The notes beneath the pieces are model-generated. The model saw only the letters and a program-made list of their open reading frames with translations, was not told where the DNA came from and searched no databases. Made by a program: the position numbers and the translations under genes. This document shows, piece by piece, positions 1-64,000 of a DNA stretch of 64,000 bases. Positions within the stretch are counted from its first letter, which is position 1, and each line of letters starts with the position of its first letter. The DNA is taken from assembly GCF_026625605.1 (NCBI RefSeq), contig NZ_CP113054.1, positions 2,542,001-2,606,000 on the forward strand, read 5' to 3'. The stretch is from Luteolibacter sp. SL250 (lineage in GTDB: Bacteria > Verrucomicrobiota > Verrucomicrobiia > Verrucomicrobiales > Akkermansiaceae).

Positions 1-656
1 GGCATCTTGCCTTGGCCAACCGAAGTATAGAGCGTCTTGCCCTTGGCTCCCTCCAGCGGGATGCCGACGGCGTTCCTCCACACTTTGGTCATGCTTTCGC
101 CGGTGTGGCAGCCCCAGCTTTTGCAGTAGGCGTTCTTGGAGAAGACCGATGATTTGATCTTCGGCAGATCCCGCTCATGCAGCCAGGAGGTGGACGCGGC
201 CATGATCTCACTGCCGTAGTCCAGCATGAACGCATGGCGGTTCGAATGGCCGAAGTAGTCGAAGGTCTGGATGGAGCCACGCGGGCGGGAGTTGATGGCC
301 CGGATGAGGTCCCCGGTGGAGTTCACCCAGATGAGGGTGACACGCCGCTTCGCCGCCTGTTCGTTGATCCAGGTGGTGTAGGGTTTTCCGTCCTCCCTGC
401 CGCGGGCCTGGTAGCTCTTCTGGTGGACCATCCACACGATGGGTGCATCCGGTCCGTATGCCTGCCGGATCTCCGCCATGCGGAGGGTGGCGGCGCGGAT
501 GAAGTTCGCCCACCAGCGGTCATGCTGGTCATCCGGCACCCGCAGGTGCTCCCATTTTTTCAGGGATGGACCGCCGGAAACGATGACGTGCTCCGCGCTG
601 GCGATGCCGGAAAAGAGCAGGAACAACAGGGCGGCGAGCCGTGCGAAGAGTCTCAT
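1..656 (-). CDS. Secreted protein of unknown function, partial (C-terminus beyond left edge)
   Basis: The frame opens at an ATG at 656 and stays open to the window edge, giving 218 residues. Residues 1-21 form a signal peptide (basic start, leucine-rich core, AxA-type end), so the protein is exported. I do not recognise a named family. A His in YFGHS (about residue 137) and a Cys in WGCHTGES (about residue 183) are spaced and flanked in a way that recalls the His-Cys dyad of clan CD peptidases (caspase/gingipain/CHAT fold); this is inference only. It is transcribed in the same direction as tpiA and pgk, but the tpiA terminator lies between them, so it is probably a separate unit. Confidence 0.7.
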   Translation of the reverse strand, partial: MRLFARLAALLFLLFSGIASAEHVIVSGGPSLKKWEHLRVPDDQHDRWWANFIRAATLRMAEIRQAYGPDAPIVWMVHQKSYQARGREDGKPYTTWINEQAAKRRVTLIWVNSTGDLIRAINSRPRGSIQTFDYFGHSNRHAFMLDYGSEIMAASTSWLHERDLPKIKSSVFSKNAYCKSWGCHTGESMTKVWRNAVGIPLEGAKGKTLYTSVGQGKM

Positions 657-695
657 GGCCGGGAAAGTAGAAGGTCCGGATGCCTGAGACAAATG

Positions 696-720
696 AAAAA
701 CCCGGTTCGTGAGAACCGGG
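696..720 (-). terminator. Rho-independent terminator of the pgk-tpiA unit
   Basis: A perfect 8-bp stem (701-708 with 713-720) closes a 4-nt loop. Read on the minus strand it is followed by a run of five T. It sits 37 bases after the tpiA stop. Confidence 0.85.
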
Positions 721-756
721 TCCGTTGAATTTCATACGCTCCGGCAGCGCGGGCGG

Positions 757-1548
757 TCAGGCGGACTGGGTCCCGTTCCGGATGATCTCGAAGAAGCTCT
801 GCGGCTCCAGGGAGGCACCACCGATGAGGGCGCCGTCGATATCCGGGCAGGCCATCAGTTCCGCGGCGTTGTTCGGCTTCACGCTGCCGCCATACTGGAT
901 GCGGATCTTGCCGGCGGCGTCCGCGCCATACAGCCCGGAAATCACGGAGCGGACGAAGGCGTGGGCTTCCTGAGCTTGGGCGGAAGTGGCGGTCACACCG
1001 GTACCGATCGCCCAGACGGGCTCATAGGCGACGACGATTTCCGCCAGATCCTTTTCGGAGACATCCTTCAGACCACCGGTGATCTGGGTACGGAGGACTT
1101 CTTCCAGCTTCCCGCCTTCGCGCTCGGCGAGGGTTTCACCAATGCAGAAGATCGGCTTCAGGTTCGCTTCGCGGGCCTTCTTGATCTTCGCATTGATGAC
1201 GGCGTCCGTTTCACCGAAGATGGAGCGGCGCTCGCTGTGTCCGAGGATCACGTAGTGGACGAAGAACTCGCGCAGCATGAGCACGCTCACCTCACCGGTG
1301 TAGGCGCCGGAGTCATACTCGGAGCAATTCTGCGCGGCAATCTGGATGGCGTGGGCGTTCTGGACGGCGGTGGCCGTGTGGAGCTGGTCCGCCAGCTTCG
1401 CCAGCGACACGAACGGAGGCGCGATCACGATTTCGCTGTTGAAATTCGAGCCCTGGAGCTTGGAGAGCAGGCTCTTCACGAAGTCCTCCGTTTCCGAAGG
1501 TCCTTTGTTCATTTTCCAGTTGGCGGCGAAGATCGGCTTGCGGTTCAT
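757..1548 (-). CDS. tpiA: Triosephosphate isomerase
   Basis: Interconverts dihydroxyacetone phosphate and glyceraldehyde 3-phosphate in glycolysis and gluconeogenesis, in the cytoplasm. The 263-residue protein has the family landmarks in order: the NWKMN lysine near the N-terminus, the ILGHSERR catalytic histidine in the middle, AYEPVWAIGTG with the catalytic glutamate, and the C-terminal QYGGSVKP phosphate loop. I chose the ATG at 1548, so that the protein begins MNRKPIFAANWKMN. The frame stays open to a TTG at 1599 that overlaps the pgk stop, but those 17 extra residues are not typical of the family. It lies directly downstream of pgk and is followed by a terminator. Confidence 0.97.
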   Translation of the reverse strand: MNRKPIFAANWKMNKGPSETEDFVKSLLSKLQGSNFNSEIVIAPPFVSLAKLADQLHTATAVQNAHAIQIAAQNCSEYDSGAYTGEVSVLMLREFFVHYVILGHSERRSIFGETDAVINAKIKKAREANLKPIFCIGETLAEREGGKLEEVLRTQITGGLKDVSEKDLAEIVVAYEPVWAIGTGVTATSAQAQEAHAFVRSVISGLYGADAAGKIRIQYGGSVKPNNAAELMACPDIDGALIGGASLEPQSFFEIIRNGTQSA

Positions 1549-1595
1549 ATCGTTGGGATCGGGTATTTTGACGTAAAGGCTGGCAGGTAATTCAA

Positions 1596-2792
1596 TCAAG
1601 CGTCGGAAAGTGCGGCGACGCCAGGGAGCACCTTGCCTTCGAGCAGTTCGAGGGAGGCACCACCGCCGGTCGAGATGAAGGTCATCTTGTCATCCAGGCC
1701 GAACTTGTTGACCGCGGTGACGGAGTCTCCGCCACCGACGATGGTGGTGCCGGTGTTGGCGGCCATCGCTTCGGCCACGGCCTTGGTGCCTTTGGCGAAG
1801 CTGTCGAGTTCGAACACGCCCATCGGGCCGTTCCAGATGATGGTCTTGGCCTTGGCGACTTCCGCGACGAATTCGTCGACGGCCACGTCACCGATGTCGA
1901 TGCCTTCCCAGCCGTCCGGCGTTTCGCCACCCTGTTCATAGGGCTGGGTGCTCTTGGTTTCGGCACCTTCCTTGAACTCCTGGGTGATGCGGGTATCAGC
2001 AGGAAGGAGGAAGTTGACGCCCTTTGCCTTCGCGTTGGCGAGGATCTCGAGCGCGAGGTCCAGCTTGTCCGCCTCCACGCGGCTGTTGCCGGTGTGGTAG
2101 CCCTGGGCCTTGCGGAAAGTGTTGGCCATCGCACCGCCGATGAGGAAGGCGTCGGCCTTTTCCATGAGGGCGTTGATGACCTGGATCTTGTCGGAGACCT
2201 TGGCTCCGCCCATGATGACGAGGAACGGGCGCTCAGGGTTCTCCAGCTTGCCGACGAGGTATTCCAGCTCACGGTCGAGCAGGAAGCCGGAGGCGGCCTT
2301 CGGAATGAAATGGGTGACGCCTTCGGTGGAGGCGTGGGCGCGGTGAGCGGTGCCGAAGGCGTCGTTCACGAAAATCTCGGCGCTGCCGGCGAGGGCCTTT
2401 GCGTAGTCCTTTTCGTTCGCTTCCTCTTCAGGATAGAAGCGTGTGTTTTCGAGCAGCAGGACCTGGCCGGGCTGGAGGGCGGCACGCAGGGCTGCGGTTT
2501 CCTCACCGATGCTGTCCGGGGCGAGCTTCACTTCCTGGCCGAGGATCTCGGAAAGGGCGGCTGCGGCAGGTGCGAGGGAGTATTTCGCCTCAGGTCCCCC
2601 TTTCGGACGGCCGAGGTGGGAGCAGAGGACGAGCTTCGCGCCACCGGCGATGAGATGTTTGATGGAAGGCACAGCACCCTGGATGCGGGTATCGTCGGTG
2701 ATCACCCCATCCTTGAGGGGGACATTGAAATCCACACGCATGAGGACTTCCTTCGCATTGACGTCGAGATCGCGGATCGAGAGTTTGGCCAT
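1596..2792 (-). CDS. pgk: Phosphoglycerate kinase
   Basis: Transfers phosphate from 1,3-bisphosphoglycerate to ADP in glycolysis. The 398 residues match the usual length of bacterial Pgk. Landmarks seen are DFNVPLKDG at the N-terminus, CSHLGRPKGG (substrate arginine region), GGAKVSDKI at the start of the nucleotide domain, NGPMGVFE and the C-terminal GGGDS loop. The neighbouring tpiA catalyses an adjacent step and is read through from pgk, so the two form a compact glycolytic unit that ends at the hairpin at 701-720. Confidence 0.98.
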   Translation of the reverse strand: MAKLSIRDLDVNAKEVLMRVDFNVPLKDGVITDDTRIQGAVPSIKHLIAGGAKLVLCSHLGRPKGGPEAKYSLAPAAAALSEILGQEVKLAPDSIGEETAALRAALQPGQVLLLENTRFYPEEEANEKDYAKALAGSAEIFVNDAFGTAHRAHASTEGVTHFIPKAASGFLLDRELEYLVGKLENPERPFLVIMGGAKVSDKIQVINALMEKADAFLIGGAMANTFRKAQGYHTGNSRVEADKLDLALEILANAKAKGVNFLLPADTRITQEFKEGAETKSTQPYEQGGETPDGWEGIDIGDVAVDEFVAEVAKAKTIIWNGPMGVFELDSFAKGTKAVAEAMAANTGTTIVGGGDSVTAVNKFGLDDKMTFISTGGGASLELLEGKVLPGVAALSDA

Positions 2793-2877
2793 GGGCGGGG
2801 AATCCCGCCCGAGAGAAGCCCCGCTGTCAAGCCATGCTCATCTCCGGGGGGCAAGAAAGCGCGCGGAATGCGGGAAT

Positions 2878-5598
2878 CTAATCTCCGGGGAAGGGGTCCG
2901 CTGAAAATCGCTCATACTGGCGGCGGATCATGGAATCCCCGGGCGCGAAATTCGTGGCGAGGGCGGACCATTTCACCGCCCCCTTGCGGTCTTTCTTCGA
3001 AAAGTGGATCTCTCCCAGGGTGTCCAGATAGGCCGCCTCGTCAGGATTCAGTGCAAGCGCCTTCCGGGAAAGCGCCTCGCCCTCCGGCAGGCGGCGGACT
3101 GCCCGGGCCGCGAGCCAGGCACTGCCATTCAGCGTCTGTCCGGAGCGCGGGAAGCGTTCGATCAAGCCGGACATGACCTTCCAGGATTTCTCGAAATACT
3201 CGTCATGTTCCTTGATCAGGCCCGCTTTCCGCAGCGCGGGGAAGAAATAATCCGCCAGATGGCCGACGCCGGGAAAGTAAGAATGGCACCGGTCCAGCAG
3301 GTCGAGTCCCCGTTCCCGGTCTCCTTCCAGAAGTGACAGACCGTGGGGCAGATCCGCCCTCAGCCGGATGTTCAGGAGGAATGGAGCCAGCGAGAGATTG
3401 GTGTCCCCGTCGTTGGCACGCAGGGCCATCGCTTCCGCCAGCGCGGCGGATTCCTTCCACCTGCCTTGTTCCAGAAGCTGGACTGAATACCGGTTGAAGG
3501 CGTCCAGCGTGTAGCCGCTGGCGAGGTCCCCGTAAGGTTCCGGAGTGGGGGATGACTCGATGGCGTAGCGGGCCAGCCAGGTGGACGCTCTCTCCATGTC
3601 TCCACCGAAGGCGTAGGCGTTCGAGATGATGATGGAGGAGCCGGAGTCGCCCAGCGACAGTTTCTCCGCCCAGCCATCATGCACCACCGCTTCATCCTCC
3701 CGGCCCGCCCGCCTGAGGCTGGCGGCGAGGTAGGCGTGCAGTTCCGGGCGGCCCAGCGAGACCTTGTCGCCTCTGTCCCCGGCGATCATTTTTGTGAAGA
3801 TCTCCGCCACCTGGTCCCACTCGCCACGGATCGACAGTCCCATGAAGTTCTGCGTCTGGAGGGCGGAACTCTGGTCCGCGGCGGCCTGCATCCCCTGGAC
3901 CTTGAGGGAGGTGGCCATATCGGCGAACCTGCCCTCCGTCCGCGAGAAATCCGAGGTGTAGGCGATCCGCTTGAGATACTGGGACTTCTGCGCGGGTGCC
4001 GCTTTCTCGACCGCCTTCCATGCGAGGCCCAGCCAGCGGTCGCGGGTTCGCTTCGGATCGGGGATGGCGCCGAACAGTCCCAGCATCCCCTCGAATTGGT
4101 CGGCGAAGGACGACTCCTCATCCAGAACCGCCAGCCAGTCCCACCACTGGATGGCGACCTCATCCTCGTTGAAGGCCAGGTTCACCAATTGACGCCAGCG
4201 CCCTTCGTCGTCGCCGGCCCATTTCGTGGCGACGGCTTGGGCGAGGACGGCCGTGTCGGATGGGCCTTGATCCGCGGCGAAAAGTGTGGCCAGCAGAATC
4301 AGGAAATCGTCCAGTTCCGTCTCCGCCATGGAAAGCAATGGTTTCTCGAATGCGGAGAGCATTTCCTCCTCCAGTCCCAGTTGGTTCAGGAGAACCGCCA
4401 TCCTCAGCAGCTCCTTTTCCGCCTCACTGGATTGGTCCCCCGCACGGTCATTCTCGAACCGTTTCTGGTTCAGGTAGATTCCGAACTTTTCCTCAACCCA
4501 TCGTTTGAAATCGGGAGCCGCGGGGTCCAGTCCGAAGGTGGAAAGCGCATCATCGAACCTTTCGATCGAGGAGTAGTAGTCGATCGCCTGGAGCACCGGC
4601 GCTTTCGTCAGAGCGGCTTCCGCCAGATCAGGATGACCGGAGAGGAAAAGGTTCCATGCGGCGCTGCCCCGGGCGGCTTCATCCCGTGAACCGGAGGCTT
4701 CGGCGGAAAGCTTCCTGAGGGCGATCCGGGCCTCTTCCTCCCGTTCCGGATCCCACCGGCCTCCGATGATGTCCATATACAGCTTCCGGGAGGTGCTTTG
4801 TTCACTCTCCTTCATGAGATCCAGCCAGGGCAGGAAGTCTCCGTTGAACAGTCCCATCGCTGCTGCCAGATGCGGATCCCCGGCTTCCTTTGCCGCTGCC
4901 GCCGCGGTTGCCGTGTCACCGGCCACACGGGCCAGCGCCGCACGCCAGTCCGCCGGGCCGGTGTCCGCCTTCCGGCGCTCCTCCTCCAGTGTGCCATTCG
5001 AGCGGTGGAAACAGGCCAGTGCCATCAGTGACCGGGCGTCACGGGGCGCCAGTTCGAGGAATTTCCGTGCTTCGTCGTTCTTCCCGAGGATGATCTTCTC
5101 GCGGGCTCCGATGATGGAGGCTCCATGGGCCTGGTCCAGCAGTTCCGCCAATACGGCGGGATCCGTTTCATCGGCGTAGAGTTTCAGCAGTTGGTGCCAC
5201 CCGCGTTTCATGGCGATCTTTCTGAAGATCTCCACTTTGTTCTTTGGAAACGCCTTCTTGTAGTCCTCCACATGCTGGATCAACTCCGGGTCGGTGTCCG
5301 GAGTGAAGAAATGCTCGATGTCCCTGATGAGCTTCGAGGTGCGGAACGCCACCTCCGGGTCATCGCCCGTGGACGCCTTTTTCAGTTCGGTGAGGGCCGG
5401 CTCTCCAAGGGTCCAGAGCTTGAGGGTCGCCTTTTCACGGACCGCGAAATTCTCTGAGGAGAGATCGGCGATCAGTTCCCCGATGGATGGCTCCGGCGCA
5501 CTTTCCCGGGTTTCGGGGGCGTCCTGCGCGGGAACGGCGGCAGACAGCACTCCCGTTCCTGCGAGGAACACGAAGAAGGCGGCGCTGAACGGATTCAT
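2878..5598 (-). CDS. Large secreted HEAT/TPR-repeat protein, function unknown
   Basis: 906 residues. An N-terminal signal peptide (about residues 1-20, ending near LSAAVPA) is followed by a short segment (about 37-95) resembling the HEAT-like unit common in secreted planctomycete and verrucomicrobial proteins (LSSENFAVREKATLKLW, then LGEPALTELKKA). The rest is a long helical solenoid rich in Ala, Leu and Glu. A recognisable TPR-like end lies near residues 820-900, with successive helices carrying LNPDEAAYLDTLGEIHF. No catalytic motif is visible. It is likely a periplasmic scaffold or interaction protein. It lies 85 bases upstream of pgk on the same strand, but nothing suggests a metabolic link. 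Confidence 0.85.
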   Translation of the reverse strand: MNPFSAAFFVFLAGTGVLSAAVPAQDAPETRESAPEPSIGELIADLSSENFAVREKATLKLWTLGEPALTELKKASTGDDPEVAFRTSKLIRDIEHFFTPDTDPELIQHVEDYKKAFPKNKVEIFRKIAMKRGWHQLLKLYADETDPAVLAELLDQAHGASIIGAREKIILGKNDEARKFLELAPRDARSLMALACFHRSNGTLEEERRKADTGPADWRAALARVAGDTATAAAAAKEAGDPHLAAAMGLFNGDFLPWLDLMKESEQSTSRKLYMDIIGGRWDPEREEEARIALRKLSAEASGSRDEAARGSAAWNLFLSGHPDLAEAALTKAPVLQAIDYYSSIERFDDALSTFGLDPAAPDFKRWVEEKFGIYLNQKRFENDRAGDQSSEAEKELLRMAVLLNQLGLEEEMLSAFEKPLLSMAETELDDFLILLATLFAADQGPSDTAVLAQAVATKWAGDDEGRWRQLVNLAFNEDEVAIQWWDWLAVLDEESSFADQFEGMLGLFGAIPDPKRTRDRWLGLAWKAVEKAAPAQKSQYLKRIAYTSDFSRTEGRFADMATSLKVQGMQAAADQSSALQTQNFMGLSIRGEWDQVAEIFTKMIAGDRGDKVSLGRPELHAYLAASLRRAGREDEAVVHDGWAEKLSLGDSGSSIIISNAYAFGGDMERASTWLARYAIESSPTPEPYGDLASGYTLDAFNRYSVQLLEQGRWKESAALAEAMALRANDGDTNLSLAPFLLNIRLRADLPHGLSLLEGDRERGLDLLDRCHSYFPGVGHLADYFFPALRKAGLIKEHDEYFEKSWKVMSGLIERFPRSGQTLNGSAWLAARAVRRLPEGEALSRKALALNPDEAAYLDTLGEIHFSKKDRKGAVKWSALATNFAPGDSMIRRQYERFSADPFPGD

Positions 5599-5951
5599 CA
5601 GAGCTACATGCTCGTGGATTCGCAGGAGAAATCAACCCCCGAGGTCAGGAGGAGGAACAACGGGGAAAAGAAAAACCGCTGTGCCGTTCTTGGCGCTATG
5701 AGCCACGTTCCGTAAGCTCAACAAGTGGGATCGTCCGGACTATTTGGGTCTTCCTATGAAGGCATGACCTGGTTCGCCGGATTTTGATCCCGTGGTAGTG
5801 ATATCGGTTCGGGCTAGCTGCCAAAATCGAACGCACACAGCAGTCGTTGGAGAGAGTAAATCCGATCCCTCCCCCCGCAACCAAAATCTGGCATTGCAGG
5901 TGATTGAATTTTTCCCGCGCCAAGGTGGTTGGGCGGTGTTAGAGACGGGTC
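5599..5951. other. 353-base divergent intergenic region, no gene seen
   Basis: Separates the divergent secreted repeat protein and the S41 protease, so it must carry promoters for both. The central part (about 5700-5930) is less GC-rich than its surroundings and holds no plausible coding frame. I looked for a tRNA, an IS remnant and a strong terminator and found none. I cannot name a convincing -35/-10 pair. Confidence 0.5.
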
Positions 5952-7178
5952 ATGAAATGGTGTTGCGGTTTTCTGCTTGTCCCTTCGCTTTCCATCGCCG
6001 CTCCGGCGGGTCCGCCGGATGCGGAGGAAGCCGCCTATCCTGCCGTCGAGCGGTTCATCCAGGTGCTGGAAGCGGTCAGGAAAAACCATCCGGATACGGA
6101 CCGTCTGGCCTATGACCGGCTGGTCAACCACGCCTTGGAGGGGATGATGGAGGGGCTGGACCCGTTTTCTTCCTTCATCCACCCGGAGATGGCCGCGCTG
6201 ATGAAATCGAACGGGAAGCTCGATCCGGAGGTGCCCTCGCTGGGGCTGACACTGGGCTTGCGGGATACCGGTCTCTACGTGATGGCCGTGGCACCGCCCG
6301 GCCCGGCGGGACGCGCCGGGATCACGGCAGGCAGTTCCATCCTGGAGATCGACGGCCGGCCGACCGAGGGCGGGCAATTCGAGGATCTGGTGGGCACGTT
6401 GCGGAGGAAGGCGGGGGAGACGAGCCGCCTGAAACTGAAATCCCCCGAGGAACCGAAGCCTGTCGAGATTTCCCTCGTCCACCGTCTGGTGGAGGAACGC
6501 TCCGTCGCGGAAGCGAAGATCATCAACAAGGAGAAAGGCACCGGCTATATCAGGCTCGCCTCATTCGGTGGTGCATGCGCGAAGGAGATGGAGGTTTCCC
6601 TCGATGATCTGGAGGACGCTGGGATGAAATCACTGATCCTGGATCTCCGTGGCAACGGTGGCGGGGATCTGCATGAGACCGTGAAAATTCTAGGTCTTTT
6701 CCTTCCTCCGGATACCACCGTGGTCACCACCCGCAGCCGCAGCGAGGAGGAACCACTCAAGACCCCCTCCCGCCAACGGCGGAAACGGGAGTATCCCATC
6801 GCCGTTCTCATCGACCGCATGTCCGCATCCGCGTCCGAACTCACGGCGGGTGCGCTCCAGGATCTGAAGCGGGCGACGGTCATCGGCGAACTGAGCTTCG
6901 GCAAAGGCTCCGTGCAGCACATCATCCCGCTGGGGCAGGGGACCGCCATGCGTCTCACCGTGGCCACCTATCACACTCCTTCCGGACGGACTCCGCACCG
7001 CGTCGGAATCACTCCCGATGTGCGGGTGGATCTCGTGGACGCGGACCGGGACAACTTTGAGAAACGCAACCGCGCGGATACCCTGGATGAGGCGGAGCGC
7101 ACGAAGGTGGCCTCCTGGGTGGATCCGGTGATGAAAAAAGCCGGGGAGGTGCTGGATGGACCAGCGGCTGCGAAATAG
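5952..7178 (+). CDS. S41-family C-terminal processing protease with PDZ domain
   Basis: A secreted serine protease of the CtpA/Prc type, which cleaves proteins at non-polar C-termini in the periplasm. Residues 1-17 look like a signal peptide. A PDZ domain covers about 95-165 (GLTLGLRD, PAGRAGITAGSSILEIDG). The S41 core follows, with LILDLRGNGGG near 228-238, the SASASE motif at 291-296 (Ser293 the likely nucleophile) and FGKGSVQ (Lys318 the general base); the 25-residue Ser-Lys spacing is as in known members. At 408 residues it is a normal-sized Ctp. It stands alone, convergent with the cytochrome/WD40 gene. Confidence 0.93.
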   Translation: MKWCCGFLLVPSLSIAAPAGPPDAEEAAYPAVERFIQVLEAVRKNHPDTDRLAYDRLVNHALEGMMEGLDPFSSFIHPEMAALMKSNGKLDPEVPSLGLTLGLRDTGLYVMAVAPPGPAGRAGITAGSSILEIDGRPTEGGQFEDLVGTLRRKAGETSRLKLKSPEEPKPVEISLVHRLVEERSVAEAKIINKEKGTGYIRLASFGGACAKEMEVSLDDLEDAGMKSLILDLRGNGGGDLHETVKILGLFLPPDTTVVTTRSRSEEEPLKTPSRQRRKREYPIAVLIDRMSASASELTAGALQDLKRATVIGELSFGKGSVQHIIPLGQGTAMRLTVATYHTPSGRTPHRVGITPDVRVDLVDADRDNFEKRNRADTLDEAERTKVASWVDPVMKKAGEVLDGPAAAK

Positions 7179-7257
7179 CCCCCGGCCCAACCTGCCATCC
7201 TGTTGGTCAGGATCCCACCTTCAGAAGGGGGATGACGCGGAGCGCCATCGGAGGGGA

Positions 7258-9648
7258 TCACTGACGGGCCTTGGCGTAGGCCGCTTTCAGTTGGTTCGCT
7301 TCGGAGGAGGCGAGGTAGGCGGCGGGAAGTTTCTGCTCGACGGTTGAGCGGGCGCTGAGGGTGTCATCCTGCAGCTTCCGCAGGGTGGCGGTCTCCCGTT
7401 GGATGACGGACTGGACCGCAGCGGCGGTGGCGGCCATCTCTTCCCTGATGGGTTCCGTCAGGTCCGGCTGGGCGAGCCGTTCCTGGAGTTTGCCAAGCTC
7501 ATCACGCTTCGCCGCGATGACGGCGAGCTGGGCTTCGAGGGATTTGAGCGCCTCAGCGAAGCCGGCGAGTTCACCTTCGGATTCCTCGGTGGCGGACTCG
7601 GCCTTTTCCGCGGCCTTGATGGCACTGGCGTTGATGGCTGCCGCGTGCCAGTGCTTCTCCGCTACCTTGATCTGCGGCAGTTCGTTCTTCACGGCTTCCG
7701 CTGCGGCAATGGCGGCAGCCGCGCCCTTGCCTGCCTCCTCCACGGCTTTGCGCAGCGGTGGCAGGGCATCTTCCGCAGGTTTGATGCGGGCTTGGGCGAC
7801 TCCGGCGGTTTTGTTCGCCATCTCAAAGGCGGAGGCCAGCGGGCCCTCCTGATTGGCCGGGGCATCGAACGCCTGCTGGAGTTTCACCAGTTGGTCGCCG
7901 ATCTCGCGGTTCTTCTGCTCCGCGGCGGACAGCGGGGCGGGGTCGCGCTGGTCTTCCGGCAGTGCTGCCAGTGCGGCTCTCTTGGCGTCGGTGTCGGCCT
8001 GTGCCGCCTTCTTCGCTTCCGCGAGGCGGTTGATTTCCTCTTGCTGCTTCTGGCGTGCACCCCTGCGGGCATCCAGTTCCTGTTTCGCTTTGTCGGCGCC
8101 AGCCTTGGAGGCCTGGGCAATCTCCTTCGACTGCTTCAGGGTGTTCTCGGCATCGGCCAAGGCTTTTTTCGCTGCTTCCACGGCAGCGGCCTTTTGTTTG
8201 GCCGCGGCTTCCGCATCCGCCAGCCGCTGTTTCTGGGTGCCGGCGCGTTCCGCCAGCGTTTTGATGCGGGTCCCGATCGCAGGTGGGTTGGCGTGGATTT
8301 CGCCGAGTGGCTTGCCCTCGGTGGTGTCGAACGCACGGATGGTTCCCAGCGCGTCGGCAACAAAGGCTTTCTTGCTCTCGACGTCGATGACCACGGAGGT
8401 CGGGAGTTCCGGCAGCGGGCCGATTTCCTTGAGCAGGTTGAAGTCCGGCTTCCAGAGCTTCGCCTTCTTGTCCCGTCCCGCCGTGATGAACGAGCCGTCG
8501 CGGGCGAAGGCGAAGGCGGTCACGCCGCCGGGATGGGCGTCGATCTTCTTCACCTCGCCGCCGTTGTTCATCTCCCACATACGGACGGAGCCGTCCTCGG
8601 ACGCGGAAGCGAGGATGTTCGAGTCGGAGCGGAAGGCGAGGCTGGTGATGCCCGCCTGGTGCGCCCGCAGGGTGTGGAATTCATTTCCGGTGTCCGTTTC
8701 CCAAACCCACACACCGCCGTTGCGGTCGCCGCTGGCGAGCAGGATGCCGTCATTGGAAATGTCCAGCGCGGTGATCCAGTCCGTGTGCTTCTTGATGGAG
8801 GTGATCATCTCGCCATCCTCCGTCTTCCACAGCTTGAGCAGGCGGGATGGACCACCGGTGGCGACGATGTCGAAGCCGGGCTTGATGTCCGCGGCGAGGA
8901 TGGAGTCGAACTCCTTCGCGGCCGATAGCAGTCGCGAGCCGTTCGTCACGTCGAAGGTCACGGTGATGCCGGATTTGCCGGGGATGCCGCCGCCGACGAT
9001 GAGGTAGCGGGCGTCCGGAGTGAAGGCGAGCGAGATGGGGTCTCCCTCCGGGAACGGCAGGATGCCGACGAGTTCCAGGGTGTTGGTATCGTGCAGCAGG
9101 ATCTGCCGCTGGCCGGTGACGGCGATCAACGGCGCCCAAGGGGACACTGCGAGGGCGTGGACGGAGGAGGCCTTCGGGGTGATCACCTCCGGCTCCAACA
9201 GGACATGCTGCGGCATCGGTGGAGGACCGTCCGGTTTCTTCGAGGGATCGGAACCCATCGCAGTCTCGAACTTCGGCTTCGACGGTTTCTTCGCGGAGGA
9301 GTTCTTGTTCTCGAGGAGACCGCCCTCGATCCACTGCTTGAGGACGTCGATCTGAGCGCCGGCCATCTTGTCACCTTCCGGTGGCATCTTCGGTTCGACG
9401 GTCTGGATGACACAACCGAGCAACTTCGATCCCGCGTCACCGGGTTCAACGATCTTTCCGCCCGAACCGCCCTTGAGGGTCGCGCCGTAGGTGGAGAGAT
9501 CGAGGCCGCCTTTCGCTTTGTCGGGGTTGTGGCAGTTGAGGCAGGCTTGCTGGAAAACAGGCAGGACGTGATCGTCGAAAGTGACCTTGTCCGCAGCGAT
9601 GGCGAACGGCGCGGAAAGCACGAAGAGGGTGGTGTAGCGGGAAATCAC
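7258..9648 (-). CDS. Secreted c-type cytochrome / WD40-repeat protein with C-terminal coiled coil
   Basis: 796 residues in three parts. After a signal peptide (about 1-19) comes a planctomycete-type cytochrome c domain with one haem motif, CLNCH at 36-40, followed by KAKGGLDLSTY and the MPPEGDKM segment that can supply the axial methionine. Residues about 160-460 form a WD40 propeller (repeats with LAFSPDG-like and VWVWETDTG units). Residues about 470-790 are an Ala/Lys/Glu-rich coiled coil. The architecture is characteristic of Planctomycetes and Verrucomicrobia, where such proteins sit in the periplasm. The role is not established; scaffolding or redox sensing is a guess. Confidence 0.9.
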   Translation of the reverse strand: MISRYTTLFVLSAPFAIAADKVTFDDHVLPVFQQACLNCHNPDKAKGGLDLSTYGATLKGGSGGKIVEPGDAGSKLLGCVIQTVEPKMPPEGDKMAGAQIDVLKQWIEGGLLENKNSSAKKPSKPKFETAMGSDPSKKPDGPPPMPQHVLLEPEVITPKASSVHALAVSPWAPLIAVTGQRQILLHDTNTLELVGILPFPEGDPISLAFTPDARYLIVGGGIPGKSGITVTFDVTNGSRLLSAAKEFDSILAADIKPGFDIVATGGPSRLLKLWKTEDGEMITSIKKHTDWITALDISNDGILLASGDRNGGVWVWETDTGNEFHTLRAHQAGITSLAFRSDSNILASASEDGSVRMWEMNNGGEVKKIDAHPGGVTAFAFARDGSFITAGRDKKAKLWKPDFNLLKEIGPLPELPTSVVIDVESKKAFVADALGTIRAFDTTEGKPLGEIHANPPAIGTRIKTLAERAGTQKQRLADAEAAAKQKAAAVEAAKKALADAENTLKQSKEIAQASKAGADKAKQELDARRGARQKQQEEINRLAEAKKAAQADTDAKRAALAALPEDQRDPAPLSAAEQKNREIGDQLVKLQQAFDAPANQEGPLASAFEMANKTAGVAQARIKPAEDALPPLRKAVEEAGKGAAAAIAAAEAVKNELPQIKVAEKHWHAAAINASAIKAAEKAESATEESEGELAGFAEALKSLEAQLAVIAAKRDELGKLQERLAQPDLTEPIREEMAATAAAVQSVIQRETATLRKLQDDTLSARSTVEQKLPAAYLASSEANQLKAAYAKARQ

Positions 9649-9935
9649 AGGTCCGATGCTTTGGGTTGCAGCGGAATACGTGTGGGTAAATCCCGGTTTT
9701 TCGTTTATTTTTTAGGTTTGCATCAGTTGTGGCACCTCGGGTGCCTGATATTTAACCCTTGTTTTCCTGAAAACATCGGCTATCCATCCGCCACGCGCTT
9801 TCCCGAGCGTCGCAGGGCCTGAGTGGCCCGAGCCTGTTCCGGTCTTCATCGATGAGAGATTGTTCTGGGATTCACTGACAACCTCATCGACCCGCCAGCC
9901 GCCCATCAATCCGGCGCGGGCTGGCATACGAAAAC
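9649..9935 (+). promoter_or_regulatory. Leader/promoter region upstream of the DEAD-box helicase, with three hairpins
   Basis: 287 bases between divergent genes. Perfect short hairpins are at 9731-9745 (6-bp stem, 3-nt loop), 9815-9829 (5-bp stem) and 9894-9925 (7-bp stem), the last ending ten bases before the helicase ATG and so able to mask the start site. Long structured leaders are known for cold-induced DEAD-box helicase genes; here that is inference. Confidence 0.4.
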
Positions 9936-11465
9936 ATGACCACGAAGACATTCGGGGAGCTGCCTTTGGCGGCACCCCTCCACAAGGTTTTGGCTGAACT
10001 CAACTATGAGACGCCATCCCCCATCCAGGCCCAGGCGATCCCCTATCTGCTGGAAGGCCGCGACGTCCTCGGCTGTGCGCAGACCGGCACCGGCAAGACG
10101 GCGAGCTTCGCCCTGCCGATCCTCCATGCGCTGCACGAGAAACCGAAGCAGGTCCGCCCGAAACAATGCCGCGTGCTGGTACTCGCTCCGACCCGTGAAC
10201 TCGCCGGCCAAGTCGGCAAGAGCTTCACGACCTACGGCAAATACGTCCGCTTCTCCCAGACGCTCATCTACGGTGGTGTCGGCCAGGTGCCACAGGTGAA
10301 TGCCATGCGCCGCGGTGTGGATGTGCTGGTGGCCACACCGGGCCGTCTGCTCGACCTCATCGACCAGAACCATGTTGACCTTTCCGGGGTCGAGTTCCTC
10401 GTGCTGGATGAGGTGGACCGCATGCTGGACATGGGCTTCCTCCGGGATGTGAAGCGCATCATCTCCTTCCTGCCCGCCCGCAAGCAGTCGCTGTTCTTCT
10501 CCGCCACCCTGGCACCGAACATCGTCGATCTGGCGAAGACCATCCTCCGTGATCCGGCCAGCGTTTCCATCGCGCCGGAGACCACCACGGCGGAACGCAT
10601 CGAGCACACCGTCTGCTTCGTGTCGAAGGACAACAAGCGCCCGCTGCTGGAGAAGCTCCTTCGCGAGCAGTCCGGCGTGGAGTCGGGCAAGCTCACCATC
10701 GTCTTCAGCCGCACCAAGCACGGAGCGAACAAGCTGGCGAAGAGCCTTTCCTCCTCCGGCTTCCCGGCGGACGCCATCCACGGCAACAAGTCGCAGGCCC
10801 AGCGCGAGAAGGCGCTGGACCGCTTCAAAAAAGGCCTCACCCCCATCCTCGTTGCGACGGATGTGGCGGCGCGTGGCGTGGATGTGAAGGACGTCGGGCT
10901 GGTCGTGAACTTCGACCTCCCGAACGAGCCGGAAGCCTACGTCCACCGGATCGGCCGGACGGGCCGTGCCGGTGCGGAAGGCCGTGCCGTTTCCTTCTGC
11001 TCGGAAGATGAGCGCGAGTTCCTGCGCGAGATCGAGAAAGTCATCAAGATGCCCGTCCCCCACTCGAATGACCATGAGTGGCACGACGAGGATCTGGCCC
11101 AGCGCCATGTGAAGCTCAAAACCGGTGGCCGCATGGTCCAGGGCGGACGCCAGCAACAAGGTGGAGGCGGTGGGAACCGTGGCCGCCAAGGGGGCGGTGG
11201 ACGCCAGCAACAGCAAGGCGGAGGCGGTGGAAGCCGTGGCCGTCAGGGCGGAGGCGGACGCCAGCCACAGGGCGGTGACCGCCGCCAGCGTGGCAACGGT
11301 GAACGTCCCCAGGGTTCCGGCAACCAAGGCAGGGGAGATGGGGCAACCCGCAGCCGCTACCAGATGGATGAGGATCGTGGCGAACAGCGCGGGTCTTCCT
11401 CGTCCGGTGGCCTCCTGCGGAGCGGCCTCAATGCCATCCGCAAGATGGTCGGATCCGACCGCTGA
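9936..11465 (+). CDS. DEAD-box RNA helicase, RhlE-like, with Gly/Gln/Arg-rich tail
   Basis: ATP-dependent unwinding of RNA duplexes, for ribosome assembly or mRNA decay. 509 residues. Seen in order: Q-motif (SPIQAQAIP), motif I AQTGTGKT (about 50), PTRELA, motif II, SATL, and [10 protein letters not shown] (motif VI, about 345). Motif II reads LDEVD rather than DEAD, an uncommon but tolerated variant. After the core, residues about 400-455 are an almost pure Gly/Gln/Arg tract with repeated GRQGGGGRQ units, typical of RNA-binding tails that target RhlE-type helicases. The start is supported by the immediate in-frame [11 protein letters not shown] sequence. Confidence 0.95.
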
Positions 11466-11516
11466 TCAATGACAGGGCCGGACCTACCCTGTCCGCTGCG
11501 GCGGCCGGGGTCAGGA

Positions 11517-12395
11517 TCAGGCCCGTGGGTGGGCCAGATAGCCCGTGGCGAAGGTCTCACCGCTTTCCCATCCCAAGTCATAGCACCGCTGCTGGGCCGC
11601 CCTGCCGCTGAACAGGCCGGGACGGTCCGTGGTGGTGGTGACGGGCAGCATGCGCTTGCCGGATTTCTCCATCACCTGCAGGTGCAGGCGGTGGATCTCC
11701 GCCGTGATGAGGAGGTGGCCGCGGGACAGCGTATCCGCGATGCGCGGGCGGAAGCCCGGCTGCTTCCACCGGTCCGCCACGGAGGGATGGTGGATGTGGT
11801 GGGTGATGATGGTATCGACCCGCGCATCCTCCGCGTAGTGGAGGAATGGGGAGCTGTTCGCCAGACCTCCGTCCCAGCATAGTTCGCCATCAACCTGCTG
11901 GGGGGAGACCAGACATGGGAAAGCGCAGCTCGCCAGGATGGCGGAGACGCTGTCCCCGGTGGTCAGGATCTCCGTGCGCAGCTTGTTCAGGTTCGCGACG
12001 GTGACGGACACTTCGCCGTGGCGGCACGCTTCCAGTACCGGGGCACGCTCCAGCAGCACGCGGGTGAGGTATTTCCGCGCGTCCCGCGCTGAGGTGAGGC
12101 CACTCACGCCCGGCCAGCAGAACATCATCGCGAAGCCCCGTGCGAAGCTCTTCAGCTCCCAGAAGCTCCACTTGAACTTCGGGTCGAAGATGATCGCCTT
12201 GATCTCCTCCGCGGTGAATCCGGCACCGAGCAGGGTGGCGATCATCGATCCGGATGACGCTCCGGCGAAGAACCCGGGCCTGATGCCATGATGGAGCAGC
12301 GCCGCTGCGAATCCCGCATGGGCGAAGAACCCGAAGTAGGAGGACTCCAGGCTGAGTGCGAGTCCCGGGGTGATGTCAGGCAGCGTTTCCGGCAT
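11517..12395 (-). CDS. Patatin-like phospholipase family protein
   Basis: Predicted serine acyl hydrolase acting on lipids. From the ATG at 12395 it has 292 residues. The nucleophile elbow is GASSGSM (GxSxG) near residue 50, and the catalytic Asp is in WDGGLANSSP in the second half, the DG[GA] motif of patatins. The usual oxyanion glycine-rich stretch (GGGxRG) is not well preserved: the N-terminus reads LSLESSYFGFFAHAGF. The frame is open to 12446, but that would overlap the upstream gene by 71 bases, whereas 12395 gives a 20-base overlap, so I prefer it. It is translationally coupled to the membrane protein upstream. Confidence 0.85.
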   Translation of the reverse strand: MPETLPDITPGLALSLESSYFGFFAHAGFAAALLHHGIRPGFFAGASSGSMIATLLGAGFTAEEIKAIIFDPKFKWSFWELKSFARGFAMMFCWPGVSGLTSARDARKYLTRVLLERAPVLEACRHGEVSVTVANLNKLRTEILTTGDSVSAILASCAFPCLVSPQQVDGELCWDGGLANSSPFLHYAEDARVDTIITHHIHHPSVADRWKQPGFRPRIADTLSRGHLLITAEIHRLHLQVMEKSGKRMLPVTTTTDRPGLFSGRAAQQRCYDLGWESGETFATGYLAHPRA

Positions 12396-13386
12396 GTTTC
12401 GGCTGGGAAAGGGATCTTGGAAGAAGGGAGGTGGCAGCCAGTCCACCCATCAGGCACCAGAACAGTCCACAGAGAAATCCTCCGAGGGAAATGAGGACGG
12501 AGGCCCCGGAGGAAGTCCTGCTCAGGGAGGCGAGCTGGTCGCGGAACAACTCCTCCCTCATGCCCAGTCCTCCGGGAGTCGCGGGCACGGTGGTGGCGGC
12601 CTCAATCACCGGCATGACGGTGTTGATTTCATGCAGTGTCACACCCGCATCGCAGCCCCGGGCGATGCACCAGAAGGTGGCGAAGTGGAGGGCCACCATC
12701 AGCACGCTTGCGGCCACCGCACCCAGCAGTTTCCACCCGGCTGGACGGAGCTGCTCGAAGCAGCCGGAAACATGCAGCATCCACTCCCGTGCGGGCATCC
12801 ACCGTGGAAGCCACCGCCGGGCATTTTCCGTGCCGCAGAACCAGCAGAAGAGGAACAGCAGCGAGGAAAACACCAGATAACCCCAGAGGAAATGCACCGC
12901 CGCCTTGCCCGTGGGCGTCGCGGACAGAACCTCGCGGGCGGGGAAGGTGAGGAACAGGGCGGGCAGGATCAGCGAGACAAGCCCGCAGAGGCGGTCTGCG
13001 ATGACGGACACCATCAGCCGGGAAGCGGATCCGGGAAACCGCCGGGTCAACATCAGAATCCGTGCCGCGTCACCACCGATGCCCCCGATCACAAAAGTAC
13101 CGACGAACGAGCTGGCGAGAAAAACGCGGGCCAGCATCTTCCAGCCCGCCTGCACGCCCAGCAGGCGCAGGCAGATCCACCATCTCCACACATGCGCGGC
13201 GATGCTCGCCCCGGCGCAGATCACCCCCGCCATCATCCAGCCGGGATGGATGCTCTTCCATGCGGTCGCAAAGCTGCTGGAGAAATCAGGCCGTGACAGG
13301 ACCCACCAGAGGATGGCCGCCGCGATGAGGATCTGGATGCCGAAAAACACCCGGCTGCCCCACTTTTTTCCTGCGCTTCCACTCAT
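12376..13386 (-). CDS. YbhN/LPG-synthase-type multi-pass membrane protein (UPF0104-like)
   Basis: 336 residues with about eight hydrophobic segments, starting at about residue 13 (FFGIQILIAAAILWWVL). The family signature of the lysylphosphatidylglycerol synthase transmembrane domain is visible: ASSFVGTFVIGGIGGDAARILML near 90-115, then ADRLCGLVSLI, and near the C-terminus TTVPATPGGLGMREELF. Members are flippase-like proteins of the inner membrane or the membrane half of MprF; no aminoacyl-transferase domain is present here. It overlaps the patatin-like gene downstream, which suggests joint work on membrane lipids (inference). Confidence 0.85.
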   Translation of the reverse strand: MSGSAGKKWGSRVFFGIQILIAAAILWWVLSRPDFSSSFATAWKSIHPGWMMAGVICAGASIAAHVWRWWICLRLLGVQAGWKMLARVFLASSFVGTFVIGGIGGDAARILMLTRRFPGSASRLMVSVIADRLCGLVSLILPALFLTFPAREVLSATPTGKAAVHFLWGYLVFSSLLFLFCWFCGTENARRWLPRWMPAREWMLHVSGCFEQLRPAGWKLLGAVAASVLMVALHFATFWCIARGCDAGVTLHEINTVMPVIEAATTVPATPGGLGMREELFRDQLASLSRTSSGASVLISLGGFLCGLFWCLMGGLAATSLLPRSLSQPKHAGNAA

Positions 13387-13554
13387 GGCCGGAGGGATCG
13401 GGTGGCGGGTGGTCGGACGGGCATGAACTTGGGAAACAGAATGAAGTGCTGGAAAGTCCGCGAAAGATGCCAGCCCGCCGAGGGTGGTCGCAAGCAGGAT
13501 AAATGGGGGCGGATGCCGGCATGCCGGACGGGGGGGCGGAATCCGTTGGTGGGA

Positions 13555-13971
13555 TCACTCGGGCAGGCCATCCAGCAACCAGACGCCGTTCACCTTCACC
13601 AGTTTCAGCTTCAACCGGTGCTTGTCGCCGCCGAAAGAGGAGGCCACCACCACGGTGGCGGTGTCCTCCTTGATGATCGCCGTTTCGGTCTTGAACGGTG
13701 CGGAGGGGATGTCCTGGGCGTTGAGCACCGGATCAGCATCCACCTCCTCCGAGTTCATGATCTTTGCATAGGCTTTCCTGAATTTGTCCGTCACCAGCTT
13801 CGACTTGGCCACCCACACCTTGGTGTCGCGGTTGGCGTCCACCTCCGCGACATATCCGGCGTAGAATTTCTCGGTCACGATGCCGGGGCCGTCATCCACA
13901 CCGGCGGCGGAACTGGGGAGTTCCGCGAACAGGGTGAGGATGAGGCACAGCAGGATGGAGAACGGTTTCAT
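13555..13971 (-). CDS. Small secreted protein, possibly DUF3828-like
   Basis: 138 residues from the ATG at 13971, which has GGAAG six bases upstream. Residues 1-22 form a signal peptide (ILLCLILTLFAELPSSAAG). The mature part starts with a helix (VTEKFYAGYVAEVDA) and ends with a beta-rich segment (ATVVVASSFGG, LKLKLVKVNGVWLLDGL) that resembles the secreted DUF3828/NTF2-like proteins; I am not certain of that. It lies 58 bases after the subtilase on the same strand and could be the last gene of that operon. Confidence 0.7.
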   Translation of the reverse strand: MKPFSILLCLILTLFAELPSSAAGVDDGPGIVTEKFYAGYVAEVDANRDTKVWVAKSKLVTDKFRKAYAKIMNSEEVDADPVLNAQDIPSAPFKTETAIIKEDTATVVVASSFGGDKHRLKLKLVKVNGVWLLDGLPE

Positions 13972-14029
13972 GCTTCCGGACAGAAGAGCGGAAACAGATG
14001 GATGGGTCAATCCGGCGCTGTGGACGATC

Positions 14030-14848
14030 TCAGGAATTCGGTCCCCGCATGGAGGGATTCCACGGCGTGGCGATTTCCTGGAGCAGCGCCTTTGCCACCG
14101 GTGGCTTCAGCCCCGGTTGCATGGAAAGCAGGCGTGCCAGCAGACCGGCGGCGTGGGGCGCGGCGAAGCTGCTGCCGGTCTTCTTCGACCAGCGGCCATT
14201 TTTCCATGGCAGTTCCAGATCCACCCCGCGTGCGGCGAACTCCACCAGATGGGAGGCGAAGGGACCATGCGGCTGGTCCCAGCGGAAAAACAGATCGTCG
14301 CTCTCGGTCTTCGCCATGTTCACCGTGATGACGCTGGGAAAATGCCCGGGCCACTCCGCGCTGCGGAAGTCGTCGTTGTCACAGGCGCTCACCACATGCA
14401 CGCCGCGGCGGTAAGCCGTGTCGATCCATGGTTTGAAATGTTCGATGCGGGTGATGTCCGCGCGGCTGCCGAAGCTGCAGTTGATGATGTGGTAGCCCAG
14501 ATCCACGGCCAGCGCGGCGGCCTCACGGATGATCTGGAACTTGCTTCCCAGCCGCTGGTCCAGAACCCGGAAACTGCCGATCTGCGCTTCCGGGGCAATC
14601 CTGCGGATGACATGGGCGACGGCGGTGCCATGGCCGAAGAGATCGACGCCCCAGGCCGGGGAACGCTTGACGATGCCTTCCGTGGTCAGTTCGAAGGCGA
14701 GGTCATCGATGAGCCGAAGCCCGGCCATGGCGGGGTGGGTGAGTTCGATCCCGGAATCGATCACCGCGATCCTGATGCCCGCGCCGCGGCCGTTGGTGAT
14801 GGCGTCGCGGGCGTCCTCGGGACTCAGCCAGTTGGAGCGGTGGTTCAT
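14030..14848 (-). CDS. Intracellular S8-family (subtilisin-like) serine peptidase
   Basis: 272 residues with the complete catalytic triad: Asp31 in AVIDSGIE, His73 in FGHGTAVAHV and Ser227 in GSSFAAPHAAG. Asn158 in ACDNDD is the likely oxyanion residue. There is no signal peptide and no propeptide, and the catalytic Asp comes only 31 residues in, so the enzyme should be a cytoplasmic, single-domain protease. Its ATG overlaps the stop of the GAF-like gene (ATGA), so it is translationally coupled to it. As the enzymatic member of an operon with a TPR/cyclase-like regulator, it would be the likely effector (inference). Confidence 0.93.
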   Translation of the reverse strand: MNHRSNWLSPEDARDAITNGRGAGIRIAVIDSGIELTHPAMAGLRLIDDLAFELTTEGIVKRSPAWGVDLFGHGTAVAHVIRRIAPEAQIGSFRVLDQRLGSKFQIIREAAALAVDLGYHIINCSFGSRADITRIEHFKPWIDTAYRRGVHVVSACDNDDFRSAEWPGHFPSVITVNMAKTESDDLFFRWDQPHGPFASHLVEFAARGVDLELPWKNGRWSKKTGSSFAAPHAAGLLARLLSMQPGLKPPVAKALLQEIATPWNPSMRGPNS

Positions 14849-15399
14849 GAGGATTCCATGCCCAGGGTGGAGCGGATGAGGCGGTCCTCGATCAACCGGC
14901 CCAGCAAGGATGCCGTGTCAGCCGGTGCGGCGGGGGATGGCACAGGTTCATCCTTTCCGTAGAACACCCGGCTCAGGACGGCGGCCGTCGTGCCGAAAAC
15001 GATGACCGGGCTGGCCGCCATGGCGGAAATGGTGACACCACGCAGACGTTCGAGGTTGGTCCATTCCGCCGCCTGCAGATCATACGCGCCTTCGGTCGCG
15101 GAGCGCTGGCTTGCGGCCACACGGGCGACGAGGCCTTCCCCGCCGTCAGCCTGGGCGCGTGCAGAATCTCCGCTGGAACTCCATCCCACCACGTGGCCGG
15201 TGCCACCCATTCCCCAGAGGATGAGTTCCGCCCCGGGGGCTTCAGCCGACGCCCAGGCCAGGCAGCGCAGTGCGTGGGTGCCAAGGAACTGCGGGAGATG
15301 GTCCGCGCTGATCTCCGCGATCATGACGGAGAGTTTCGTTGTGAGCAGGGCGCCCGCCGCCTCCAGCGCCGGATCAGGGACGATGACGAGTCGGTTCAT
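14845..15399 (-). CDS. Unknown protein with GAF-like features, between a TPR/cyclase-like gene and a subtilase
   Basis: 184 residues, no signal peptide or membrane segment. I do not recognise a named family with certainty. The middle part has the run of a GAF-type sensor domain: a strand with ELILWGMGG, then ADGGEGLVARVAASQRS, close to the GEGLVGRVA motif of GAF domains, then a strand VIVFGTTAAVLSRVFYG where GAF domains have their last core strands. The C-terminal 40 residues are a Pro/Ala linker plus a helix (SLLGRLIEDRLI). It lies six bases after the upstream gene and overlaps the subtilase start by four bases, so the three are one transcription unit. A sensor or adaptor role is inference. 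Confidence 0.75.
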   Translation of the reverse strand: MNRLVIVPDPALEAAGALLTTKLSVMIAEISADHLPQFLGTHALRCLAWASAEAPGAELILWGMGGTGHVVGWSSSGDSARAQADGGEGLVARVAASQRSATEGAYDLQAAEWTNLERLRGVTISAMAASPVIVFGTTAAVLSRVFYGKDEPVPSPAAPADTASLLGRLIEDRLIRSTLGMESS

Positions 15400-15405
15400 G
15401 GCGGG

Positions 15406-17190
15406 TCAGGCGGGTTGCACGCGGAAGATCCGTTCGGATGAGTTGCCGAGCAATATCTCCCCGGAATGCTCGAAGCGGAAGCCCCGGATGGCCTCCAGGG
15501 AGGAGAGGGCGGTGAAACTTTCCGTCGCAGCCACCGTTCCTGCGGGCATGGCGGCTGCGACGGCGGCGGCACGGAGGATGGAGGTGCCTTCGTGGGAATG
15601 GAAGTTCAGCACCGGATTGACCAACTGCACGAGCGGCCCCGCGTGGAGACAGACGGAGGGTCTGCCGAGGGTGCCGGACTCCCCGAGGGCCTGTAGCAGG
15701 TCGAAGCACACCACGGCGGCGGCATGGAGATCATCGAACAGGAAAAGATAGTCCGCGCCGAATCCCTGCCTTGCCAGGGGAGGATGCGCCGCGATGGCCA
15801 GTCGTGCGGCGATGGGACCGAGCACCGCTTTCTGGAACACGACCGGGCCTCCCTGGCCGAAGTTCGTATAGTCCGCGAAGTGGAAATGGAGCAGCGCCAG
15901 TACCTCCGACTTATCCTTTGCCTTCGCAAGTGCCCGGGGAAAGGGCACCGCATCCGCAGGAGCCTCCTTGTCCGGCACGGCATCCTCTTCCGGGGCGGCC
16001 GGACGGCGGGCGGAGACGTGGAGGTTTTTCCGCTGCCAGAAGGGCAGGGCGGTGGCTGAAAAATCCGCGCCCACCGCCAGTGCCTCCAACGTGAAGCCCA
16101 AGTGGTCCGCCCGCAGCGCGGCGCGGGCGGTCATCATCCGGTCGATGAAGCCTGGATCATCCTCGCCTTCCGAAGGTGGCTCCATCAGGGAAGAGGCTTG
16201 GTTGAGCAGGACGTGCAACCGGGCCGGATCCTCCCCAGCGGGGGCGACACCCATCGAGATATGCAGATCCAATCCCGCATCGCGGGCCGCTTCCAACAGG
16301 ATGATGTCCCAGCGGGACTTCAGGCTGCCGAACACTTCGCGGATCCGCCGCTCGGCCAGCCAGCCTGAGAGCATCCCACGGACGGAGATGGCTTCTTCCT
16401 CTGTTGGCTCCAGGTCCGGTTGGCCGGAGAAGATGGCGATTCCACCGGAGGGGAAGCATACATCCAGATGATCCCTGCGGCCATGCAGCTTCAGGCATAG
16501 TTCACGGCACTGCCTGCGGGTGGAGGCCAGGTCGGCCAGACGTTTTTCCGCGCAGGCGAGGCGGGCGGCTTCCTCATACTGGTTCCGCGCTTCGCTTTCA
16601 TTCCCCAGGATCAGATGGGCCTCGGCCCGGGTGGCGAGGGAATAGTAGTCCGCTCCCTCTCCCGCATGGATGAGAGTCCGCTCCGCGATTTCCTTCGCGG
16701 TCGCCGGATCGTCGAGCAACACGGAGATCGCCGCGGCGTTGATCCCGCAATAGGCGGCCCCGGCGGAGTCCCCGGCGGCTGATGCGGAGGAGAACCCGCT
16801 GGCATAGTTCGCAAGCGCCGCCTGCAGGTGTTGTGCACGTCCTTCGGGTGTTGTGGAACCTGCCGCCAGATCTTTCTCCACCCGCCCCAGAAGGCCGGAT
16901 GTTTCGGCGGATGCGCCTTCTTCCGCCGCGAGTTTGTCCAGATGGCCGCGGGCCGCATCCAATGATCCCAGCACCGCCAGCGCACGGGCCATCTGTTGCA
17001 CGATCCCGGCGCGCTCCGCTGGCTGGGTGGCAAGCACCGCCTCCGCGATGCCGATGGCCAGCAGGTGATCCCCGGAGCCGTTCGCTTGTTTCAACAGCGC
17101 CACCGCACCGGCTGGATCGTCCAGATACGGCTGCCTTCCGGCGAGCCAACTGGCGCGTGCCGTTCTGGATGGAGGAGGGGAACTCGGCAC
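15406..17190 (-). CDS. TPR (TRAFs-binding/DUF4071-like) protein with a C-terminal degenerate nucleotidyl-cyclase domain
   Basis: About 594 residues from a GTG at 17190. Residues about 20-235 are a TPR array like the TRAFs-binding (DUF4071) domain: GINAAAISVLLDD, DYYSLATRAEAHLILGN and LASTRRQCRELCLKL. Residues about 238-320 begin GGIAIFSGQPDLE and contain DIILLEAARDAGLDLHISM, matching the segment that follows the TPRs in related proteins. Residues about 428-594 follow the class III cyclase fold: LLHFHFADYTNFG holds the first metal Asp, but the second (GDxLY in the family) reads GADYLF, so catalysis is doubtful. LHAGPL and the ending VAATESFTAL match well. The start is uncertain: AAGGAG lies only two bases before the GTG, and an ATG at 17277 is also in frame. 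Confidence 0.82.
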   Translation of the reverse strand: MPSSPPPSRTARASWLAGRQPYLDDPAGAVALLKQANGSGDHLLAIGIAEAVLATQPAERAGIVQQMARALAVLGSLDAARGHLDKLAAEEGASAETSGLLGRVEKDLAAGSTTPEGRAQHLQAALANYASGFSSASAAGDSAGAAYCGINAAAISVLLDDPATAKEIAERTLIHAGEGADYYSLATRAEAHLILGNESEARNQYEEAARLACAEKRLADLASTRRQCRELCLKLHGRRDHLDVCFPSGGIAIFSGQPDLEPTEEEAISVRGMLSGWLAERRIREVFGSLKSRWDIILLEAARDAGLDLHISMGVAPAGEDPARLHVLLNQASSLMEPPSEGEDDPGFIDRMMTARAALRADHLGFTLEALAVGADFSATALPFWQRKNLHVSARRPAAPEEDAVPDKEAPADAVPFPRALAKAKDKSEVLALLHFHFADYTNFGQGGPVVFQKAVLGPIAARLAIAAHPPLARQGFGADYLFLFDDLHAAAVVCFDLLQALGESGTLGRPSVCLHAGPLVQLVNPVLNFHSHEGTSILRAAAVAAAMPAGTVAATESFTALSSLEAIRGFRFEHSGEILLGNSSERIFRVQPA

Positions 17191-17379
17191 GGCTCCTTGA
17201 TTTCTAACGGGAAACTCCCGGCCTCCACAAGTCCCGGGATTTGCAAAATGCGGGTTGATGTTTGCATTCCGCATCATGTTGTCAGCAAAGGTTTTATGAA
17301 AATCAGTGCCGTGGTGCGGGTTTGTCCATTGGCATCCGCATTGCTGGAGTAACCCGCTCAAAACCAAACCGATCCCACC

Positions 17380-17691
17380 ATGCGTGACGTCATCATCCTC
17401 ACCGACCGTTCCAATCTGGCTGCCAGTCTTGTCCGGGGCGAACCCGCCCCCCTCGGAGTCCGGTTGCCCGCGGAATGCGTCCCGGGTTCGAGGCTGGCGC
17501 TGAAGGTGAATCTCCGTGTCATCAGCGGGACCGCGTTCGCGATGTGGATCCTGCGGAAGGTGCGTTCCATTCCGGGAAGCCATCGCATTGAAATCAACGG
17601 GCGAATCATGCCCATGCAGATGCCGGAAGCCATCGACATCATCGCGGAGGAGCTGGTGAACGCCCGCCGTCCTCTGGATGTGGCGGCGTGA
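17380..17691 (+). CDS. Small protein of unknown function, divergent from the subtilase module
   Basis: 103 residues, no signal peptide. The sequence has a natural alpha/beta pattern (DVIILTDRSNLAASL, then RLALKVNLRVISGTAFAMWILRKV, then a C-terminal helix EAIDIIAEELV), which loosely recalls small STAS-like or anti-sigma-antagonist folds; this is not a firm assignment. The minus-strand frame of the TPR/cyclase-like gene remains open across this region, but the low-complexity Arg/His/Gly-rich sequence it would encode argues that this plus-strand gene is the real one. It could be a regulator of the divergent operon. Confidence 0.5.
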   Translation: MRDVIILTDRSNLAASLVRGEPAPLGVRLPAECVPGSRLALKVNLRVISGTAFAMWILRKVRSIPGSHRIEINGRIMPMQMPEAIDIIAEELVNARRPLDVAA

Positions 17692-17732
17692 GGGATTGGA
17701 AGCCGGTAGACGGCGGCCGCACCGTTGCTCCG

Positions 17733-17854
17733 GACTGGGACCGCGGAATTCATTCCGCCCCAAAGCAACATGCCGGCAAAGCCAATGCCGGTCTGAAGAC
17801 CGGCGCTCCCAGCAGCCAGCGAAACCAAGCGGAATGAATTCCGCGGTCCCAGTC
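17733..17854. repeat. Long interrupted palindrome (REP-like element)
   Basis: Two perfect 26-base inverted arms lie at 17733-17758 and 17829-17854. The 70-base interior contains its own hairpin at 17787-17804 (7-bp stem). The whole element can fold into a cruciform-like hairpin. It lies between two genes and encodes nothing. The form is that of a dispersed palindromic repeat of the REP/BIME kind; only one copy is in this window. Confidence 0.8.
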
Positions 17855-17920
17855 GGGGGCTGCCCATTCCACCCTTCGCCCCGCTTGCATCCGTCCCAGA
17901 ACCGGTTCTAATGGCGGCAG

Positions 17921-19192
17921 ATGAATGAGCCTGCCGTCCGGAACGAACCGGTGAAGAAGAAGGAGATTTTCGGGTGGTGTTGCTTTGATTTCGCCAACTC
18001 CGCGTTTGTCACCGTGATCATCACGGTGATCTATTCGGTTTACTTCAAGGAAGAGGTGGCGAACAAAGCTCCTTGGTCGAATGCGGTGTGGGGATGGACT
18101 CTGAGCCTATCCCAGTGCGTGGTGATCCTCTTCGCTCCTCTTATCGGCGCCATCGCGGACCTGAAGGCCTGCAAGAAAAGCTTTCTCATGATTACGACCG
18201 TGGTTTGTTCGGTCGCAACCTGCGCCTTGTTCTTCGTTGGCAGCGGTGAGGTGGTACTTGCGGTTACGTTGGTGGCGATTGCTTACATCGCATTCTCGAT
18301 GAGCGAGAACATTTGCTCCGGCTTTCTGCCTGAAATCAGCACGCCAGAAACGGCCGGTAAGATATCCGGCTACGGATGGAGTTTCGGGTATTTCGGGGGA
18401 CTCATAAGTCTTGTCCTCGCGCTTGTAATCTACCAGAGTGGAGAAGGGCGAACTCCATGGACTTTCATCATGACTGGGGTCTTTTTCATGGCTGCTGCTC
18501 TCCCCACGCTGATACTGCTGAAGGAGCGCGCTATTCCACAATCCCTGCCGCCCGGCAGGAATCTATGGACTGCTAGTTGGCGGGAGAACGCGGAGTCCCT
18601 GCGTCGGTTGAGAAGTGGCGGGGCATTGGGCAAATTTTTCATCGCTCTCACCCTGTTCACTACGGGGCTATCGGCCGTGATTGCTTTTGCCTCCATCTAT
18701 GCGGCCGAGGTGGTGGGAATGAAAAAAAATGAGATCATCGGCCTGTTTGTCGTGCTGCAACTCGCAGGTGCGGCGGGAGCATATGGTTTTGGTTTCTTGC
18801 AGGACCGGAAGGGGCCGAAATACTCACTGGTGATATCCCTCTGTCTGTGGATCGCAGTGTGCGTATGGGCGGCACTATGCCGGACGAAAGTCGAGTTCTA
18901 CATCATCGGCGCGCTGGCAGGTGTCGCCATGGGTTCCCTCCAATCCGCCGGGCGGGCGGTGGTGGCCACGTTCACCCCGGAAGGGAAGAGCGGGGAATAC
19001 TTCGGCTACTGGGGCTTCTTCACAAAGCTGGCGGCCGTCATCGGGCCTCCGGTCTTCGGCATGGCGGCCACCTTCTTCGGTGAGCGGATTGCCATTTTCG
19101 TGAACGCGGGTTTCTTCATCGCCGGTCTGGTGGTGCTCCTCCCGCTGGCCATCGACCGCCGGAAATCCACCACCCCTCCGGCCGGAGCATGA
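17921..19192 (+). CDS. MFS transporter, UMF1 (Atg22-like) family
   Basis: 423 residues with about twelve membrane segments. The N-terminal IFGWCCFDFANSAF motif and the SGYGWSFGYFGG motif in the centre are diagnostic for the UMF1/Vps22-like branch of the major facilitator superfamily. The substrate is not known; fungal Atg22 exports amino acids from the vacuole. The first half is less GC-rich than its neighbours. Its stop overlaps the next gene's ATG by four bases, so the two are coupled. Confidence 0.92.
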   Translation: MNEPAVRNEPVKKKEIFGWCCFDFANSAFVTVIITVIYSVYFKEEVANKAPWSNAVWGWTLSLSQCVVILFAPLIGAIADLKACKKSFLMITTVVCSVATCALFFVGSGEVVLAVTLVAIAYIAFSMSENICSGFLPEISTPETAGKISGYGWSFGYFGGLISLVLALVIYQSGEGRTPWTFIMTGVFFMAAALPTLILLKERAIPQSLPPGRNLWTASWRENAESLRRLRSGGALGKFFIALTLFTTGLSAVIAFASIYAAEVVGMKKNEIIGLFVVLQLAGAAGAYGFGFLQDRKGPKYSLVISLCLWIAVCVWAALCRTKVEFYIIGALAGVAMGSLQSAGRAVVATFTPEGKSGEYFGYWGFFTKLAAVIGPPVFGMAATFFGERIAIFVNAGFFIAGLVVLLPLAIDRRKSTTPPAGA

Positions 19193-19488
19193 AGCTCGTC
19201 GTTTGCGCGAAGGCCGACCAAGGCCGCTTCATCGGGCTGCCCAGTGCGACCGGTTACGTCGTCTTCACCGCGGACGATGTGGACGCCATCCACCCCGGCG
19301 ATATCCTATCCAATCCGACATGGGATGAGGAAAGTGTGCCTGCCCCGAACATCCGGAACCTGACCACCGACGAGCAGGTGAAGGTGCGGTTGGAGAAATG
19401 GGGCCTGTCCCTGCCGGAAGCCCGCGAGCTGCTCACGCAGGTCGATCCTTCGGCCATCAAGTGGCACCCACCGTGGCCGGGTGCCTGA
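19189..19488 (+). CDS. Small hypothetical protein coupled to the MFS transporter
   Basis: 99 residues, cytoplasmic, no known motif. It starts within the ATGA overlap with the transporter stop. An N-terminal strand-rich part (KLVVCAKADQGRFIGLPSATGYVVF) is followed by a segment with two tryptophan-containing turns. The strict coupling is the main evidence that it is a gene. Confidence 0.65.
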   Translation: MKLVVCAKADQGRFIGLPSATGYVVFTADDVDAIHPGDILSNPTWDEESVPAPNIRNLTTDEQVKVRLEKWGLSLPEARELLTQVDPSAIKWHPPWPGA

Positions 19489-19552
19489 CGGTCCACGAAC
19501 GTCTGATGTTTCGTCGGAAGGGATGCTGGGCATGCCGCGTATCCGACCGTTC

Positions 19553-21088
19553 ATGAAAACCCGCCGGCTCCGCACCTTCCTCGCGCTTCTTCTGCTGGCT
19601 CCGGCGTTCTGCCATGCGCAGGAGACCTCCCTGAAGGCGGACATCCTCGTCTATGACTCCACACCGGGTGGCATCGTCGCGGCCATTGCCGCCGCGAAGG
19701 AGGGCCGCAGCGTCATCCTGATCACGGAGGACAAGCACCTCGGGGCGATGCGGACCAGCGGCCTGGCAATGTCCAACGCTGGGGATGAGAAGACGTTCGC
19801 AGGATTGGGCAGGGAGTTCCACGACCGCATCCACCGCTACTATCTGGGCAAGTATGGAGAGGATTCGGAACAGGTGAAACTGTGCCGCAAGGGCCTCCGC
19901 TTCGAGCCGCATGTGGCGGAGAAGATCTTCGAAGACTGGCTGGCGGAAACACCGTTGAAGGTGCTCCGGGAGGACCCCGTGGTTTCGCTGGAGAAAGAAG
20001 GCTGCCGCATCCTTTCCGTCACGACGGAGGGCAAGCGTCGCATCTCCGCCGCTGTCTTCATCGACGCCAGTTATGAAGGCGATCTCATCAAGTGGGCGGG
20101 TTGCTCATACCGTGTGGGGAGGGAGGCGAGCGCGGAGTATGACGAACCGCTCGCGGGTCTCCGCTATCCGCCGGAAAGAGTGGGGGAGGCGGATGGCAAG
20201 ACGCAGCGCTACACCTTCCGCGTCTGCCTGACGGATGTGCCGGAGAACCGCGTTCCCATCACCCGGCCCGCGAACTACCACCGGGCCAGCTACGCGCCGG
20301 ATGTCGCCCGCATCGAGCGCAAGCCGCCCGCCTCTCTTTCCGCGCTGCTTCCGCTGAACCTGCTGCCGAACCGCAAGACGGACTCCCGGACCGGCGAATG
20401 GATCGGCGGATCATGGGCATTCCCCGAGGCCAGCCGCGAGGAACGCGCCGTCATCTCCCGCGAGCACCGCGAATACAGCGAGGGATACCTCTGGTTCCTG
20501 CTGACCGATGCATCCGTGCCCGCCGCGATCAGGGAGGAGATGTCCCGGTGGGGCCATGCGAAGGATGAGTTCGCGGACAACGGGAACTTCCCCCACCACA
20601 TCTACGTCCGGGAAGCCCGCCGTCTGGTGGGCGACTACGTGATGACACAGAAGGACGTCCAGGATGAGGCGTCACGGTTCAAGCCGGACTCCGTCGCGCT
20701 CGGCAGCTACCGGCTGGATGTCCACGACGTCCAGTATGTGGTCGGCAAGGATGGCGGAATCGTACCGGAAGGAAGCATGAAGGGCGGGATCTTCGTGAAA
20801 CCCTACGAAATCCCTTACCGTGTCCTGCTGCCGAAGAAGTCGGAGGCCGTGAACCTCCTGGTGCCGGTCTGCGTCTCCGCCTCCCACATCGCCCTCTCCA
20901 CCCTGAGGATGGAGCCGGTTTACATGATGCTCGGCCATGCTTCCGGCGTGGCCGCTTCCATGAGCATCGGCTCCGGAACCCCGCTGAATGATCTACCGGT
21001 TCAGCAACTCCAGGCGAAGCTGGTGGAGCAGAAGCAGATCATCAGCGCGAAAGGGTTCCACGAACCGGCGAAGAACATCGACCCGTGA
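19553..21088 (+). CDS. Secreted FAD-dependent oxidoreductase
   Basis: 511 residues from the ATG at 19553. Residues 1-21 form a signal peptide (ALLLLAPAFCHAQ). The dinucleotide fold begins directly afterwards (ADILVYDSTPGGIVAAIAAAKEG) and runs into LGAMRTSGLAMSN, which matches the FAD-dependent oxidoreductase family (FAD_oxidored) common in Verrucomicrobia and Bacteroidetes near carbohydrate genes. The C-terminus has the expected second FAD contact region (VSASHIALSTLRMEPVYM, then GHASGVAASM). The substrate is unknown. The frame is open to 19481, but the signal peptide fixes the start. Confidence 0.9.
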   Translation: MKTRRLRTFLALLLLAPAFCHAQETSLKADILVYDSTPGGIVAAIAAAKEGRSVILITEDKHLGAMRTSGLAMSNAGDEKTFAGLGREFHDRIHRYYLGKYGEDSEQVKLCRKGLRFEPHVAEKIFEDWLAETPLKVLREDPVVSLEKEGCRILSVTTEGKRRISAAVFIDASYEGDLIKWAGCSYRVGREASAEYDEPLAGLRYPPERVGEADGKTQRYTFRVCLTDVPENRVPITRPANYHRASYAPDVARIERKPPASLSALLPLNLLPNRKTDSRTGEWIGGSWAFPEASREERAVISREHREYSEGYLWFLLTDASVPAAIREEMSRWGHAKDEFADNGNFPHHIYVREARRLVGDYVMTQKDVQDEASRFKPDSVALGSYRLDVHDVQYVVGKDGGIVPEGSMKGGIFVKPYEIPYRVLLPKKSEAVNLLVPVCVSASHIALSTLRMEPVYMMLGHASGVAASMSIGSGTPLNDLPVQQLQAKLVEQKQIISAKGFHEPAKNIDP

Positions 21089-21101
21089 TGGGCAACGTCG
21101 C

Positions 21102-22190
21102 TCAGCGCTTCGTCGCCAGGATCAGGTTGGCGTTCCAAGCGTTGTAGTGGTAGCCGGAACCGAACGGGATGGACGTCGAAGGATTGGCGGCATAGGCGGC
21201 GCGCAGGTCCGCTTGCGCATGCTTCGCGAACAGCTCGATGGGGGCTTCATAGTTGCCGAAGTAACGGATGTTCCACTGGCCCTGGTCGAAATAGCGGAAG
21301 GGAATGCCAGAGTCGTCCTGCAGGATGGCGTTGGAGTTCGCGAGGTAGAAATTCCGCACCTTCGAGAAGCGGTCGTCATGCGTCAGGTAGGACGCCGCCT
21401 TGAAGTAGGTCACGCCTCTGCCTTGTGAAGCGACCCAGGACTGGTAGCTGCCGTTGAAGCCGCTGTTGGAAAGGTCGCCGGAGACGTAGGTCGCGCGGTG
21501 GCCGCTGCCGCGGGAGTCGTTGAATGTGATCTCAACCCCCGGCTTTCCGCCTGCGGAAACGGAGGACACGCCCGTGACCGTGCCGTTTGAAAGGGCGATG
21601 GTTCCCAGCAGGATGGGCGTCACACCGCGCAGCGCGCTGCGCTCCAGGTCGGACCGCATGTCCTTCGTGATGAAGTAGCCCACGCGGAGCTGGGTTTTCG
21701 TCGCTTCACGGTAGGCTGGCAAGGCTCCCAGCACTTCCTCCGCCGGCAGGTGTTCCAGTGGCGGAACTTCGCCCACGCCTTCGAGGCCGAGCAGGACATA
21801 GTTGGGCGTATCCGGGAACATGCCGCGCACATGGAGCAGGTCAGGTCCGCCGAACGGGTAGTGAACGACTGCCGGTGAGGGGAGGTTCTGTCCGGACCAG
21901 GTGTTCATCGCCGCGATCCGGCGGCTGGCCAGTTGCCTCCAGACGGCCCGCATCTCGCGCTGGTGCTCCAGGTAGTTGGTGGTGAGTTGGAGCCGGGAGA
22001 GGACCGCTCCGCGCTTCACCGGCTTGCCCGCCAGGAACAGGGCGATGTCATTGGCGCTGGCCTCGCCGCCCACTTCCCTGAACTCCGGCGGCGGATCTTC
22101 CAGATACTGGACTTTGCTCGTCTTCGGTTTTGAGGCGCAACCGGCAATGAAGGCGCAGGCGAGCAGGAGCAGGGCGTGGGAGCGTTTCAT
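21102..22190 (-). CDS. Predicted lipoprotein of unknown function
   Basis: 362 residues from the ATG at 22190. The N-terminus is a lipoprotein signal: hydrophobic ALLLLACAFIAG followed by Cys (about residue 18). The mature protein is rich in Gly, Ser and aromatic residues, with no known domain that I can name. The frame extends further upstream to 22451, but that would run into the permease gene and bypass the lipobox. It converges with the FAD oxidoreductase, with only 13 bases between the stops. Confidence 0.8.
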   Translation of the reverse strand: MKRSHALLLLACAFIAGCASKPKTSKVQYLEDPPPEFREVGGEASANDIALFLAGKPVKRGAVLSRLQLTTNYLEHQREMRAVWRQLASRRIAAMNTWSGQNLPSPAVVHYPFGGPDLLHVRGMFPDTPNYVLLGLEGVGEVPPLEHLPAEEVLGALPAYREATKTQLRVGYFITKDMRSDLERSALRGVTPILLGTIALSNGTVTGVSSVSAGGKPGVEITFNDSRGSGHRATYVSGDLSNSGFNGSYQSWVASQGRGVTYFKAASYLTHDDRFSKVRNFYLANSNAILQDDSGIPFRYFDQGQWNIRYFGNYEAPIELFAKHAQADLRAAYAANPSTSIPFGSGYHYNAWNANLILATKR

Positions 22191-22207
22191 AGGTGGGATG
22201 GATCGAT

Positions 22208-23524
22208 TTACTGGCTTGAAGGCAACTTCGTCCGCTTCAGGGGAAAATACAACAGCCATGCTAACAGAATGGTTCCAAGCCCTGCGAGGGTGGGGACGGG
22301 GGCCGCGATGAAGGAACGCACCATCACGAAACCCGTCATCGCCAGGAAGACAATCGGCGGCAGGGGGAACCACGGGCAGCGGAAGGCCCCCGGCACCGGC
22401 TTTCTGGTGGCGCGCAGGATGAAAACACCGGCCACGGTGAGGAAGGAACACAGCGTCAGGCCGAACTGGGTGTAGGTGAGCAACCGTTCGAAGTCCCCCA
22501 CGCAGACGAAGACCAGGGCCAGCAGGAACTGGAAAAGGGTGGCCGCCACCGGGATGCCCTGTTGGTTGCGCCGCCCCAGCAGGCCGATGGCCGGGAAATC
22601 CTTGCCCATGACATTCAGCACCCGCGGTCCCGCCCAGATCAGCGCGCTCACCGTGGCAACCAGGCCCAGCGACAGCAGTCCGCTGAACCAGCGTGCCGCG
22701 CCTTCGCCGAAAAGGGACCCCGCGGCGACGAAGCCCACTTCGTTCACACCCTGCAGGGAGGAAAGGGGGGCCGCCCTCAGGAAGGCCATGTTCAGCAGCA
22801 GATAGAGGATGGTGACCAGAACCGTGCCCAGCAGCAGCGCCCGGGTGAGGGTACGGCGCACGTCGTCGATCTCATCCAGGATGTAGATCGCCGCATTCCA
22901 GCCGGAGTAGGCGTAGAAGACGAAAAGCAGGGCGATGGCATACGCGGGCTGGAGGATGATGGCCAGGTCTTCGGTGAGCTTCGGTTCCCACCGGACATCT
23001 CCCTTTCCGGGCAGTACGAACGAGGCGATGACGAAGCCGACGATGAGCGACAGCTTGAGGATTGTGGAGACCGTCTGGAGCCAGGCGCTCGACTTCAGGG
23101 TGATCAGGTGCCCCGCTGTCACCGCCACCAGCGCGGTGATGGAGACCGCCTTCGCCGGGAGCCAATCGACCGCGCTGTGGGCGTAGTTCCCCAGCGGGAT
23201 GGCGGCCAGCGCCGTGGGCGCGGCGAAACCGATCACCGCGGAGATCAATCCCGCCGCCCAGCCCATCGAGGGGTGATAGAGGGTGGAGATGAAATGATAC
23301 TCCCCACCGGAGCGGGGCAGGGCGCCACCCAGTTCCGCGTAGCAGAGGGCACCGCACAGCGCCAGCAGTCCGCCCAGGGCCCAGACCAGCATGAGCGCGG
23401 GGCCGGACGGGATGGGACCCACCTGGTAGCCCAGACTGGTGAAGACACCGGTGCCCACCATGCTGGCCACCACCAATGCTGCCGCAGGGACGGTCCGGAT
23501 GCGGCGCTGGGCAGGTTCGTTCAT
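22208..23524 (-). CDS. APC-family amino acid permease
   Basis: 438 residues from the ATG at 23524, with about twelve membrane segments. The first segment carries the APC signature for the unwound helix (ALVVASMVGTGVFTSLG), and helix 2 has GGLLALCGALCYAELGGALPRSGGEY, the consensus of the family. It imports or exchanges amino acids across the inner membrane; the substrate cannot be told from the sequence. The lipoprotein gene lies 17 bases downstream on the same strand and may be co-transcribed. Confidence 0.92.
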   Translation of the reverse strand: MNEPAQRRIRTVPAAALVVASMVGTGVFTSLGYQVGPIPSGPALMLVWALGGLLALCGALCYAELGGALPRSGGEYHFISTLYHPSMGWAAGLISAVIGFAAPTALAAIPLGNYAHSAVDWLPAKAVSITALVAVTAGHLITLKSSAWLQTVSTILKLSLIVGFVIASFVLPGKGDVRWEPKLTEDLAIILQPAYAIALLFVFYAYSGWNAAIYILDEIDDVRRTLTRALLLGTVLVTILYLLLNMAFLRAAPLSSLQGVNEVGFVAAGSLFGEGAARWFSGLLSLGLVATVSALIWAGPRVLNVMGKDFPAIGLLGRRNQQGIPVAATLFQFLLALVFVCVGDFERLLTYTQFGLTLCSFLTVAGVFILRATRKPVPGAFRCPWFPLPPIVFLAMTGFVMVRSFIAAPVPTLAGLGTILLAWLLYFPLKRTKLPSSQ

Positions 23525-23700
23525 TCCATCGCATTTTAGGCACCGCGCCCGCCCCGGGCAAGCTTCCGAAGCCCATCGGGCGGCGGATTCAGCGGGAATC
23601 GCGCGGCTACGTGGAAATCCGCCGGATCTTGCATGAAACAAAAGCACCTCTAGAGACTTGCGGACCCCGTCCCCCGCGCGTTGAATCCCGGCCCACAGGC

Positions 23701-25098
23701 ATGTTTTTGCTCAAAAAGGTCTTCCAACTCCGGGATCACGTGAATCCGGACAATGAAAAGCCGTTCCTCGACCACCTCGAGGACCTGCGGGTCACGGTGT
23801 TCCGGATCGCCATCACGCTCATCATCTCGATGGTCGTCTGCTTCATGTTCCAGAAGCAGCTCATGGAGGTTCTCCAGCGGCCGATCTACAAGGTGCTGGA
23901 GGATACGGCGAAGGAACAGCTTGCCGGACCCCCGATCCCCATCTCCCCGGATCGCTGGGAAGCGGCGAAGGCGGCGGAGCATGCTGCGGGCAGCCTGCCC
24001 CCAGCGGAACGCGAGGTTTTCCTGCGTCATCTCAAGGACCCGGATCTGGAAAGGCATGCCCGCATCGCCGCCCTCCAGCGGGCCGCACTGACCCTTCCCA
24101 AGGACAAGAGGGACGCCTTCCTCAACGAAGTCACACCGGAGGTGAAGGTGCGGGAACAGGTGAAATTCCTCATCGAGCGGAAGCTCCAGCCGGAGGTGTC
24201 CGTGCGCGGGGACCTACGGATGATGTCCACCCTGAAGCCGACGGAATCCTTCATGCTGTCCATGAAGCTGGCGTTCTTCGCCGGTATCATCGTGGCGTTC
24301 CCGCTGTTGCTGACCTTCATCCTCCAGTTCATCCTGCCCGGCCTGCACCAGAATGAGAAAAAGGTGCTGTGGCCCGCGCTGGCGGTCGCGTTCGGGTTGT
24401 TCCTAGGCGGTGTCTGCTTCGCCTACTTCGTGGTGCTTCAGAAGGCGCTGGAGTTCTTCTACCAGTACAGCCTCTCGCTGGGTGTCGCGAACGAATGGCG
24501 GATCGGTGAATACATTTCCTTCGCCACCACCTTCACCCTGTTGTTCGGGGTCGCGTTCGAGCTGCCGGTCGTGGTCATGGTCATCGTGAAGCTGGGCCTT
24601 CTCAGCTACGGCACCATGAAGAAGACCCGCAGTTACGCCATCGTCGGCATCATGGTGCTGGCCGCGGTCCTCACGCCCACGCCGGACATCATCACGCTCT
24701 CGCTCATGGCGCTGCCGATGTATGTCCTCTATGAGATCTGCATCCTCCTGGCGTGGATGCTGGAGCGGAAGGAGAAGAAGGCCGAAGAAGCTGAGGCGAA
24801 GGAGCGCATGGAACGCCTGCTCCGCGACTACGAGGAGCACGAGGACATCCGCACCGCCCACAACGAGGAACACGCGGACCACGGTGACGACGGCTGGAAG
24901 GCGGAGGAAACCCCGGACCACGATCCCTACCACGACTACCACAGCCAGTATCACGACGAGACACCGGACACCGCCGAGCCTCCGAAGATCGACGAGCTCA
25001 AGGAGGACACCGACATCACCGACGAACCCGTCGATCCCGCTGCGGGTCCGCCGGACAGCATCCCCGAGGAGGAGGAACGCCGCCGCAACCAGGACTGA
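23701..25098 (+). CDS. tatC: Sec-independent protein translocase TatC, enlarged
   Basis: Core subunit of the twin-arginine translocase, which recognises RR signal peptides and exports folded proteins. Conserved TatC features are LDHLEDLR at 23-30, KPTESF at 180-184 before TM2, FELPVV at about 286-291, and RSYAIVGIMVLAAVLTPTPDIIT at 310-332. It has 465 residues against about 250 usually. The excess is a roughly 100-residue charged insert in the first periplasmic loop (about 71-170) and a C-terminal cytoplasmic tail of about 105 residues, very rich in Asp, Glu and His. No tatA/tatB is nearby. The ATG at 23701 is chosen because the upstream open frame lies over the permease promoter. Confidence 0.95.
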   Translation: MFLLKKVFQLRDHVNPDNEKPFLDHLEDLRVTVFRIAITLIISMVVCFMFQKQLMEVLQRPIYKVLEDTAKEQLAGPPIPISPDRWEAAKAAEHAAGSLPPAEREVFLRHLKDPDLERHARIAALQRAALTLPKDKRDAFLNEVTPEVKVREQVKFLIERKLQPEVSVRGDLRMMSTLKPTESFMLSMKLAFFAGIIVAFPLLLTFILQFILPGLHQNEKKVLWPALAVAFGLFLGGVCFAYFVVLQKALEFFYQYSLSLGVANEWRIGEYISFATTFTLLFGVAFELPVVVMVIVKLGLLSYGTMKKTRSYAIVGIMVLAAVLTPTPDIITLSLMALPMYVLYEICILLAWMLERKEKKAEEAEAKERMERLLRDYEEHEDIRTAHNEEHADHGDDGWKAEETPDHDPYHDYHSQYHDETPDTAEPPKIDELKEDTDITDEPVDPAAGPPDSIPEEEERRRNQD

Positions 25099-25128
25099 TC
25101 CGTTCCACATCCCCATCCAGCGACTTCC

Positions 25129-25965
25129 ATGACCGAACCGGCCAAAGCCACCGCCCGCTCGCCCTTCGCCGGCTGCGCGATCTTCATCTGTGTGGTTGTG
25201 ATGATGGTCTTCCTCATCGTCATCTCCATCGTCACGTTTTTCCGGCAGTACAAGGAAATCGCCAAGTTCACCGATGAAAAGCCCGTGCCGGTGGAGGTGA
25301 CCTCCATCGAAGACCGGGAAACTGACCTCAACCGTCTTGCTGAACGGTTGGAGGTTTTCCGACAGGATCTGGCGGACGAAAAGGACACCACCCTCTCACT
25401 TTCCGCGGATGATCTGAACACCTCGGTGGCGGTTTATGATTCGCTGAAGGATTTCCGTGGCACATTCCGGATCCTGGAGATCGGGGAGAAGGATCTCCGC
25501 ATCGCCGCATCGTTTCCGCTCAACGGGATGCCACGGCTGGCGAAGGAAGGGGAATCCGGTGGGGTGACGACGGACCATCGCTACCTGAATGGAACCATCA
25601 TCGCCCGTCCGGAGCTGTTCGAGGGGGAGCTGGTGCTCCAGATCTCGGATATCCAGGTGCCGGGAAAGACGGTGGTGAAGGAGTTCATCGAGCGCATGTC
25701 CCCCTACCGGGTGACCGAGCGATACAAGACGGACCCGGTTCTGGGCCCGACGATGAAGAAGCTCACCGGTGTGGAACTTGCGGACGGAAATCTCGTGCTG
25801 CGCCGCAAGGCCGGGGAGGTGATTTCCACCACCATCACGGACAAACAGGTGGATGCCGCCTCCAGCCGGTTGGTGAAATTCCTGGCGATCGGAGCGTCCC
25901 TGTTCCTCCTGTTTGTCGCCTGCATGCTGTTTCTCGGCTTGCGGAAGAAGCGGGAAATCGTTTGA
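25129..25965 (+). CDS. Two-TM membrane protein of unknown function downstream of tatC
   Basis: 278 residues. A membrane helix at about 15-38 (AIFICVVVMMVFLIVISIVTFF) and another at about 250-270 (FLAIGASLFLLFVACMLFLGL) flank a domain of about 210 residues, followed by a short basic end (RKKREIV). The central domain is probably periplasmic and contains repeated strand patterns but no motif I know. It starts 30 bases after the tatC stop and is probably in the same operon. Confidence 0.8.
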   Translation: MTEPAKATARSPFAGCAIFICVVVMMVFLIVISIVTFFRQYKEIAKFTDEKPVPVEVTSIEDRETDLNRLAERLEVFRQDLADEKDTTLSLSADDLNTSVAVYDSLKDFRGTFRILEIGEKDLRIAASFPLNGMPRLAKEGESGGVTTDHRYLNGTIIARPELFEGELVLQISDIQVPGKTVVKEFIERMSPYRVTERYKTDPVLGPTMKKLTGVELADGNLVLRRKAGEVISTTITDKQVDAASSRLVKFLAIGASLFLLFVACMLFLGLRKKREIV

Positions 25966-26029
25966 TTTCGGAGGTTCCGGGAAAAATTCGGGCCTGGTCC
26001 ACCGTTTTCCTGTAGCACCCTTTCCTGCC

Positions 26030-27304
26030 ATGAAACTGCCCGCCACCTGCGTCCTCATCGGCCTCTCCCTAGCCGCCTTCGGTCATTCGAAGGAAGCATC
26101 CGCCGGTCCTTCCACCCCGGGAGCCGCCTCGACTCCCGCGGTTCCAACCGCCCCTGCGACGGCACCACCAGCTCCCGCCGCACCGAAACCGGCGCCCAGC
26201 CCATCTTCCGAAACGGAGGCCCTTTCGACGAAAAACAAGCTGGAGGCGGAGCGGCTGACCGCTGAGACCAACACTCTGCGTGCGGAGATCACCCGACTGA
26301 AGATGGAGCGCGAGCTCATCACCGAGCGGCTCGCGCTGGACGCAGCCAAAAAGGCCGAGGCCGAACTCAAGGGAGAGGCGGACAAGGAGAAGCTCGCCAA
26401 GGAAGGCGAGATCGCCAAGCTCCGGGCGGACAAACTCACCAACGATCTCAAGGCCCTCCAGACCGAGGCCATGCTGGAGCTGACCAAACTCCAGAACGAC
26501 ATCTCGCTCTTCGAGACCACCGAGAAGCGGGCGAAGTTCGCCGATGCGAAGCCGGTGTATCTGGAGAAGCCGCTGCGCGACGACGGCGTGCTCGTCATCT
26601 CCGACCGGCGCATCCCTCTCAACGGGATGATCGTTCCGGCCACCGCGGACTACATCACCAGCCGGATCGACTACTGGAACAACAAGGACAAGAAGCTGCC
26701 GATCTTCATCGTCATCGATGACTGCCCCGGTGGTTCGGTCATGGCCGGCTACCGCATCCTGAAGTCGATGGAGGCCAGCGAGGCCCCCATCCACGTGGTG
26801 GTGAAATCATTCGCCGCCTCCATGGCCGCCTGCATCACCACGCTGGCGGAGGAATCCTACTGCTACCCGAACTCCCTGATCCTCCACCACCAGATCGCCT
26901 CGCAACTCATGTTCGCGAGGCTGAATCTCACCCAGCAGAAGGAGTTCTACCAGGACAGCCAGCGCTGGTGGGAACGCCTGGCCAGCCCGGTCGCGGCGAA
27001 GATGGGCATCTCCACGGATGAGTTCATCAAGGCCATGTATGAGAAGTCCTCCGGCGGCGACTGGAGCGAGTTCGGGGACAAGGCGAAGGAGTTGAAGTGG
27101 GTGAACAACATCCTCACCGGCATCGAGGAGACTTCGCTGAACAAGGATCCGGATGCGCAGGAGAAACCGAAACCCGCGGCCACCCCGGCGGCCTTCGAGG
27201 AAACCCTGGATGCCGATGGCAAGCCCTGCATGTTCCTGCCGCGCCTCAATCCCAAGGATGTCTATTTCCTCTACAACCCCGACGGCTACTACCGCGTGAG
27301 GTGA
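26030..27304 (+). CDS. Secreted ClpP-like serine protease with coiled-coil N-terminus
   Basis: 424 residues from the ATG at 26030. After a signal peptide (about 1-25) comes a Pro/Ala-rich linker (26-60), a coiled coil (about 62-170) and a ClpP-fold domain (about 185-350). Ser264 in SFAASMAAC matches the nucleophile of ClpP (GxASMA), and His287 in LILHHQ matches its catalytic His (IHQP). The substrate-groove glycines are in DDCPGGSV. ClpP itself is cytosolic, so an exported member with a coiled coil cannot use a Clp ATPase; it is more like SppA/ClpP-type membrane-side proteases. It ends at a good terminator. Confidence 0.88.
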   Translation: MKLPATCVLIGLSLAAFGHSKEASAGPSTPGAASTPAVPTAPATAPPAPAAPKPAPSPSSETEALSTKNKLEAERLTAETNTLRAEITRLKMERELITERLALDAAKKAEAELKGEADKEKLAKEGEIAKLRADKLTNDLKALQTEAMLELTKLQNDISLFETTEKRAKFADAKPVYLEKPLRDDGVLVISDRRIPLNGMIVPATADYITSRIDYWNNKDKKLPIFIVIDDCPGGSVMAGYRILKSMEASEAPIHVVVKSFAASMAACITTLAEESYCYPNSLILHHQIASQLMFARLNLTQQKEFYQDSQRWWERLASPVAAKMGISTDEFIKAMYEKSSGGDWSEFGDKAKELKWVNNILTGIEETSLNKDPDAQEKPKPAATPAAFEETLDADGKPCMFLPRLNPKDVYFLYNPDGYYRVR

Positions 27305-27332
27305 GCCGCGTATCCTTCTTTCCCAAAAACAG

Positions 27333-27360
27333 AAAGGGGCACCGCGATGGTGCCCCTTTT
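27333..27360. terminator. Bidirectional Rho-independent terminator
   Basis: An 11-bp stem (27333-27343 with 27349-27359) with a 5-nt loop. It is followed by T on the plus strand and, on the minus strand, by TTTCTGTTTTT. It serves the ClpP-like gene on the plus strand and the convergent siroheme-decarboxylase-like gene on the minus strand. Confidence 0.9.
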
Positions 27361-27383
27361 GCGTTGGGAGATGAATGCAGCGG

Positions 27384-28490
27384 TTACTCCGCGGAGTGTT
27401 TCCGGTGCCAGTCGGCGAAGACCTGCGGGGAGATCTCGGATGGCTTGATCTCGGAGCGTCCTCCCCAGAAGACGTTGGTGTAGGAAACGGGGATGCCGAT
27501 GGACTCAAGGTGGCGGTCGATCGCGGCCTTGTGCTCCAGCACGCGCGGCTTTTCGGTGCCATGCACCACGCCCATGATGTTCACGTCGCCGAATTGCGGT
27601 CCACCCTCCCGCCAGTAGCAGTGGGTCATGCAGAAGTGGCGGCCGACCTCGGCCCCGGCTTCGATCTCGCGGCCCTTCGGCACCGCCCAGTGGAACAGTC
27701 CATTGAAGCGGGTGACCCGCTCACCGGTGGAGGATGGTTTTACGTGCTCCAGGAAAGTGGAGAACCGGCCGATGACCTTCTTCGCATTCAGCGTTTCGGC
27801 CACCTCGCAGAACCGTTCGATGGAGACACCGGCTTTCTCAGCCCGGCCGATCCACGGATCATAGACGACTTCATCAGGAGTGAGTTCCTCCTTGAGGCAA
27901 AGCAGCACGTTCCACTCCTCCGGAGTGAGTTCCACCGGGACGGTGGTCATCATCACGGCAGGTTCCTCCGCCTTGTCGCCGGGTTCCAGGCTTCTGCGGC
28001 GGACGTGTCCCACACCCAGGGCGAAGACGCCGTTCGCCGGCATCAGCAGATACTCGGTGGCACCGGTCAGGCGCTTGAGGGCATCCGCATGGAACTCCAG
28101 GGACTCGCCCACCGGCACCTTGAGCGTCGTCCACAGGCGGTAGCCGGATCCGGAAACCTCCGTGTCCGTCGAACGGATGACCACGTGGCCGGAGAAGGGA
28201 TCCTCCTTCGACATGAAGTCAAAGGCGGCATTCAGTTTTTCCTCCGGCACTTTCCAGGCGACGAGGGCACCGTGGGCCAGTTTGGTGGAAAGCAGCGTCT
28301 GGCGCACCCGCCGGATCACGCCCGCCTCCAGCATGGCGCGGATGCGTTCGATGACCGTCGGCAGATCGACTCCGGATTTCTCCGCGATGACATGGAAAGG
28401 ATGGCGGTGGAAACCCGCGATGAGATCCTCTGAAATGGCGAGGATCTTCGCGTTCACGGGATCGGAGTGTTCGGTGGGAATGGTATGCAT
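27384..28490 (-). CDS. Fused AhbA/AhbB-type siroheme decarboxylase-like protein (Lrp/AsnC-like)
   Basis: 368 residues with two Lrp/AsnC-like halves. Each half has a winged-helix start (VIAEKSGVDLPTVIERIRAMLEAGVIRRV near 34-62; a second near 205-255) followed by a ferredoxin-like fold. The second half carries RHFCMTHCYWREGGPQFGDVNIMGVVHG, similar to the HCYxR...P.W...MxHG segment of siroheme decarboxylases NirD/L and AhbA/B. Those enzymes convert siroheme to didecarboxysiroheme in alternative haem or haem d1 synthesis. They are usually two proteins; here the two halves are in one chain. No other ahb/nir gene is nearby, so a regulatory role remains possible. Confidence 0.65.
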   Translation of the reverse strand: MHTIPTEHSDPVNAKILAISEDLIAGFHRHPFHVIAEKSGVDLPTVIERIRAMLEAGVIRRVRQTLLSTKLAHGALVAWKVPEEKLNAAFDFMSKEDPFSGHVVIRSTDTEVSGSGYRLWTTLKVPVGESLEFHADALKRLTGATEYLLMPANGVFALGVGHVRRRSLEPGDKAEEPAVMMTTVPVELTPEEWNVLLCLKEELTPDEVVYDPWIGRAEKAGVSIERFCEVAETLNAKKVIGRFSTFLEHVKPSSTGERVTRFNGLFHWAVPKGREIEAGAEVGRHFCMTHCYWREGGPQFGDVNIMGVVHGTEKPRVLEHKAAIDRHLESIGIPVSYTNVFWGGRSEIKPSEISPQVFADWHRKHSAE

Positions 28491-28522
28491 GGGAAAATGG
28501 GTTGGTAGGGGATACGGGAAAA

Positions 28523-29848
28523 TCAGACGGAAGTTTCGCGCGGCAGTCCATCCAGATGGTTCAGGGCACTTTCACGATCAAGGATTCGTCCCTCGAGTTG
28601 CTCGGTCTGGATGAACTCCAGCACTTCGCGGAATTGAGGGCCGGGCTTCATCCCGCGGGCGATGAGGTCCTGGCCGGTCACCAGGCGGGGGGGTATCAGC
28701 GGCTGCGCGGAAAACTCCGTCTCCTTTTCCAGAAGGAAGTCGTAGTTATCCGTGAATCCGTTGGAAGATCCGCAATCGACACGGTGCAGCTCCATTTCCA
28801 TCGGGAAAGTCGGCTCGGCCATGAACTTCTTCAGCTTGGCCACCCTCATTTTCTGGACGTGCATGAACTGCATGTGTCTCGCCACCATCGGCACGACAGC
28901 ATCGATCACCGCGTTCGGGTATTTCAAGCGGGTGAGAATATCCGCGGCCATTTCAGCACCCAGTGCGTCATGGCCGTTGAAGCGGATGCGGCCGGTATCC
29001 TCATCAACCGTCCGGGTAGGCGGTTTGGCGATATCGTGCAGCAGGACGGCCAGACACAGCTCCAGCGGTGCGTCCGCTCCCAGCATGTCCAGCATGATGA
29101 GGGTGTGGACGTAGACGTCCCCCTCCGGATGCCATTCCGGCGGCTGGTCGCACCCGATGAGTGCGTACACTTCCGGGACGATATGCTCCATCAACCGGCT
29201 CTCCACCAGCAGCTCGATGCCTTGCCGGCGGTGCGGGCAGGTGATGATCCGGGAAAACTCGTCCCGGATGCGCTCCGGGGAGATCTTTGCCAGCAGCCCG
29301 GCGTGCGCGCGGATGGCTTCGTGCGTCTTTTCCTCGATGGGAAATTCCAGTGAGGTGGAGAAGCGGACCGCCCGCAGCAAGCGCAGCGCGTCCTCGGAAA
29401 AGCGCGCGGAGGGATCGCCGATGGCCCGCAGACAACGGGCCTGAAGATCCGCCATCCCACCCACATGGTCGATGATTTCGCCGGTTTCGGGATCCTCGAA
29501 CAAACCGTTGATGGTGAAGTCCCTCCGTTCCGCGTCCTTCTCAGGAGTGGAGAATTCCACGGTTTCCGGGCGACGGCCATCCTTGTAGCAGCCATCCGTC
29601 CGGAACGTGGCGATTTCCACATGGTGTCCGCCATGTTTCGCGATCACGACGCCAAAATGGGCCCCCACTTCATTGGAACCGGGGAAAAGACGCAGGACCT
29701 CCCCCGGAGTCGCCGAGGTGGCGATGTCGTAGTCCTTCGGTTCCCTGCCAAGCAGACGGTCGCGCACGCACCCACCGGCGAAAAGGGCGGTGTGACCAGC
29801 TTCGCGGAGGCGGCTGGCCAGGTGGAGGGCGGATTCCCGTGCGGACAT
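28523..29848 (-). CDS. CCA tRNA nucleotidyltransferase / poly(A) polymerase family with HD domain
   Basis: 441 residues from the ATG at 29848. The class II nucleotidyltransferase core is clear: FAGGCVRDRLLG near 23-34, DYDIAT with the metal aspartates near 39-44, and RRDFTINGLFED near 108-119. The tRNA-binding helical part follows (DALRLLRAVRFS). An HD domain is present at about 245-335 (VYVHTLIMLDML, then LHDIAKP), which gives phosphohydrolase activity in some members. The enzyme adds or repairs the 3' CCA of tRNA. The frame is open further upstream to 29968, but that segment overlaps the divergent lyase gene region and lacks family similarity. Confidence 0.92.
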   Translation of the reverse strand: MSARESALHLASRLREAGHTALFAGGCVRDRLLGREPKDYDIATSATPGEVLRLFPGSNEVGAHFGVVIAKHGGHHVEIATFRTDGCYKDGRRPETVEFSTPEKDAERRDFTINGLFEDPETGEIIDHVGGMADLQARCLRAIGDPSARFSEDALRLLRAVRFSTSLEFPIEEKTHEAIRAHAGLLAKISPERIRDEFSRIITCPHRRQGIELLVESRLMEHIVPEVYALIGCDQPPEWHPEGDVYVHTLIMLDMLGADAPLELCLAVLLHDIAKPPTRTVDEDTGRIRFNGHDALGAEMAADILTRLKYPNAVIDAVVPMVARHMQFMHVQKMRVAKLKKFMAEPTFPMEMELHRVDCGSSNGFTDNYDFLLEKETEFSAQPLIPPRLVTGQDLIARGMKPGPQFREVLEFIQTEQLEGRILDRESALNHLDGLPRETSV

Positions 29849-29971
29849 CAGCCCACTTTCCTGCCCCCGGACTGGATGATCAAGAGTGAAGCGCGGATTG
29901 CCCAACGGCATGCGGCGTTCCAGGAACTCCAGCGGATGAAAACCCATGCTCCGGCGGAACGTAACCACGCC

Positions 29972-31171
29972 ATGAAATGGATCACGTTCGGCTTTCTGAC
30001 AACTGCCTGGGTATCAGCCGGCGAGTGGCAGAGGCCACCGGGATGGACTGCCACCAAAGGAGGAGACGGGGGACAGGTAATCGAAGTGACCACGCTCAAC
30101 CCCACTGGAAAGGGTTCGCTTTCAGAGGCTCTTGGGGCGAAGGGAGCGCGGACCATCGTGTTCAAGGTCGGCGGTGTGATCGATCTGGCTGGAAGAAAAC
30201 TGAAGATCTCCAACCCGAAGGTGACCATCGCGGGTGAAACCGCTCCATCACCCGGCATCACCCTGATCAAGGGCGGGCTTTCGATCTCCGCGGATGACGT
30301 GATCGTCCGCCACCTCCGTGTGCGTCCCGGTGAGAATGGTAAGCCGAAGAAGAGTGGTTGGGAGGCGGATGCCATCACCACCAATGCCACGGCGGATGTC
30401 ATCGTGGACCATTGCTCGATCACCTGGGCCACCGATGAGAATCTCTCCGCCTCCGGTCCGCGTCATGAGGGGGCGGGTCCGGATGAGTGGCGGGAAAACA
30501 CCTCGCACCGCATCACTTTCAGCCACTGCATCATCGGTGAGGGACTGAAGGACTCCACCCACAAGAAAGGCGTCCACTCCATGGGGTCGTTGATCCACGA
30601 CAACGTGAGCGACGTCCTCGTGTATGGGAACCTCTACATCAGCAACAACGACCGCAACCCGTTGTTCAAAGGTGGTGCGCGGGGTGCGGTGGTGAACAAC
30701 CTGATCCACAACCCGGGCCTGTATGCCTTCACCTACTCCCTTTCCGAAAAGGAATGGGAGGGCCAGGCGTGGGAGAGGGGGGCGGTTTCGGTGACCGGGA
30801 ATGTGCTGCGCCAGGGGCAGGATACCCGCCGCAGCTCCTTCGCCCGGCTGCGCGGTCCCGGTGATCATTGGTTTTCCGACAATCTCGTCTTTGATAAACA
30901 AGGCGTGTCCCAACCGCCGAAGCTGGAGATCACCGGCTTGGGAGGAAAGCCTTCCACAGCGGAGGAACAGAAGATCACGCTGCTCGGCAAGGCACCAAAG
31001 TGGCCGGAAGGACTCATGGCAAAGCCAGCTTCCGAAGCCGCCGAATGGGTGCTGGAGAACGCCGGGGCGAGGCCATGGGATCGTGACGCCACGGACAAGC
31101 GCCTGGTCGCCGAAGCGCGCGCTGGGACTGGAAAGATCATCAACAGCGAGAGCGAGGTCGGCGGGTATTGA
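29972..31171 (+). CDS. Secreted polysaccharide lyase family 1 (pectate lyase-like)
   Basis: 399 residues from the ATG at 29972. Residues 1-16 form a signal peptide (KWITFGFLTTAWVSAG). The parallel beta-helix of pectate lyases is evident: GSLSEALGAKGARTIVFKVGG, then KVTIAGETAPSPGITL, and the Ca-binding/catalytic region VDHCSITWATDENLS near 145-159. The enzyme would cleave polygalacturonate or a related polymer by beta-elimination outside the cytoplasm. No transporter or other pectin gene is adjacent. Confidence 0.9.
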   Translation: MKWITFGFLTTAWVSAGEWQRPPGWTATKGGDGGQVIEVTTLNPTGKGSLSEALGAKGARTIVFKVGGVIDLAGRKLKISNPKVTIAGETAPSPGITLIKGGLSISADDVIVRHLRVRPGENGKPKKSGWEADAITTNATADVIVDHCSITWATDENLSASGPRHEGAGPDEWRENTSHRITFSHCIIGEGLKDSTHKKGVHSMGSLIHDNVSDVLVYGNLYISNNDRNPLFKGGARGAVVNNLIHNPGLYAFTYSLSEKEWEGQAWERGAVSVTGNVLRQGQDTRRSSFARLRGPGDHWFSDNLVFDKQGVSQPPKLEITGLGGKPSTAEEQKITLLGKAPKWPEGLMAKPASEAAEWVLENAGARPWDRDATDKRLVAEARAGTGKIINSESEVGGY

Positions 31172-31183
31172 GATCCCCCAAAG

Positions 31184-31213
31184 AAAAAAGCGCTCCGGTT
31201 TCCCGGAGCGCTT
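31184..31213 (-). terminator. Rho-independent terminator of the dapA-aminotransferase unit
   Basis: An 11-bp perfect stem (31188-31198 with 31203-31213) with a 4-nt loop. On the minus strand the stem runs into a series of T. It lies 35 bases after the aminotransferase stop and may also stop transcripts of the lyase gene. Confidence 0.88.
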
Positions 31214-31247
31214 GGAATCTTTCGTTTGAGGGCGGATCCGGGACAGA

Positions 31248-32321
31248 TCAACCGCCCAGCACGTCATCCATCGCGTCGATGAGTTCCTGCATCGTCGCTT
31301 CGGTTTCGTTGCCCATGTTGGAGATGCGGAAGGTGAGACCCTTGACCTTGCCGTAGCCGCCGTTGATGAGGAAGTTGTGCTTCGTCTTCAGGTTCTTGAT
31401 GAACCCGGACTGGTCGAAGCCTTCCGGCGTCTTGAAGCAGGTGAGGGCGGTGGAGCGGTAGCCCTCCGGCGCGAAGTGCTCGAAGCCGTGCTTCGCACCC
31501 CACGCGTGGATCATCGCGTTCGTTTTGGCATGGCGTGCCTTGCGGGCGGCGAAGCTTTCTTTGGCGATTTCACCGAGGATATATTGCAGGCCGTAGAGGA
31601 CGGAGATGGCCGGGGTGGACGGCGTGTTGTTCACCGCGGCGTTCTTCGCGAACTCGACGAAGTCGAAGTAGTAGCCCCGGTTCGGGGTGCCCTTGGCGCG
31701 TTCCATGGCCGCTTCGGAAACGGCGAATACGGCGAGTCCCGGAGGCAGCGCCAGAGCCTTCTGGACGCCCGCGAGCATCACATCCACGCCATTCGCATCC
31801 ATATCCACATCCACGGTGGAGAGGGAGGAAACGGTGTCCACGATGAGCATGGTGTCCGGAAAGGACTTCACCACCTTGGCGATGGCAGGCAGATCGTTGA
31901 GGACGCCGGTGGAGGTCTCCGAGTGGATGAAGGTGACGGTGTCGAAGCCACCTTCCGCCAGCTTGGCGCGGACGGCTTCCGGGTCGAAGGTTTCACCCCA
32001 GCCGACCTGGACGGAATCCGCTTCATAGCCGCACTTTTTCGCGACATCCAGCCACTTGTCGGAGAACGCGCCGCAGCAGAGGCAGAGCACCTTCTTGCGG
32101 GCCAGATTGCGCAGGGCGCCTTCCATCACACCCCAGGCGGACGAGGTGGAAAGAAAGACAGGGCGCTTCGTTCCGAAGATCTCCTGGAGACCGGGCTGGA
32201 GGGAGGCGTAAAGCGCCTCGAAATCGGAGCCGCGGTGGCCGATCATGGTGTGGGACATCGCCTCGAAGGTTTCCTTCGAGACGTCGATGGGGCCTGGACT
32301 GAAGAGTTTGGGCGTTGGCAT
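31248..32321 (-). CDS. Class V aminotransferase, alanine-glyoxylate/serine-pyruvate type
   Basis: 357-residue PLP enzyme. The N-terminus LFSPGPIDVS and HTMIGHRGSDFEALYASL are the start signature of the alanine-glyoxylate/phosphoserine aminotransferase branch. The PLP-binding Asp is in LIVDTVSSLSTVDVDMD and the PLP lysine in LAGVQKALALPPGLAV. The substrate pair is not certain: members act as serine-glyoxylate, alanine-glyoxylate or phosphoserine aminotransferases. It lies 45 bases downstream of dapA on the same strand and they probably share a transcript. Confidence 0.9.
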   Translation of the reverse strand: MPTPKLFSPGPIDVSKETFEAMSHTMIGHRGSDFEALYASLQPGLQEIFGTKRPVFLSTSSAWGVMEGALRNLARKKVLCLCCGAFSDKWLDVAKKCGYEADSVQVGWGETFDPEAVRAKLAEGGFDTVTFIHSETSTGVLNDLPAIAKVVKSFPDTMLIVDTVSSLSTVDVDMDANGVDVMLAGVQKALALPPGLAVFAVSEAAMERAKGTPNRGYYFDFVEFAKNAAVNNTPSTPAISVLYGLQYILGEIAKESFAARKARHAKTNAMIHAWGAKHGFEHFAPEGYRSTALTCFKTPEGFDQSGFIKNLKTKHNFLINGGYGKVKGLTFRISNMGNETEATMQELIDAMDDVLGG

Positions 32322-32366
32322 GGTATGGAAAGTTTTGGAGTTTTCAGTTTTCAGGAAGAAGACTGA

Positions 32367-33248
32367 TCAGAGGAGATTGTAGGACTTGAGGAGCGCGGTG
32401 AGCTGCTCCGTGCCGGAGGAGTTGAGTCCGACGAGGGGCAGGCGGAACTCGTCCGAGCAGTGGCCCTGCAGGGCGACGGCGGACTTGATCGGCACCGGGT
32501 TGACGTCGATGGACATCAGGCCGCGCATCAGCGGGTAATACTTCTTCTGCAGCGCGAGCGCTTCGGAGAAGTTCCCCGCAAGGCAGGCGTTCACGAGGCT
32601 GACGATCACCTCGGGGACGAGGTTCGCGGCGACGGAAACGAGGCCGTTCGCACCGGCGGCGAAGAAGGGCAGGGTGAGCGGATCATCCCCGCTGAGGATG
32701 CCGAAGCCCTCCGGCAGCGCCTGGACGAGCTGGTTCACGCGGTCAACGGATCCACCCGCCTCCTTTATGGCGACGACGGTCGGGCAGTCCGCGGCGAGGC
32801 GGGCCGCCGTCTCCGGGGCGATCTCGATGCTGGAGCGGCCGGGCACGCTGTAGAGCATGATCGGCAGCTCGGTGGACTCGGCGATGGCGCGGAAATGTTG
32901 GTAGAGGCCTTCCTGGGACGGCTTGTTGTAATACGGGCAAACCTGCAGCGTGCCCGTGGCGCCCAGCTTCTCGGCGGCTTCCGTAAGCTCGATCGCTTCG
33001 GCGGTGGCGTTCGCACCGGTTCCGGCGACGACTTCGCAGCGGCCGGCGGCGAATTCCACGGCGAGGCGGATCACCTCGATGTGTTCCTCCGTATCGAGGG
33101 TGGGGGATTCACCCGTGGTGCCGACCGGGACGATGCCGGTGACTTTCGCGGCGATCTGTCTTTCAATGAGGGCTTGGAAAGCGGGGACGTCGATCCCGCC
33201 GTCGCGGAACGGGGTGATCAGGGCGGTGTAGGTGCCGGAAAAGCTCAT
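32367..33248 (-). CDS. dapA: 4-hydroxy-tetrahydrodipicolinate synthase
   Basis: Condenses pyruvate with aspartate semialdehyde, the first committed step to lysine and diaminopimelate for the cell wall. 293 residues from the ATG at 33248. Seen are the GTTGESPTL substrate loop (about 43-51), Tyr133 in MLYSVPGR, Arg138, and the Schiff-base lysine Lys162 in VVAIKEAGG. The frame opens eight residues earlier at 33272, but those residues are not part of the barrel. Downstream is the class V aminotransferase; upstream is a hairpin-containing divergent region. Confidence 0.96.
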   Translation of the reverse strand: MSFSGTYTALITPFRDGGIDVPAFQALIERQIAAKVTGIVPVGTTGESPTLDTEEHIEVIRLAVEFAAGRCEVVAGTGANATAEAIELTEAAEKLGATGTLQVCPYYNKPSQEGLYQHFRAIAESTELPIMLYSVPGRSSIEIAPETAARLAADCPTVVAIKEAGGSVDRVNQLVQALPEGFGILSGDDPLTLPFFAAGANGLVSVAANLVPEVIVSLVNACLAGNFSEALALQKKYYPLMRGLMSIDVNPVPIKSAVALQGHCSDEFRLPLVGLNSSGTEQLTALLKSYNLL

Positions 33249-33320
33249 GGCTGGCGGGAGGATGAACGGCATTTTGCGAAGGGCAAACCCGGAACGGAGG
33301 AAAATGAGAAATTCTGTGTT

Positions 33321-33352
33321 CCTGTACAGGTTTGCGGCTCCCGCAGACCTGT
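33321..33352. promoter_or_regulatory. Strong imperfect hairpin / palindromic site between dapA and a divergent small gene
   Basis: 33326-33352 forms an 11-bp stem with one mismatch and a 3-nt loop. A separate perfect 10-base palindrome lies at 33321-33330. It is 14 bases before the ATG at 33366 and 73 bases upstream of the dapA start, so it could be an operator or a leader hairpin. It lacks a T tract, so it is not a terminator. Confidence 0.55.
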
Positions 33353-33365
33353 GTTAGGGTGTCAG

Positions 33366-33686
33366 ATGACTGCAACCCCGAAAGAAGTATGCCTTTTCAT
33401 CGGTGGCAGCGCGGATGGGCAGCGCCTGGAGGTGGACTCCAGCCAGTTGGAAATCCGGCTCCCTTCGCTGTCCGGACAGCCGGCCCTCCAAGATCCAGTG
33501 GCCCGTGCCTTGGACGACGATCCGATTCCGGATGAAGCCGTAGTCTATGAGACCTACCAGAAGCTGGATGTCGAGAGCGACGCGGGTGACACCGTCGTTT
33601 ATGCGCTCAACGGGCTGGGGGAGGATGCCATCAGCGTGCAGCTTACCAAGCACTTCGGCTCGGCGGAGTCCGCTCCGTTGATGTGA
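33366..33686 (+). CDS. Small hypothetical protein
   Basis: 106 residues, acidic, no signal peptide. It starts TPKEVCLFIGGSADGQRLEV, a beta-hairpin-like N-terminus shared with several small phage- and plasmid-associated proteins; I do not know a function. The open frame continues far upstream through dapA in antisense, but the ATG at 33366 directly follows the intergenic hairpin and is the sensible start. Convergent with the methyltransferase gene. Confidence 0.6.
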   Translation: MTATPKEVCLFIGGSADGQRLEVDSSQLEIRLPSLSGQPALQDPVARALDDDPIPDEAVVYETYQKLDVESDAGDTVVYALNGLGEDAISVQLTKHFGSAESAPLM

Positions 33687-33693
33687 GGTTGCC

Positions 33694-34527
33694 TCAAGGA
33701 CTGTTCGCTGGCGGAAAGAGGAAATCCCTTCCTCCATTCAGCCGTTCATGTGCAAACTGGAGGTAGTCGGCATCCAGTTCGATACCGGTGAAGGCTTCGA
33801 TTCCCTGCCGATGGGCGGCAAGAGCGCTCGTGCCGATGCCCAGGAATGGATCCAGCATCCGGGTGGCGGCTCCCTTGCCATGGAGACGGATGCATTGCTC
33901 CACCAGCCCCATTGGAAAAGTGGCGGGGTGGGGGCGGTCCTTCGCCCGGGATTTGATGGTATCGTAGGGAATGAACCAGGTGTTGCCACGGCACCGCTGG
34001 TCTTCGCCGCCGGTGTGTCCCCAGCGGGCGATGTTTGATTTGTCCTGGTAGGGGACGCCCGCCCCCCTTCGGTCGAGAGGGATATCGCCGCCTTTTGTCA
34101 GGTGGAAGACATACTCGTGGCAGTCATTCACAAAGCGCTTCGAGTTGATCGGCTTGAAATGCCCGGCGCTGATTGATTCTCCGGCCCGGGTGGCCACCGT
34201 GATGGATTTGATCCAGTGGAACGTGTTCTGGAGGACGAACAGCGGTTCGGTTCCCTCGGTCAGGGAAAGGATCAACTGGTGGGGCAGCAGGGGATTTGCC
34301 GGAGCCGCGCCGATATTGAGAAAAAACGAGGCGTCGTCCGCCATCACGCGACGCAGCTCGGCCGCCCACTCCCTGCACCAGGCAAGGAACTCATCCCTGG
34401 GTGCGGTGTCCTTGAACGTGTTGTAGCCGATCCCGAGGTTGTAGGGGGGCGAGGTGACGACGAGATCCACGCTGCCCGCAGCCAGGCGTGGCATGACTTC
34501 CAGACAATCCCCCCCGATCAGATTCAT
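33694..34527 (-). CDS. DNA methyltransferase of the beta class (N4-cytosine or N6-adenine), orphan
   Basis: 277 residues from the ATG at 34527. The catalytic motif TSPPYN is at 25-30 and the SAM-binding motif (DPFLGIGTSALAA) is near the C-terminus (about 225-237), the circular order of beta-class enzymes such as the small site-specific methylases. TSPPY is most frequent in N4-cytosine enzymes, but N6-adenine members also exist. No restriction endonuclease or specificity gene is adjacent, so it is probably an orphan. A TTG at 34536 is also in frame. Confidence 0.9.
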   Translation of the reverse strand: MNLIGGDCLEVMPRLAAGSVDLVVTSPPYNLGIGYNTFKDTAPRDEFLAWCREWAAELRRVMADDASFFLNIGAAPANPLLPHQLILSLTEGTEPLFVLQNTFHWIKSITVATRAGESISAGHFKPINSKRFVNDCHEYVFHLTKGGDIPLDRRGAGVPYQDKSNIARWGHTGGEDQRCRGNTWFIPYDTIKSRAKDRPHPATFPMGLVEQCIRLHGKGAATRMLDPFLGIGTSALAAHRQGIEAFTGIELDADYLQFAHERLNGGRDFLFPPANSP

Positions 34528-34536
34528 CGGGAGCAA

Positions 34537-35223
34537 TCAGTAGGGGAGTTCCTCCTCCGTGTCCAAGCTTCCCGGAAGGGTGGGGGTTTTCGAGAAAGGG
34601 ATGCGCAACCGGAGTTCCTCGGGATCCACGCCGGAACGGCGGAGCATTTCGATGTAATCCGCGATCAGCAGAGGGGGCATGGGACCGTGTGCGAGATGAT
34701 GCAACGGCCTGCCTTCATGCCTTTCCGTCAGGATGCTCGCGAATGCCAGGCGGCGGTAGAAAGGAAGTGCGGTGTCAAAGGCGGTGAGCATGAGATATTT
34801 CTCCCGATCATCCACCCCCAGCAGCGCTGCGGCGGCCAGCACCATGGTGGTCCCCACTCCTGTTCGCTGCGCACCGGGATCCACCAGCAGATAGCTGATG
34901 TAGCCGGTGGTTTCATCCGCCATGTGGATGCCGAAGGTGCCCACCCGGCCGCCGGAATCCTCCACGATCAGGATGCGGTGGTCCCTCGACTCCAGATATT
35001 CCTCATAGAGCCCACGACCGCTTTCCGGCACTCCGCAACGCTCGTTCCTTGCATACAGCTTCAGGCACCATTCGATGTCGTCCATCTCCAGTTGCCTGAA
35101 TTTCAGCGCACGCACCTTTCCCCCGACTTTTTTCAGATCCCACGGATACCAGGTATCGAAGATCAGCCTCAGGCGGCGGATGCCGCGCTGGAGCGCCGGG
35201 AAAGTGTGGGGGATATCAGGCAT
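34537..35223 (-). CDS. GNAT-family N-acetyltransferase
   Basis: 228 residues. The acetyl-CoA binding motif of GNAT enzymes is seen as YISYLLVDPGAQRTGVGTTMVLAAA (about 115-140), preceded by the beta strand ILIVEDSGGRVGTFGIHM. An N-terminal extension of about 40 residues (RGIRRLRLIFDTWYPWDLKKV) precedes the domain. The acceptor is unknown. It lies close to the methyltransferase (9 bases between its stop and the chosen methylase ATG), so the two may be co-expressed. Confidence 0.85.
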   Translation of the reverse strand: MPDIPHTFPALQRGIRRLRLIFDTWYPWDLKKVGGKVRALKFRQLEMDDIEWCLKLYARNERCGVPESGRGLYEEYLESRDHRILIVEDSGGRVGTFGIHMADETTGYISYLLVDPGAQRTGVGTTMVLAAAALLGVDDREKYLMLTAFDTALPFYRRLAFASILTERHEGRPLHHLAHGPMPPLLIADYIEMLRRSGVDPEELRLRIPFSKTPTLPGSLDTEEELPY

Positions 35224-35244
35224 CGTGCATCATGCGGTGATGGG

Positions 35245-35928
35245 TCAATGGGCCGGTCGGTCCGTTCGTGGCAACCGGCTCCTCCGTCCCGCCGACATGA
35301 GGACCGCCACACCCGCCAGCATCGCGGACGCCGGCTCCGGCACAACCGAAAGCGTCAGGTTGTCGAGGCTGTAGAGGTCGGTGGATGACCTCAGGATTTG
35401 CAGGCCACGGAAGGTCTCCGGAAAGGTGAACGTTTGGAAGTCCGGGGCACTGCTTCCTCCCGTGATGATCCCATCCAGGGTGAATGATGCCGCAACGACC
35501 GAGCCATCCCCCAGGATGCCCTCGAAGGTGATGATCCGCGGCACGGGATAGACCATCGAATATTCCGCCAGATCCACGGAGATGGCGTCGAAGATCAGGC
35601 CGGTCAGAGAATGGACCTCCAGGCTGTCGTCGTAGAGCAACGAAAGGTGGGCGGTTCCATTCTCGGCCAGGGTTCCCGTTTGCGGACCGGCAAGTGCGAG
35701 GCGATAGGGCGGGGATGAATCGATATCGCCCAGCGGTTTGGTCCGGAACCCACTTTCATCATAGTAGGGAATGCTGACCTGGGTGGCCGGGTAGGCGGCG
35801 ATGGGGGAAAGGTAGTCCGCTCCGTGGTCATACGTCAGGACGACGTTCGCGGCATCCAGCCGGACGCCGGAGATGCAGGTACCCAGGATCACAGCGACTC
35901 CCAACCATCGTGGAATCCGGTCAGGCAT
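35245..35928 (-). CDS. PEP-CTERM sorting-signal protein
   Basis: 227 residues. An N-terminal signal peptide (about 1-25: LGVAVILGTCISGVRLDA) and a C-terminal tripartite tag are visible: VPEPASAMLAGVAVLMSAGRR at about 195-218, that is VPEP, a hydrophobic stretch and a basic end. Such proteins are exported and processed by exosortase. The middle is beta-rich with no catalytic motif. Its ATG overlaps the pyk stop by eight bases, so it is translationally coupled to pyk, which is an unusual pairing. Confidence 0.85.
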   Translation of the reverse strand: MPDRIPRWLGVAVILGTCISGVRLDAANVVLTYDHGADYLSPIAAYPATQVSIPYYDESGFRTKPLGDIDSSPPYRLALAGPQTGTLAENGTAHLSLLYDDSLEVHSLTGLIFDAISVDLAEYSMVYPVPRIITFEGILGDGSVVAASFTLDGIITGGSSAPDFQTFTFPETFRGLQILRSSTDLYSLDNLTLSVVPEPASAMLAGVAVLMSAGRRSRLPRTDRPAH

Positions 35929-37324
35929 GATGGAGCAGGATCGAATTCGCCGCGAAGTGGTTGGAAAGGATGTCGGAAACGATGACCATGGGGGTTCCCG
36001 GACGCACCAGACCCAGTTCCTTCAGGTGTTCGGTGACCGCCATGATGGTCTCCTCGATATTCACGGCGAAGGAAATCTGGAAAGCGGTGATGCCCCGTGT
36101 CAGCGAAAGCTGGCGGCACACGACAGGCTTCGGAGTGAAGGCGTAGAAGTGGGCGGTCTTCGGGCGCAGCAGCGCCACATGGTTGGCCAGCACGCCACGG
36201 CGGGTCAGGACCACCAGACGCCCGTCCGGAAGGGAGTCGGCCAGGGTGACCGCAGCGCGTGCGACTTTCTGCCGTTCGTCCCGCAGCAGGACGTTCTGGC
36301 CGTAGCCCAGACCGCCGGAGCGCTCGATCCGGGAGGAAATGCGGACCATCGCCTCCACGCACCGCTCCGGATAGCGGCCCACGGACGTCTCTCCGGAAAG
36401 CATCAGCGAATCCGCCTCTTCATACGCGGCGTTGGATACGTCGGTCACCTCCGCACGGGTCGGTGTCGGATTGGAAATCATGGACTCCAACATCTGGGTG
36501 GCGACGATCACGCGGGTGCCCAGTTCATGGCAGCGTTTCACGATCCGGCGCTGCAGGATCGGGAGTTCCTCGAAATCGACCTCCACACCCAAATCGCCGC
36601 GGGCCACCATGATGACATCCGCCGCATGGATGATGGCGTCGATGTTCTTGACGGCCTCCTGGTCCTCGATTTTCGCAACGATCTGCGCTTCGCCTTCCAA
36701 CGCTTCCATCGCTTCCCGCAGTTCGCGCACGTGGGAGGAGTCCCGGACGAAGGAACCGGCGATGTAGTCCGCCTTGCAGGAGACGGCCAGCGCCAGGTCC
36801 TTGTGATCCTTCTCCGTGAGCGCCGGCAGGTTGAGCCGGACACCCGGAAGGTTGATGTGGCGGCGGGATCCCATGACCCCGGGGGTCTTCACGTAGCAGT
36901 GGACGCGGTCTTTCTCCACCTTGTCGATGCGCATCAGCAGCACGCCGTTGTCCACCACGAGGGTGTTGCCTTCCTTCACATCCGCCATCAGGCCGGGGTA
37001 GTTGACCGTCGTGGAGATGGGCAGTTGCGGAGCGGTGTTCTCCTCGCGGAATTCCACGATGTCGCCTTCCTTCAGATCATACGGCTGGTCCAGGGTGCCG
37101 GTCCGGATCGAAGGTCCGGTGAGGTCGAAGAGCACCGGAATGTGGATGCCCCGCTGGTCGGACTGGCGGCGGATCCGCTTGGACATTTCACTGGCCCATT
37201 CGTGCTTGGCGTGGCTCATGTTCAGTCGGAACACGTTCACGCCAAGATCGATCAGTTTCCCGATCATTTCTTCAGATTCAGTGGCCGGTCCTAGGGTAAC
37301 GGTGAGCTTGGTCTTGCGGGGCAT
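35921..37324 (-). CDS. pyk: Pyruvate kinase
   Basis: Last step of glycolysis, from phosphoenolpyruvate and ADP to pyruvate and ATP. 467 residues from the ATG at 37324, which begins MPRKTKLTVTLGPATES, the standard N-terminus of the family. Other landmarks are FRLNMSHAKHE, the active-site region IVAKIEDQEAVKNIDAII (catalytic Lys), VARGDLGVE (metal ligands) and MLSGETSVGRYPERCV. The C-terminal domain is shorter in conserved residues than that of typical Pyk1. The frame is open upstream to 37654, but that part is Arg/Ser-rich and covers a terminator. Confidence 0.96.
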   Translation of the reverse strand: MPRKTKLTVTLGPATESEEMIGKLIDLGVNVFRLNMSHAKHEWASEMSKRIRRQSDQRGIHIPVLFDLTGPSIRTGTLDQPYDLKEGDIVEFREENTAPQLPISTTVNYPGLMADVKEGNTLVVDNGVLLMRIDKVEKDRVHCYVKTPGVMGSRRHINLPGVRLNLPALTEKDHKDLALAVSCKADYIAGSFVRDSSHVRELREAMEALEGEAQIVAKIEDQEAVKNIDAIIHAADVIMVARGDLGVEVDFEELPILQRRIVKRCHELGTRVIVATQMLESMISNPTPTRAEVTDVSNAAYEEADSLMLSGETSVGRYPERCVEAMVRISSRIERSGGLGYGQNVLLRDERQKVARAAVTLADSLPDGRLVVLTRRGVLANHVALLRPKTAHFYAFTPKPVVCRQLSLTRGITAFQISFAVNIEETIMAVTEHLKELGLVRPGTPMVIVSDILSNHFAANSILLHHA

Positions 37325-37466
37325 GGGATGGAATTGAGATGGATGGCGGCCGAGGCATGCAAAGCACGCGTCATGCCGCAGGGGAGGAAATACTCCCCGG
37401 ATGACCCTGACAAGGCCCCATCGGTGAAAGATCCGCCGCAGCAGGCACTTGCACCAACCTAGCCGG

Positions 37467-37505
37467 AAAAAAAAGACGGCCACGCCCCATCCGGGTATGG
37501 CCGTC
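37467..37505 (-). terminator. Rho-independent terminator of the mre-rng operon
   Basis: An 8-bp stem (37475-37482 with 37498-37505) with a 15-nt loop. On the minus strand it is followed by eight T. It lies 18 bases after the rng stop and closes the mreB-to-rng operon. Confidence 0.9.
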
Positions 37506-37523
37506 GGTTTGAAACAGGGTGGG

Positions 37524-39113
37524 TCAGGCTTGGTCGATGGTCTTCTCTGTCGCCGCGTCGATGACGGCGAAGCGCTCGCGGTGGAGCGACGGGTCCGAAC
37601 GGAAGATGAGGCGGCCGGAGTGGGAGCGTTCCAGCTCCACCAGCAGCTTCGCATCGTCCGACTTGAAGCGGTTGAGCACGTCGCTGTTCACGATGACGAT
37701 GAGGTCGCCCACATGGTCGCGGTGTTTCTGGATCACGGAGTTCAGGCGGCGCTGGATTTCCACGGACATGGTCATCGGCGTTTTCACCCGGCCGCGGCCC
37801 TGGCAATACGGGCACGGTTCGTACATCGAGTCCCGCAGGGACTCGTTCAGGCGCTGGCGCGTCATCTCCATCAGGCCGATGGGGGAGATCTGCAGGACCT
37901 GCGTCTTCGCCTTGTCCTTCTTCAGGCGGTCCTTCATCGCTTTGTAGACCGTCTGCTGGTCCTTGCGGTGGCGCATGTCGATGAAGTCAACGACCACCAG
38001 ACCGCCGATGTTCCGCAGGCGGAGCTGGCGGGCGACCTCCTGGGCCGCCTCGACGTTGGTTTCGAGGATCATCTTGTCCACGTCCTTCGAGCCGCGGTTG
38101 CGGCCCGTGTTCACGTCGACGGAGATGAGTGCCTCGGTTTCATCGATCACGATGTAGCCGCCACACGGGAGCCACACCTGGCGGGAAAACGCTTCGTCGA
38201 TCTGCTTCTGGATGCTGACTTTTTCGAAAATCGGCTGGTGGCCGGTCGCCAGGTGGTGGACCCGGCGCTTCGCGCGGCGGGAGATCTTGCCGGCGATGTC
38301 GCGGATGAGTTCGGTGGTCTCCGCATCATCGCAGAGCACCTGGTCGATCTCGTCCGTCAGGAAATCACGGGCGGTGCGCTCGATGAGGCCGGGTTCCTGG
38401 AAGATGCAGGCCGGGGCGGGGCGGGTGGCGCGCTTCTCCTCGATCTCGTCCCACTGCTCCAGCAGCATGGCGAGGTCGCGGACGAAGTGGCGGGCACGCG
38501 TGCCGCTGGCCACCGTCCGCATGATGATACCCATTCCTTCCGGCACGGACAGCTTCTGGACGATGCGGCGGAGGCGCTGGCGCTCCTTCGGGTCCTCGAT
38601 CTTCCGGGAAATGCCGAACTGCTCCGTGAAGGGCATCAGCACCAGATAGCGGCCGGCCAGCGAGATGTTCGTGGTGACGCGCGGTCCCTTCGTGCCGATG
38701 GGGCCTTTGGAAACCTGGATCACGATCTCCGAACCGATCGGATAGATGTCCGGGATGTCCTTCGAAGTGATCTTCTTCTGCTGCTTCTTCTGCCTGCCTT
38801 CGCGCTGGATCTCCTCCAGCCCGGAGTCGAGGGCAGCGGGGATGGCGTCCCAGAAGTGGAGGAAGGCGTTCTTGTCCAGGCCGATGTCAACGAACATGGC
38901 CTTCAGGCCGGGTTCGATGTTCTTGACCTTTCCCTTGAAGATGCCGCCGACGATGTTCTGGTCGCCTTCGCGCTCGACGGTGTATTCCTCAAGGACACCG
39001 TCCTCGAGCAGGGCGACGCGTCGCTCCAGTTTCTCGACGTTGACGATGATGCTGTTTCCCCGCGAGGGATCGGGTTTGCCGATTCCGAGGAGTCGTTTGA
39101 TACGTTGGATCAT
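37524..39113 (-). CDS. rng: Ribonuclease E/G family protein
   Basis: Endoribonuclease for mRNA decay and rRNA/tRNA processing. 529 residues. An S1-like domain (FKGKVKNIEPGLKAMFVDIG, about 59-78) is followed by the catalytic domain with the metal aspartates in EALISVDVNTGRNRG and VVVDFIDMRHR, and the zinc-link motif CPYCQGRG near residue 440. The N-terminal domain carries a lysine-rich insert (GRQKKQQKKITSK) also found in other RNase E/G of this group. Position at the end of mreBCD-mrdA is known from other bacteria. Confidence 0.94.
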   Translation of the reverse strand: MIQRIKRLLGIGKPDPSRGNSIIVNVEKLERRVALLEDGVLEEYTVEREGDQNIVGGIFKGKVKNIEPGLKAMFVDIGLDKNAFLHFWDAIPAALDSGLEEIQREGRQKKQQKKITSKDIPDIYPIGSEIVIQVSKGPIGTKGPRVTTNISLAGRYLVLMPFTEQFGISRKIEDPKERQRLRRIVQKLSVPEGMGIIMRTVASGTRARHFVRDLAMLLEQWDEIEEKRATRPAPACIFQEPGLIERTARDFLTDEIDQVLCDDAETTELIRDIAGKISRRAKRRVHHLATGHQPIFEKVSIQKQIDEAFSRQVWLPCGGYIVIDETEALISVDVNTGRNRGSKDVDKMILETNVEAAQEVARQLRLRNIGGLVVVDFIDMRHRKDQQTVYKAMKDRLKKDKAKTQVLQISPIGLMEMTRQRLNESLRDSMYEPCPYCQGRGRVKTPMTMSVEIQRRLNSVIQKHRDHVGDLIVIVNSDVLNRFKSDDAKLLVELERSHSGRLIFRSDPSLHRERFAVIDAATEKTIDQA

Positions 39114-39164
39114 GGTTTTGATAAGAATCTGTTAGATAGGATGGGTTTGAGAAAGCATATAATT

Positions 39165-41333
39165 TCACCTGCGGCGGCCGCGGACTGGTTTCGCGCGGGG
39201 GATGAGGCCTTCGGCTTCAGCTTCTTCCGTGATGGTCGGCTTCGGCGCGGTGGGTTTGGCGCTTGATGAAACGGATTCCGGAGCGGTGGTGTCGGCCTCG
39301 TCGCCGCTTTCGCCATCGTCTGCTGGGGTTGCCTGGATGGTGGAGAGGAAATTTTCGGGGAGTATCATATCCTCGGCTTCATAGCGCTTGTCGTTGCCCG
39401 CGAACTCCGTTTGCGGGAAGAGGCGGAGCCTGATGCCCTCATTCTCCTGTCCGAAAATGCCTTGGTAGATCATATTGGCGAGCGGACCTGCCACGGCGCC
39501 ACCGGACCCCCCATTCTGCACCAGCACACACACGGCATACTTCGGCTTGTCGAACGGTGCGAAACTGACGACCCAAGCGTTGTGGGATTTCTTGCCCCGG
39601 TCGATCGTCTGGGCCGTGCCGGTTTTCGCGGCAACCTCGATGTTGGGGATCTTGACCTTTCCGGCGGTGCCGCCGGCTTCATTGACAGCCATCCACATGC
39701 CTTTCCGGATCAGATCCAGGTCGGATGGTTTCACACCCGCTTCGGTGATATCCACTTTGAGCTTCGGCGTGTCGTTGACGACGATTTCACCGTCATCAGC
39801 CACCACCCTTTTCACGATGCGCGGACTGTAATATTTCCCTCCGTTGGCGATGCAGGAAACCATCGCACATAGCTGGAGGGGAGTGGCCATCGCGTAGCCC
39901 TGGCCGATGGAAAGGAAAGCGTTCTCGACCGGCGTTACGGTGGCGTTCGGATTGCGGGCTTTCCATTCCTTGTTGCCAGGGATGAGGCCGGGTTCCTCGT
40001 TCGGCAGTTCGATGCCGGTTTTCTGGCCGAAACCGACCAAGGTGAAGCCTTCGGCCATCCCCCTCGGTGTGACCGCATTCGCCATCTTGTTGAAATACGG
40101 GTTGCAGGATTGCTGGATCGCCTTGCTCAAGCCGAGTGTGCCGTGGTTGCCCTTTCTCTGGTTGTAAAGCCAGCACCCCACGGAGTGGTTGCCGAATTTG
40201 ATATAACCGGGACTGCAACTGAAGGAATTCGTGGCCAGCCCCTTCATCGCTCCGGAGATGGCCGTCGGCAGCTTGAAGGTGGAGCCGGGGGCGAAGCCGG
40301 AAAGGCAACGATTGGTGAACGGCTTGAACGGGTTCGCATTGTACGCGGCGAACTGTTTCGCGGTGATGCTGGGGACGAAGGAATTCAGGTCATAGTCCGG
40401 CACGGACGCCATTGCCAGCACCTCGCCGGTGTTCACGTCCATCACGACCGCGGCGCCCCGGCCGATGTTCTCACGCAGGACATTTTCCGCCAGCAACTGG
40501 ATCCGTGCGTCCAGCGTGAGCTGCACGTTGGAACCGGCCCGCGGGTTGCTTTCGGGGAAGGAACTGATGATGGCGCCTTTTTCATCCATCACGACCTGGG
40601 TCTTCGCGCTGATGCCGCGGAGGTGCTTGTCCATGGTCCCCTCGATGCCCATCTCGCCGCGTTCGTCTCCGACGTAGTGGTTGAATTCCCGTTTCTCCGC
40701 GTCGGTGATGTCCTTCTTCTCCCACTGCTTCACGAAGCCGATGACGTGGGAGGCGAGCGCTCCATACGGATACTCCCGCTGCGGTTTCGTGCGGATGGTC
40801 ACGCCGGGCAGTTCGAGGTTGTGCTCGGCGAATTTGGCGAACTCCTCATAGGTGAGGTCCGCCCGGTAGGTGAACGGCACCAGCCCGCCATGAGTGCGGT
40901 AGTGCACCCGCAGCGCGCTTTCGTTGTAGCTCTTGTCCAGCCCCAGTTCCTTCAGCCGGCCGACGGTCCAATCGTTGACCACCTTGGCGATGTCCTTCTC
41001 GGTCTTCTTCCGCTGGAGGCCGCTCTCGTTGGTGATGCGGTCGATGCTCGGGGCATCATCGTGCTGGCGGCGGTAGGCGCGGTAGATTTCATCCAGGTTG
41101 AAGGAGACCTCGTAGTTGCGGAGATTGCGCGCCAGCTCGACGCCGTTGCGGTCGGTGATGTTGCCGCGGATGCCGGGTTCCCGCACGGTGACGATGCGGC
41201 TGCCGGGGACCTGCGCCTGGAAGTGTTCCTTGCGCTCGATCTGGAAACTGTGCAGGCGGGTCAGCAGCGACCCGAACCCGAACAGGATGAGGGCGGTGAG
41301 CAGATAGATTCTGACGCGGTAATGGGGTTCCAT
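39165..41333 (-). CDS. mrdA: Penicillin-binding protein 2, elongation transpeptidase
   Basis: Class B PBP that cross-links peptidoglycan during side-wall growth with the Rod complex. 722 residues from the ATG at 41333, anchored by one helix at about 9-26. Catalytic motifs are S351-T-F-K354, the region SIGQGYAMATPLQL and KTGTAQ near 557. The pedestal domain carries GIRGNITDRNGVELA at 54-68. The C-terminal 70 residues are a Ser/Pro/Thr/Glu-rich low-complexity tail ending in a basic stretch. It follows mreD with only eight bases between. Confidence 0.95.
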   Translation of the reverse strand: MEPHYRVRIYLLTALILFGFGSLLTRLHSFQIERKEHFQAQVPGSRIVTVREPGIRGNITDRNGVELARNLRNYEVSFNLDEIYRAYRRQHDDAPSIDRITNESGLQRKKTEKDIAKVVNDWTVGRLKELGLDKSYNESALRVHYRTHGGLVPFTYRADLTYEEFAKFAEHNLELPGVTIRTKPQREYPYGALASHVIGFVKQWEKKDITDAEKREFNHYVGDERGEMGIEGTMDKHLRGISAKTQVVMDEKGAIISSFPESNPRAGSNVQLTLDARIQLLAENVLRENIGRGAAVVMDVNTGEVLAMASVPDYDLNSFVPSITAKQFAAYNANPFKPFTNRCLSGFAPGSTFKLPTAISGAMKGLATNSFSCSPGYIKFGNHSVGCWLYNQRKGNHGTLGLSKAIQQSCNPYFNKMANAVTPRGMAEGFTLVGFGQKTGIELPNEEPGLIPGNKEWKARNPNATVTPVENAFLSIGQGYAMATPLQLCAMVSCIANGGKYYSPRIVKRVVADDGEIVVNDTPKLKVDITEAGVKPSDLDLIRKGMWMAVNEAGGTAGKVKIPNIEVAAKTGTAQTIDRGKKSHNAWVVSFAPFDKPKYAVCVLVQNGGSGGAVAGPLANMIYQGIFGQENEGIRLRLFPQTEFAGNDKRYEAEDMILPENFLSTIQATPADDGESGDEADTTAPESVSSSAKPTAPKPTITEEAEAEGLIPRAKPVRGRRR

Positions 41334-41340
41334 GGGGAAA

Positions 41341-41928
41341 TCAGAAGGTGCGGCGGCGGTTCTTTTTGTCCGCATCCGGGTTGATGGAATATTGGCATAG
41401 CGAAGCGATCGAGAAGAGGAGCCAGAAGACCAGCGGGGAGAACAGCATGGTCGCCAGCGAGGTGTAGGCCATCTGCATCAGCGTGGCCTTTGTCAGGATG
41501 AATCCACCCCGGATGAAACTGATGGTGGCATACTCCGCCGCCAGATAGAGGAATACGGCGATGCCGGAGAGGGCCACCGAGAGATACCATTTCCCCTGGC
41601 GGAACAGCGGCTGGATGCCCTGCATCAGATAGCCCATGCCGGCGAACAGCAGGATCGACGAGCCGAAGCGGATGGACTCCACCGGCTGCGTGTACACCTC
41701 CGGGTCCCCGCCGTGCGGACCGGTCACGCTGTTCGCATCCCAGAGGAATCCCGAAATGAGCGCCAGCAGCAGCATGGCGGGGGACTCCACCGTGACGGCG
41801 GCGCACAGGAAGACCAGTTGCACCAGCAGCACGCGGGAGTTGTGGAAGCCGGTGAACGCTGGCAGGAACTGCTGCACCACAAACGCGGCGAGCACCAGCA
41901 GGACGGTGATGATGGTGTAGCGGATCAC
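41341..41928 (-). CDS. mreD: Rod shape-determining protein MreD
   Basis: 195 residues, five or six membrane segments, between mreC and mrdA. The sequence is weakly conserved, as usual for MreD, and the call rests on size, topology and position. MreD couples MreC to the PBP2/RodA synthase in the inner membrane. It begins MIRYTIITVLLVLAAFVVQQFLPAF and lies three bases after the mreC stop, so the genes are coupled. Confidence 0.85.
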   Translation of the reverse strand: MIRYTIITVLLVLAAFVVQQFLPAFTGFHNSRVLLVQLVFLCAAVTVESPAMLLLALISGFLWDANSVTGPHGGDPEVYTQPVESIRFGSSILLFAGMGYLMQGIQPLFRQGKWYLSVALSGIAVFLYLAAEYATISFIRGGFILTKATLMQMAYTSLATMLFSPLVFWLLFSIASLCQYSINPDADKKNRRRTF

Positions 41929-41931
41929 GGC

Positions 41932-42741
41932 TCAGGGATCTCCCGAGAGCACGACAAAGACCGTGCTGAGATCCGCGAAGTCAACCGAGGGACGGACGAT
42001 AGCTTCGGAATCCAGCGCGCCTTTCTCGACGTGCTCAATGGTTCCTAAAAGGATGTTGGCCTGGAAAATGCCTCCCCGGCCGGTGGTGAATACTCTCTGC
42101 CCGGGTTTCACGAGCGCTTCCTTGGACAAGAATCTCAGGCGCAGGCGGGGCTCGCCTTCGCTCATGCCTCCGCGGGGGCCGCTGAGGATGCCGATCTCCG
42201 GTGAACCTTCGACCTTCGCGGAAACCTGGCACTTCTCATCCGTCAGCAGCAGGACCGACGAACGGCCTTTGTCCACCCGGTCGATCTTGCCGACGAGGCC
42301 TTCATTGGAGAGGACCGCGAGTTGGATGCCGATGTCGCGTTCCGTCCCGGCGTCGATCTCCACGGTCTGGCCCCAGGTGTTCGGCTGGTTGCGGATGACC
42401 CGTGCGGCCACCACGTCGAACTTGGTCGCCTGCTTGAACTGGAGCGCGTGGCGGAACTGGGCGTTTTCATTTTCCAGCTCCCGGAAGCGGGACTCGATGA
42501 CGCGCAGCCGGCCAAGCTTGCCATTCACGGCATCAAGCTCGGTTTGCAGCTCCTTCGAGTGCCGCACCTCTTCCATGAAATTCCGCGCGTTGACCTCCGT
42601 CTTGGACCCCACGCTCAGGAAAGGGGACATGGCGGAGAAATAGACCGACTGGATTTCCCGGACGGCCCGCTCGCTGCGGGTAAGCGCCCACATGGCCCCT
42701 CCGAGGAAGAGCAGGAGTGCGATGAGGTTGAGTGGTTTCAT
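41932..42741 (-). CDS. mreC: Rod shape-determining protein MreC
   Basis: 269 residues: a short cytoplasmic start, one membrane helix (LIALLLFLGGAMWAL), a coiled coil at about 60-100 (LQTELDAVNGKLGRLRVIESRFRELENENAQFRHAL) and two beta domains. The typical MreC sequence VDKGRSSVLLLTDEKCQVSAKVEGS is present. It is a periplasmic scaffold that activates PBP2. It follows mreB after 26 bases. Confidence 0.93.
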   Translation of the reverse strand: MKPLNLIALLLFLGGAMWALTRSERAVREIQSVYFSAMSPFLSVGSKTEVNARNFMEEVRHSKELQTELDAVNGKLGRLRVIESRFRELENENAQFRHALQFKQATKFDVVAARVIRNQPNTWGQTVEIDAGTERDIGIQLAVLSNEGLVGKIDRVDKGRSSVLLLTDEKCQVSAKVEGSPEIGILSGPRGGMSEGEPRLRLRFLSKEALVKPGQRVFTTGRGGIFQANILLGTIEHVEKGALDSEAIVRPSVDFADLSTVFVVLSGDP

Positions 42742-42767
42742 GGCCGGAACGGGGCCGTGATCTCAGA

Positions 42768-43796
42768 TCAACGGTCCGAGTTGGTGACCCGCTTCAGGAG
42801 CGCAAGCTCCTGCAGCGCCTTGCCGGTTCCCTCCGCCACCGCGCTGAGCGGATCCTCCGCAATGTGGACTGGCAGGCCGGTTTCCTCACGCAGCAGGCGG
42901 TCGAGTCCCTTGAGAAGGGCACCACCGCCAGCGAGGACGATTCCCCGGTCAACGAGGTCCGCCGCCAGTTCCGGCGGGCAGCGCTCCAGCGTGGTGCGGA
43001 CGGCGTCCACGATGGTGTTGAGAGGGTCGGACATCGCTTCCCGGATCTCCTGGGAAGTGATGGTGATGGTCTTCGGCAGGCCAGCCACCAGGTCGCGGCC
43101 TTTCACTTCCATCGTGAGTTCTTTCGGAAGAGGGGCTGCGGAGCCCAGGCGGATCTTGATGTCCTCGGCGGTGCGCTCGCCGATCATCAGGTTGTAGGCC
43201 CGCTTCATGTATTGGATGATCGCCTCATCCAGCTCATCACCCGCAGTGCGGACGGAGCGGGCGTAGACGATGCCCGAAAGGGAAATAAGCGCCACTTCCG
43301 TGGTTCCGCCGCCGATATCGACGATCATGTTGCCGGAAGCCTCCTGGACCGGCAAGCCCACACCGATCGCGGCGGCCATCGGCTCCTCGATCAGATACAC
43401 CTCGCGCGCGCCCGCCTGCTCGGCGGACTCACGGACGGCGCGGCGTTCCACTTCCGTGATGCCGGATGGGATGGCGATCAGGACCCGCGGGGTGGAACGC
43501 TTGTTCTTGTTCACCTTGCGGATGAAATGGCGGAGCATCGCCTCGGTCACTTCGAAGTCAGCGATAACGCCGTCCTTCAACGGACGGATCGCCACGATGT
43601 TGCCGGGCGTCCGGCCGAGCATGCGTTTGGCATCGTCACCCACCGCAAGCACCTCGTTGGTGCCGGATTTCACCGCCACGACGGACGGTTCGCGGAGCAC
43701 GATGCCGTGATCCTTGACGTTGATCAGAGTGTTCGCCGTGCCGAGATCGATGCCGATGTCATTGGAAAAAATATTGCCGAAAAGCTTTTTGAACAT
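42768..43796 (-). CDS. mreB: Rod shape-determining protein MreB
   Basis: Bacterial actin that forms membrane-bound filaments and directs wall synthesis. 342 residues from the ATG at 43796, which starts [24 protein letters not shown] with the amphipathic N-terminal helix and phosphate-1 loop. [15 protein letters not shown] (phosphate 2, near 157-171) and the adenosine loop [16 protein letters not shown] near the C-terminus are seen. It is the first gene of the shape operon; the frame upstream to 43892 lies over its leader. Confidence 0.97.
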
Positions 43797-44008
43797 TGGA
43801 TGAAATTGAAAATGAGAGACTCGTGGAGAAAGTGTCAGCTCCGGACGCTCGGGGTGGCGTCGGCTTGCGACCACGGAAAAAATCTTCCGCAAGACAAGTC
43901 GGCGGCATTCAGTGCCGGAAGCGGAAAAGGCTCATCATTCGGCCCGCCGAGGTCAAGCGGGAATCCGGTGTTCCCCAAAGTCTTTTCGGGCGTTCCACGC
44001 CCTCACCT

Positions 44009-44803
44009 TCAATGCTTCGCAAGCAGTGGTCCGACCGCCGCACGGCGGATCAGGAACTCGTCTCCGACCGCTCCGTAGGCCTGCGCTCCGATGCCGGTCG
44101 GGTCGTGTTCGAAGATCGTTTTTCCGTGGCTGGGAGCTTCGCCGATCCGGATGGTTCGCGGAACGACTGCTTTATACATCTGTTCCGGGAAGAATTTCGC
44201 CACTTCCTCCACCACCTGGCGGGAAAGCAAGGTGCGTCCGTCGTACATGGTCATGATGATGCCTTCGAGCCGGATGTCCGGGTTCGCGTCGGAACTGCGG
44301 ATCTGATCGATGACATGGACGATTTTGGCCAGACCCTCGAGGCCGAACCACTCGCACTGGAGAGGGATGACGATCTCATCCGCCGCCGCGAGCGCGGAAG
44401 TCATGAGCACGCCCAGGGAAGGCGGGGTGTCGAGGATGCAGTAATCGAAAAGATCGTTCGGCTTCAACGCCTGGAGGATCCGGCGCAGGCGGGTGAGGTG
44501 GTCGTCGCTCCGGGCCAGCTCGATTTCGACTCCGGCGAGGTCCATTTCCGAGGGGACGAGCCACAGGTTTTCCCGACCGGTTTCCAGAATCTGGTCGTGG
44601 ACGGTCTTTTCTCCGATGAGCACGGAGTACATGCTGCTGTCCTCCGGAGGCTCGATGCCGAGACCGCTGGTGCAGTTCGCCTGGGGATCGAGGTCGATCA
44701 GGAGCACGCGCTGGCCGCGGAGGGCGAGGGCGGCGGAGAGGTTGAGGGCGGTGGTGGTTTTACCCACGCCGCCCTTCTGATTGGCAATGGCGACAACTTT
44801 CAT
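44009..44803 (-). CDS. ParA/Soj-family ATPase
   Basis: 264 residues from the ATG at 44803. A deviant Walker A motif, KGGVGKTTTALNLSAAL, begins at residue 10, followed by DLDPQANCTSGLG, DYCILDTPPSLG (Walker B region) and FGLEGLAKIV, all typical for chromosomal Soj/ParA. It helps chromosome origin segregation. The partner parB normally follows soj but is not found here: the next gene on this strand is mreB, 212 bases away. It is divergent from the SNF2 helicase gene. Confidence 0.93.
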   Translation of the reverse strand: MKVVAIANQKGGVGKTTTALNLSAALALRGQRVLLIDLDPQANCTSGLGIEPPEDSSMYSVLIGEKTVHDQILETGRENLWLVPSEMDLAGVEIELARSDDHLTRLRRILQALKPNDLFDYCILDTPPSLGVLMTSALAAADEIVIPLQCEWFGLEGLAKIVHVIDQIRSSDANPDIRLEGIIMTMYDGRTLLSRQVVEEVAKFFPEQMYKAVVPRTIRIGEAPSHGKTIFEHDPTGIGAQAYGAVGDEFLIRRAAVGPLLAKH

Positions 44804-44925
44804 GTTTCCCGAGGCAGGCCGGACGGTCGCGGAGTCTTCCGGTTGGGCGGTGGACTGGCAACCAAATTGCAGCGGAAGAGAGAGAAGTTGATCCGCAGGG
44901 CTTCCCACGGCACCATCCGCGGCAC

Positions 44926-47900
44926 ATGACCGGGTGGAATGAATCAACGCTGCGGGGCGCGGCATCCTGGAAGGCCTTCAAGGAGGGGAAAGGCTTGTTT
45001 GACGGCGGCGCGGTCACGGGTGTGAAAAGCGGCGGAGGTGCGTGGACCGGGACGGTCCGGGAGGGGAAGCGTGTTTTCAAAGTATCCGTGAAGGTGCTGT
45101 CGCCCACCAACCTGGAGGCGCGCTGCGCGTGTCCCGACAACCAATCGACCGGCGCGGTGTGCGCGCATGCGGTGGCCTCCGGTCTGGCGGCACTGGGTGG
45201 CGCTCCGGCCGCTGCTCCGCAGCCCGCGGCATCCCGGGCTGCCGTGGCATCCCGGGCTGCCGTGGCATCCCGGGATGCCGTGGCAACAGCGGCGGTTCCG
45301 CGTGCCTCCGCTCCGCCTGCCGCAACTCCGGTGGTGGTGGCGTTCTCAATCGGCCTGCCGGTGAACTGGCAGGAATCCCTGAAAAGGGGCAAGCTGGCTG
45401 CGGTCCTGACCATGGGCGGGGAAATCACCCCGGCGGACGAGCGGCTTTCCTTATGGCTGGCCGGGACGGGATTGAAGCCCGCCGTCAATCTCCAGCTCAA
45501 TCTGGATGGCGCCCTCTGTGAATCCTTTCTCCGCGCGGCCATCGGACACCCCCGGGTCGCCGTGCGGAAAACGGACACCCGGATCACCATTCAGGAGCCG
45601 GGACCCTATCCTGTCGGGTCACCGGAGAGGGTGGGCGAGTCCGTCCACCTGACGGCGGGCGAAGATCTCGCCCAGGTGGGCGAGGGGTGGTTCCGGATTT
45701 CCGAAAGTGAAGTCGCGCCGGTGGGGCCGGCTGTCTCTCCGGCTTGGTTGAAACAACTGTTGGCGCGCCTTCGGAGGGATCGGAACGTCCGCATCCCTCT
45801 CAGGGATTTCCTCCGCGAGATCGGGCAGTGGCAGGAGTGGATCGGGTTCTCGCCAGTTCCGTGGTTGGACGACATCCATTTCGTTCCTGCCGGGCATGTG
45901 ATCGAAATGAAGATCGACGGCACGCTCCAACGATTGGAGGCGACGGTCGATGTCCGCTATGGGGCCTCTCCTGCCGTTTCCTTGGGGCTTGGCGAAGTGG
46001 ATGCATTGCCAAAGTTGGAAGGGGACCGATGCCATGTGCGGGACTGGTCGTCCGAGAAGCTGGCCGCCAGCCAACTCGTTGCATTTGGATTTGAATCGAT
46101 CGATTCAAGCGGCTGGATCCTGAGAGGGGAGGATGCCATCATCCGCTTTCTCTCGAAAGGTCTCCCGGAGGTTGAGGTGGCGTGGAAGATTACGGAAAGC
46201 GATCGCTTCAAACTAACGAGAAAGCAGGTCGCCGTCATCGAGCCGAAGATCAAGATTCTCGGCTCCGGGGATGACTGGCTGAGATTCGATTTTTCGTTTC
46301 AATCAAATGATGGGCGATCCTTTTCAGCAGCGGATATCCGCCAACTGCTCGTTTCAAAGCGCGGAAATGGATCGCAGAAAATCGTCATTTCAGACGATGC
46401 TGCAAACATGATTGAGCCTCTGTTTGCCGAGCTGGAAATCCGCCAGGAAGCGAACGGATTCACCGCCTCCAAACGTGCCGGTGAAGTTATCCGGAAATTG
46501 TGTGAAAAATTACACAATTCGAAATCCATCAGCGGTTTTAATGAAATAAAAGATAGTGCTGCTTTCCCGGCCATCAAAGCTTCGTTGCGGGAGTATCAAA
46601 CACAGGGCGCAAGCTGGCTGATTGATCGTGTTTCAAACTACGGCGGCGCGCTTCTGGCGGACGACATGGGCTTGGGGAAAACCATCCAAGCAATCGCTTG
46701 CATCGAACGATTGATCCAGCAATCCGAAGGGCCGGTGGTGATCGTCGCCACCGCCTCCTTGTTGGGCAACTGGCAAACCGAGCTGCGCAAGTTCGCTCCC
46801 CATCTCCCGGTCAGGCTGCTTCATGGAACGGGTCGGGAAGCTGAGCAGCGTGCCGTCAAATCCGGAGAGGTTTTGCTCACGACCTATGGGACATTACCGA
46901 GGGATCTCGCCTGGTATTTGAAACAAAAGTTCGCGGCCGTCGTCGTCGATGAGGCGAGCTTGATGAGAAACCCGGATACGGATCATGCGAAGGCGATCAG
47001 CCGGTTGAATTCGGATGCCCGGATCGCCCTGACGGGAACTCCGGTGGAGAACGGAGTGAGGGATCTTTGGTCCATCTTCCGTTTCATCCAGCCGGACTGG
47101 CTGGGCAAACGGGAGGATTTCAAACAGCGGTATGAACTCGCGGCGGATGATCCCAAGGTGCTTGAGCGCCTCCGTCTGAAGATCTCGCCATTCATGCTTC
47201 GCCGGACCAAGGAGGAGGTCGCACCCGAGCTGCCATCCAAGATCTTCATCGAGGAATACTGTGACCTCACCACTGACCAGCAGGGGGTGTATCGCGAACT
47301 GCTCGCCGAGGGGCGGCGGAGGGTGGAAGAGATGGAGGATACGAAGAACTCCGGCGCGGCCAGGATGCGGATGCTGACGGTCCTGCTTCGCCTCCGGCAG
47401 GCCAGCTGTGACCTCGCCCTGTTTGAAAATGAGAAATTCAAACGCTTGTCTGTCCCGCGACGCTCGGCGAAATTACAACGCTTGTTGGAACTGGTTTCTG
47501 AAGCGATTTCTGGAAATCATAGGGTTCTTGTATTCAGTCAATTTCAGAAGCAGTTACGGGAAATCGAGAACAGCCTGAATGAGGCCGGAATCTCCTCCCT
47601 GCGGCTCGATGGACAGACCAGAAACCGGCAGGAATTGGTGGATCGATTCCAGTCTCCGGACGGTCCGCCCGTGTTCCTGATCAGTCTCAAAGCCGGTGGC
47701 TATGGCCTCAACCTCACCGCGGCGGACACGGTTATCCATTTCGATCCATGGTGGAATCCCGCGGCGGAGGCCCAGGCGACCGACCGGGCGCACCGGATCG
47801 GCCAGTCCCGGCCGGTGACCATCTATCGTCTGATTGCCCGGGGGACGGTGGAGGAAAAAGTGGTGAGCCTCCAGAACAAGAAACGCCGGCTGGCGGTGGC

Positions 47901-47973
47901 CATCGACGAAGCGGGAGGCGGGGATGCGGCGGGGTGGAGCGAAGCGGAGTTGATGGGGCTGCTCGAGGGCTGA
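44926..47973 (+). CDS. SNF2-family helicase with N-terminal SWIM zinc finger
   Basis: 1015 residues. A SWIM motif, CxCx9CxH, uses Cys67, Cys69, Cys79 and His81. An Ala/Arg/Val-rich hinge at about 100-125 is encoded by a tandem 18-base repeat. The SNF2 ATPase has ADDMGLGKTIQAI near 575, DEAS at about 672, and the C-terminal helicase part with HFDPWWNPAAEAQATDRAHRIGQ near 930-955. Such proteins remodel or translocate on DNA, often in repair or replication; the substrate is unknown. The part around 46200-46660 is less GC-rich than the rest. It is divergent from the ParA gene. Confidence 0.93.
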   Translation: MTGWNESTLRGAASWKAFKEGKGLFDGGAVTGVKSGGGAWTGTVREGKRVFKVSVKVLSPTNLEARCACPDNQSTGAVCAHAVASGLAALGGAPAAAPQPAASRAAVASRAAVASRDAVATAAVPRASAPPAATPVVVAFSIGLPVNWQESLKRGKLAAVLTMGGEITPADERLSLWLAGTGLKPAVNLQLNLDGALCESFLRAAIGHPRVAVRKTDTRITIQEPGPYPVGSPERVGESVHLTAGEDLAQVGEGWFRISESEVAPVGPAVSPAWLKQLLARLRRDRNVRIPLRDFLREIGQWQEWIGFSPVPWLDDIHFVPAGHVIEMKIDGTLQRLEATVDVRYGASPAVSLGLGEVDALPKLEGDRCHVRDWSSEKLAASQLVAFGFESIDSSGWILRGEDAIIRFLSKGLPEVEVAWKITESDRFKLTRKQVAVIEPKIKILGSGDDWLRFDFSFQSNDGRSFSAADIRQLLVSKRGNGSQKIVISDDAANMIEPLFAELEIRQEANGFTASKRAGEVIRKLCEKLHNSKSISGFNEIKDSAAFPAIKASLREYQTQGASWLIDRVSNYGGALLADDMGLGKTIQAIACIERLIQQSEGPVVIVATASLLGNWQTELRKFAPHLPVRLLHGTGREAEQRAVKSGEVLLTTYGTLPRDLAWYLKQKFAAVVVDEASLMRNPDTDHAKAISRLNSDARIALTGTPVENGVRDLWSIFRFIQPDWLGKREDFKQRYELAADDPKVLERLRLKISPFMLRRTKEEVAPELPSKIFIEEYCDLTTDQQGVYRELLAEGRRRVEEMEDTKNSGAARMRMLTVLLRLRQASCDLALFENEKFKRLSVPRRSAKLQRLLELVSEAISGNHRVLVFSQFQKQLREIENSLNEAGISSLRLDGQTRNRQELVDRFQSPDGPPVFLISLKAGGYGLNLTAADTVIHFDPWWNPAAEAQATDRAHRIGQSRPVTIYRLIARGTVEEKVVSLQNKKRRLAVAIDEAGGGDAAGWSEAELMGLLEG
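45229..45282. repeat. Three tandem 18-base repeats within the SNF2 gene
   Basis: Units at 45229, 45247 and 45265; the third differs at one base. Each unit encodes six residues (ASRAAV, ASRAAV, ASRDAV), so changes in copy number would keep the frame and only alter hinge length. Confidence 0.85.
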
Positions 47974-48030
47974 CCGGGAAACTCGAATCTTCTTCTGGCA
48001 AGGGAGTCGGGTTGGAGCTATCAGGTGGGG

Positions 48031-48357
48031 ATGAAGGCAAAAGTCCTGCTTCCGGTGATTGGCATCATGGCATTGGGTGGATTCCTTTTCCCGTGGCCGG
48101 CGGTTGGACAACCCGCCGCTGCTCCCAAAGGCCCGGTGGAGATCCCCACCGGGATGGACTGTGTCGTGACCGTGGAGATGCAGGCGTGGCAGAACAACCC
48201 GGCCACCCGGCCGGATCCGATTTCCGGCTTTCATCCGGACCATACCCTCCGGGGGAAGATCATCCATTGGGGCGACGACTGGGTGGTTTTGAAGGACGGC
48301 ACCTATGAGAACTGGATTTCACGGGACAAAGTGCTCTCCGTCCGGGTTTCCCGGTGA
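48031..48357 (+). CDS. Small secreted hypothetical protein
   Basis: 108 residues from the ATG at 48031, which has AGGTGGGG directly upstream. Signal peptide at about 1-26 (VLLPVIGIMALGGFLFPWPAVGQ). The mature part has a strand pattern, GKIIHWGDDWVVLKDGTYENWISRDKVLSV, like a small SH3/Sm-type barrel that is seen in secreted verrucomicrobial proteins. Function unknown. It lies between the helicase and purC. Confidence 0.75.
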   Translation: MKAKVLLPVIGIMALGGFLFPWPAVGQPAAAPKGPVEIPTGMDCVVTVEMQAWQNNPATRPDPISGFHPDHTLRGKIIHWGDDWVVLKDGTYENWISRDKVLSVRVSR

Positions 48358-48417
48358 AAATGCCGGGAGAACTTCGGCGGTCTTGACCAATCCGGAGCCG
48401 GATTCTACGTCTTTCCA

Positions 48418-49128
48418 ATGACACCGCTTTACGAGGGGAAGGCCAAGCGCCTCTGGGCCACGGAGAATCCGCACACCCTGCGGATGGAGTTCAAGAACGA
48501 CGCCACCGCCTTCAACGGCGAGAAGAAGGCACAGTTTGAAAACAAGGGCCGCCTCAACAACGCGATCAGCACCCTGATCTATGGATTCCTGGAAAAGGAA
48601 GGCGTGCCGACGCATTTCGTCCGCCAGATCGACGAAACGAACGTGGAGGTCAAAAAAGTCGAGATCCTCATGGTGGAGGTCATCGTCCGGAACCTCGCCG
48701 CCGGCAGCTTCTGCAAGCGCACCGGCATCGCCGAAGGAAAGGTTTTCTCACGGCCGATCATCGAGTTCTCCTACAAGAGCGATGAGCTGGGGGATCCGCT
48801 CATCAATGATGACTACATCCGTGAGATGGGACTGGCCTCTCCGGAAGATCTGGCCTTCCTGCGGACCGCCGCCCTGAAGGTGAACTCCATCCTCATCGAC
48901 TTCTTCGCCAAGGCGGGGTTGAAGCTGGTGGACTTCAAACTTGAGTTCGGACGCCTGCAGGAAGATCCGTCGGTGATCGTACTGGCGGACGAGATCAGCC
49001 CGGACGGTTGCCGCCTTTGGGATCTCAAGACCGGGGAGAAGATGGACAAGGACCGCTTCCGCCGTGACCTCGGTGGAGTGATGGAGGCGTATGAGGAAGT
49101 CCTCGGCCGTCTTCAGAAGCAGGCCTGA
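48418..49128 (+). CDS. purC: Phosphoribosylaminoimidazole-succinocarboxamide synthase
   Basis: Joins CAIR and aspartate with ATP in purine synthesis. 236 residues, the normal size of the short bacterial PurC. Landmarks are YEGKAKRLWAT at the N-terminus, FKNDATAFNGEKK, VIVRNLAAGSFCKR (about 84-97), the FSYKSDELGDPLINDDYI substrate region and DEISPDGCRLWDLKTGEKMDKDRFR near 185-207. It starts 60 bases after the small secreted gene. No other pur gene is adjacent. It ends at a terminator. Confidence 0.97.
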   Translation: MTPLYEGKAKRLWATENPHTLRMEFKNDATAFNGEKKAQFENKGRLNNAISTLIYGFLEKEGVPTHFVRQIDETNVEVKKVEILMVEVIVRNLAAGSFCKRTGIAEGKVFSRPIIEFSYKSDELGDPLINDDYIREMGLASPEDLAFLRTAALKVNSILIDFFAKAGLKLVDFKLEFGRLQEDPSVIVLADEISPDGCRLWDLKTGEKMDKDRFRRDLGGVMEAYEEVLGRLQKQA

Positions 49129-49150
49129 TCTGCGCGAACACCTTTCAAGG

Positions 49151-49187
49151 AAAGCGGGCCGGGAGGAATCATCCCCGCCCGCTTTTT
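49151..49187 (+). terminator. Rho-independent terminator of purC
   Basis: A 9-bp stem (49151-49159 with 49177-49185), extended by partial inner pairing, followed by a T run. It lies 22 bases after the purC stop. Confidence 0.88.
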
Positions 49188-49320
49188 GTTGCCCTGCCGG
49201 GGTATTTATCAGCGGGCGATCCCCACGCAATGTGGCGGCAACCGCCCATCATGATATAGCGATCCCATCGACGGCTTTTGTTTCGGTCGCCGCGCATCGG
49301 GCGATTTAACATTTTTTGTC

Positions 49321-49402
49321 TGGAACCATTTGATTCCATAGGGTTCGCGGCTACTGTTAGGTGGGCTGGTGGTAAAGCCGGTCCGCAACCCACCGACGGG
49401 CC
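49321..49402 (+). promoter_or_regulatory. Structured leader RNA, candidate riboswitch or other cis-regulatory element
   Basis: The 82 bases before the patatin-like gene fold strongly. A first hairpin uses 49321-49325 with 49334-49338. The main stem pairs 49341-49350 (one bulged C) with 49383-49391, and encloses a shorter stem at about 49363-49382. An alternative pairing of 49360-49365 with 49389-49394 is mutually exclusive with the main stem, the layout expected of a switch near the start codon at 49403. I cannot assign a known riboswitch class by eye. Confidence 0.5.
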
Positions 49403-50407
49403 ATGTTTGGAGCCATTGTCAGATTTTTCAAAGGGGAACCGAACCCCGGGCGTCAGGATCGGCCACTGCATGACGGGGCCCCCCTGAAGCTGGGATTGGC
49501 GCTGTCTTCCGGCGGCGCGAGGGGGCTGGCGCATGTGGGGGTGCTGCAGGTACTGGAGGAAAACGGGATCGAGGTGCACGCCATCGCGGGATCCTCGATG
49601 GGAGCGTATGTGGGGTCCCTGTGGGCTGCGGGCTTTTCCGGCACAAAGCTGGGCGAGCTGGCGGCGGAAATGCAGGACCGCCGGACTCTGTGGCGGCTAG
49701 CCGATCCCATCGTGCCGCCGGTGAAGGGGCTTTTCCGCGGACTGAAGGCCAAGGCTCACTTGGAACGCTCGCTGGAGGATCTCAAATTCGAGGACCTGGA
49801 GCGCGAACTGTTCGTGGTCACGCTGGACATCGACACCAAGGAGCGCGTGGTGATCAGCAAGGGAAAGATCAGTGATGCGGTCCATGCATCCTGTGCGATG
49901 CCGGGCATCATCGCCCCGGTCTTGCTGGACGGCAGGAGGTGTGTGGACGGAGGGGTGGTCGATCCGGTGCCGGTGGGGGTTCTGAAAAAATATTCCCATG
50001 TGGACAGGATCCTCGCGGTTTCCGTCATTCCGACCTTCCAGGATGTGGAGGAAGGAGTCTGCAGGAATGAGCATGAGGAGCCGCGCTCGATCTTCCGGAG
50101 GATGATGAGTGGCATGAACCAGCACGTGAACCTCATGGCTCCGGGCAATGCCATCGACACATTCAGGCAGAGCATCCGGGCTGCGCAGATCCGCATCGCG
50201 CACGACTCCGTCAAGGGGGCCGACCTCTGTCTGCGGCCGCAGCATTTCTATGCCCCATGGCATGACTACTCGAATTTCACCCGCTTCATCGAAGCCGGGC
50301 GCAAGGTGGCGACGGACAATCTGGAGGCCATCCGTGCCATGCTGCATGAAGACCCTCAAACCCATGAAGACGAAAACCACAACATGGTGGGAGAACGCGT
50401 CGCATGA
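49403..50407 (+). CDS. Patatin-like phospholipase, RssA type
   Basis: 334 residues. All patatin motifs are present: the oxyanion loop GGARGLAHVG near 37-46, the nucleophile Ser in GSSMG near 62-66 and the catalytic Asp in DGGVVDPVPVG near 183-193. It resembles the RssA/YchK group of cytosolic esterases. It is the first gene of an operon with CoA-ligase-like, thiolase, FadB/J-like and acyl-CoA dehydrogenase genes, so it may release fatty acids for beta-oxidation. Expression may be controlled by the structured leader directly upstream. Confidence 0.93.
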   Translation: MFGAIVRFFKGEPNPGRQDRPLHDGAPLKLGLALSSGGARGLAHVGVLQVLEENGIEVHAIAGSSMGAYVGSLWAAGFSGTKLGELAAEMQDRRTLWRLADPIVPPVKGLFRGLKAKAHLERSLEDLKFEDLERELFVVTLDIDTKERVVISKGKISDAVHASCAMPGIIAPVLLDGRRCVDGGVVDPVPVGVLKKYSHVDRILAVSVIPTFQDVEEGVCRNEHEEPRSIFRRMMSGMNQHVNLMAPGNAIDTFRQSIRAAQIRIAHDSVKGADLCLRPQHFYAPWHDYSNFTRFIEAGRKVATDNLEAIRAMLHEDPQTHEDENHNMVGERVA

Positions 50408-51818
50408 TGAGATCTCACACCGTCAGGATGCGATGCTCCGCCGCTTTCTCCGGGAGCGCGTGGTGCCATTCACCGCGCACTACGGACAAATGTTCCGCGA
50501 GCTGGGACTGGACGCCGCGGATGTCGGTGGCACCGGGGATCTGGTGAAGCTGCCGTTCACCTCGAAGAAGGATCTCGGGACACCGAAGGACTTTGTCATC
50601 ATCCCGGATGAAAAGGTGCTGAAGCTCCAGTGGAGCACGCTGAAGCTCGCGGTCACCCATGGCCCGGGCGGTGCCAATGAGCTCCTGGAAAGGGAACTGC
50701 GCCCCATCTTCCTCACCAGCACGACCGGTCGCTCCGCCGCGCCGGTTCCGTTCCTTTACTCCCAGCATGACATCGAACGGCTCACGGAGGGCGGCGTCCG
50801 CCTGATGACGCTCTGCCGGTCGGAGCGGCCATGGCGGCACATCAATGCGTTCCCCTTCGCCCCCCATCTCGCGTTCTGGCAGGCTCACTATGCCGGCACA
50901 GGTTTCGGGACCTTCATGGTTTCGAGCGGCGGGGGGAAGACGATGGGCACGGAGGGGAACGTGAAGCTCATCGACAAGATTGATCCGGACGCGATCATCG
51001 CAATGCCGACTTTCCTCTACCACCTCCTCCAGGAAGGGGCTGCAAATGGTTCCCGCTGGAAGAACCTGAAGCGCCTCGTCCTTGGTGGGGAGAAGGTTCC
51101 TGCCGGCATGCGGAGGAAGCTGAAGGCCCTTTGCGCGGAGATGGGTTCCCCGGGGGTGGCGATCATGTCCACCTACGGATTCACCGAGGCGAAGATCGCC
51201 TGGACGGAGTGCATGCCTCCGGAAGGGGGGGCGCCCAGTGGATTCCACACCTACCCGGACATGGCCTTCGTCGAGGTGATCGATCCGGATACCGGGGAGC
51301 GCGTCCCGGACGGACAGCCGGGTGAGATCGTGGTGACTCCGTTGGATGCGCGTGGGACCGTGGTGCTTCGCTACCGCACCGGAGACCTGATCGAGAACGG
51401 CATCACCTATGAGCCATGTCCCTACTGCGGACGCACCTGTCCGAGGTTGCTTGGCAAAATATCGCGGGTGTCGGACATCCGAGAACTGGACATCGGCAAG
51501 CTCAAGGGAACGTTGGTCGATTTCAACCGCCTGGAGAACCTGTTGGATGACATGGATGGGATGGGTGCGTGGCAGATCGAGCTGAGGAAGCGAAACGACG
51601 ACCCTCTTGAAAGCGATCAGGTCATCGTCCATGCCGTGGCGATGAACGGTTCCGCCGGTTCGTTGAAGGAGGAGATCGCGAAACGGTTCCGGGATGCGAC
51701 GGAATTCACGCCCAATGAAGTGCTGATCCACGGCTGGGAGGAAATGAGGAAACTCCAGGGCGTGGGGAAGGAACTGAAGGAAAAGAAAGTGGTCGATCAC
51801 CGGCCCGCTGAAAATTGA
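50364..51818 (+). CDS. Phenylacetate-CoA ligase-like adenylate-forming enzyme
   Basis: About 484 residues from the ATG at 50364, overlapping the patatin gene end by 44 bases; an ATG at 50346 is also possible. The N-terminal lead-in matches PaaK-like proteins (LPFTSKKDLGTPKDF). The nucleotide-binding loop reads LTSTTGRSAAPVPF. STYGFTEAKIAW and YRTGDLIENG are the later adenylation motifs, and CPYCGRTCPRLLGKISR is a typical PaaK-like zinc/cysteine region. It should activate a carboxylic acid to its CoA thioester through an acyl-AMP. Given its neighbours, a fatty acid is the likely substrate rather than phenylacetate. Confidence 0.85.
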   Translation: MKTKTTTWWENASHDEISHRQDAMLRRFLRERVVPFTAHYGQMFRELGLDAADVGGTGDLVKLPFTSKKDLGTPKDFVIIPDEKVLKLQWSTLKLAVTHGPGGANELLERELRPIFLTSTTGRSAAPVPFLYSQHDIERLTEGGVRLMTLCRSERPWRHINAFPFAPHLAFWQAHYAGTGFGTFMVSSGGGKTMGTEGNVKLIDKIDPDAIIAMPTFLYHLLQEGAANGSRWKNLKRLVLGGEKVPAGMRRKLKALCAEMGSPGVAIMSTYGFTEAKIAWTECMPPEGGAPSGFHTYPDMAFVEVIDPDTGERVPDGQPGEIVVTPLDARGTVVLRYRTGDLIENGITYEPCPYCGRTCPRLLGKISRVSDIRELDIGKLKGTLVDFNRLENLLDDMDGMGAWQIELRKRNDDPLESDQVIVHAVAMNGSAGSLKEEIAKRFRDATEFTPNEVLIHGWEEMRKLQGVGKELKEKKVVDHRPAEN

Positions 51819-51822
51819 AACC

Positions 51823-53064
51823 ATGAAGGACCTCTTCATCATCGCCGGCATCCGCACCCCGTTCATCCGGATGGGGACGGACTTCGATGGGCTGACGGCG
51901 GCGGATCTGGGCCGGGAGGCCTGCTCGGCGTTGCTGGCCCGGACGGGCATTGATCCGGGACGTCTTTCCGAGGTGATCTTCGGCTGTGTCGCGCAGCCCT
52001 ATGATTCGGCGAATGTCGCCCGCATCATCGCGCTGCGGGCCGGTGTGCCACAGCACGTCCCTGCCGCCACCGTACACCGCAACTGCGCCTCCGGGATGGA
52101 GGCGGTCACCACCGCCCACCAGCGGCTGGCTGCGGGGATGGGGGATCTGTTCCTCGTTGGTGGAGCGGAGAGCATGTCGCAGGTGCCCTTGTTCTATCCG
52201 CACCGCACCGCCGGGAAATTCGGAGCGCTGGCGAAGGCGAAGGGAGTGGGTGGAAAGCTCGGGGCGATGACCGCATTCCGGCCTGCTGACTTCAAGCCGC
52301 GCATTGGCCTGCAACTCGGCCTGACGGATCGTTTCAGTGGGATGATCATGGGCGACACCGCCGAGATTCTCGCCCGTGAGCACGGCATCAGCAGGGAGAT
52401 GCAGGATGAATTCGCGGTGGCATCCCACCTCAAGGCCGCAGGTGCGAGGGAAGAGCTTGATGTGGAAATCGCGCCGGTTGCCGTGAATGGGAAAGCCGTG
52501 ACCGCAGACAACGGAATCCGTGATGATTCATCGTTGGAGAAACTCGCCAAATTGAAACCCATCTTCGACCGCCAGACGGGAACCGTAACCGCAGGGAACA
52601 GTTCACAGATCACCGATGGAGCGGTCGCCCTGCTGGTGGGTGATGAGGCGGCGGTCCGTCACACCGGTATCGAGCCGCTGGGTCGCCTGGTTTCATACGC
52701 CTATACGGGATGTGATCCGGCGCGGATGGGGCTCGGCCCCGTCCCGGCGATTGCCTTGGCGAAACAGAAAAGCGGGCTTTCTCCCGCAGATGCGGACGTC
52801 ATCGAGATCAATGAGGCATTCGCCGCACAGGTGCTGGCGGTACTGGCCCATATGAAAAAGTACGGGGAACGGGATGAGATCGACGTTTCCCGTATCAATC
52901 GCCTCGGTGGCTCCATCGCACTCGGGCATCCGGTTGGCGCAACCGGTGCCCGGTTGGTGCTGACAGCGCTCCATCAGCTCAAATCCACCGGCGGACGCCG
53001 TGCGCTCACCTCCCTCTGTGTGGGGGGCGGCCAAGGCGCCGCGCTGTGGCTGGAAAGGACCTGA
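51823..53064 (+). CDS. Acetyl-CoA C-acyltransferase (thiolase)
   Basis: 413 residues. Catalytic residues of thiolases are Cys88 in HRNCASGMEA, His in GHPVGATGAR (about 365) and Cys in LCVGGGQGAAL near the C-terminus; the NEAFAAQ loop is also present. The order of motifs and length fit a degradative 3-ketoacyl-CoA thiolase (FadA/FadI) that releases acetyl-CoA. It starts five bases after the CoA-ligase-like gene and ends five bases before the FadB/J-like gene. Confidence 0.94.
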   Translation: MKDLFIIAGIRTPFIRMGTDFDGLTAADLGREACSALLARTGIDPGRLSEVIFGCVAQPYDSANVARIIALRAGVPQHVPAATVHRNCASGMEAVTTAHQRLAAGMGDLFLVGGAESMSQVPLFYPHRTAGKFGALAKAKGVGGKLGAMTAFRPADFKPRIGLQLGLTDRFSGMIMGDTAEILAREHGISREMQDEFAVASHLKAAGAREELDVEIAPVAVNGKAVTADNGIRDDSSLEKLAKLKPIFDRQTGTVTAGNSSQITDGAVALLVGDEAAVRHTGIEPLGRLVSYAYTGCDPARMGLGPVPAIALAKQKSGLSPADADVIEINEAFAAQVLAVLAHMKKYGERDEIDVSRINRLGGSIALGHPVGATGARLVLTALHQLKSTGGRRALTSLCVGGGQGAALWLERT

Positions 53065-53068
53065 CATC

Positions 53069-55027
53069 ATGCCGAATCTGCAGCTCACCACCCGGGACGG
53101 AATCGCCACGATCACCTTCGACCGTGACGGCTCTACGGCGAACATCTTCGACCGCGCGACACTGGAGGAACTTGGCGGACTCATTACAGAGATCTCAACG
53201 TATGCTTCCTTGAAAGGTCTTGTGATCCGGTCGGCGAAACCATCGATCTTCATCGCGGGCGCGGACCTGAGGACGCTCTCTTCCGCGAAGGGTGATGAAC
53301 TCAAGGCGTTGATCGAGCTGGGGCAACAGACGTTCGACCGTCTGGCTGACCTGAGGATTCCCACGGTTGCCGCGATTCATGGTGCGTGTGTCGGCGGTGG
53401 ATTGGAACTGGCCCTTGCCTGTGATTGGCGGGTCGCCAGTGATTCGAAGAAGACCAAGATCGGCCTGCCCGAAACCCAGCTCGGCATTCTCCCCGCGTGG
53501 GGCGGATCGACGAGGCTGCCACGGCTGGTGGGGCTCCCCACCGCGTTGTCACTCATCCTTTCCGGCAAGCTGCTCGCGGCAAAGGCTGCGAAACACAAGG
53601 GCGTGGTGGATGCGGTGGCGCCGGAGGAAAATCTGGATGCCTTTGCTTCCGGATGGATCGCACGCGGAAAGCGGAAAATGGAGAGTCATGCGTTGATCCA
53701 CAATCCGCTTTCCGTCGCGGTCATCCGCAAGAAAGCGCGGGCGGGTCTGATGGCGAAAACACGGGGACTCTACCCGGGACCCGCCGCCGCGCTGGAGGTG
53801 GTGGCGGACTCCGTCGGGCGATCCCGTGAGGAGAGCCTCCGGGCGGAGCGGGATGAGATCATCCGGCTGGCGGAGCTTCCGGAAACGCACCAATTGATGC
53901 GGTTGTTTTTCCTCCAGGAACGGGCGAAGAAGCACCGCCATGTGGAGGCGGAACCCCGGAAGGTGGAGAACACCGCGGTGATTGGCGCGGGGGTGATGGG
54001 ATCCGGCATCGCGTACTGGCTCAGCACACGTGGCTATCCGGTCCTGTTGCGGGATGTTTCCGCCGATGCCATCGCGAAAGGCATGGCGGGTATCGGGAAG
54101 TTGTACCGTGATGCCGCCTCCCGCAGGGTTCTCACGCCAACGGAGGCGGCGCGAGGGCTTGACCGCATCCATCCTTCCAGTGTGCCGGTGCCGATGGGTC
54201 GCTGTGATCTGGTGATCGAGGCTGCGGTCGAGGAACTCGGCATCAAGAAGAAGATCTGCGCCGACCTTTCCTCCCGGGTGTCGGCGGAGACCTTGCTGGC
54301 GACCAATACCTCCGCGCTTCCCATCCATGAACTCGCGGAAGTGATCACAAATCCCGGGCGCTTGCTCGGCCTGCACTTTTTCAACCCCGTCCACCGCATG
54401 CAACTGGTGGAGGTGGTGCGCACTCCATCGACCTCGGATGAAACGCTGGCTACGGGTGTCGCCTTTGTCCGCTCCATCGGCAAGCTGCCCGTGGTGGTGA
54501 GGGATTCGCCCGGTTTCCTGGTGAACCGCATCCTCATGCCCTATCTGGTGGAGGCTGCGGCGATCTTTGAACGAGGTGCAGATCCGGAAGCCCTCGACCG
54601 CACCATGCTGGACTTCGGCATGCCGATGGGACCACTCCGCCTTTTGGATGAAGTCGGACTGGATGTGGCCATCCACGTCGCGCGGACACTGACCGCCGCC
54701 TATCCGGAGCGGATGAAGGTCCCGGAAATCGCGGCGAAGCTGGTGGAGAAAGGACAGTTGGGGAGGAAATCCGGCAAGGGCTTCTACCTCTACGGTGGAC
54801 GGCGCGAGTTCCCGAACCCTGTCGCGCTCGGACTGCGTTCGGGAGCCGCCCCGTTGCCTGCTGATACCTGTGACCGCCTTTCCGGGCTAATGACGGAGGA
54901 AGCGCGGCTCTGCCTCAGCGAAGGGGTGGCGGAAACGGCGGACGACATCGATCTGGCGATGGTGATGGGGACCGGCTACGCGCCGTTCCGTGGCGGACCG
55001 ATGCAATTCAGAAAGGAGGAACCATGA
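53069..55027 (+). CDS. Bifunctional enoyl-CoA hydratase / 3-hydroxyacyl-CoA dehydrogenase (FadB/FadJ-like)
   Basis: 652 residues from the ATG at 53069. The N-terminal hydratase/isomerase domain has SIFIAGADLR, GGGLELALACDWR and GLPETQLGILPAWGG, including both catalytic glutamates. The dehydrogenase domain starts near residue 305 with VIGAGVMGSGIAYWLS (NAD-binding); the catalytic His is in LHFFNPVHRMQLVEVV and the C-terminal domain holds DEVGLDVAIHV. It is somewhat shorter than E. coli FadB. It would carry out the two middle steps of beta-oxidation. Its stop overlaps the acyl-CoA dehydrogenase ATG. Confidence 0.94.
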   Translation: MPNLQLTTRDGIATITFDRDGSTANIFDRATLEELGGLITEISTYASLKGLVIRSAKPSIFIAGADLRTLSSAKGDELKALIELGQQTFDRLADLRIPTVAAIHGACVGGGLELALACDWRVASDSKKTKIGLPETQLGILPAWGGSTRLPRLVGLPTALSLILSGKLLAAKAAKHKGVVDAVAPEENLDAFASGWIARGKRKMESHALIHNPLSVAVIRKKARAGLMAKTRGLYPGPAAALEVVADSVGRSREESLRAERDEIIRLAELPETHQLMRLFFLQERAKKHRHVEAEPRKVENTAVIGAGVMGSGIAYWLSTRGYPVLLRDVSADAIAKGMAGIGKLYRDAASRRVLTPTEAARGLDRIHPSSVPVPMGRCDLVIEAAVEELGIKKKICADLSSRVSAETLLATNTSALPIHELAEVITNPGRLLGLHFFNPVHRMQLVEVVRTPSTSDETLATGVAFVRSIGKLPVVVRDSPGFLVNRILMPYLVEAAAIFERGADPEALDRTMLDFGMPMGPLRLLDEVGLDVAIHVARTLTAAYPERMKVPEIAAKLVEKGQLGRKSGKGFYLYGGRREFPNPVALGLRSGAAPLPADTCDRLSGLMTEEARLCLSEGVAETADDIDLAMVMGTGYAPFRGGPMQFRKEEP

Positions 55028-56799
55028 GCTCGATCATCGACACTTCAAAGATGTCAGAAGGCCAGCGTGCGGCGTTGGAAATGGCGGAGGCATCACGGGA
55101 TTCCCGGGAACTCAGCGGCTTCGCCGCATCGCTGTTCGATGGTTCTCCGGAGTTCGGGAGGATCTTTCCGTTTCCGGTGCAGGATAAGAAGGACAGGGAT
55201 GAAGGGGATGCGTTCATCGCGAAGATGAGATCATTTCTGGACACGAAGACGGATCCGGATGCGATCGACCGCGAAGGCGAGATTCCGGACGAAGTGCTGG
55301 AAGGATTGGCTGCGCTCGGAGCCTTCGGTATCAAGATTCCGAAGGAGTATGGTGGCCTTGGACTCTCCCAGACGAACTACTCCCGCACCGCCATGTTGCT
55401 GGGAGGGCATTGCGGAAACCTCACCGCTCTGTTGTCCGCGCATCAATCCATCGGGCTGCCACAACCGTTGCTCATGTTCGGCGATGAGGCGCAGAAAAGG
55501 AAGTACCTCACCCGCTGTGCGGCGGGATCCATCTCGGCGTTCGCTTTGACCGAGAAAGACGTGGGATCGGACCCGGCGAGGATGAAGACGGAAGCGAAGC
55601 TGTCAGAAGATGGCACCCACTACACCCTGAGTGGTGAGAAACTGTGGTGCACCAACGGTCTCAAAGCGGATGCGATCATCGTGATGGCCCGCACACCTCT
55701 GCCTGACAAACCGCAGGCGACCTCCGCATTCATCGTGGAAACGGATTGGCCGGGAGTGGAGATCGTGACCCGCTGCCACTTCATGGGGCTGAAGGCCCTC
55801 TACAATGGCGTCATCCGCTTCACCGATGTGATGGTGCCGGTGGAGAATCTGGTGGGGGAGGCGGGCAAGGGCCTCAAGATCGCGCTCACCACTTTGAACA
55901 CAGGCCGTCTCACGCTTCCCGCCGCTTGTGCCGGTCTGCTGAACCGCTGTCTGGAGATGGTCCTGCCATGGTCCCGCGAACGTGAGCAATGGGGCCAGCC
56001 GATCGGGAAACACGCGGCCATCGCCGCCAAGCTCGCGGATCTGGCGGCGGATGCTTTCGCCACGGAGTCGCTGGTGCTCTACACCTCCGCGCTGGTGGAT
56101 GCGGACCATTCCGCGGACATCCGCTTGGAGGCGGCGCTGGCGAAGCTGTGGGGAACAGAGGCCGGATGGCGTGGTGCGGATGCCACGCTCCAGATCAAGG
56201 GAGGCCGGGGATATGAAACGGCGGACTCGTTGCGGAACCGCGGTGAGGCACCGGATCCAGTGGAGAGGTTGTTCCGTGACTGCCGCATCAACACCATCTT
56301 CGAAGGCTCCACGGAGATCATGCACCTGTTCATCGCCCGCGAGGCGCTCGATCCCCACCTGAGGCGCGGTGCCGCCGCCCTCGATACGCGCAAGTCGATG
56401 GGGGAAAGGATGAAGACCGCGCTAAAGGCGGGCATCTTCTACACGGGCTGGTATCCGCTGCGCTGGCTCCCCATTCCGGCAGGAGGTGGGGATTTCGGTC
56501 CGATACCTTCCCTAAGCCGGAAGCTGGCACGGACGCTTTTCCACTCCATGGCACGATATGGACCGAAGCTGGAGAAACGCCAGCTTCTGCTCGGAAGGTT
56601 GGTGGACATCGGCGCGGAACTGTTCGCAATGAGCGTCTCCGTGGCGCGTGCAAGGGCACTCGGAGATGAGGACTCACGGCAGTTGGCCGGTTACATCACC
56701 CGCCGCGGTGAAAGGCGTGTCCGGAACCTCTTTGCTGAAATCGGTGGTGCTCCGGATGATGCCGGCTACCGTGTGGCGAAGCGTCTTCTGGAGAAATGA
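55024..56799 (+). CDS. Acyl-CoA dehydrogenase, long (VLCAD/ACAD9-like)
   Basis: 591 residues. FAD-dependent first step of beta-oxidation. The core starts near residue 70 with EIPDEVLEGLAALGAFGIKIPKEYGGLGLSQTNY; ALTEKDVGSDPARM and YTLSGEKLWCTNGLKAD follow, then the FAD/helical region with GGRGYETADSLRNRG and FRDCRINTIFEGSTEIM. It has a C-terminal extension of about 150 residues beyond the normal 390-residue ACAD, as in VLCAD-like dimers. It overlaps the preceding gene by four bases and ends the operon. Confidence 0.94.
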   Translation: MSSIIDTSKMSEGQRAALEMAEASRDSRELSGFAASLFDGSPEFGRIFPFPVQDKKDRDEGDAFIAKMRSFLDTKTDPDAIDREGEIPDEVLEGLAALGAFGIKIPKEYGGLGLSQTNYSRTAMLLGGHCGNLTALLSAHQSIGLPQPLLMFGDEAQKRKYLTRCAAGSISAFALTEKDVGSDPARMKTEAKLSEDGTHYTLSGEKLWCTNGLKADAIIVMARTPLPDKPQATSAFIVETDWPGVEIVTRCHFMGLKALYNGVIRFTDVMVPVENLVGEAGKGLKIALTTLNTGRLTLPAACAGLLNRCLEMVLPWSREREQWGQPIGKHAAIAAKLADLAADAFATESLVLYTSALVDADHSADIRLEAALAKLWGTEAGWRGADATLQIKGGRGYETADSLRNRGEAPDPVERLFRDCRINTIFEGSTEIMHLFIAREALDPHLRRGAAALDTRKSMGERMKTALKAGIFYTGWYPLRWLPIPAGGGDFGPIPSLSRKLARTLFHSMARYGPKLEKRQLLLGRLVDIGAELFAMSVSVARARALGDEDSRQLAGYITRRGERRVRNLFAEIGGAPDDAGYRVAKRLLEK

Positions 56800-56812
56800 T
56801 CCTCCGGATCAT

Positions 56813-57928
56813 TCAGCGGAAAGGAGAGTGCCATGGCGACCATTCCGCTTCACCTGCCTTGCGGATCCTCACCCAGTAGGTGACTCCCGGCGCGTGTGGG
56901 ACGCTTCGATCGTCAACCGTCAGGGTGATGGCAGCGGAGGGAATGGGGGCACTGGATTTCCAAACGATTTCTTTTCCGTCCGGATCTTTCGCGATTTCCA
57001 CCTCCCATGGAGTGTCTCCATGCGACACGGTTCTCCCGATGGTTACGGGGCGGGCTGCGGTTGCCGGACCGATCGGCTCGGTGCGGATGACGAAGTGGTC
57101 GAACCATCTCGATTGGCGTTTTTTGGATCCGTCGTTCCAATGATTCTCCAGGAACACCGCATTGATGGCGTAGTCATCCCAGTTGCCGTGCCAGTTGATG
57201 TCATGGCGGGATGCTTCAAGCTTTCCATCGACCCACAGTTGGAAAATGCCGTCCGCCTTGCCGGGGGAGTTCAGGCGCACGTGGGACTCCACACACACCC
57301 ACCGTCCGGACTCCGCGCTGCTGAAGACAGGAATGCCGCCGTGGCGGGCGCCCAGCCATTTCAGATTGGCGAAGTCATTGTAGCGTGTGGTCACCGGGTT
57401 GCTGTCAACGATGCCGGTTGCAGGATCGATGCACAGGCAGTTGTTCTTTCCTCCCCAGACATGGGCGATGAAGCCTTGCTTCCAATCCGGACTCATCAGA
57501 CAGGTGGTCCGTCCGAACTTTGCGGGATTCCCTTCCCAGCCTGCTTCGTGTTTCACATAAACGCGCCAATAGATCTCGCGGAATGTCTCATCTTTCCTCA
57601 AGCCCCGGCTGCCTGCCGGAGTCCGGCCGAAGAAGACCTTGAGGCTGCCGTTCTCAACCTGACCCTTTTCGAAAACCGCGGTCATGCCGCCACCGCGCAG
57701 GCCGCCATCCGGGGAATGGGTGAACCCCTGCGGATTTCCTTTCTGATGTTCCACATAGCCGGGATTCCCGGCAGGAGGCACGTCAAATTCATCCCGGAAG
57801 ATGACGGAGCGGTCGTCCGCGGGAAAGGACTCCGGAGAGGTGGCGACGGAAAGAACCCTTAGGGTCGATCCCGTCAGATGCATGGACATGCCAAAGGACA
57901 GGAGTGCCAACGTGACGGGAGTTTTCAT
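56813..57928 (-). CDS. Secreted ConA-like (polysaccharide-lyase/LamG-type) protein
   Basis: 371 residues with a signal peptide (about 1-21, VTLALLSFGMSMHLTGS). The middle (about 60-270) shows the beta-sandwich pattern of polysaccharide-lyase-like proteins: EIYWRVYVKHEAGWEGN, then GRWVCVESHVRLNSPGKADGIFQLWVDGKLEAS, and WFDHFVIRTEPIG. The C-terminal 80 residues look like a fibronectin-III-like domain (ITLTVDDRS, TYWVRIRKAGEAEWS). Substrate and activity are unknown. It is convergent with the beta-oxidation operon. Confidence 0.8.
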   Translation of the reverse strand: MKTPVTLALLSFGMSMHLTGSTLRVLSVATSPESFPADDRSVIFRDEFDVPPAGNPGYVEHQKGNPQGFTHSPDGGLRGGGMTAVFEKGQVENGSLKVFFGRTPAGSRGLRKDETFREIYWRVYVKHEAGWEGNPAKFGRTTCLMSPDWKQGFIAHVWGGKNNCLCIDPATGIVDSNPVTTRYNDFANLKWLGARHGGIPVFSSAESGRWVCVESHVRLNSPGKADGIFQLWVDGKLEASRHDINWHGNWDDYAINAVFLENHWNDGSKKRQSRWFDHFVIRTEPIGPATAARPVTIGRTVSHGDTPWEVEIAKDPDGKEIVWKSSAPIPSAAITLTVDDRSVPHAPGVTYWVRIRKAGEAEWSPWHSPFR

Positions 57929-58091
57929 TTCAACACATGATGAGAAGTTCCCTGTGATAGGAAATGAAAATCAGTCGATGTCCGGAACGGGAGATTTGGA
58001 TCAGCCCGGATCACCCGCATGGCAAGGAGGGACCTTCCAAACCTCATAGGGATGGATGGGTGTTTCCGCCTGCGGCCCGGGAGCAGGGGCT

Positions 58092-60701
58092 CTACTCGGA
58101 GAACTCGTAGCTGAAATCCCCGTCCTTCACCTTGATGTCGACGGCTTTGATCTCGCTTCCGGCGTAGAGTGCCTCCAACAGCTTGCGGCCGATCTCCGGC
58201 AGCATGGTGTTCGTCAGGATGGCATCCACCACCCGGCCGCCGCTGTCCGCTTCCTTGCAGCGGCTGAGGATCAGGTCCACAACGTCGTCGCCATAGTTGA
58301 AGCGGATCTTCTTCTGCGTCTCGATGCGCTTCTTGATCCGGTCGAGCTGAAGGCGGATGATCATCTTCAGCGTGGAGTCCGCCAGCGGGTAGTAGGGGAT
58401 GGTGACCAGACGGCCCAGCAGAGCGGCGGGGAATATGTCGAGCAATGGTTTCCGCAGGGCTTCCGCCAGCTTCTCCGGCTCGGGTGCGAGTTCCGGATCC
58501 TTGCAAAGGCTCATCAGCAGATCACTGCCCGCGTTGCTGGTGAGGAGGATGATGGTGTTCTTGAAATCGATCAGGCGGCCTTCACCGTCCTCCATCACAC
58601 CCTTGTCGAAGACCTGGAAGAAGATCTCATGCACATCGCTGTGTGCCTTCTCCACTTCGTCGAGCAGCACGACGGAGTAGGGACGCCGTCTGACAGCCTC
58701 GGTCAGCACACCTCCCTCTCCATAGCCGACGTAGCCGGGAGGCGCTCCCTTGAGCGTGGAAACGGTGTGCGCCTCCTGGAATTCGCTCATGTTGATGGTG
58801 ATGACGTTGGACTCGCCTCCATAGAGGGCCTCCGCCAGTGCCAGTGCGGTCTCCGTTTTGCCGACACCGCTGGTCCCGGCGAGCATGAACACACCGATGG
58901 GCTTCGAAGGATTGTCGATACCGGCGCGGGCGGTGACGATCCGCTTGGCGATCATCTCCAGTGCATGGTCCTGGCCGACAACACGGGAGGTGAGGCGTTG
59001 GGCGAGATCGAGCACTGACTTGATGTCATCCCGCACCATCCGTCCGACCGGGATGCCAGTCCAGTCCGCGACGATCTGGGCCACCGCACCTTCATCCACG
59101 CAGCTCTGCACCAGCGGATCGTCACCTTGGGCGGAGAGCAGCGCGTTCTCCAGAGCCACCACGGCGGCGGCTTCGGAGCTGCCTTCGCGGGCGGAGATCC
59201 GGGTTTCGAAAATCTTCGCCAGTGCCTCCTTCTCGGAGTTCCAGCGTTCTTCCAGTGCTTTCAGGTTCGCCTCTTCCTTGCCGAGTTTCTCGGAGGCCGC
59301 TTCGATGGCGGATTGGTCGGGACGTCCGGCCTTCGCCTCGCGGTCCAGGATCTCCAGCTCCAGCTTCAGATGCTGGATCTTCTCACGGGAGCGCTCGACG
59401 GATGCCGGTGGCGCACCCTGGCTGAGGGCCACGCGTGCGCAGGCCGTATCCAGCAGGCTGACCGCCTTGTCCGGGAGCTGGCGGGCGGGGATGTAACGGT
59501 GGGAAAGCTTCACCGCGGCGGCCACCGCCTCATTGCGGATCTCCACCTTGTGGTGCTTCTCCAGGACGTCAACGATGCCGCGGAGCATGAGGCAGCATTG
59601 CTCCTCGGTGGGCTCCTCGACCTTCACCGGTTGGAACCGGCGGGTGAGCGCGGGGTCTTTCTCGATGTGCTTCTTGTACTCCGCCCAGGTGGTGGCGGCC
59701 ACGGTGCGCAGCGTGCCGCGGGCAAGGGCAGGCTTCAGCAGGTTGGCGGCGTCTCCGGTACCCTCGGCGCCACCCGCCCCCATCAGGGTGTGGGCTTCAT
59801 CGATGAAAAGGATGACCGGCTTCGGGGACTTCTGCACCTCATCGATGACCTTGCGCAGGCGGTCTTCGAACTCACCCTTCATGCTGGCTCCCGCCTGGAG
59901 CAGACCGATGTCGAGCGAGCGGAGGATCACGCTCTTGAGTGAGTCAGGCACGTCGCCGGTAGCGAGCTTGAGCGCGAAGCCTTCGACCACGGCGGTCTTG
60001 CCGACGCCTGCTTCACCCACCAGCAGCGGGTTGTTCTGGCGGCGGCGCATGAGGATGTCGATGAGCTGGCGGACTTCGTCATCCCGGCAGAGGACCGGGT
60101 CCAGCTCGCCCTTGCGGGCGCGGTCGGTGAGATCGACGGAGAATCGTTCAAGGGCGGATTCGCCCGGCTTCAGCGGGGCGGGGGAGTCCGCATCATCTTC
60201 GCTGGAAGCGGTTGCCTTGTCGTCCTCGGCGGAGCCCTTGCAGATGGCGTCAAACGCTTCCTCGAGCTGTTGCGCGTTCACCTTCTGGAACTCCTTGGAA
60301 ATGCCGCCCAGATACGCGCGGAGGGCGGAGTTCCGGACGGAGGCCAACAGGACATGCCCGGTGCGGATCTTGGTTCCACCGAACACCAGCGAACAACAGA
60401 CCCACGCCTGCTCCAGCGCGTCCACCAGCAGACGGGAGAAGGAAGAAAGGCGGCTCGCCCCCCGTGGCAGTCCGTCGAGGAAACGGTTGATGTCCGTGGT
60501 GACGCGGGATGACTCCCCGCCGAAGTGGCGGATGATTTTGACCAGGTCACTCTCTTCGTTCTCCGCCAGGACCAGCATCCAGTGGGCCAGTTCCAGTTCC
60601 GGGTTTCCCCGTTCCATGCAACGCTCGGTGGCCTTGTCCATCGCCGCGTAGGCGAAGGGATTCAGTTTCTTGAAATAGAAGGACGGTGTCTGGGATTGCA
60701 T
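58092..60701 (-). CDS. tssH: Type VI secretion ATPase TssH (ClpV)
   Basis: 869-residue AAA+ protein that disassembles the contracted T6SS sheath in the cytoplasm. The N-domain (residues 1-160) begins LNPFAYAAMDKATERCMERGNPELELAHWML, typical of ClpV rather than ClpB. The first AAA domain has GEAGVGKTAVVEG near 226 and ILFIDEAHTLMGAGG near 300. A middle coiled coil is followed by the second AAA domain with GTSGVGKTETALALAEAL near 615 and LLDEVEKAHSDV. Downstream of tssG by 27 bases, it is the last gene of the visible T6SS operon. Confidence 0.95.
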   Translation of the reverse strand: MQSQTPSFYFKKLNPFAYAAMDKATERCMERGNPELELAHWMLVLAENEESDLVKIIRHFGGESSRVTTDINRFLDGLPRGASRLSSFSRLLVDALEQAWVCCSLVFGGTKIRTGHVLLASVRNSALRAYLGGISKEFQKVNAQQLEEAFDAICKGSAEDDKATASSEDDADSPAPLKPGESALERFSVDLTDRARKGELDPVLCRDDEVRQLIDILMRRRQNNPLLVGEAGVGKTAVVEGFALKLATGDVPDSLKSVILRSLDIGLLQAGASMKGEFEDRLRKVIDEVQKSPKPVILFIDEAHTLMGAGGAEGTGDAANLLKPALARGTLRTVAATTWAEYKKHIEKDPALTRRFQPVKVEEPTEEQCCLMLRGIVDVLEKHHKVEIRNEAVAAAVKLSHRYIPARQLPDKAVSLLDTACARVALSQGAPPASVERSREKIQHLKLELEILDREAKAGRPDQSAIEAASEKLGKEEANLKALEERWNSEKEALAKIFETRISAREGSSEAAAVVALENALLSAQGDDPLVQSCVDEGAVAQIVADWTGIPVGRMVRDDIKSVLDLAQRLTSRVVGQDHALEMIAKRIVTARAGIDNPSKPIGVFMLAGTSGVGKTETALALAEALYGGESNVITINMSEFQEAHTVSTLKGAPPGYVGYGEGGVLTEAVRRRPYSVVLLDEVEKAHSDVHEIFFQVFDKGVMEDGEGRLIDFKNTIILLTSNAGSDLLMSLCKDPELAPEPEKLAEALRKPLLDIFPAALLGRLVTIPYYPLADSTLKMIIRLQLDRIKKRIETQKKIRFNYGDDVVDLILSRCKEADSGGRVVDAILTNTMLPEIGRKLLEALYAGSEIKAVDIKVKDGDFSYEFSE

Positions 60702-60728
60702 GGTGGGCGGAGGTGGGAATGGATTGGG

Positions 60729-61826
60729 TTACTGGAGTTCGATGTGCAGGTTGTCCAGGTCGCGGGCCGGTGGGGAGCTGTGGAGCCAGGAACTCAGGCC
60801 GAGGCGGGCACCTGATCCCAATGCACAACCGGGATAGTCCCGGTAATCCAGCACCAGTTGGACTTCGGCGAAGAGTTCCCGGTGGGTGTAGAATTTCACG
60901 AGGTCCTTCAGCGCCGCCAGCGACTCCTCACCCGGAAAGAGCTTCCTGTAGGTCGCCATCGGCATCGGTCCCAGACGGAGGCAGAAGTGAAGTTGCCGGT
61001 CCCACATGCGGCCCCCGATGACGATGCCGGATCCGAGCGTGGTCATCTGAGGCGCGCCGAGGACGCACTGCTCGTTGTCCGGGATGTCCAGCCAGCGGCC
61101 CACGTTTTCGATGATCTCCGCGCGGGTCGAAAAATAATCGGCCGCCACGGACGCAAGGCCTTCCGGATGACGGCTGGGATTCGACAGATGTCCCGCGAAA
61201 TAGGTCTTCGCCTCATCGTTGAGATGCTGGCGCCCGCGGAGGCTGTCCATCCCCAGTCCGAAAAGTGAGCCGATGAAGCGCGGGTAGTTCGCTTCCTCCG
61301 GGCGGTCGTAGTCCACCGTCTTCCGGCAGGATGCCCATGCACGGTAGAGGAATGAAATGAAGCGGTGGTTGAAGATGTTGAGGAAGTCCTCGAGGCTGGT
61401 ATCCCGCCGGTGGACGGATACCTGGGCGTTCGTGACCGGGGCGATCCGGTCAGGATGCGGGACGCCCTGGCTGCGTGCCCACACATACTCGGTTAGCGAC
61501 AGCGGTAGTGGTCCGGACGGTCCCAACAGGCCGAGAAAGTAACCGGACACTTCACCGACCGGGCCGCCGGTCCCGCGTTCCGGGAGGGATTTCACCTCCC
61601 TCACCGTCGCCGGTGCGAAGCCGAGGTGCAGCGTCTGGTGGAAGACCAGAACATCGTCCGACAAATGCCGGCCTTCACCCACACGGGGCATGTTGGGAAG
61701 CAGTCCCTCGATCCAGCGTACAAAGGCAAAGAAATCCGTCTGGCACGGATCCCCTCCGGATGCCTCGATGAATCCCCGGGCGCGGGCGCGTTCCAGGTCA
61801 TCTGAACTCTGGGTTGGGATGGCCAT
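60729..61826 (-). CDS. tssG: Type VI secretion baseplate protein TssG
   Basis: 365 residues. Features of TssG are the N-terminal FFAFVRWIEGLLPNMPRVGEG, the strand HQTLHLGFAPATVREV, and FLGLLGPSGPLPLSLTEYVWARSQ, then FLNIFNHRFISFLYRAW (about 143-159), the most conserved part of the family. It forms the baseplate wedge with TssE, TssF and TssK. Three bases separate it from tssF. Confidence 0.92.
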   Translation of the reverse strand: MAIPTQSSDDLERARARGFIEASGGDPCQTDFFAFVRWIEGLLPNMPRVGEGRHLSDDVLVFHQTLHLGFAPATVREVKSLPERGTGGPVGEVSGYFLGLLGPSGPLPLSLTEYVWARSQGVPHPDRIAPVTNAQVSVHRRDTSLEDFLNIFNHRFISFLYRAWASCRKTVDYDRPEEANYPRFIGSLFGLGMDSLRGRQHLNDEAKTYFAGHLSNPSRHPEGLASVAADYFSTRAEIIENVGRWLDIPDNEQCVLGAPQMTTLGSGIVIGGRMWDRQLHFCLRLGPMPMATYRKLFPGEESLAALKDLVKFYTHRELFAEVQLVLDYRDYPGCALGSGARLGLSSWLHSSPPARDLDNLHIELQ

Positions 61827-61829
61827 GGG

Positions 61830-63719
61830 TCAGGCGAGGGATCGGGTCCCGGTGAGCGGCGGCCAGGTGATCAGCTTTCCGCGGGTCGTGCTGTGAAGGG
61901 ATGTTTCAACAAAGGAGTTGATGGTCACATGGTGCGCCAGGAAGCGCGCCAGAACCATCCCGCAGAGGAACGCGCTGGCACCGGCGAATCGGCGATCATC
62001 AAAGGTGATGTCCACCGCAAGCCCCCGCTGGAAGGCAACGGGGCCGCCTCCCGGCATCCTCCGGATCACCGGAGCGGAGGTGACCGAGGTGATCCCCTCG
62101 ATCCACTCGTAGACATCTTCCATGCCGGAGGGCACGTAGATCCGCAGCAGGTCCCGCAGGGCGGCCGTGCCGCCGCCGGAGTCTTCCACCAGAGAGAGAT
62201 AGTTCAGTGACAGATGGCTGATGAAACGCCAGGCCTCGCTTCCGTGGGCCAGGCTGTCCATCGGAGGGGTGGGGGGGATGATCCAGCGTACCGCCGCCAG
62301 CGCCAGACCCGCGTCAGGGAGCAAGTCGGTATCGCGCCCTTCGATGGGCATCGAGAGGGGCAGGTGGCGGTTGGAGCAGAGCACCTTCACCGAGAGGGCA
62401 TCGATGTCTTCCCGGTAGGGCGCGCTGTTCCCGTCAACGAGGGAGATGTAGATCTCCGAGCCAGCGTAGCGTGAGGATGGTCCCTCCCGTTTCTCCCGGC
62501 CGGTGCTCAGGCGCGGTGCGCGACGGATGGAGAAGAAGGATTTCGCTCCCGGCTCCCCGGCTCCACAGCGGTAGAACGGCAGGAAACGGGTCTTCTCGGA
62601 GGTGCCACCGGTGATGCCGGTCACCTCGTTCACCAGCAGGATCTCGTGGTGGAGGGGCTTGGTACGGTCCACCACCAGGTGGAAATCGGAACGCCCGGAG
62701 TCTACGGAAATCTGGTCCGCCCGTCTTTCGAACAGATTGACCAAGGGGGTCGCATTCAACACGAAGGTTTCCGGACGTATCAGATTCGCGAGTTCCGCAG
62801 CGGACCGCTTGAAGCCGATGATGAGATCGACGGAGGTTTTTTCCAACCCGGCGAAGGCTGCGCGAAGACCCTGGATCTTGAAAAACAGGAAGCGCTGGGG
62901 CATCCCCATGTACTCGCGCAGCAGGCGGTAACCTTCGAACACCCGTGTATCCGCATGCAGCAGGGCTTCATCCTTTGAGAAACCTCCGGGCACGATCTTC
63001 ACGCCATCCCGGTCGCCGAGCGTGAACGTCTTGAGGATCTTCGCCGGATAGGCGCCGGAGGAGATGAAAAGGTGGGTGCCATGGGAGAAAAGTTCTTCCA
63101 GAATCCGCCCTGCTCCACCCAGGTCGCCGCGGACGAAAAAGGTCAGCTCGTCGAGTGAAGTCTGGTCGCTGAAGAAACCGGCATCCGGATGCAGATCCAG
63201 CCGGAGCCGGAGCGCCGCCTTTGCCGGGGCACTCGAGGGAAGCTGCAGCAGGTCCAGATCCCGGTCGAAGTAGCGGGGTCTCCCCTGCGGATCACGGGCG
63301 ATGCGGATGGGATGGATCGTCACCTCCTGAGCCGTGCGGAACTCGCACCGGGTGTCCGCATCCGGGCCCAGATGTCCGGTCAACATGGAACCCCGCGGTA
63401 CGGTCAACGGCACAGTCAAAGCAGCGTCCCCCTGCAGCTCCACGATACCCATGGATGGCACCGGGCACAGCATCGCCGGATAGATCGTCTCAAGCAGCGA
63501 CTGGGTGAAAACCGGGAAATCCGCGTCGAGCTTCTGGTGGACCCGGGCGGCGAGGAAAGCGAAGCCTTCGAGCAGGCGCTCCACGAACGGATCGTCGCAT
63601 CCATCGTTTCTCAGTCGCAACTGGCCGGCCACCAGTGGGTGCATGGTGCCGAACTCACCGGCCACTTCGCGGATGTGGCGGAGCTCGTCTTCAAAATAAC
63701 CGAGGAAAGTTTCGTTCAT
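61830..63719 (-). CDS. tssF: Type VI secretion baseplate protein TssF
   Basis: 629 residues, the normal size. It begins with FLGYFEDELRHIREVAGEFGTMHP, LRNDGCDDPFVERLLEGFAFLAARVHQKLDADFP and FTQSLLETIYPAMLCPVPSM, the classical start of TssF. The C-terminal half has GGGPVAFQRGLAVDITFDDRRFAGASAFLCGMVLARFLAHHVTINSFVET. TssF and TssG make the baseplate wedge. It follows tssE after 27 bases. Confidence 0.95.
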   Translation of the reverse strand: MNETFLGYFEDELRHIREVAGEFGTMHPLVAGQLRLRNDGCDDPFVERLLEGFAFLAARVHQKLDADFPVFTQSLLETIYPAMLCPVPSMGIVELQGDAALTVPLTVPRGSMLTGHLGPDADTRCEFRTAQEVTIHPIRIARDPQGRPRYFDRDLDLLQLPSSAPAKAALRLRLDLHPDAGFFSDQTSLDELTFFVRGDLGGAGRILEELFSHGTHLFISSGAYPAKILKTFTLGDRDGVKIVPGGFSKDEALLHADTRVFEGYRLLREYMGMPQRFLFFKIQGLRAAFAGLEKTSVDLIIGFKRSAAELANLIRPETFVLNATPLVNLFERRADQISVDSGRSDFHLVVDRTKPLHHEILLVNEVTGITGGTSEKTRFLPFYRCGAGEPGAKSFFSIRRAPRLSTGREKREGPSSRYAGSEIYISLVDGNSAPYREDIDALSVKVLCSNRHLPLSMPIEGRDTDLLPDAGLALAAVRWIIPPTPPMDSLAHGSEAWRFISHLSLNYLSLVEDSGGGTAALRDLLRIYVPSGMEDVYEWIEGITSVTSAPVIRRMPGGGPVAFQRGLAVDITFDDRRFAGASAFLCGMVLARFLAHHVTINSFVETSLHSTTRGKLITWPPLTGTRSLA

Positions 63720-63746
63720 CCGTTGGAATGGGTGGGAGGGAGCCGA

Positions 63747-64000
63747 TCAGGAGTCGAAAGACCAAGCTCCGGAAGTGGTGTCGACGGCGGTTTCCATGGT
63801 GAACCGCTCTGGAACCGGCTGGGCCCAGATGCTGCCACTGATGCGGAACGCGACCGAGTTGCCCTCATCGTCATACTGGTCCCCGATGCGCTCGACCTCC
63901 AGTGTGGAAGGAATGATGCGGGGCTCGAAGTGGAGGATCGCCTCACGGATCGAGGACGCCATCTCATCCATGTCCATGGAGGAACCGATCCGCCCGGAAT
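63747..64000 (-). CDS. tssE: Type VI secretion baseplate protein TssE, partial (N-terminus beyond right edge)
   Basis: The C-terminal 83 or so residues of a gp25-like protein. The signature SSIREAILHFEPRI (with the family's fEPRL motif) is followed by a strand with AFRISGSIWAQPV and MET...DTTSGAWSF. TssE proteins are about 130-170 residues, so roughly half lies outside. The frame is open at the right edge; an ATG at 63977 is internal. It is upstream of tssF in the same operon and shows that the cluster continues beyond the window. Confidence 0.9.
   Translation of the reverse strand, partial: SGRIGSSMDMDEMASSIREAILHFEPRIIPSTLEVERIGDQYDDEGNSVAFRISGSIWAQPVPERFTMETAVDTTSGAWSFDS

Follow-up and report, generated by a model that had tools for sequence, protein, structure and literature searches.

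What is the function of a compact three-gene operon that joins a TPR protein, a small GAF-like protein and a subtilase in the bacterium Luteolibacter sp. SL250? The operon lies in a window of 64,000 nucleotides, the whole stretch of DNA that was analysed, and its genes are termed A, B and C. We propose that it encodes a signal-gated intracellular protease, in which A would sense, B would relay and C would cleave a cellular target in a conflict (probably anti-phage) or stress response, a reading for which the chances stand evenly balanced.

The operon and its three proteins

The operon comprises the following features (positions in the window).

15406..17190, minus strand: gene A, 594 aa, GTG start, a TPR-S scaffold with a Rossmann-like domain and a cyclase-like domain without catalytic residues (translation, PF20308, predicted model)
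16450..17190, minus strand: A residues 1–247, TPR array (the TPR-S match spans residues 45–155)
16006..16443, minus strand: A residues 250–395, Rossmann-like domain of alternating strands and helices (secondary structure of the model)
15412..15909, minus strand: A residues 428–593, predicted class III cyclase fold, with His at the first metal Asp position, Ala at the second and Ala in place of the Arg
14845..15399, minus strand: gene B, 184 aa, divergent protein of predicted GAF fold (translation, predicted model, family profile)
14030..14848, minus strand: gene C, 272 aa, S8 serine protease with D31, H73, S227 and the oxyanion residue N158 (translation, Pfam, alignment)

The three minus-strand genes are tightly packed, with six bases between A and B and a four-base overlap between B and C. 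Sequence and translation check bear out these boundaries, as given for a single unit in the original prediction, and the related genome L158 has the identical gap and overlap, together with an A homologue of equal length (594 aa). Rfam gave zero RNA element matches within positions 13000–18500. In a comparison meant to reveal the empty site of a mobile insertion, the flanking MFS protein was found in 3 of 73 genus genomes; in the third (L202, a short stretch), blastn recovered the MFS gene only.

Protein A matches the TPR-S family PF20308 with 54.8 bits over a cut-off of 27.6, which places it in this family, and the profile is matched by 24 of 24 aligned A members at E ≤ 0.1. Of the proposed fusion of a TPR/TRAFs-binding array to a cyclase-like domain, the TPR-S part and, at the level of the model, the cyclase fold stand; MAP3K_TRAF_bd (the “TRAFs-binding” family) matches 8 of the 24 aligned relatives at E ≤ 0.1 and not the window protein. 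The predicted model (pLDDT of 88.7, pTM of 0.84) resembles nucleotide cyclases, indicating a class III cyclase fold. Pfam finds no match in the cyclase part of the window protein and Guanylate_cyc in its relatives. The middle domain is SLOG-like by eye only, and fold comparison of the A model barely covers the parts outside the cyclase. A is patchy, being present in 7 of 260 family genomes. The homologue search, which scored only candidates with the most words in common, yielded 38 A homologues beyond the window's own, with 23 in alignment A1, 26 in alignment A5 and all 38 in the residue count.

For window B (P0002), Pfam reports no family, GAF included. Its predicted model (pLDDT of 89.8, pTM of 0.86) finds mostly GAF domains as best PDB fold matches, pointing to a GAF fold, with query TM-scores of 0.36–0.56 among the 50 matches listed and an often large rmsd. 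The B-family profile, whose best match is the tandem GAF of an adenylyl cyclase, also matches the GAF domains of 1ykd, 5w10 and PDE2A. Pfam GAF cut-offs are exceeded by the relatives L066, L106 and L162, and not by L067, L160 and L195; a weak GAF match occurs in 4 of 23 close relatives. In total, 25 B homologues were found, 22 of which entered alignment A2. Family profile and predicted fold agree in supporting the earlier call of a small GAF-like protein.

Protein C matches Peptidase_S8 with 86.8 bits, and the triad D31/H73/S227 is invariant in 12 of 12 aligned homologues, which confirms the predicted S8 protease with an intact triad. No signal peptide is seen by eye, and because the S8 match begins at residue 22, there is no room for a prodomain. 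Profile and fold comparisons put A, B and C in the families named by the original prediction; unrelatedness of the TPR and cyclase parts to those families had been listed in advance as grounds for giving up the idea.

Recurrence and effector-type neighbours of A

Lack of the three-gene set in other genomes had been named as a second such ground. Co-occurrence of the three families was found, so this objection falls away. An A relative lies near B–C in five lineages beyond the window clade, with varying gene order: L066, L106, L166 (weak B match, E of 7.8e-5), L195 and G475 (A-like gene in L197, ~8 kb from the B–C pair of L207). Of 28 A-bearing genomes, six have a C-family gene within 10 kb of A, compared to 0.07 expected, or four when the window clade is counted once (P about 4e-7); these proximity statistics assume uniform placement, over distances chosen after the loci had been seen. 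The C tree shows repeated association of A with B–C rather than one inherited system. Single inheritance of an A–B–C operon is not supported, as the A-linked C proteins need six label changes (at least three by starred branches). L033 accounts for one of the six, its A being on a separate contig; shuffling gives a mean of 6.7, and the tree has several long branches. The locus set comprises the best 80 of 399 confirmed loci, and the C tree 48 of those 80, without L024 and L032.

Elsewhere, A relatives adjoin TIR, SIR2–TIR, nSTAND1 or patatin genes. Pfam, run on thirty neighbours or partners plus 10 further proteins, identified TIR_2, SIR2_2, nSTAND1 and Patatin in the chosen neighbours; the remaining genes were named by eye. 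At least 12 of the 28 genomes have a TIR gene no farther than 9 kb from A (0.69 expected, on the same assumptions of placement and distance), which may mean shared islands only. No effector neighbour was recognised in 7 of the 28 A-bearing genomes (one on a 5.9-kb contig), and four were cut by contig ends. The A tree leaves out the anchor, L159 and P0031 (identical in protein to P0046 and L158) and the genes of L166, L195 and L198, which are partial or split. On this tree, the effector labels are partly clustered, with 6 changes against a shuffled mean of 8.3 and an equally low count in 8 of 200 shuffles. A TPR-S gene with effector-type neighbours that differ among relatives is the hallmark of the TPR-S conflict systems, reportedly described by Burroughs and Aravind (J Bacteriol 2020). 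The A family shares with them the TPR-S domain and scaffold relatives beside TIR, SIR2–TIR and other effector-type genes; by contrast, the window protein includes a pseudo-cyclase, and its partners are a GAF protein and a subtilase. The central regulatory region of ASK1 (MAP3K5) also counts among the nearest known systems.

The conflict-system reading of the original prediction finds support for the family through these neighbours, but at this locus PADLOC gave generic or weak matches only, with no clear sign of other defence genes nearby. Among 10 proteins near the window operon, eight are without a match, a DEAD-box helicase matches many helicase models and a patatin-like protein has one weak phospholipase match. 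Both of these genes are kept in the sister genome, and window neighbours are common to G288. PADLOC matches neither A nor B, and C matches only models named subtilase and IetS. Overall, defence is the likelier role of the putative A–B–C system.

GAF–subtilase pairs without A

Among the loci of one scan, B–C without A is commoner than B–C with A. In one scan, all 28 verrucomicrobial loci L065–L092 have B upstream of C, as do 11 of 12 loci of L023–L034; nine of these 12 supplied sequences to the B profile and are bound to match it. In L093–L111, B was detected in 14 of 19 loci. Fusion of B to C was discarded, since no scanned ORF matched both profiles. Without A, the pair often adjoins a gene for a ~75-aa protein, an ECF sigma gene or a YkuD gene. 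By profiles built partly from these same loci, the ~75-aa family occurs in 20 of the 28 loci L065–L092 (16 within 0.7 kb of C and four at distances of up to 6.3 kb), and the ECF sigma gene occurs in 13. Across 16 whole genomes, seven carry the ~75-aa family, with 9 of 9 matches within 0.9 kb of a C gene. Upstream of B–C, L195 has a weak match to sigma region 4 (17.1 bits against a cut-off of 25.7) as well as a zf-HC2 protein, an arrangement that L207 and L208 resemble by eye. The GAF–subtilase pair and its small partner appear to form a widespread signal-gated protease module, of which a limited literature search recognised no published description.

These neighbours fit plain regulation as well as defence. 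B–C could be a signal-gated protease whose cleavage of a small anti-sigma-like protein releases an ECF sigma factor, in which case the window copy would be a derived regulator with no role in defence. An analogue is the Calp system of CalpL, CalpT and CalpS (PMC12751052), with the ligand-activated SAVED–Lon protease CalpL cutting an anti-sigma factor in a set with sigma and anti-sigma partners. B–C relatives likewise place a sensor-gated protease beside sigma and presumed anti-sigma genes, whereas they use a subtilase instead of Lon and GAF instead of SAVED, and the window locus is without the sigma gene and small partner. The ~75-aa family is absent from the genomes that carry A of the window type, which are the window genome (G000), G288, G021 and G233, and no sigma gene of that ECF subfamily lies in the 13 kb surrounding the window operon. 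Moreover, the small protein as an anti-sigma factor is our own reading, Pfam having found nothing in the one member tested, and the TIR, SIR2–TIR and patatin genes beside A relatives argue for another role. Regulated proteolysis of this kind is somewhat unlikely for the window operon.

The top NCBIfam match of C, the leader protease QhpE, is likewise a small S8 protease and raises peptide maturation, with C as a leader or precursor peptidase and A and B regulating or presenting a ribosomal peptide. L106, one of the best 80 of 399 confirmed loci, does have a radical SAM gene between the A relative and B–C, along with a 119-aa ORF rich in glycine and an MbnB_TglH_ChrH gene. The QhpE score of 93.7 bits falls below the curated cut-off of 165; by eye, the window locus has no visible radical SAM partner, and neither a modification enzyme nor a precursor peptide ORF was recognised adjoining the window operon or in L158. 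We consider this alternative improbable.

Proposed signal gating and the cyclase-like domain

In the signal-gated protease that we favour, A, with its TPR-S array and a cyclase-like domain devoid of metal residues, would use its TPR/Rossmann part to sense a signal, be it a nucleotide or derived from phage. B, by virtue of its predicted GAF fold, is a plausible relay to C, which would stay silent until released by B and then, as the effector, cut its cellular target. In relatives without A, the ~75-aa protein encoded beside B–C is a candidate target, by analogy with Calp. If correct, the operon would extend the TPR-S systems by a subtilase as effector and a GAF protein as relay, and residue-complete relatives and the residue-less clade would offer a natural experiment on whether a messenger enzyme can become a protein switch.

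Loss of the second metal Asp had been predicted; it is indeed Ala, yet the claim was incomplete, as the first metal Asp and the Arg are missing too. The window protein thus lacks the two metal Asp and the transition-state Arg of an active class III nucleotide cyclase. Metal Asp occurs in 0 of 40 window-clade rows at either site, compared to 18 of 21 and 19 of 21 non-clade rows at the two sites, and the Arg (Ala in the window protein) is also gone across the clade. Pycsar pairs a cyclase with a cyclic-pyrimidine receptor (PMC11224242). It shares with A the class III cyclase fold and, in residue-complete A relatives, a possible cyclase–reader–effector logic; it differs in that the window clade is without metal Asp, a distinct GAF protein is presumed to be the reader and the effector is a subtilase. 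With its metal Asp absent and A and B unmatched in PADLOC, the window operon is not a Pycsar system of active pyrimidine cyclase and receptor-effector.

The best reading is a protease that was once messenger-driven and now has a pseudo-cyclase. The residue-complete cyclases of A relatives may synthesise a cyclic nucleotide for the GAF partner to read, whereas the dead cyclase and divergent GAF of the window clade would act by binding or contact, not by messenger synthesis. We tentatively suggest, as a possibility, a messenger immune circuit turned contact-driven, whose cyclase and GAF reader lost their chemistry within a single lineage to become a sensor–latch pair that unleashes a cytosolic subtilase. 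If so, the operon would represent a prokaryotic TPR-S (ASK1-type) immune scaffold with pseudo-cyclase and protease effector, bridging Pycsar-like and Calp-like logic.

That A is instead an active cyclase with rearranged metal ligands in a still messenger-driven system, using the His that 30 of 40 window-clade rows have at site 1 and the Asp seen by eye directly after site 2 in many rows, is very improbable, since both metal positions and the Arg are missing jointly and the replacing residues vary, even though purifying selection would suit it. For the single pair of window and L158, dN/dS was 0.077/0.569 in the cyclase part and 0.036/0.504 in C; judged from these sequences, the cyclase-like domain is under purifying selection despite its residue loss.

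The three-gene operon and its neighborhood

The window genome is a single 4.9-Mb contig, on which the operon comprises three genes, each assigned from sequence and translation.

15406-17190, minus strand: gene A, encoding a TPR-S scaffold with Rossmann-like and cyclase-like domains
14845-15399, minus strand: gene B, encoding a divergent protein with a predicted GAF fold
14030-14848, minus strand: gene C, encoding a subtilase of the S8 family

Genes A and B are spaced by 6 bases, and B and C overlap by 4 bases. The gene order, gap and overlap are identical in L158, the corresponding locus of the sister genome G288, and the two share flanking genes; the close homologues are Akkermansiaceae by name. 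The three-gene arrangement, as originally noted, is real and beyond chance.

Comparison of 10 proteins between 7258 and 23647 against PADLOC gave no match at E ≤ 0.001 for eight of them. The DEAD-box helicase (9936-11465) matched many PADLOC helicase models, with BrxHI on top (97.7 bits), which is read as a resemblance at superfamily level, and the patatin-like protein (11517-12446) had one weak match to a phospholipase effector (22.2 bits). Both genes are retained in L158. The patatin-like gene is 1.6 kb past gene C; a patatin also adjoins the pair of A relative and GAF protein in the related locus L160. In addition, an inverted repeat (17727-17860), with 32-base arms of 94% complementarity and 70 bases between them, sits between an MFS gene and a small gene divergent from the operon. 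Its parts have 78 matches in the genome, a count that includes the element itself and the palindrome read on either strand, indicating a dispersed repeat element.

Residue loss in the cyclase-like domain and the proposed gating

The cyclase-part alignment contained 40 window-clade rows, among which two proteins are entered twice, and 21 other rows. Asp was found at metal position 1 in 0/40 window-clade rows versus 18/21 others, and at metal position 2 in 0/40 versus 19/21; the Arg position kept Arg in 1/40 versus 20/21. The A protein itself has His and Ala at the two metal positions, Leu at the Asn position and Ala at the Arg position. Of these, the Asn site carries little weight, as it varies in the other rows too (Asn in 7/21). 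Judged by these residues, the cyclase domain of the window clade is predicted to be dead. In the midpoint-rooted tree of A, a branch with 100/100 support sets off this clade (38 rows). The dN/dS between the window and L158, the sole pair close enough, is 0.077/0.569 in the cyclase-like domain and 0.036/0.504 in C, indicating that the cyclase-like domain remains under selection.

The B protein alone had no Pfam match. Its family profile, built with wider relatives, matched GAF domains of known structure, the best being the tandem GAF of an adenylyl cyclase (1ykd, E = 9.3e-12), followed by 5w10 and PDE2A (1mc0). A structure model from 40 sequences (pLDDT 89.8, pTM 0.86) had GAF domains as most of its highest-ranking PDB matches, including 5w10, whose title names a GAF domain with cAMP, with query TM-scores of 0.36-0.56 among the 50 matches listed and often a large rmsd. 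The relatives in L066, L106 and L162 exceeded the Pfam GAF cut-offs, those in L067, L160 and L195 matched below them, and 4/23 close relatives (window B counted) gave a weak GAF_2 match (E ≤ 1). Profile, fold and relatives therefore identify B as a divergent GAF protein, in which ligand binding may have been lost.

Gene C encodes a protein of 272 residues that matches Peptidase_S8 (86.8 bits) from residue 22, leaving no room for a prodomain; inspection by eye found no signal peptide. Residues D31, H73 and S227 are invariant in 12/12 homologues, and the oxyanion Asn, placed by alignment to subtilisin, is absent from two of them (L031 and L034). The best NCBIfam match is the leader protease QhpE, at 93.7 bits under a cut-off of 165.

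Altogether, the operon most likely encodes a signal-gated intracellular protease. In an ancestral scheme drawn from the relatives, a residue-complete cyclase would make a cyclic nucleotide, which the GAF protein would read before the effector acts. The proposed scheme takes Pycsar (PMC11224242) as its model. In the window clade, the protease might instead be gated by contact, as suggested by the divergence of both presumed messenger parts while scaffold and protease were kept.

Effector contexts of the scaffold

TPR-S scaffolds reportedly sense NAD-derived signals and were adopted by animal ASK proteins (Burroughs and Aravind, 2020); TPR-S is not mentioned in the texts of two eLife papers from the same group. 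Relatives of A occur in 7/260 family, 12/386 order and 16/387 phylum genomes, overlapping samples that total 28 A-bearing genomes. C adjoins A in five of the 28 (G000, the window genome, with G288, G233, G114 and G721). At least 12 have a TIR gene within 9 kb of A, and among these G475 additionally carries a B-C pair at a distance of about 8 kb; seven are without a recognised effector neighbour and four are cut by contig ends. Under uniform placement, 0.69 genomes would be expected with a TIR within 9 kb (at least 12/28 seen) and 0.07 with a C-family gene within 10 kb (6/28 seen), P values for which are overstated because the distances were chosen post hoc and uniform placement ignores islands.

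Pfam detected TIR_2 near A in L163, L165, L189, L190, L191 and L197, SIR2_2 with TIR_2 in L164 (SIR2_2 below cut-off) and L192, and nSTAND1 in the latter two. In three related genomes (L160, L161 and L162), a GAF-protein gene comes after A, and TIR genes and a patatin-like gene lie alongside; L160, the one tested, gave Patatin and TIR_2, and its patatin-like protein matched a PADLOC phospholipase effector (123.5 bits). This gene (L160:3167-4264) is convergent with the A-GAF pair, as in L161 and L162. A is a scaffold common to different effector contexts. The original reading as a conflict system is partly supported: links to conflict effectors are strong at the family level, and the local defence links are weak. 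One A relative (L164:8186-10525) has a RyR domain at its N terminus (91.3 bits), and visual inspection suggests similar fragments close to A in L165 and L189.

On the A tree, subtilase, TIR and SIR2 neighbours do not form separate groups (3, 5 and 2 changes, respectively), and the labels are somewhat clustered. Nor are the A-adjacent C proteins one group, with six label changes on the C tree, at least three by well-supported branches and one from L033, whose A is on a separate contig. A and B-C have apparently been brought together repeatedly, with the gene order differing between loci:

Window: A, B, C
L066: B, C, cobW (CobW_C by Pfam), A
L166: TPR-S gene, cyclase gene, B (weak match), C
L195: B, C, A, cyclase gene
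L106: A, radical SAM, peptide-like ORF, MbnB_TglH_ChrH, B, C

The L106 insertion (L106:3708-7238), with a radical SAM gene, a glycine-rich 119-residue ORF and MbnB_TglH_ChrH between the A relative and the GAF-subtilase pair, resembles a ribosomal peptide cluster.

The B-C pair and its neighboring genes

A scan of genome contigs for the C family, using its alignment as query, gave 399 loci, of which the best 80 were retained. B lies upstream of C in 28/28 loci L065-L092 (all verrucomicrobial by title) and was detected in 14/19 loci L093-L111 (mostly Chloroflexota and Actinomycetota by title) and in 1/32 remaining loci; L112 runs off a contig end. It is also present in 11/12 further loci from relatives, nine of which supplied sequences to the B profile. 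The pairing of B with C is conserved.

With profiles built from some of the L065-L092 loci counted, a family of ~75 residues was found in 20/28 (16 within 0.7 kb of C, four at 1.8-6.3 kb), an ECF sigma gene in 13/28 and a YkuD gene in 5/28; one member each of the latter two was identified by Pfam (Sigma70_ECF and YkuD). The ~75-residue family occurs in 7/16 whole genomes searched, and it looks like a dedicated partner because all nine matches (9/9) are no more than 0.9 kb from a C gene. Whole-genome search did not find it in G000, G288, G021 and G233, the genomes with window-type A. This protein is possibly an anti-sigma factor. The best analogue of B-C pairs adjoining sigma genes is Calp, whose ligand-activated protease cuts an anti-sigma factor (PMC12751052).

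The ~75-residue gene (e.g., L067:7071-7310) often adjoins C and is paired with the ECF sigma gene; one member tested had no Pfam match. In its five loci (e.g., L070:8047-9225), the YkuD (L,D-transpeptidase) gene comes after C. In a Ktedonobacterales MAG (L094:3295-4011), two short ORFs upstream of the GAF-subtilase pair, one of which was tested and had no Pfam match, resemble peptide leaders by eye.
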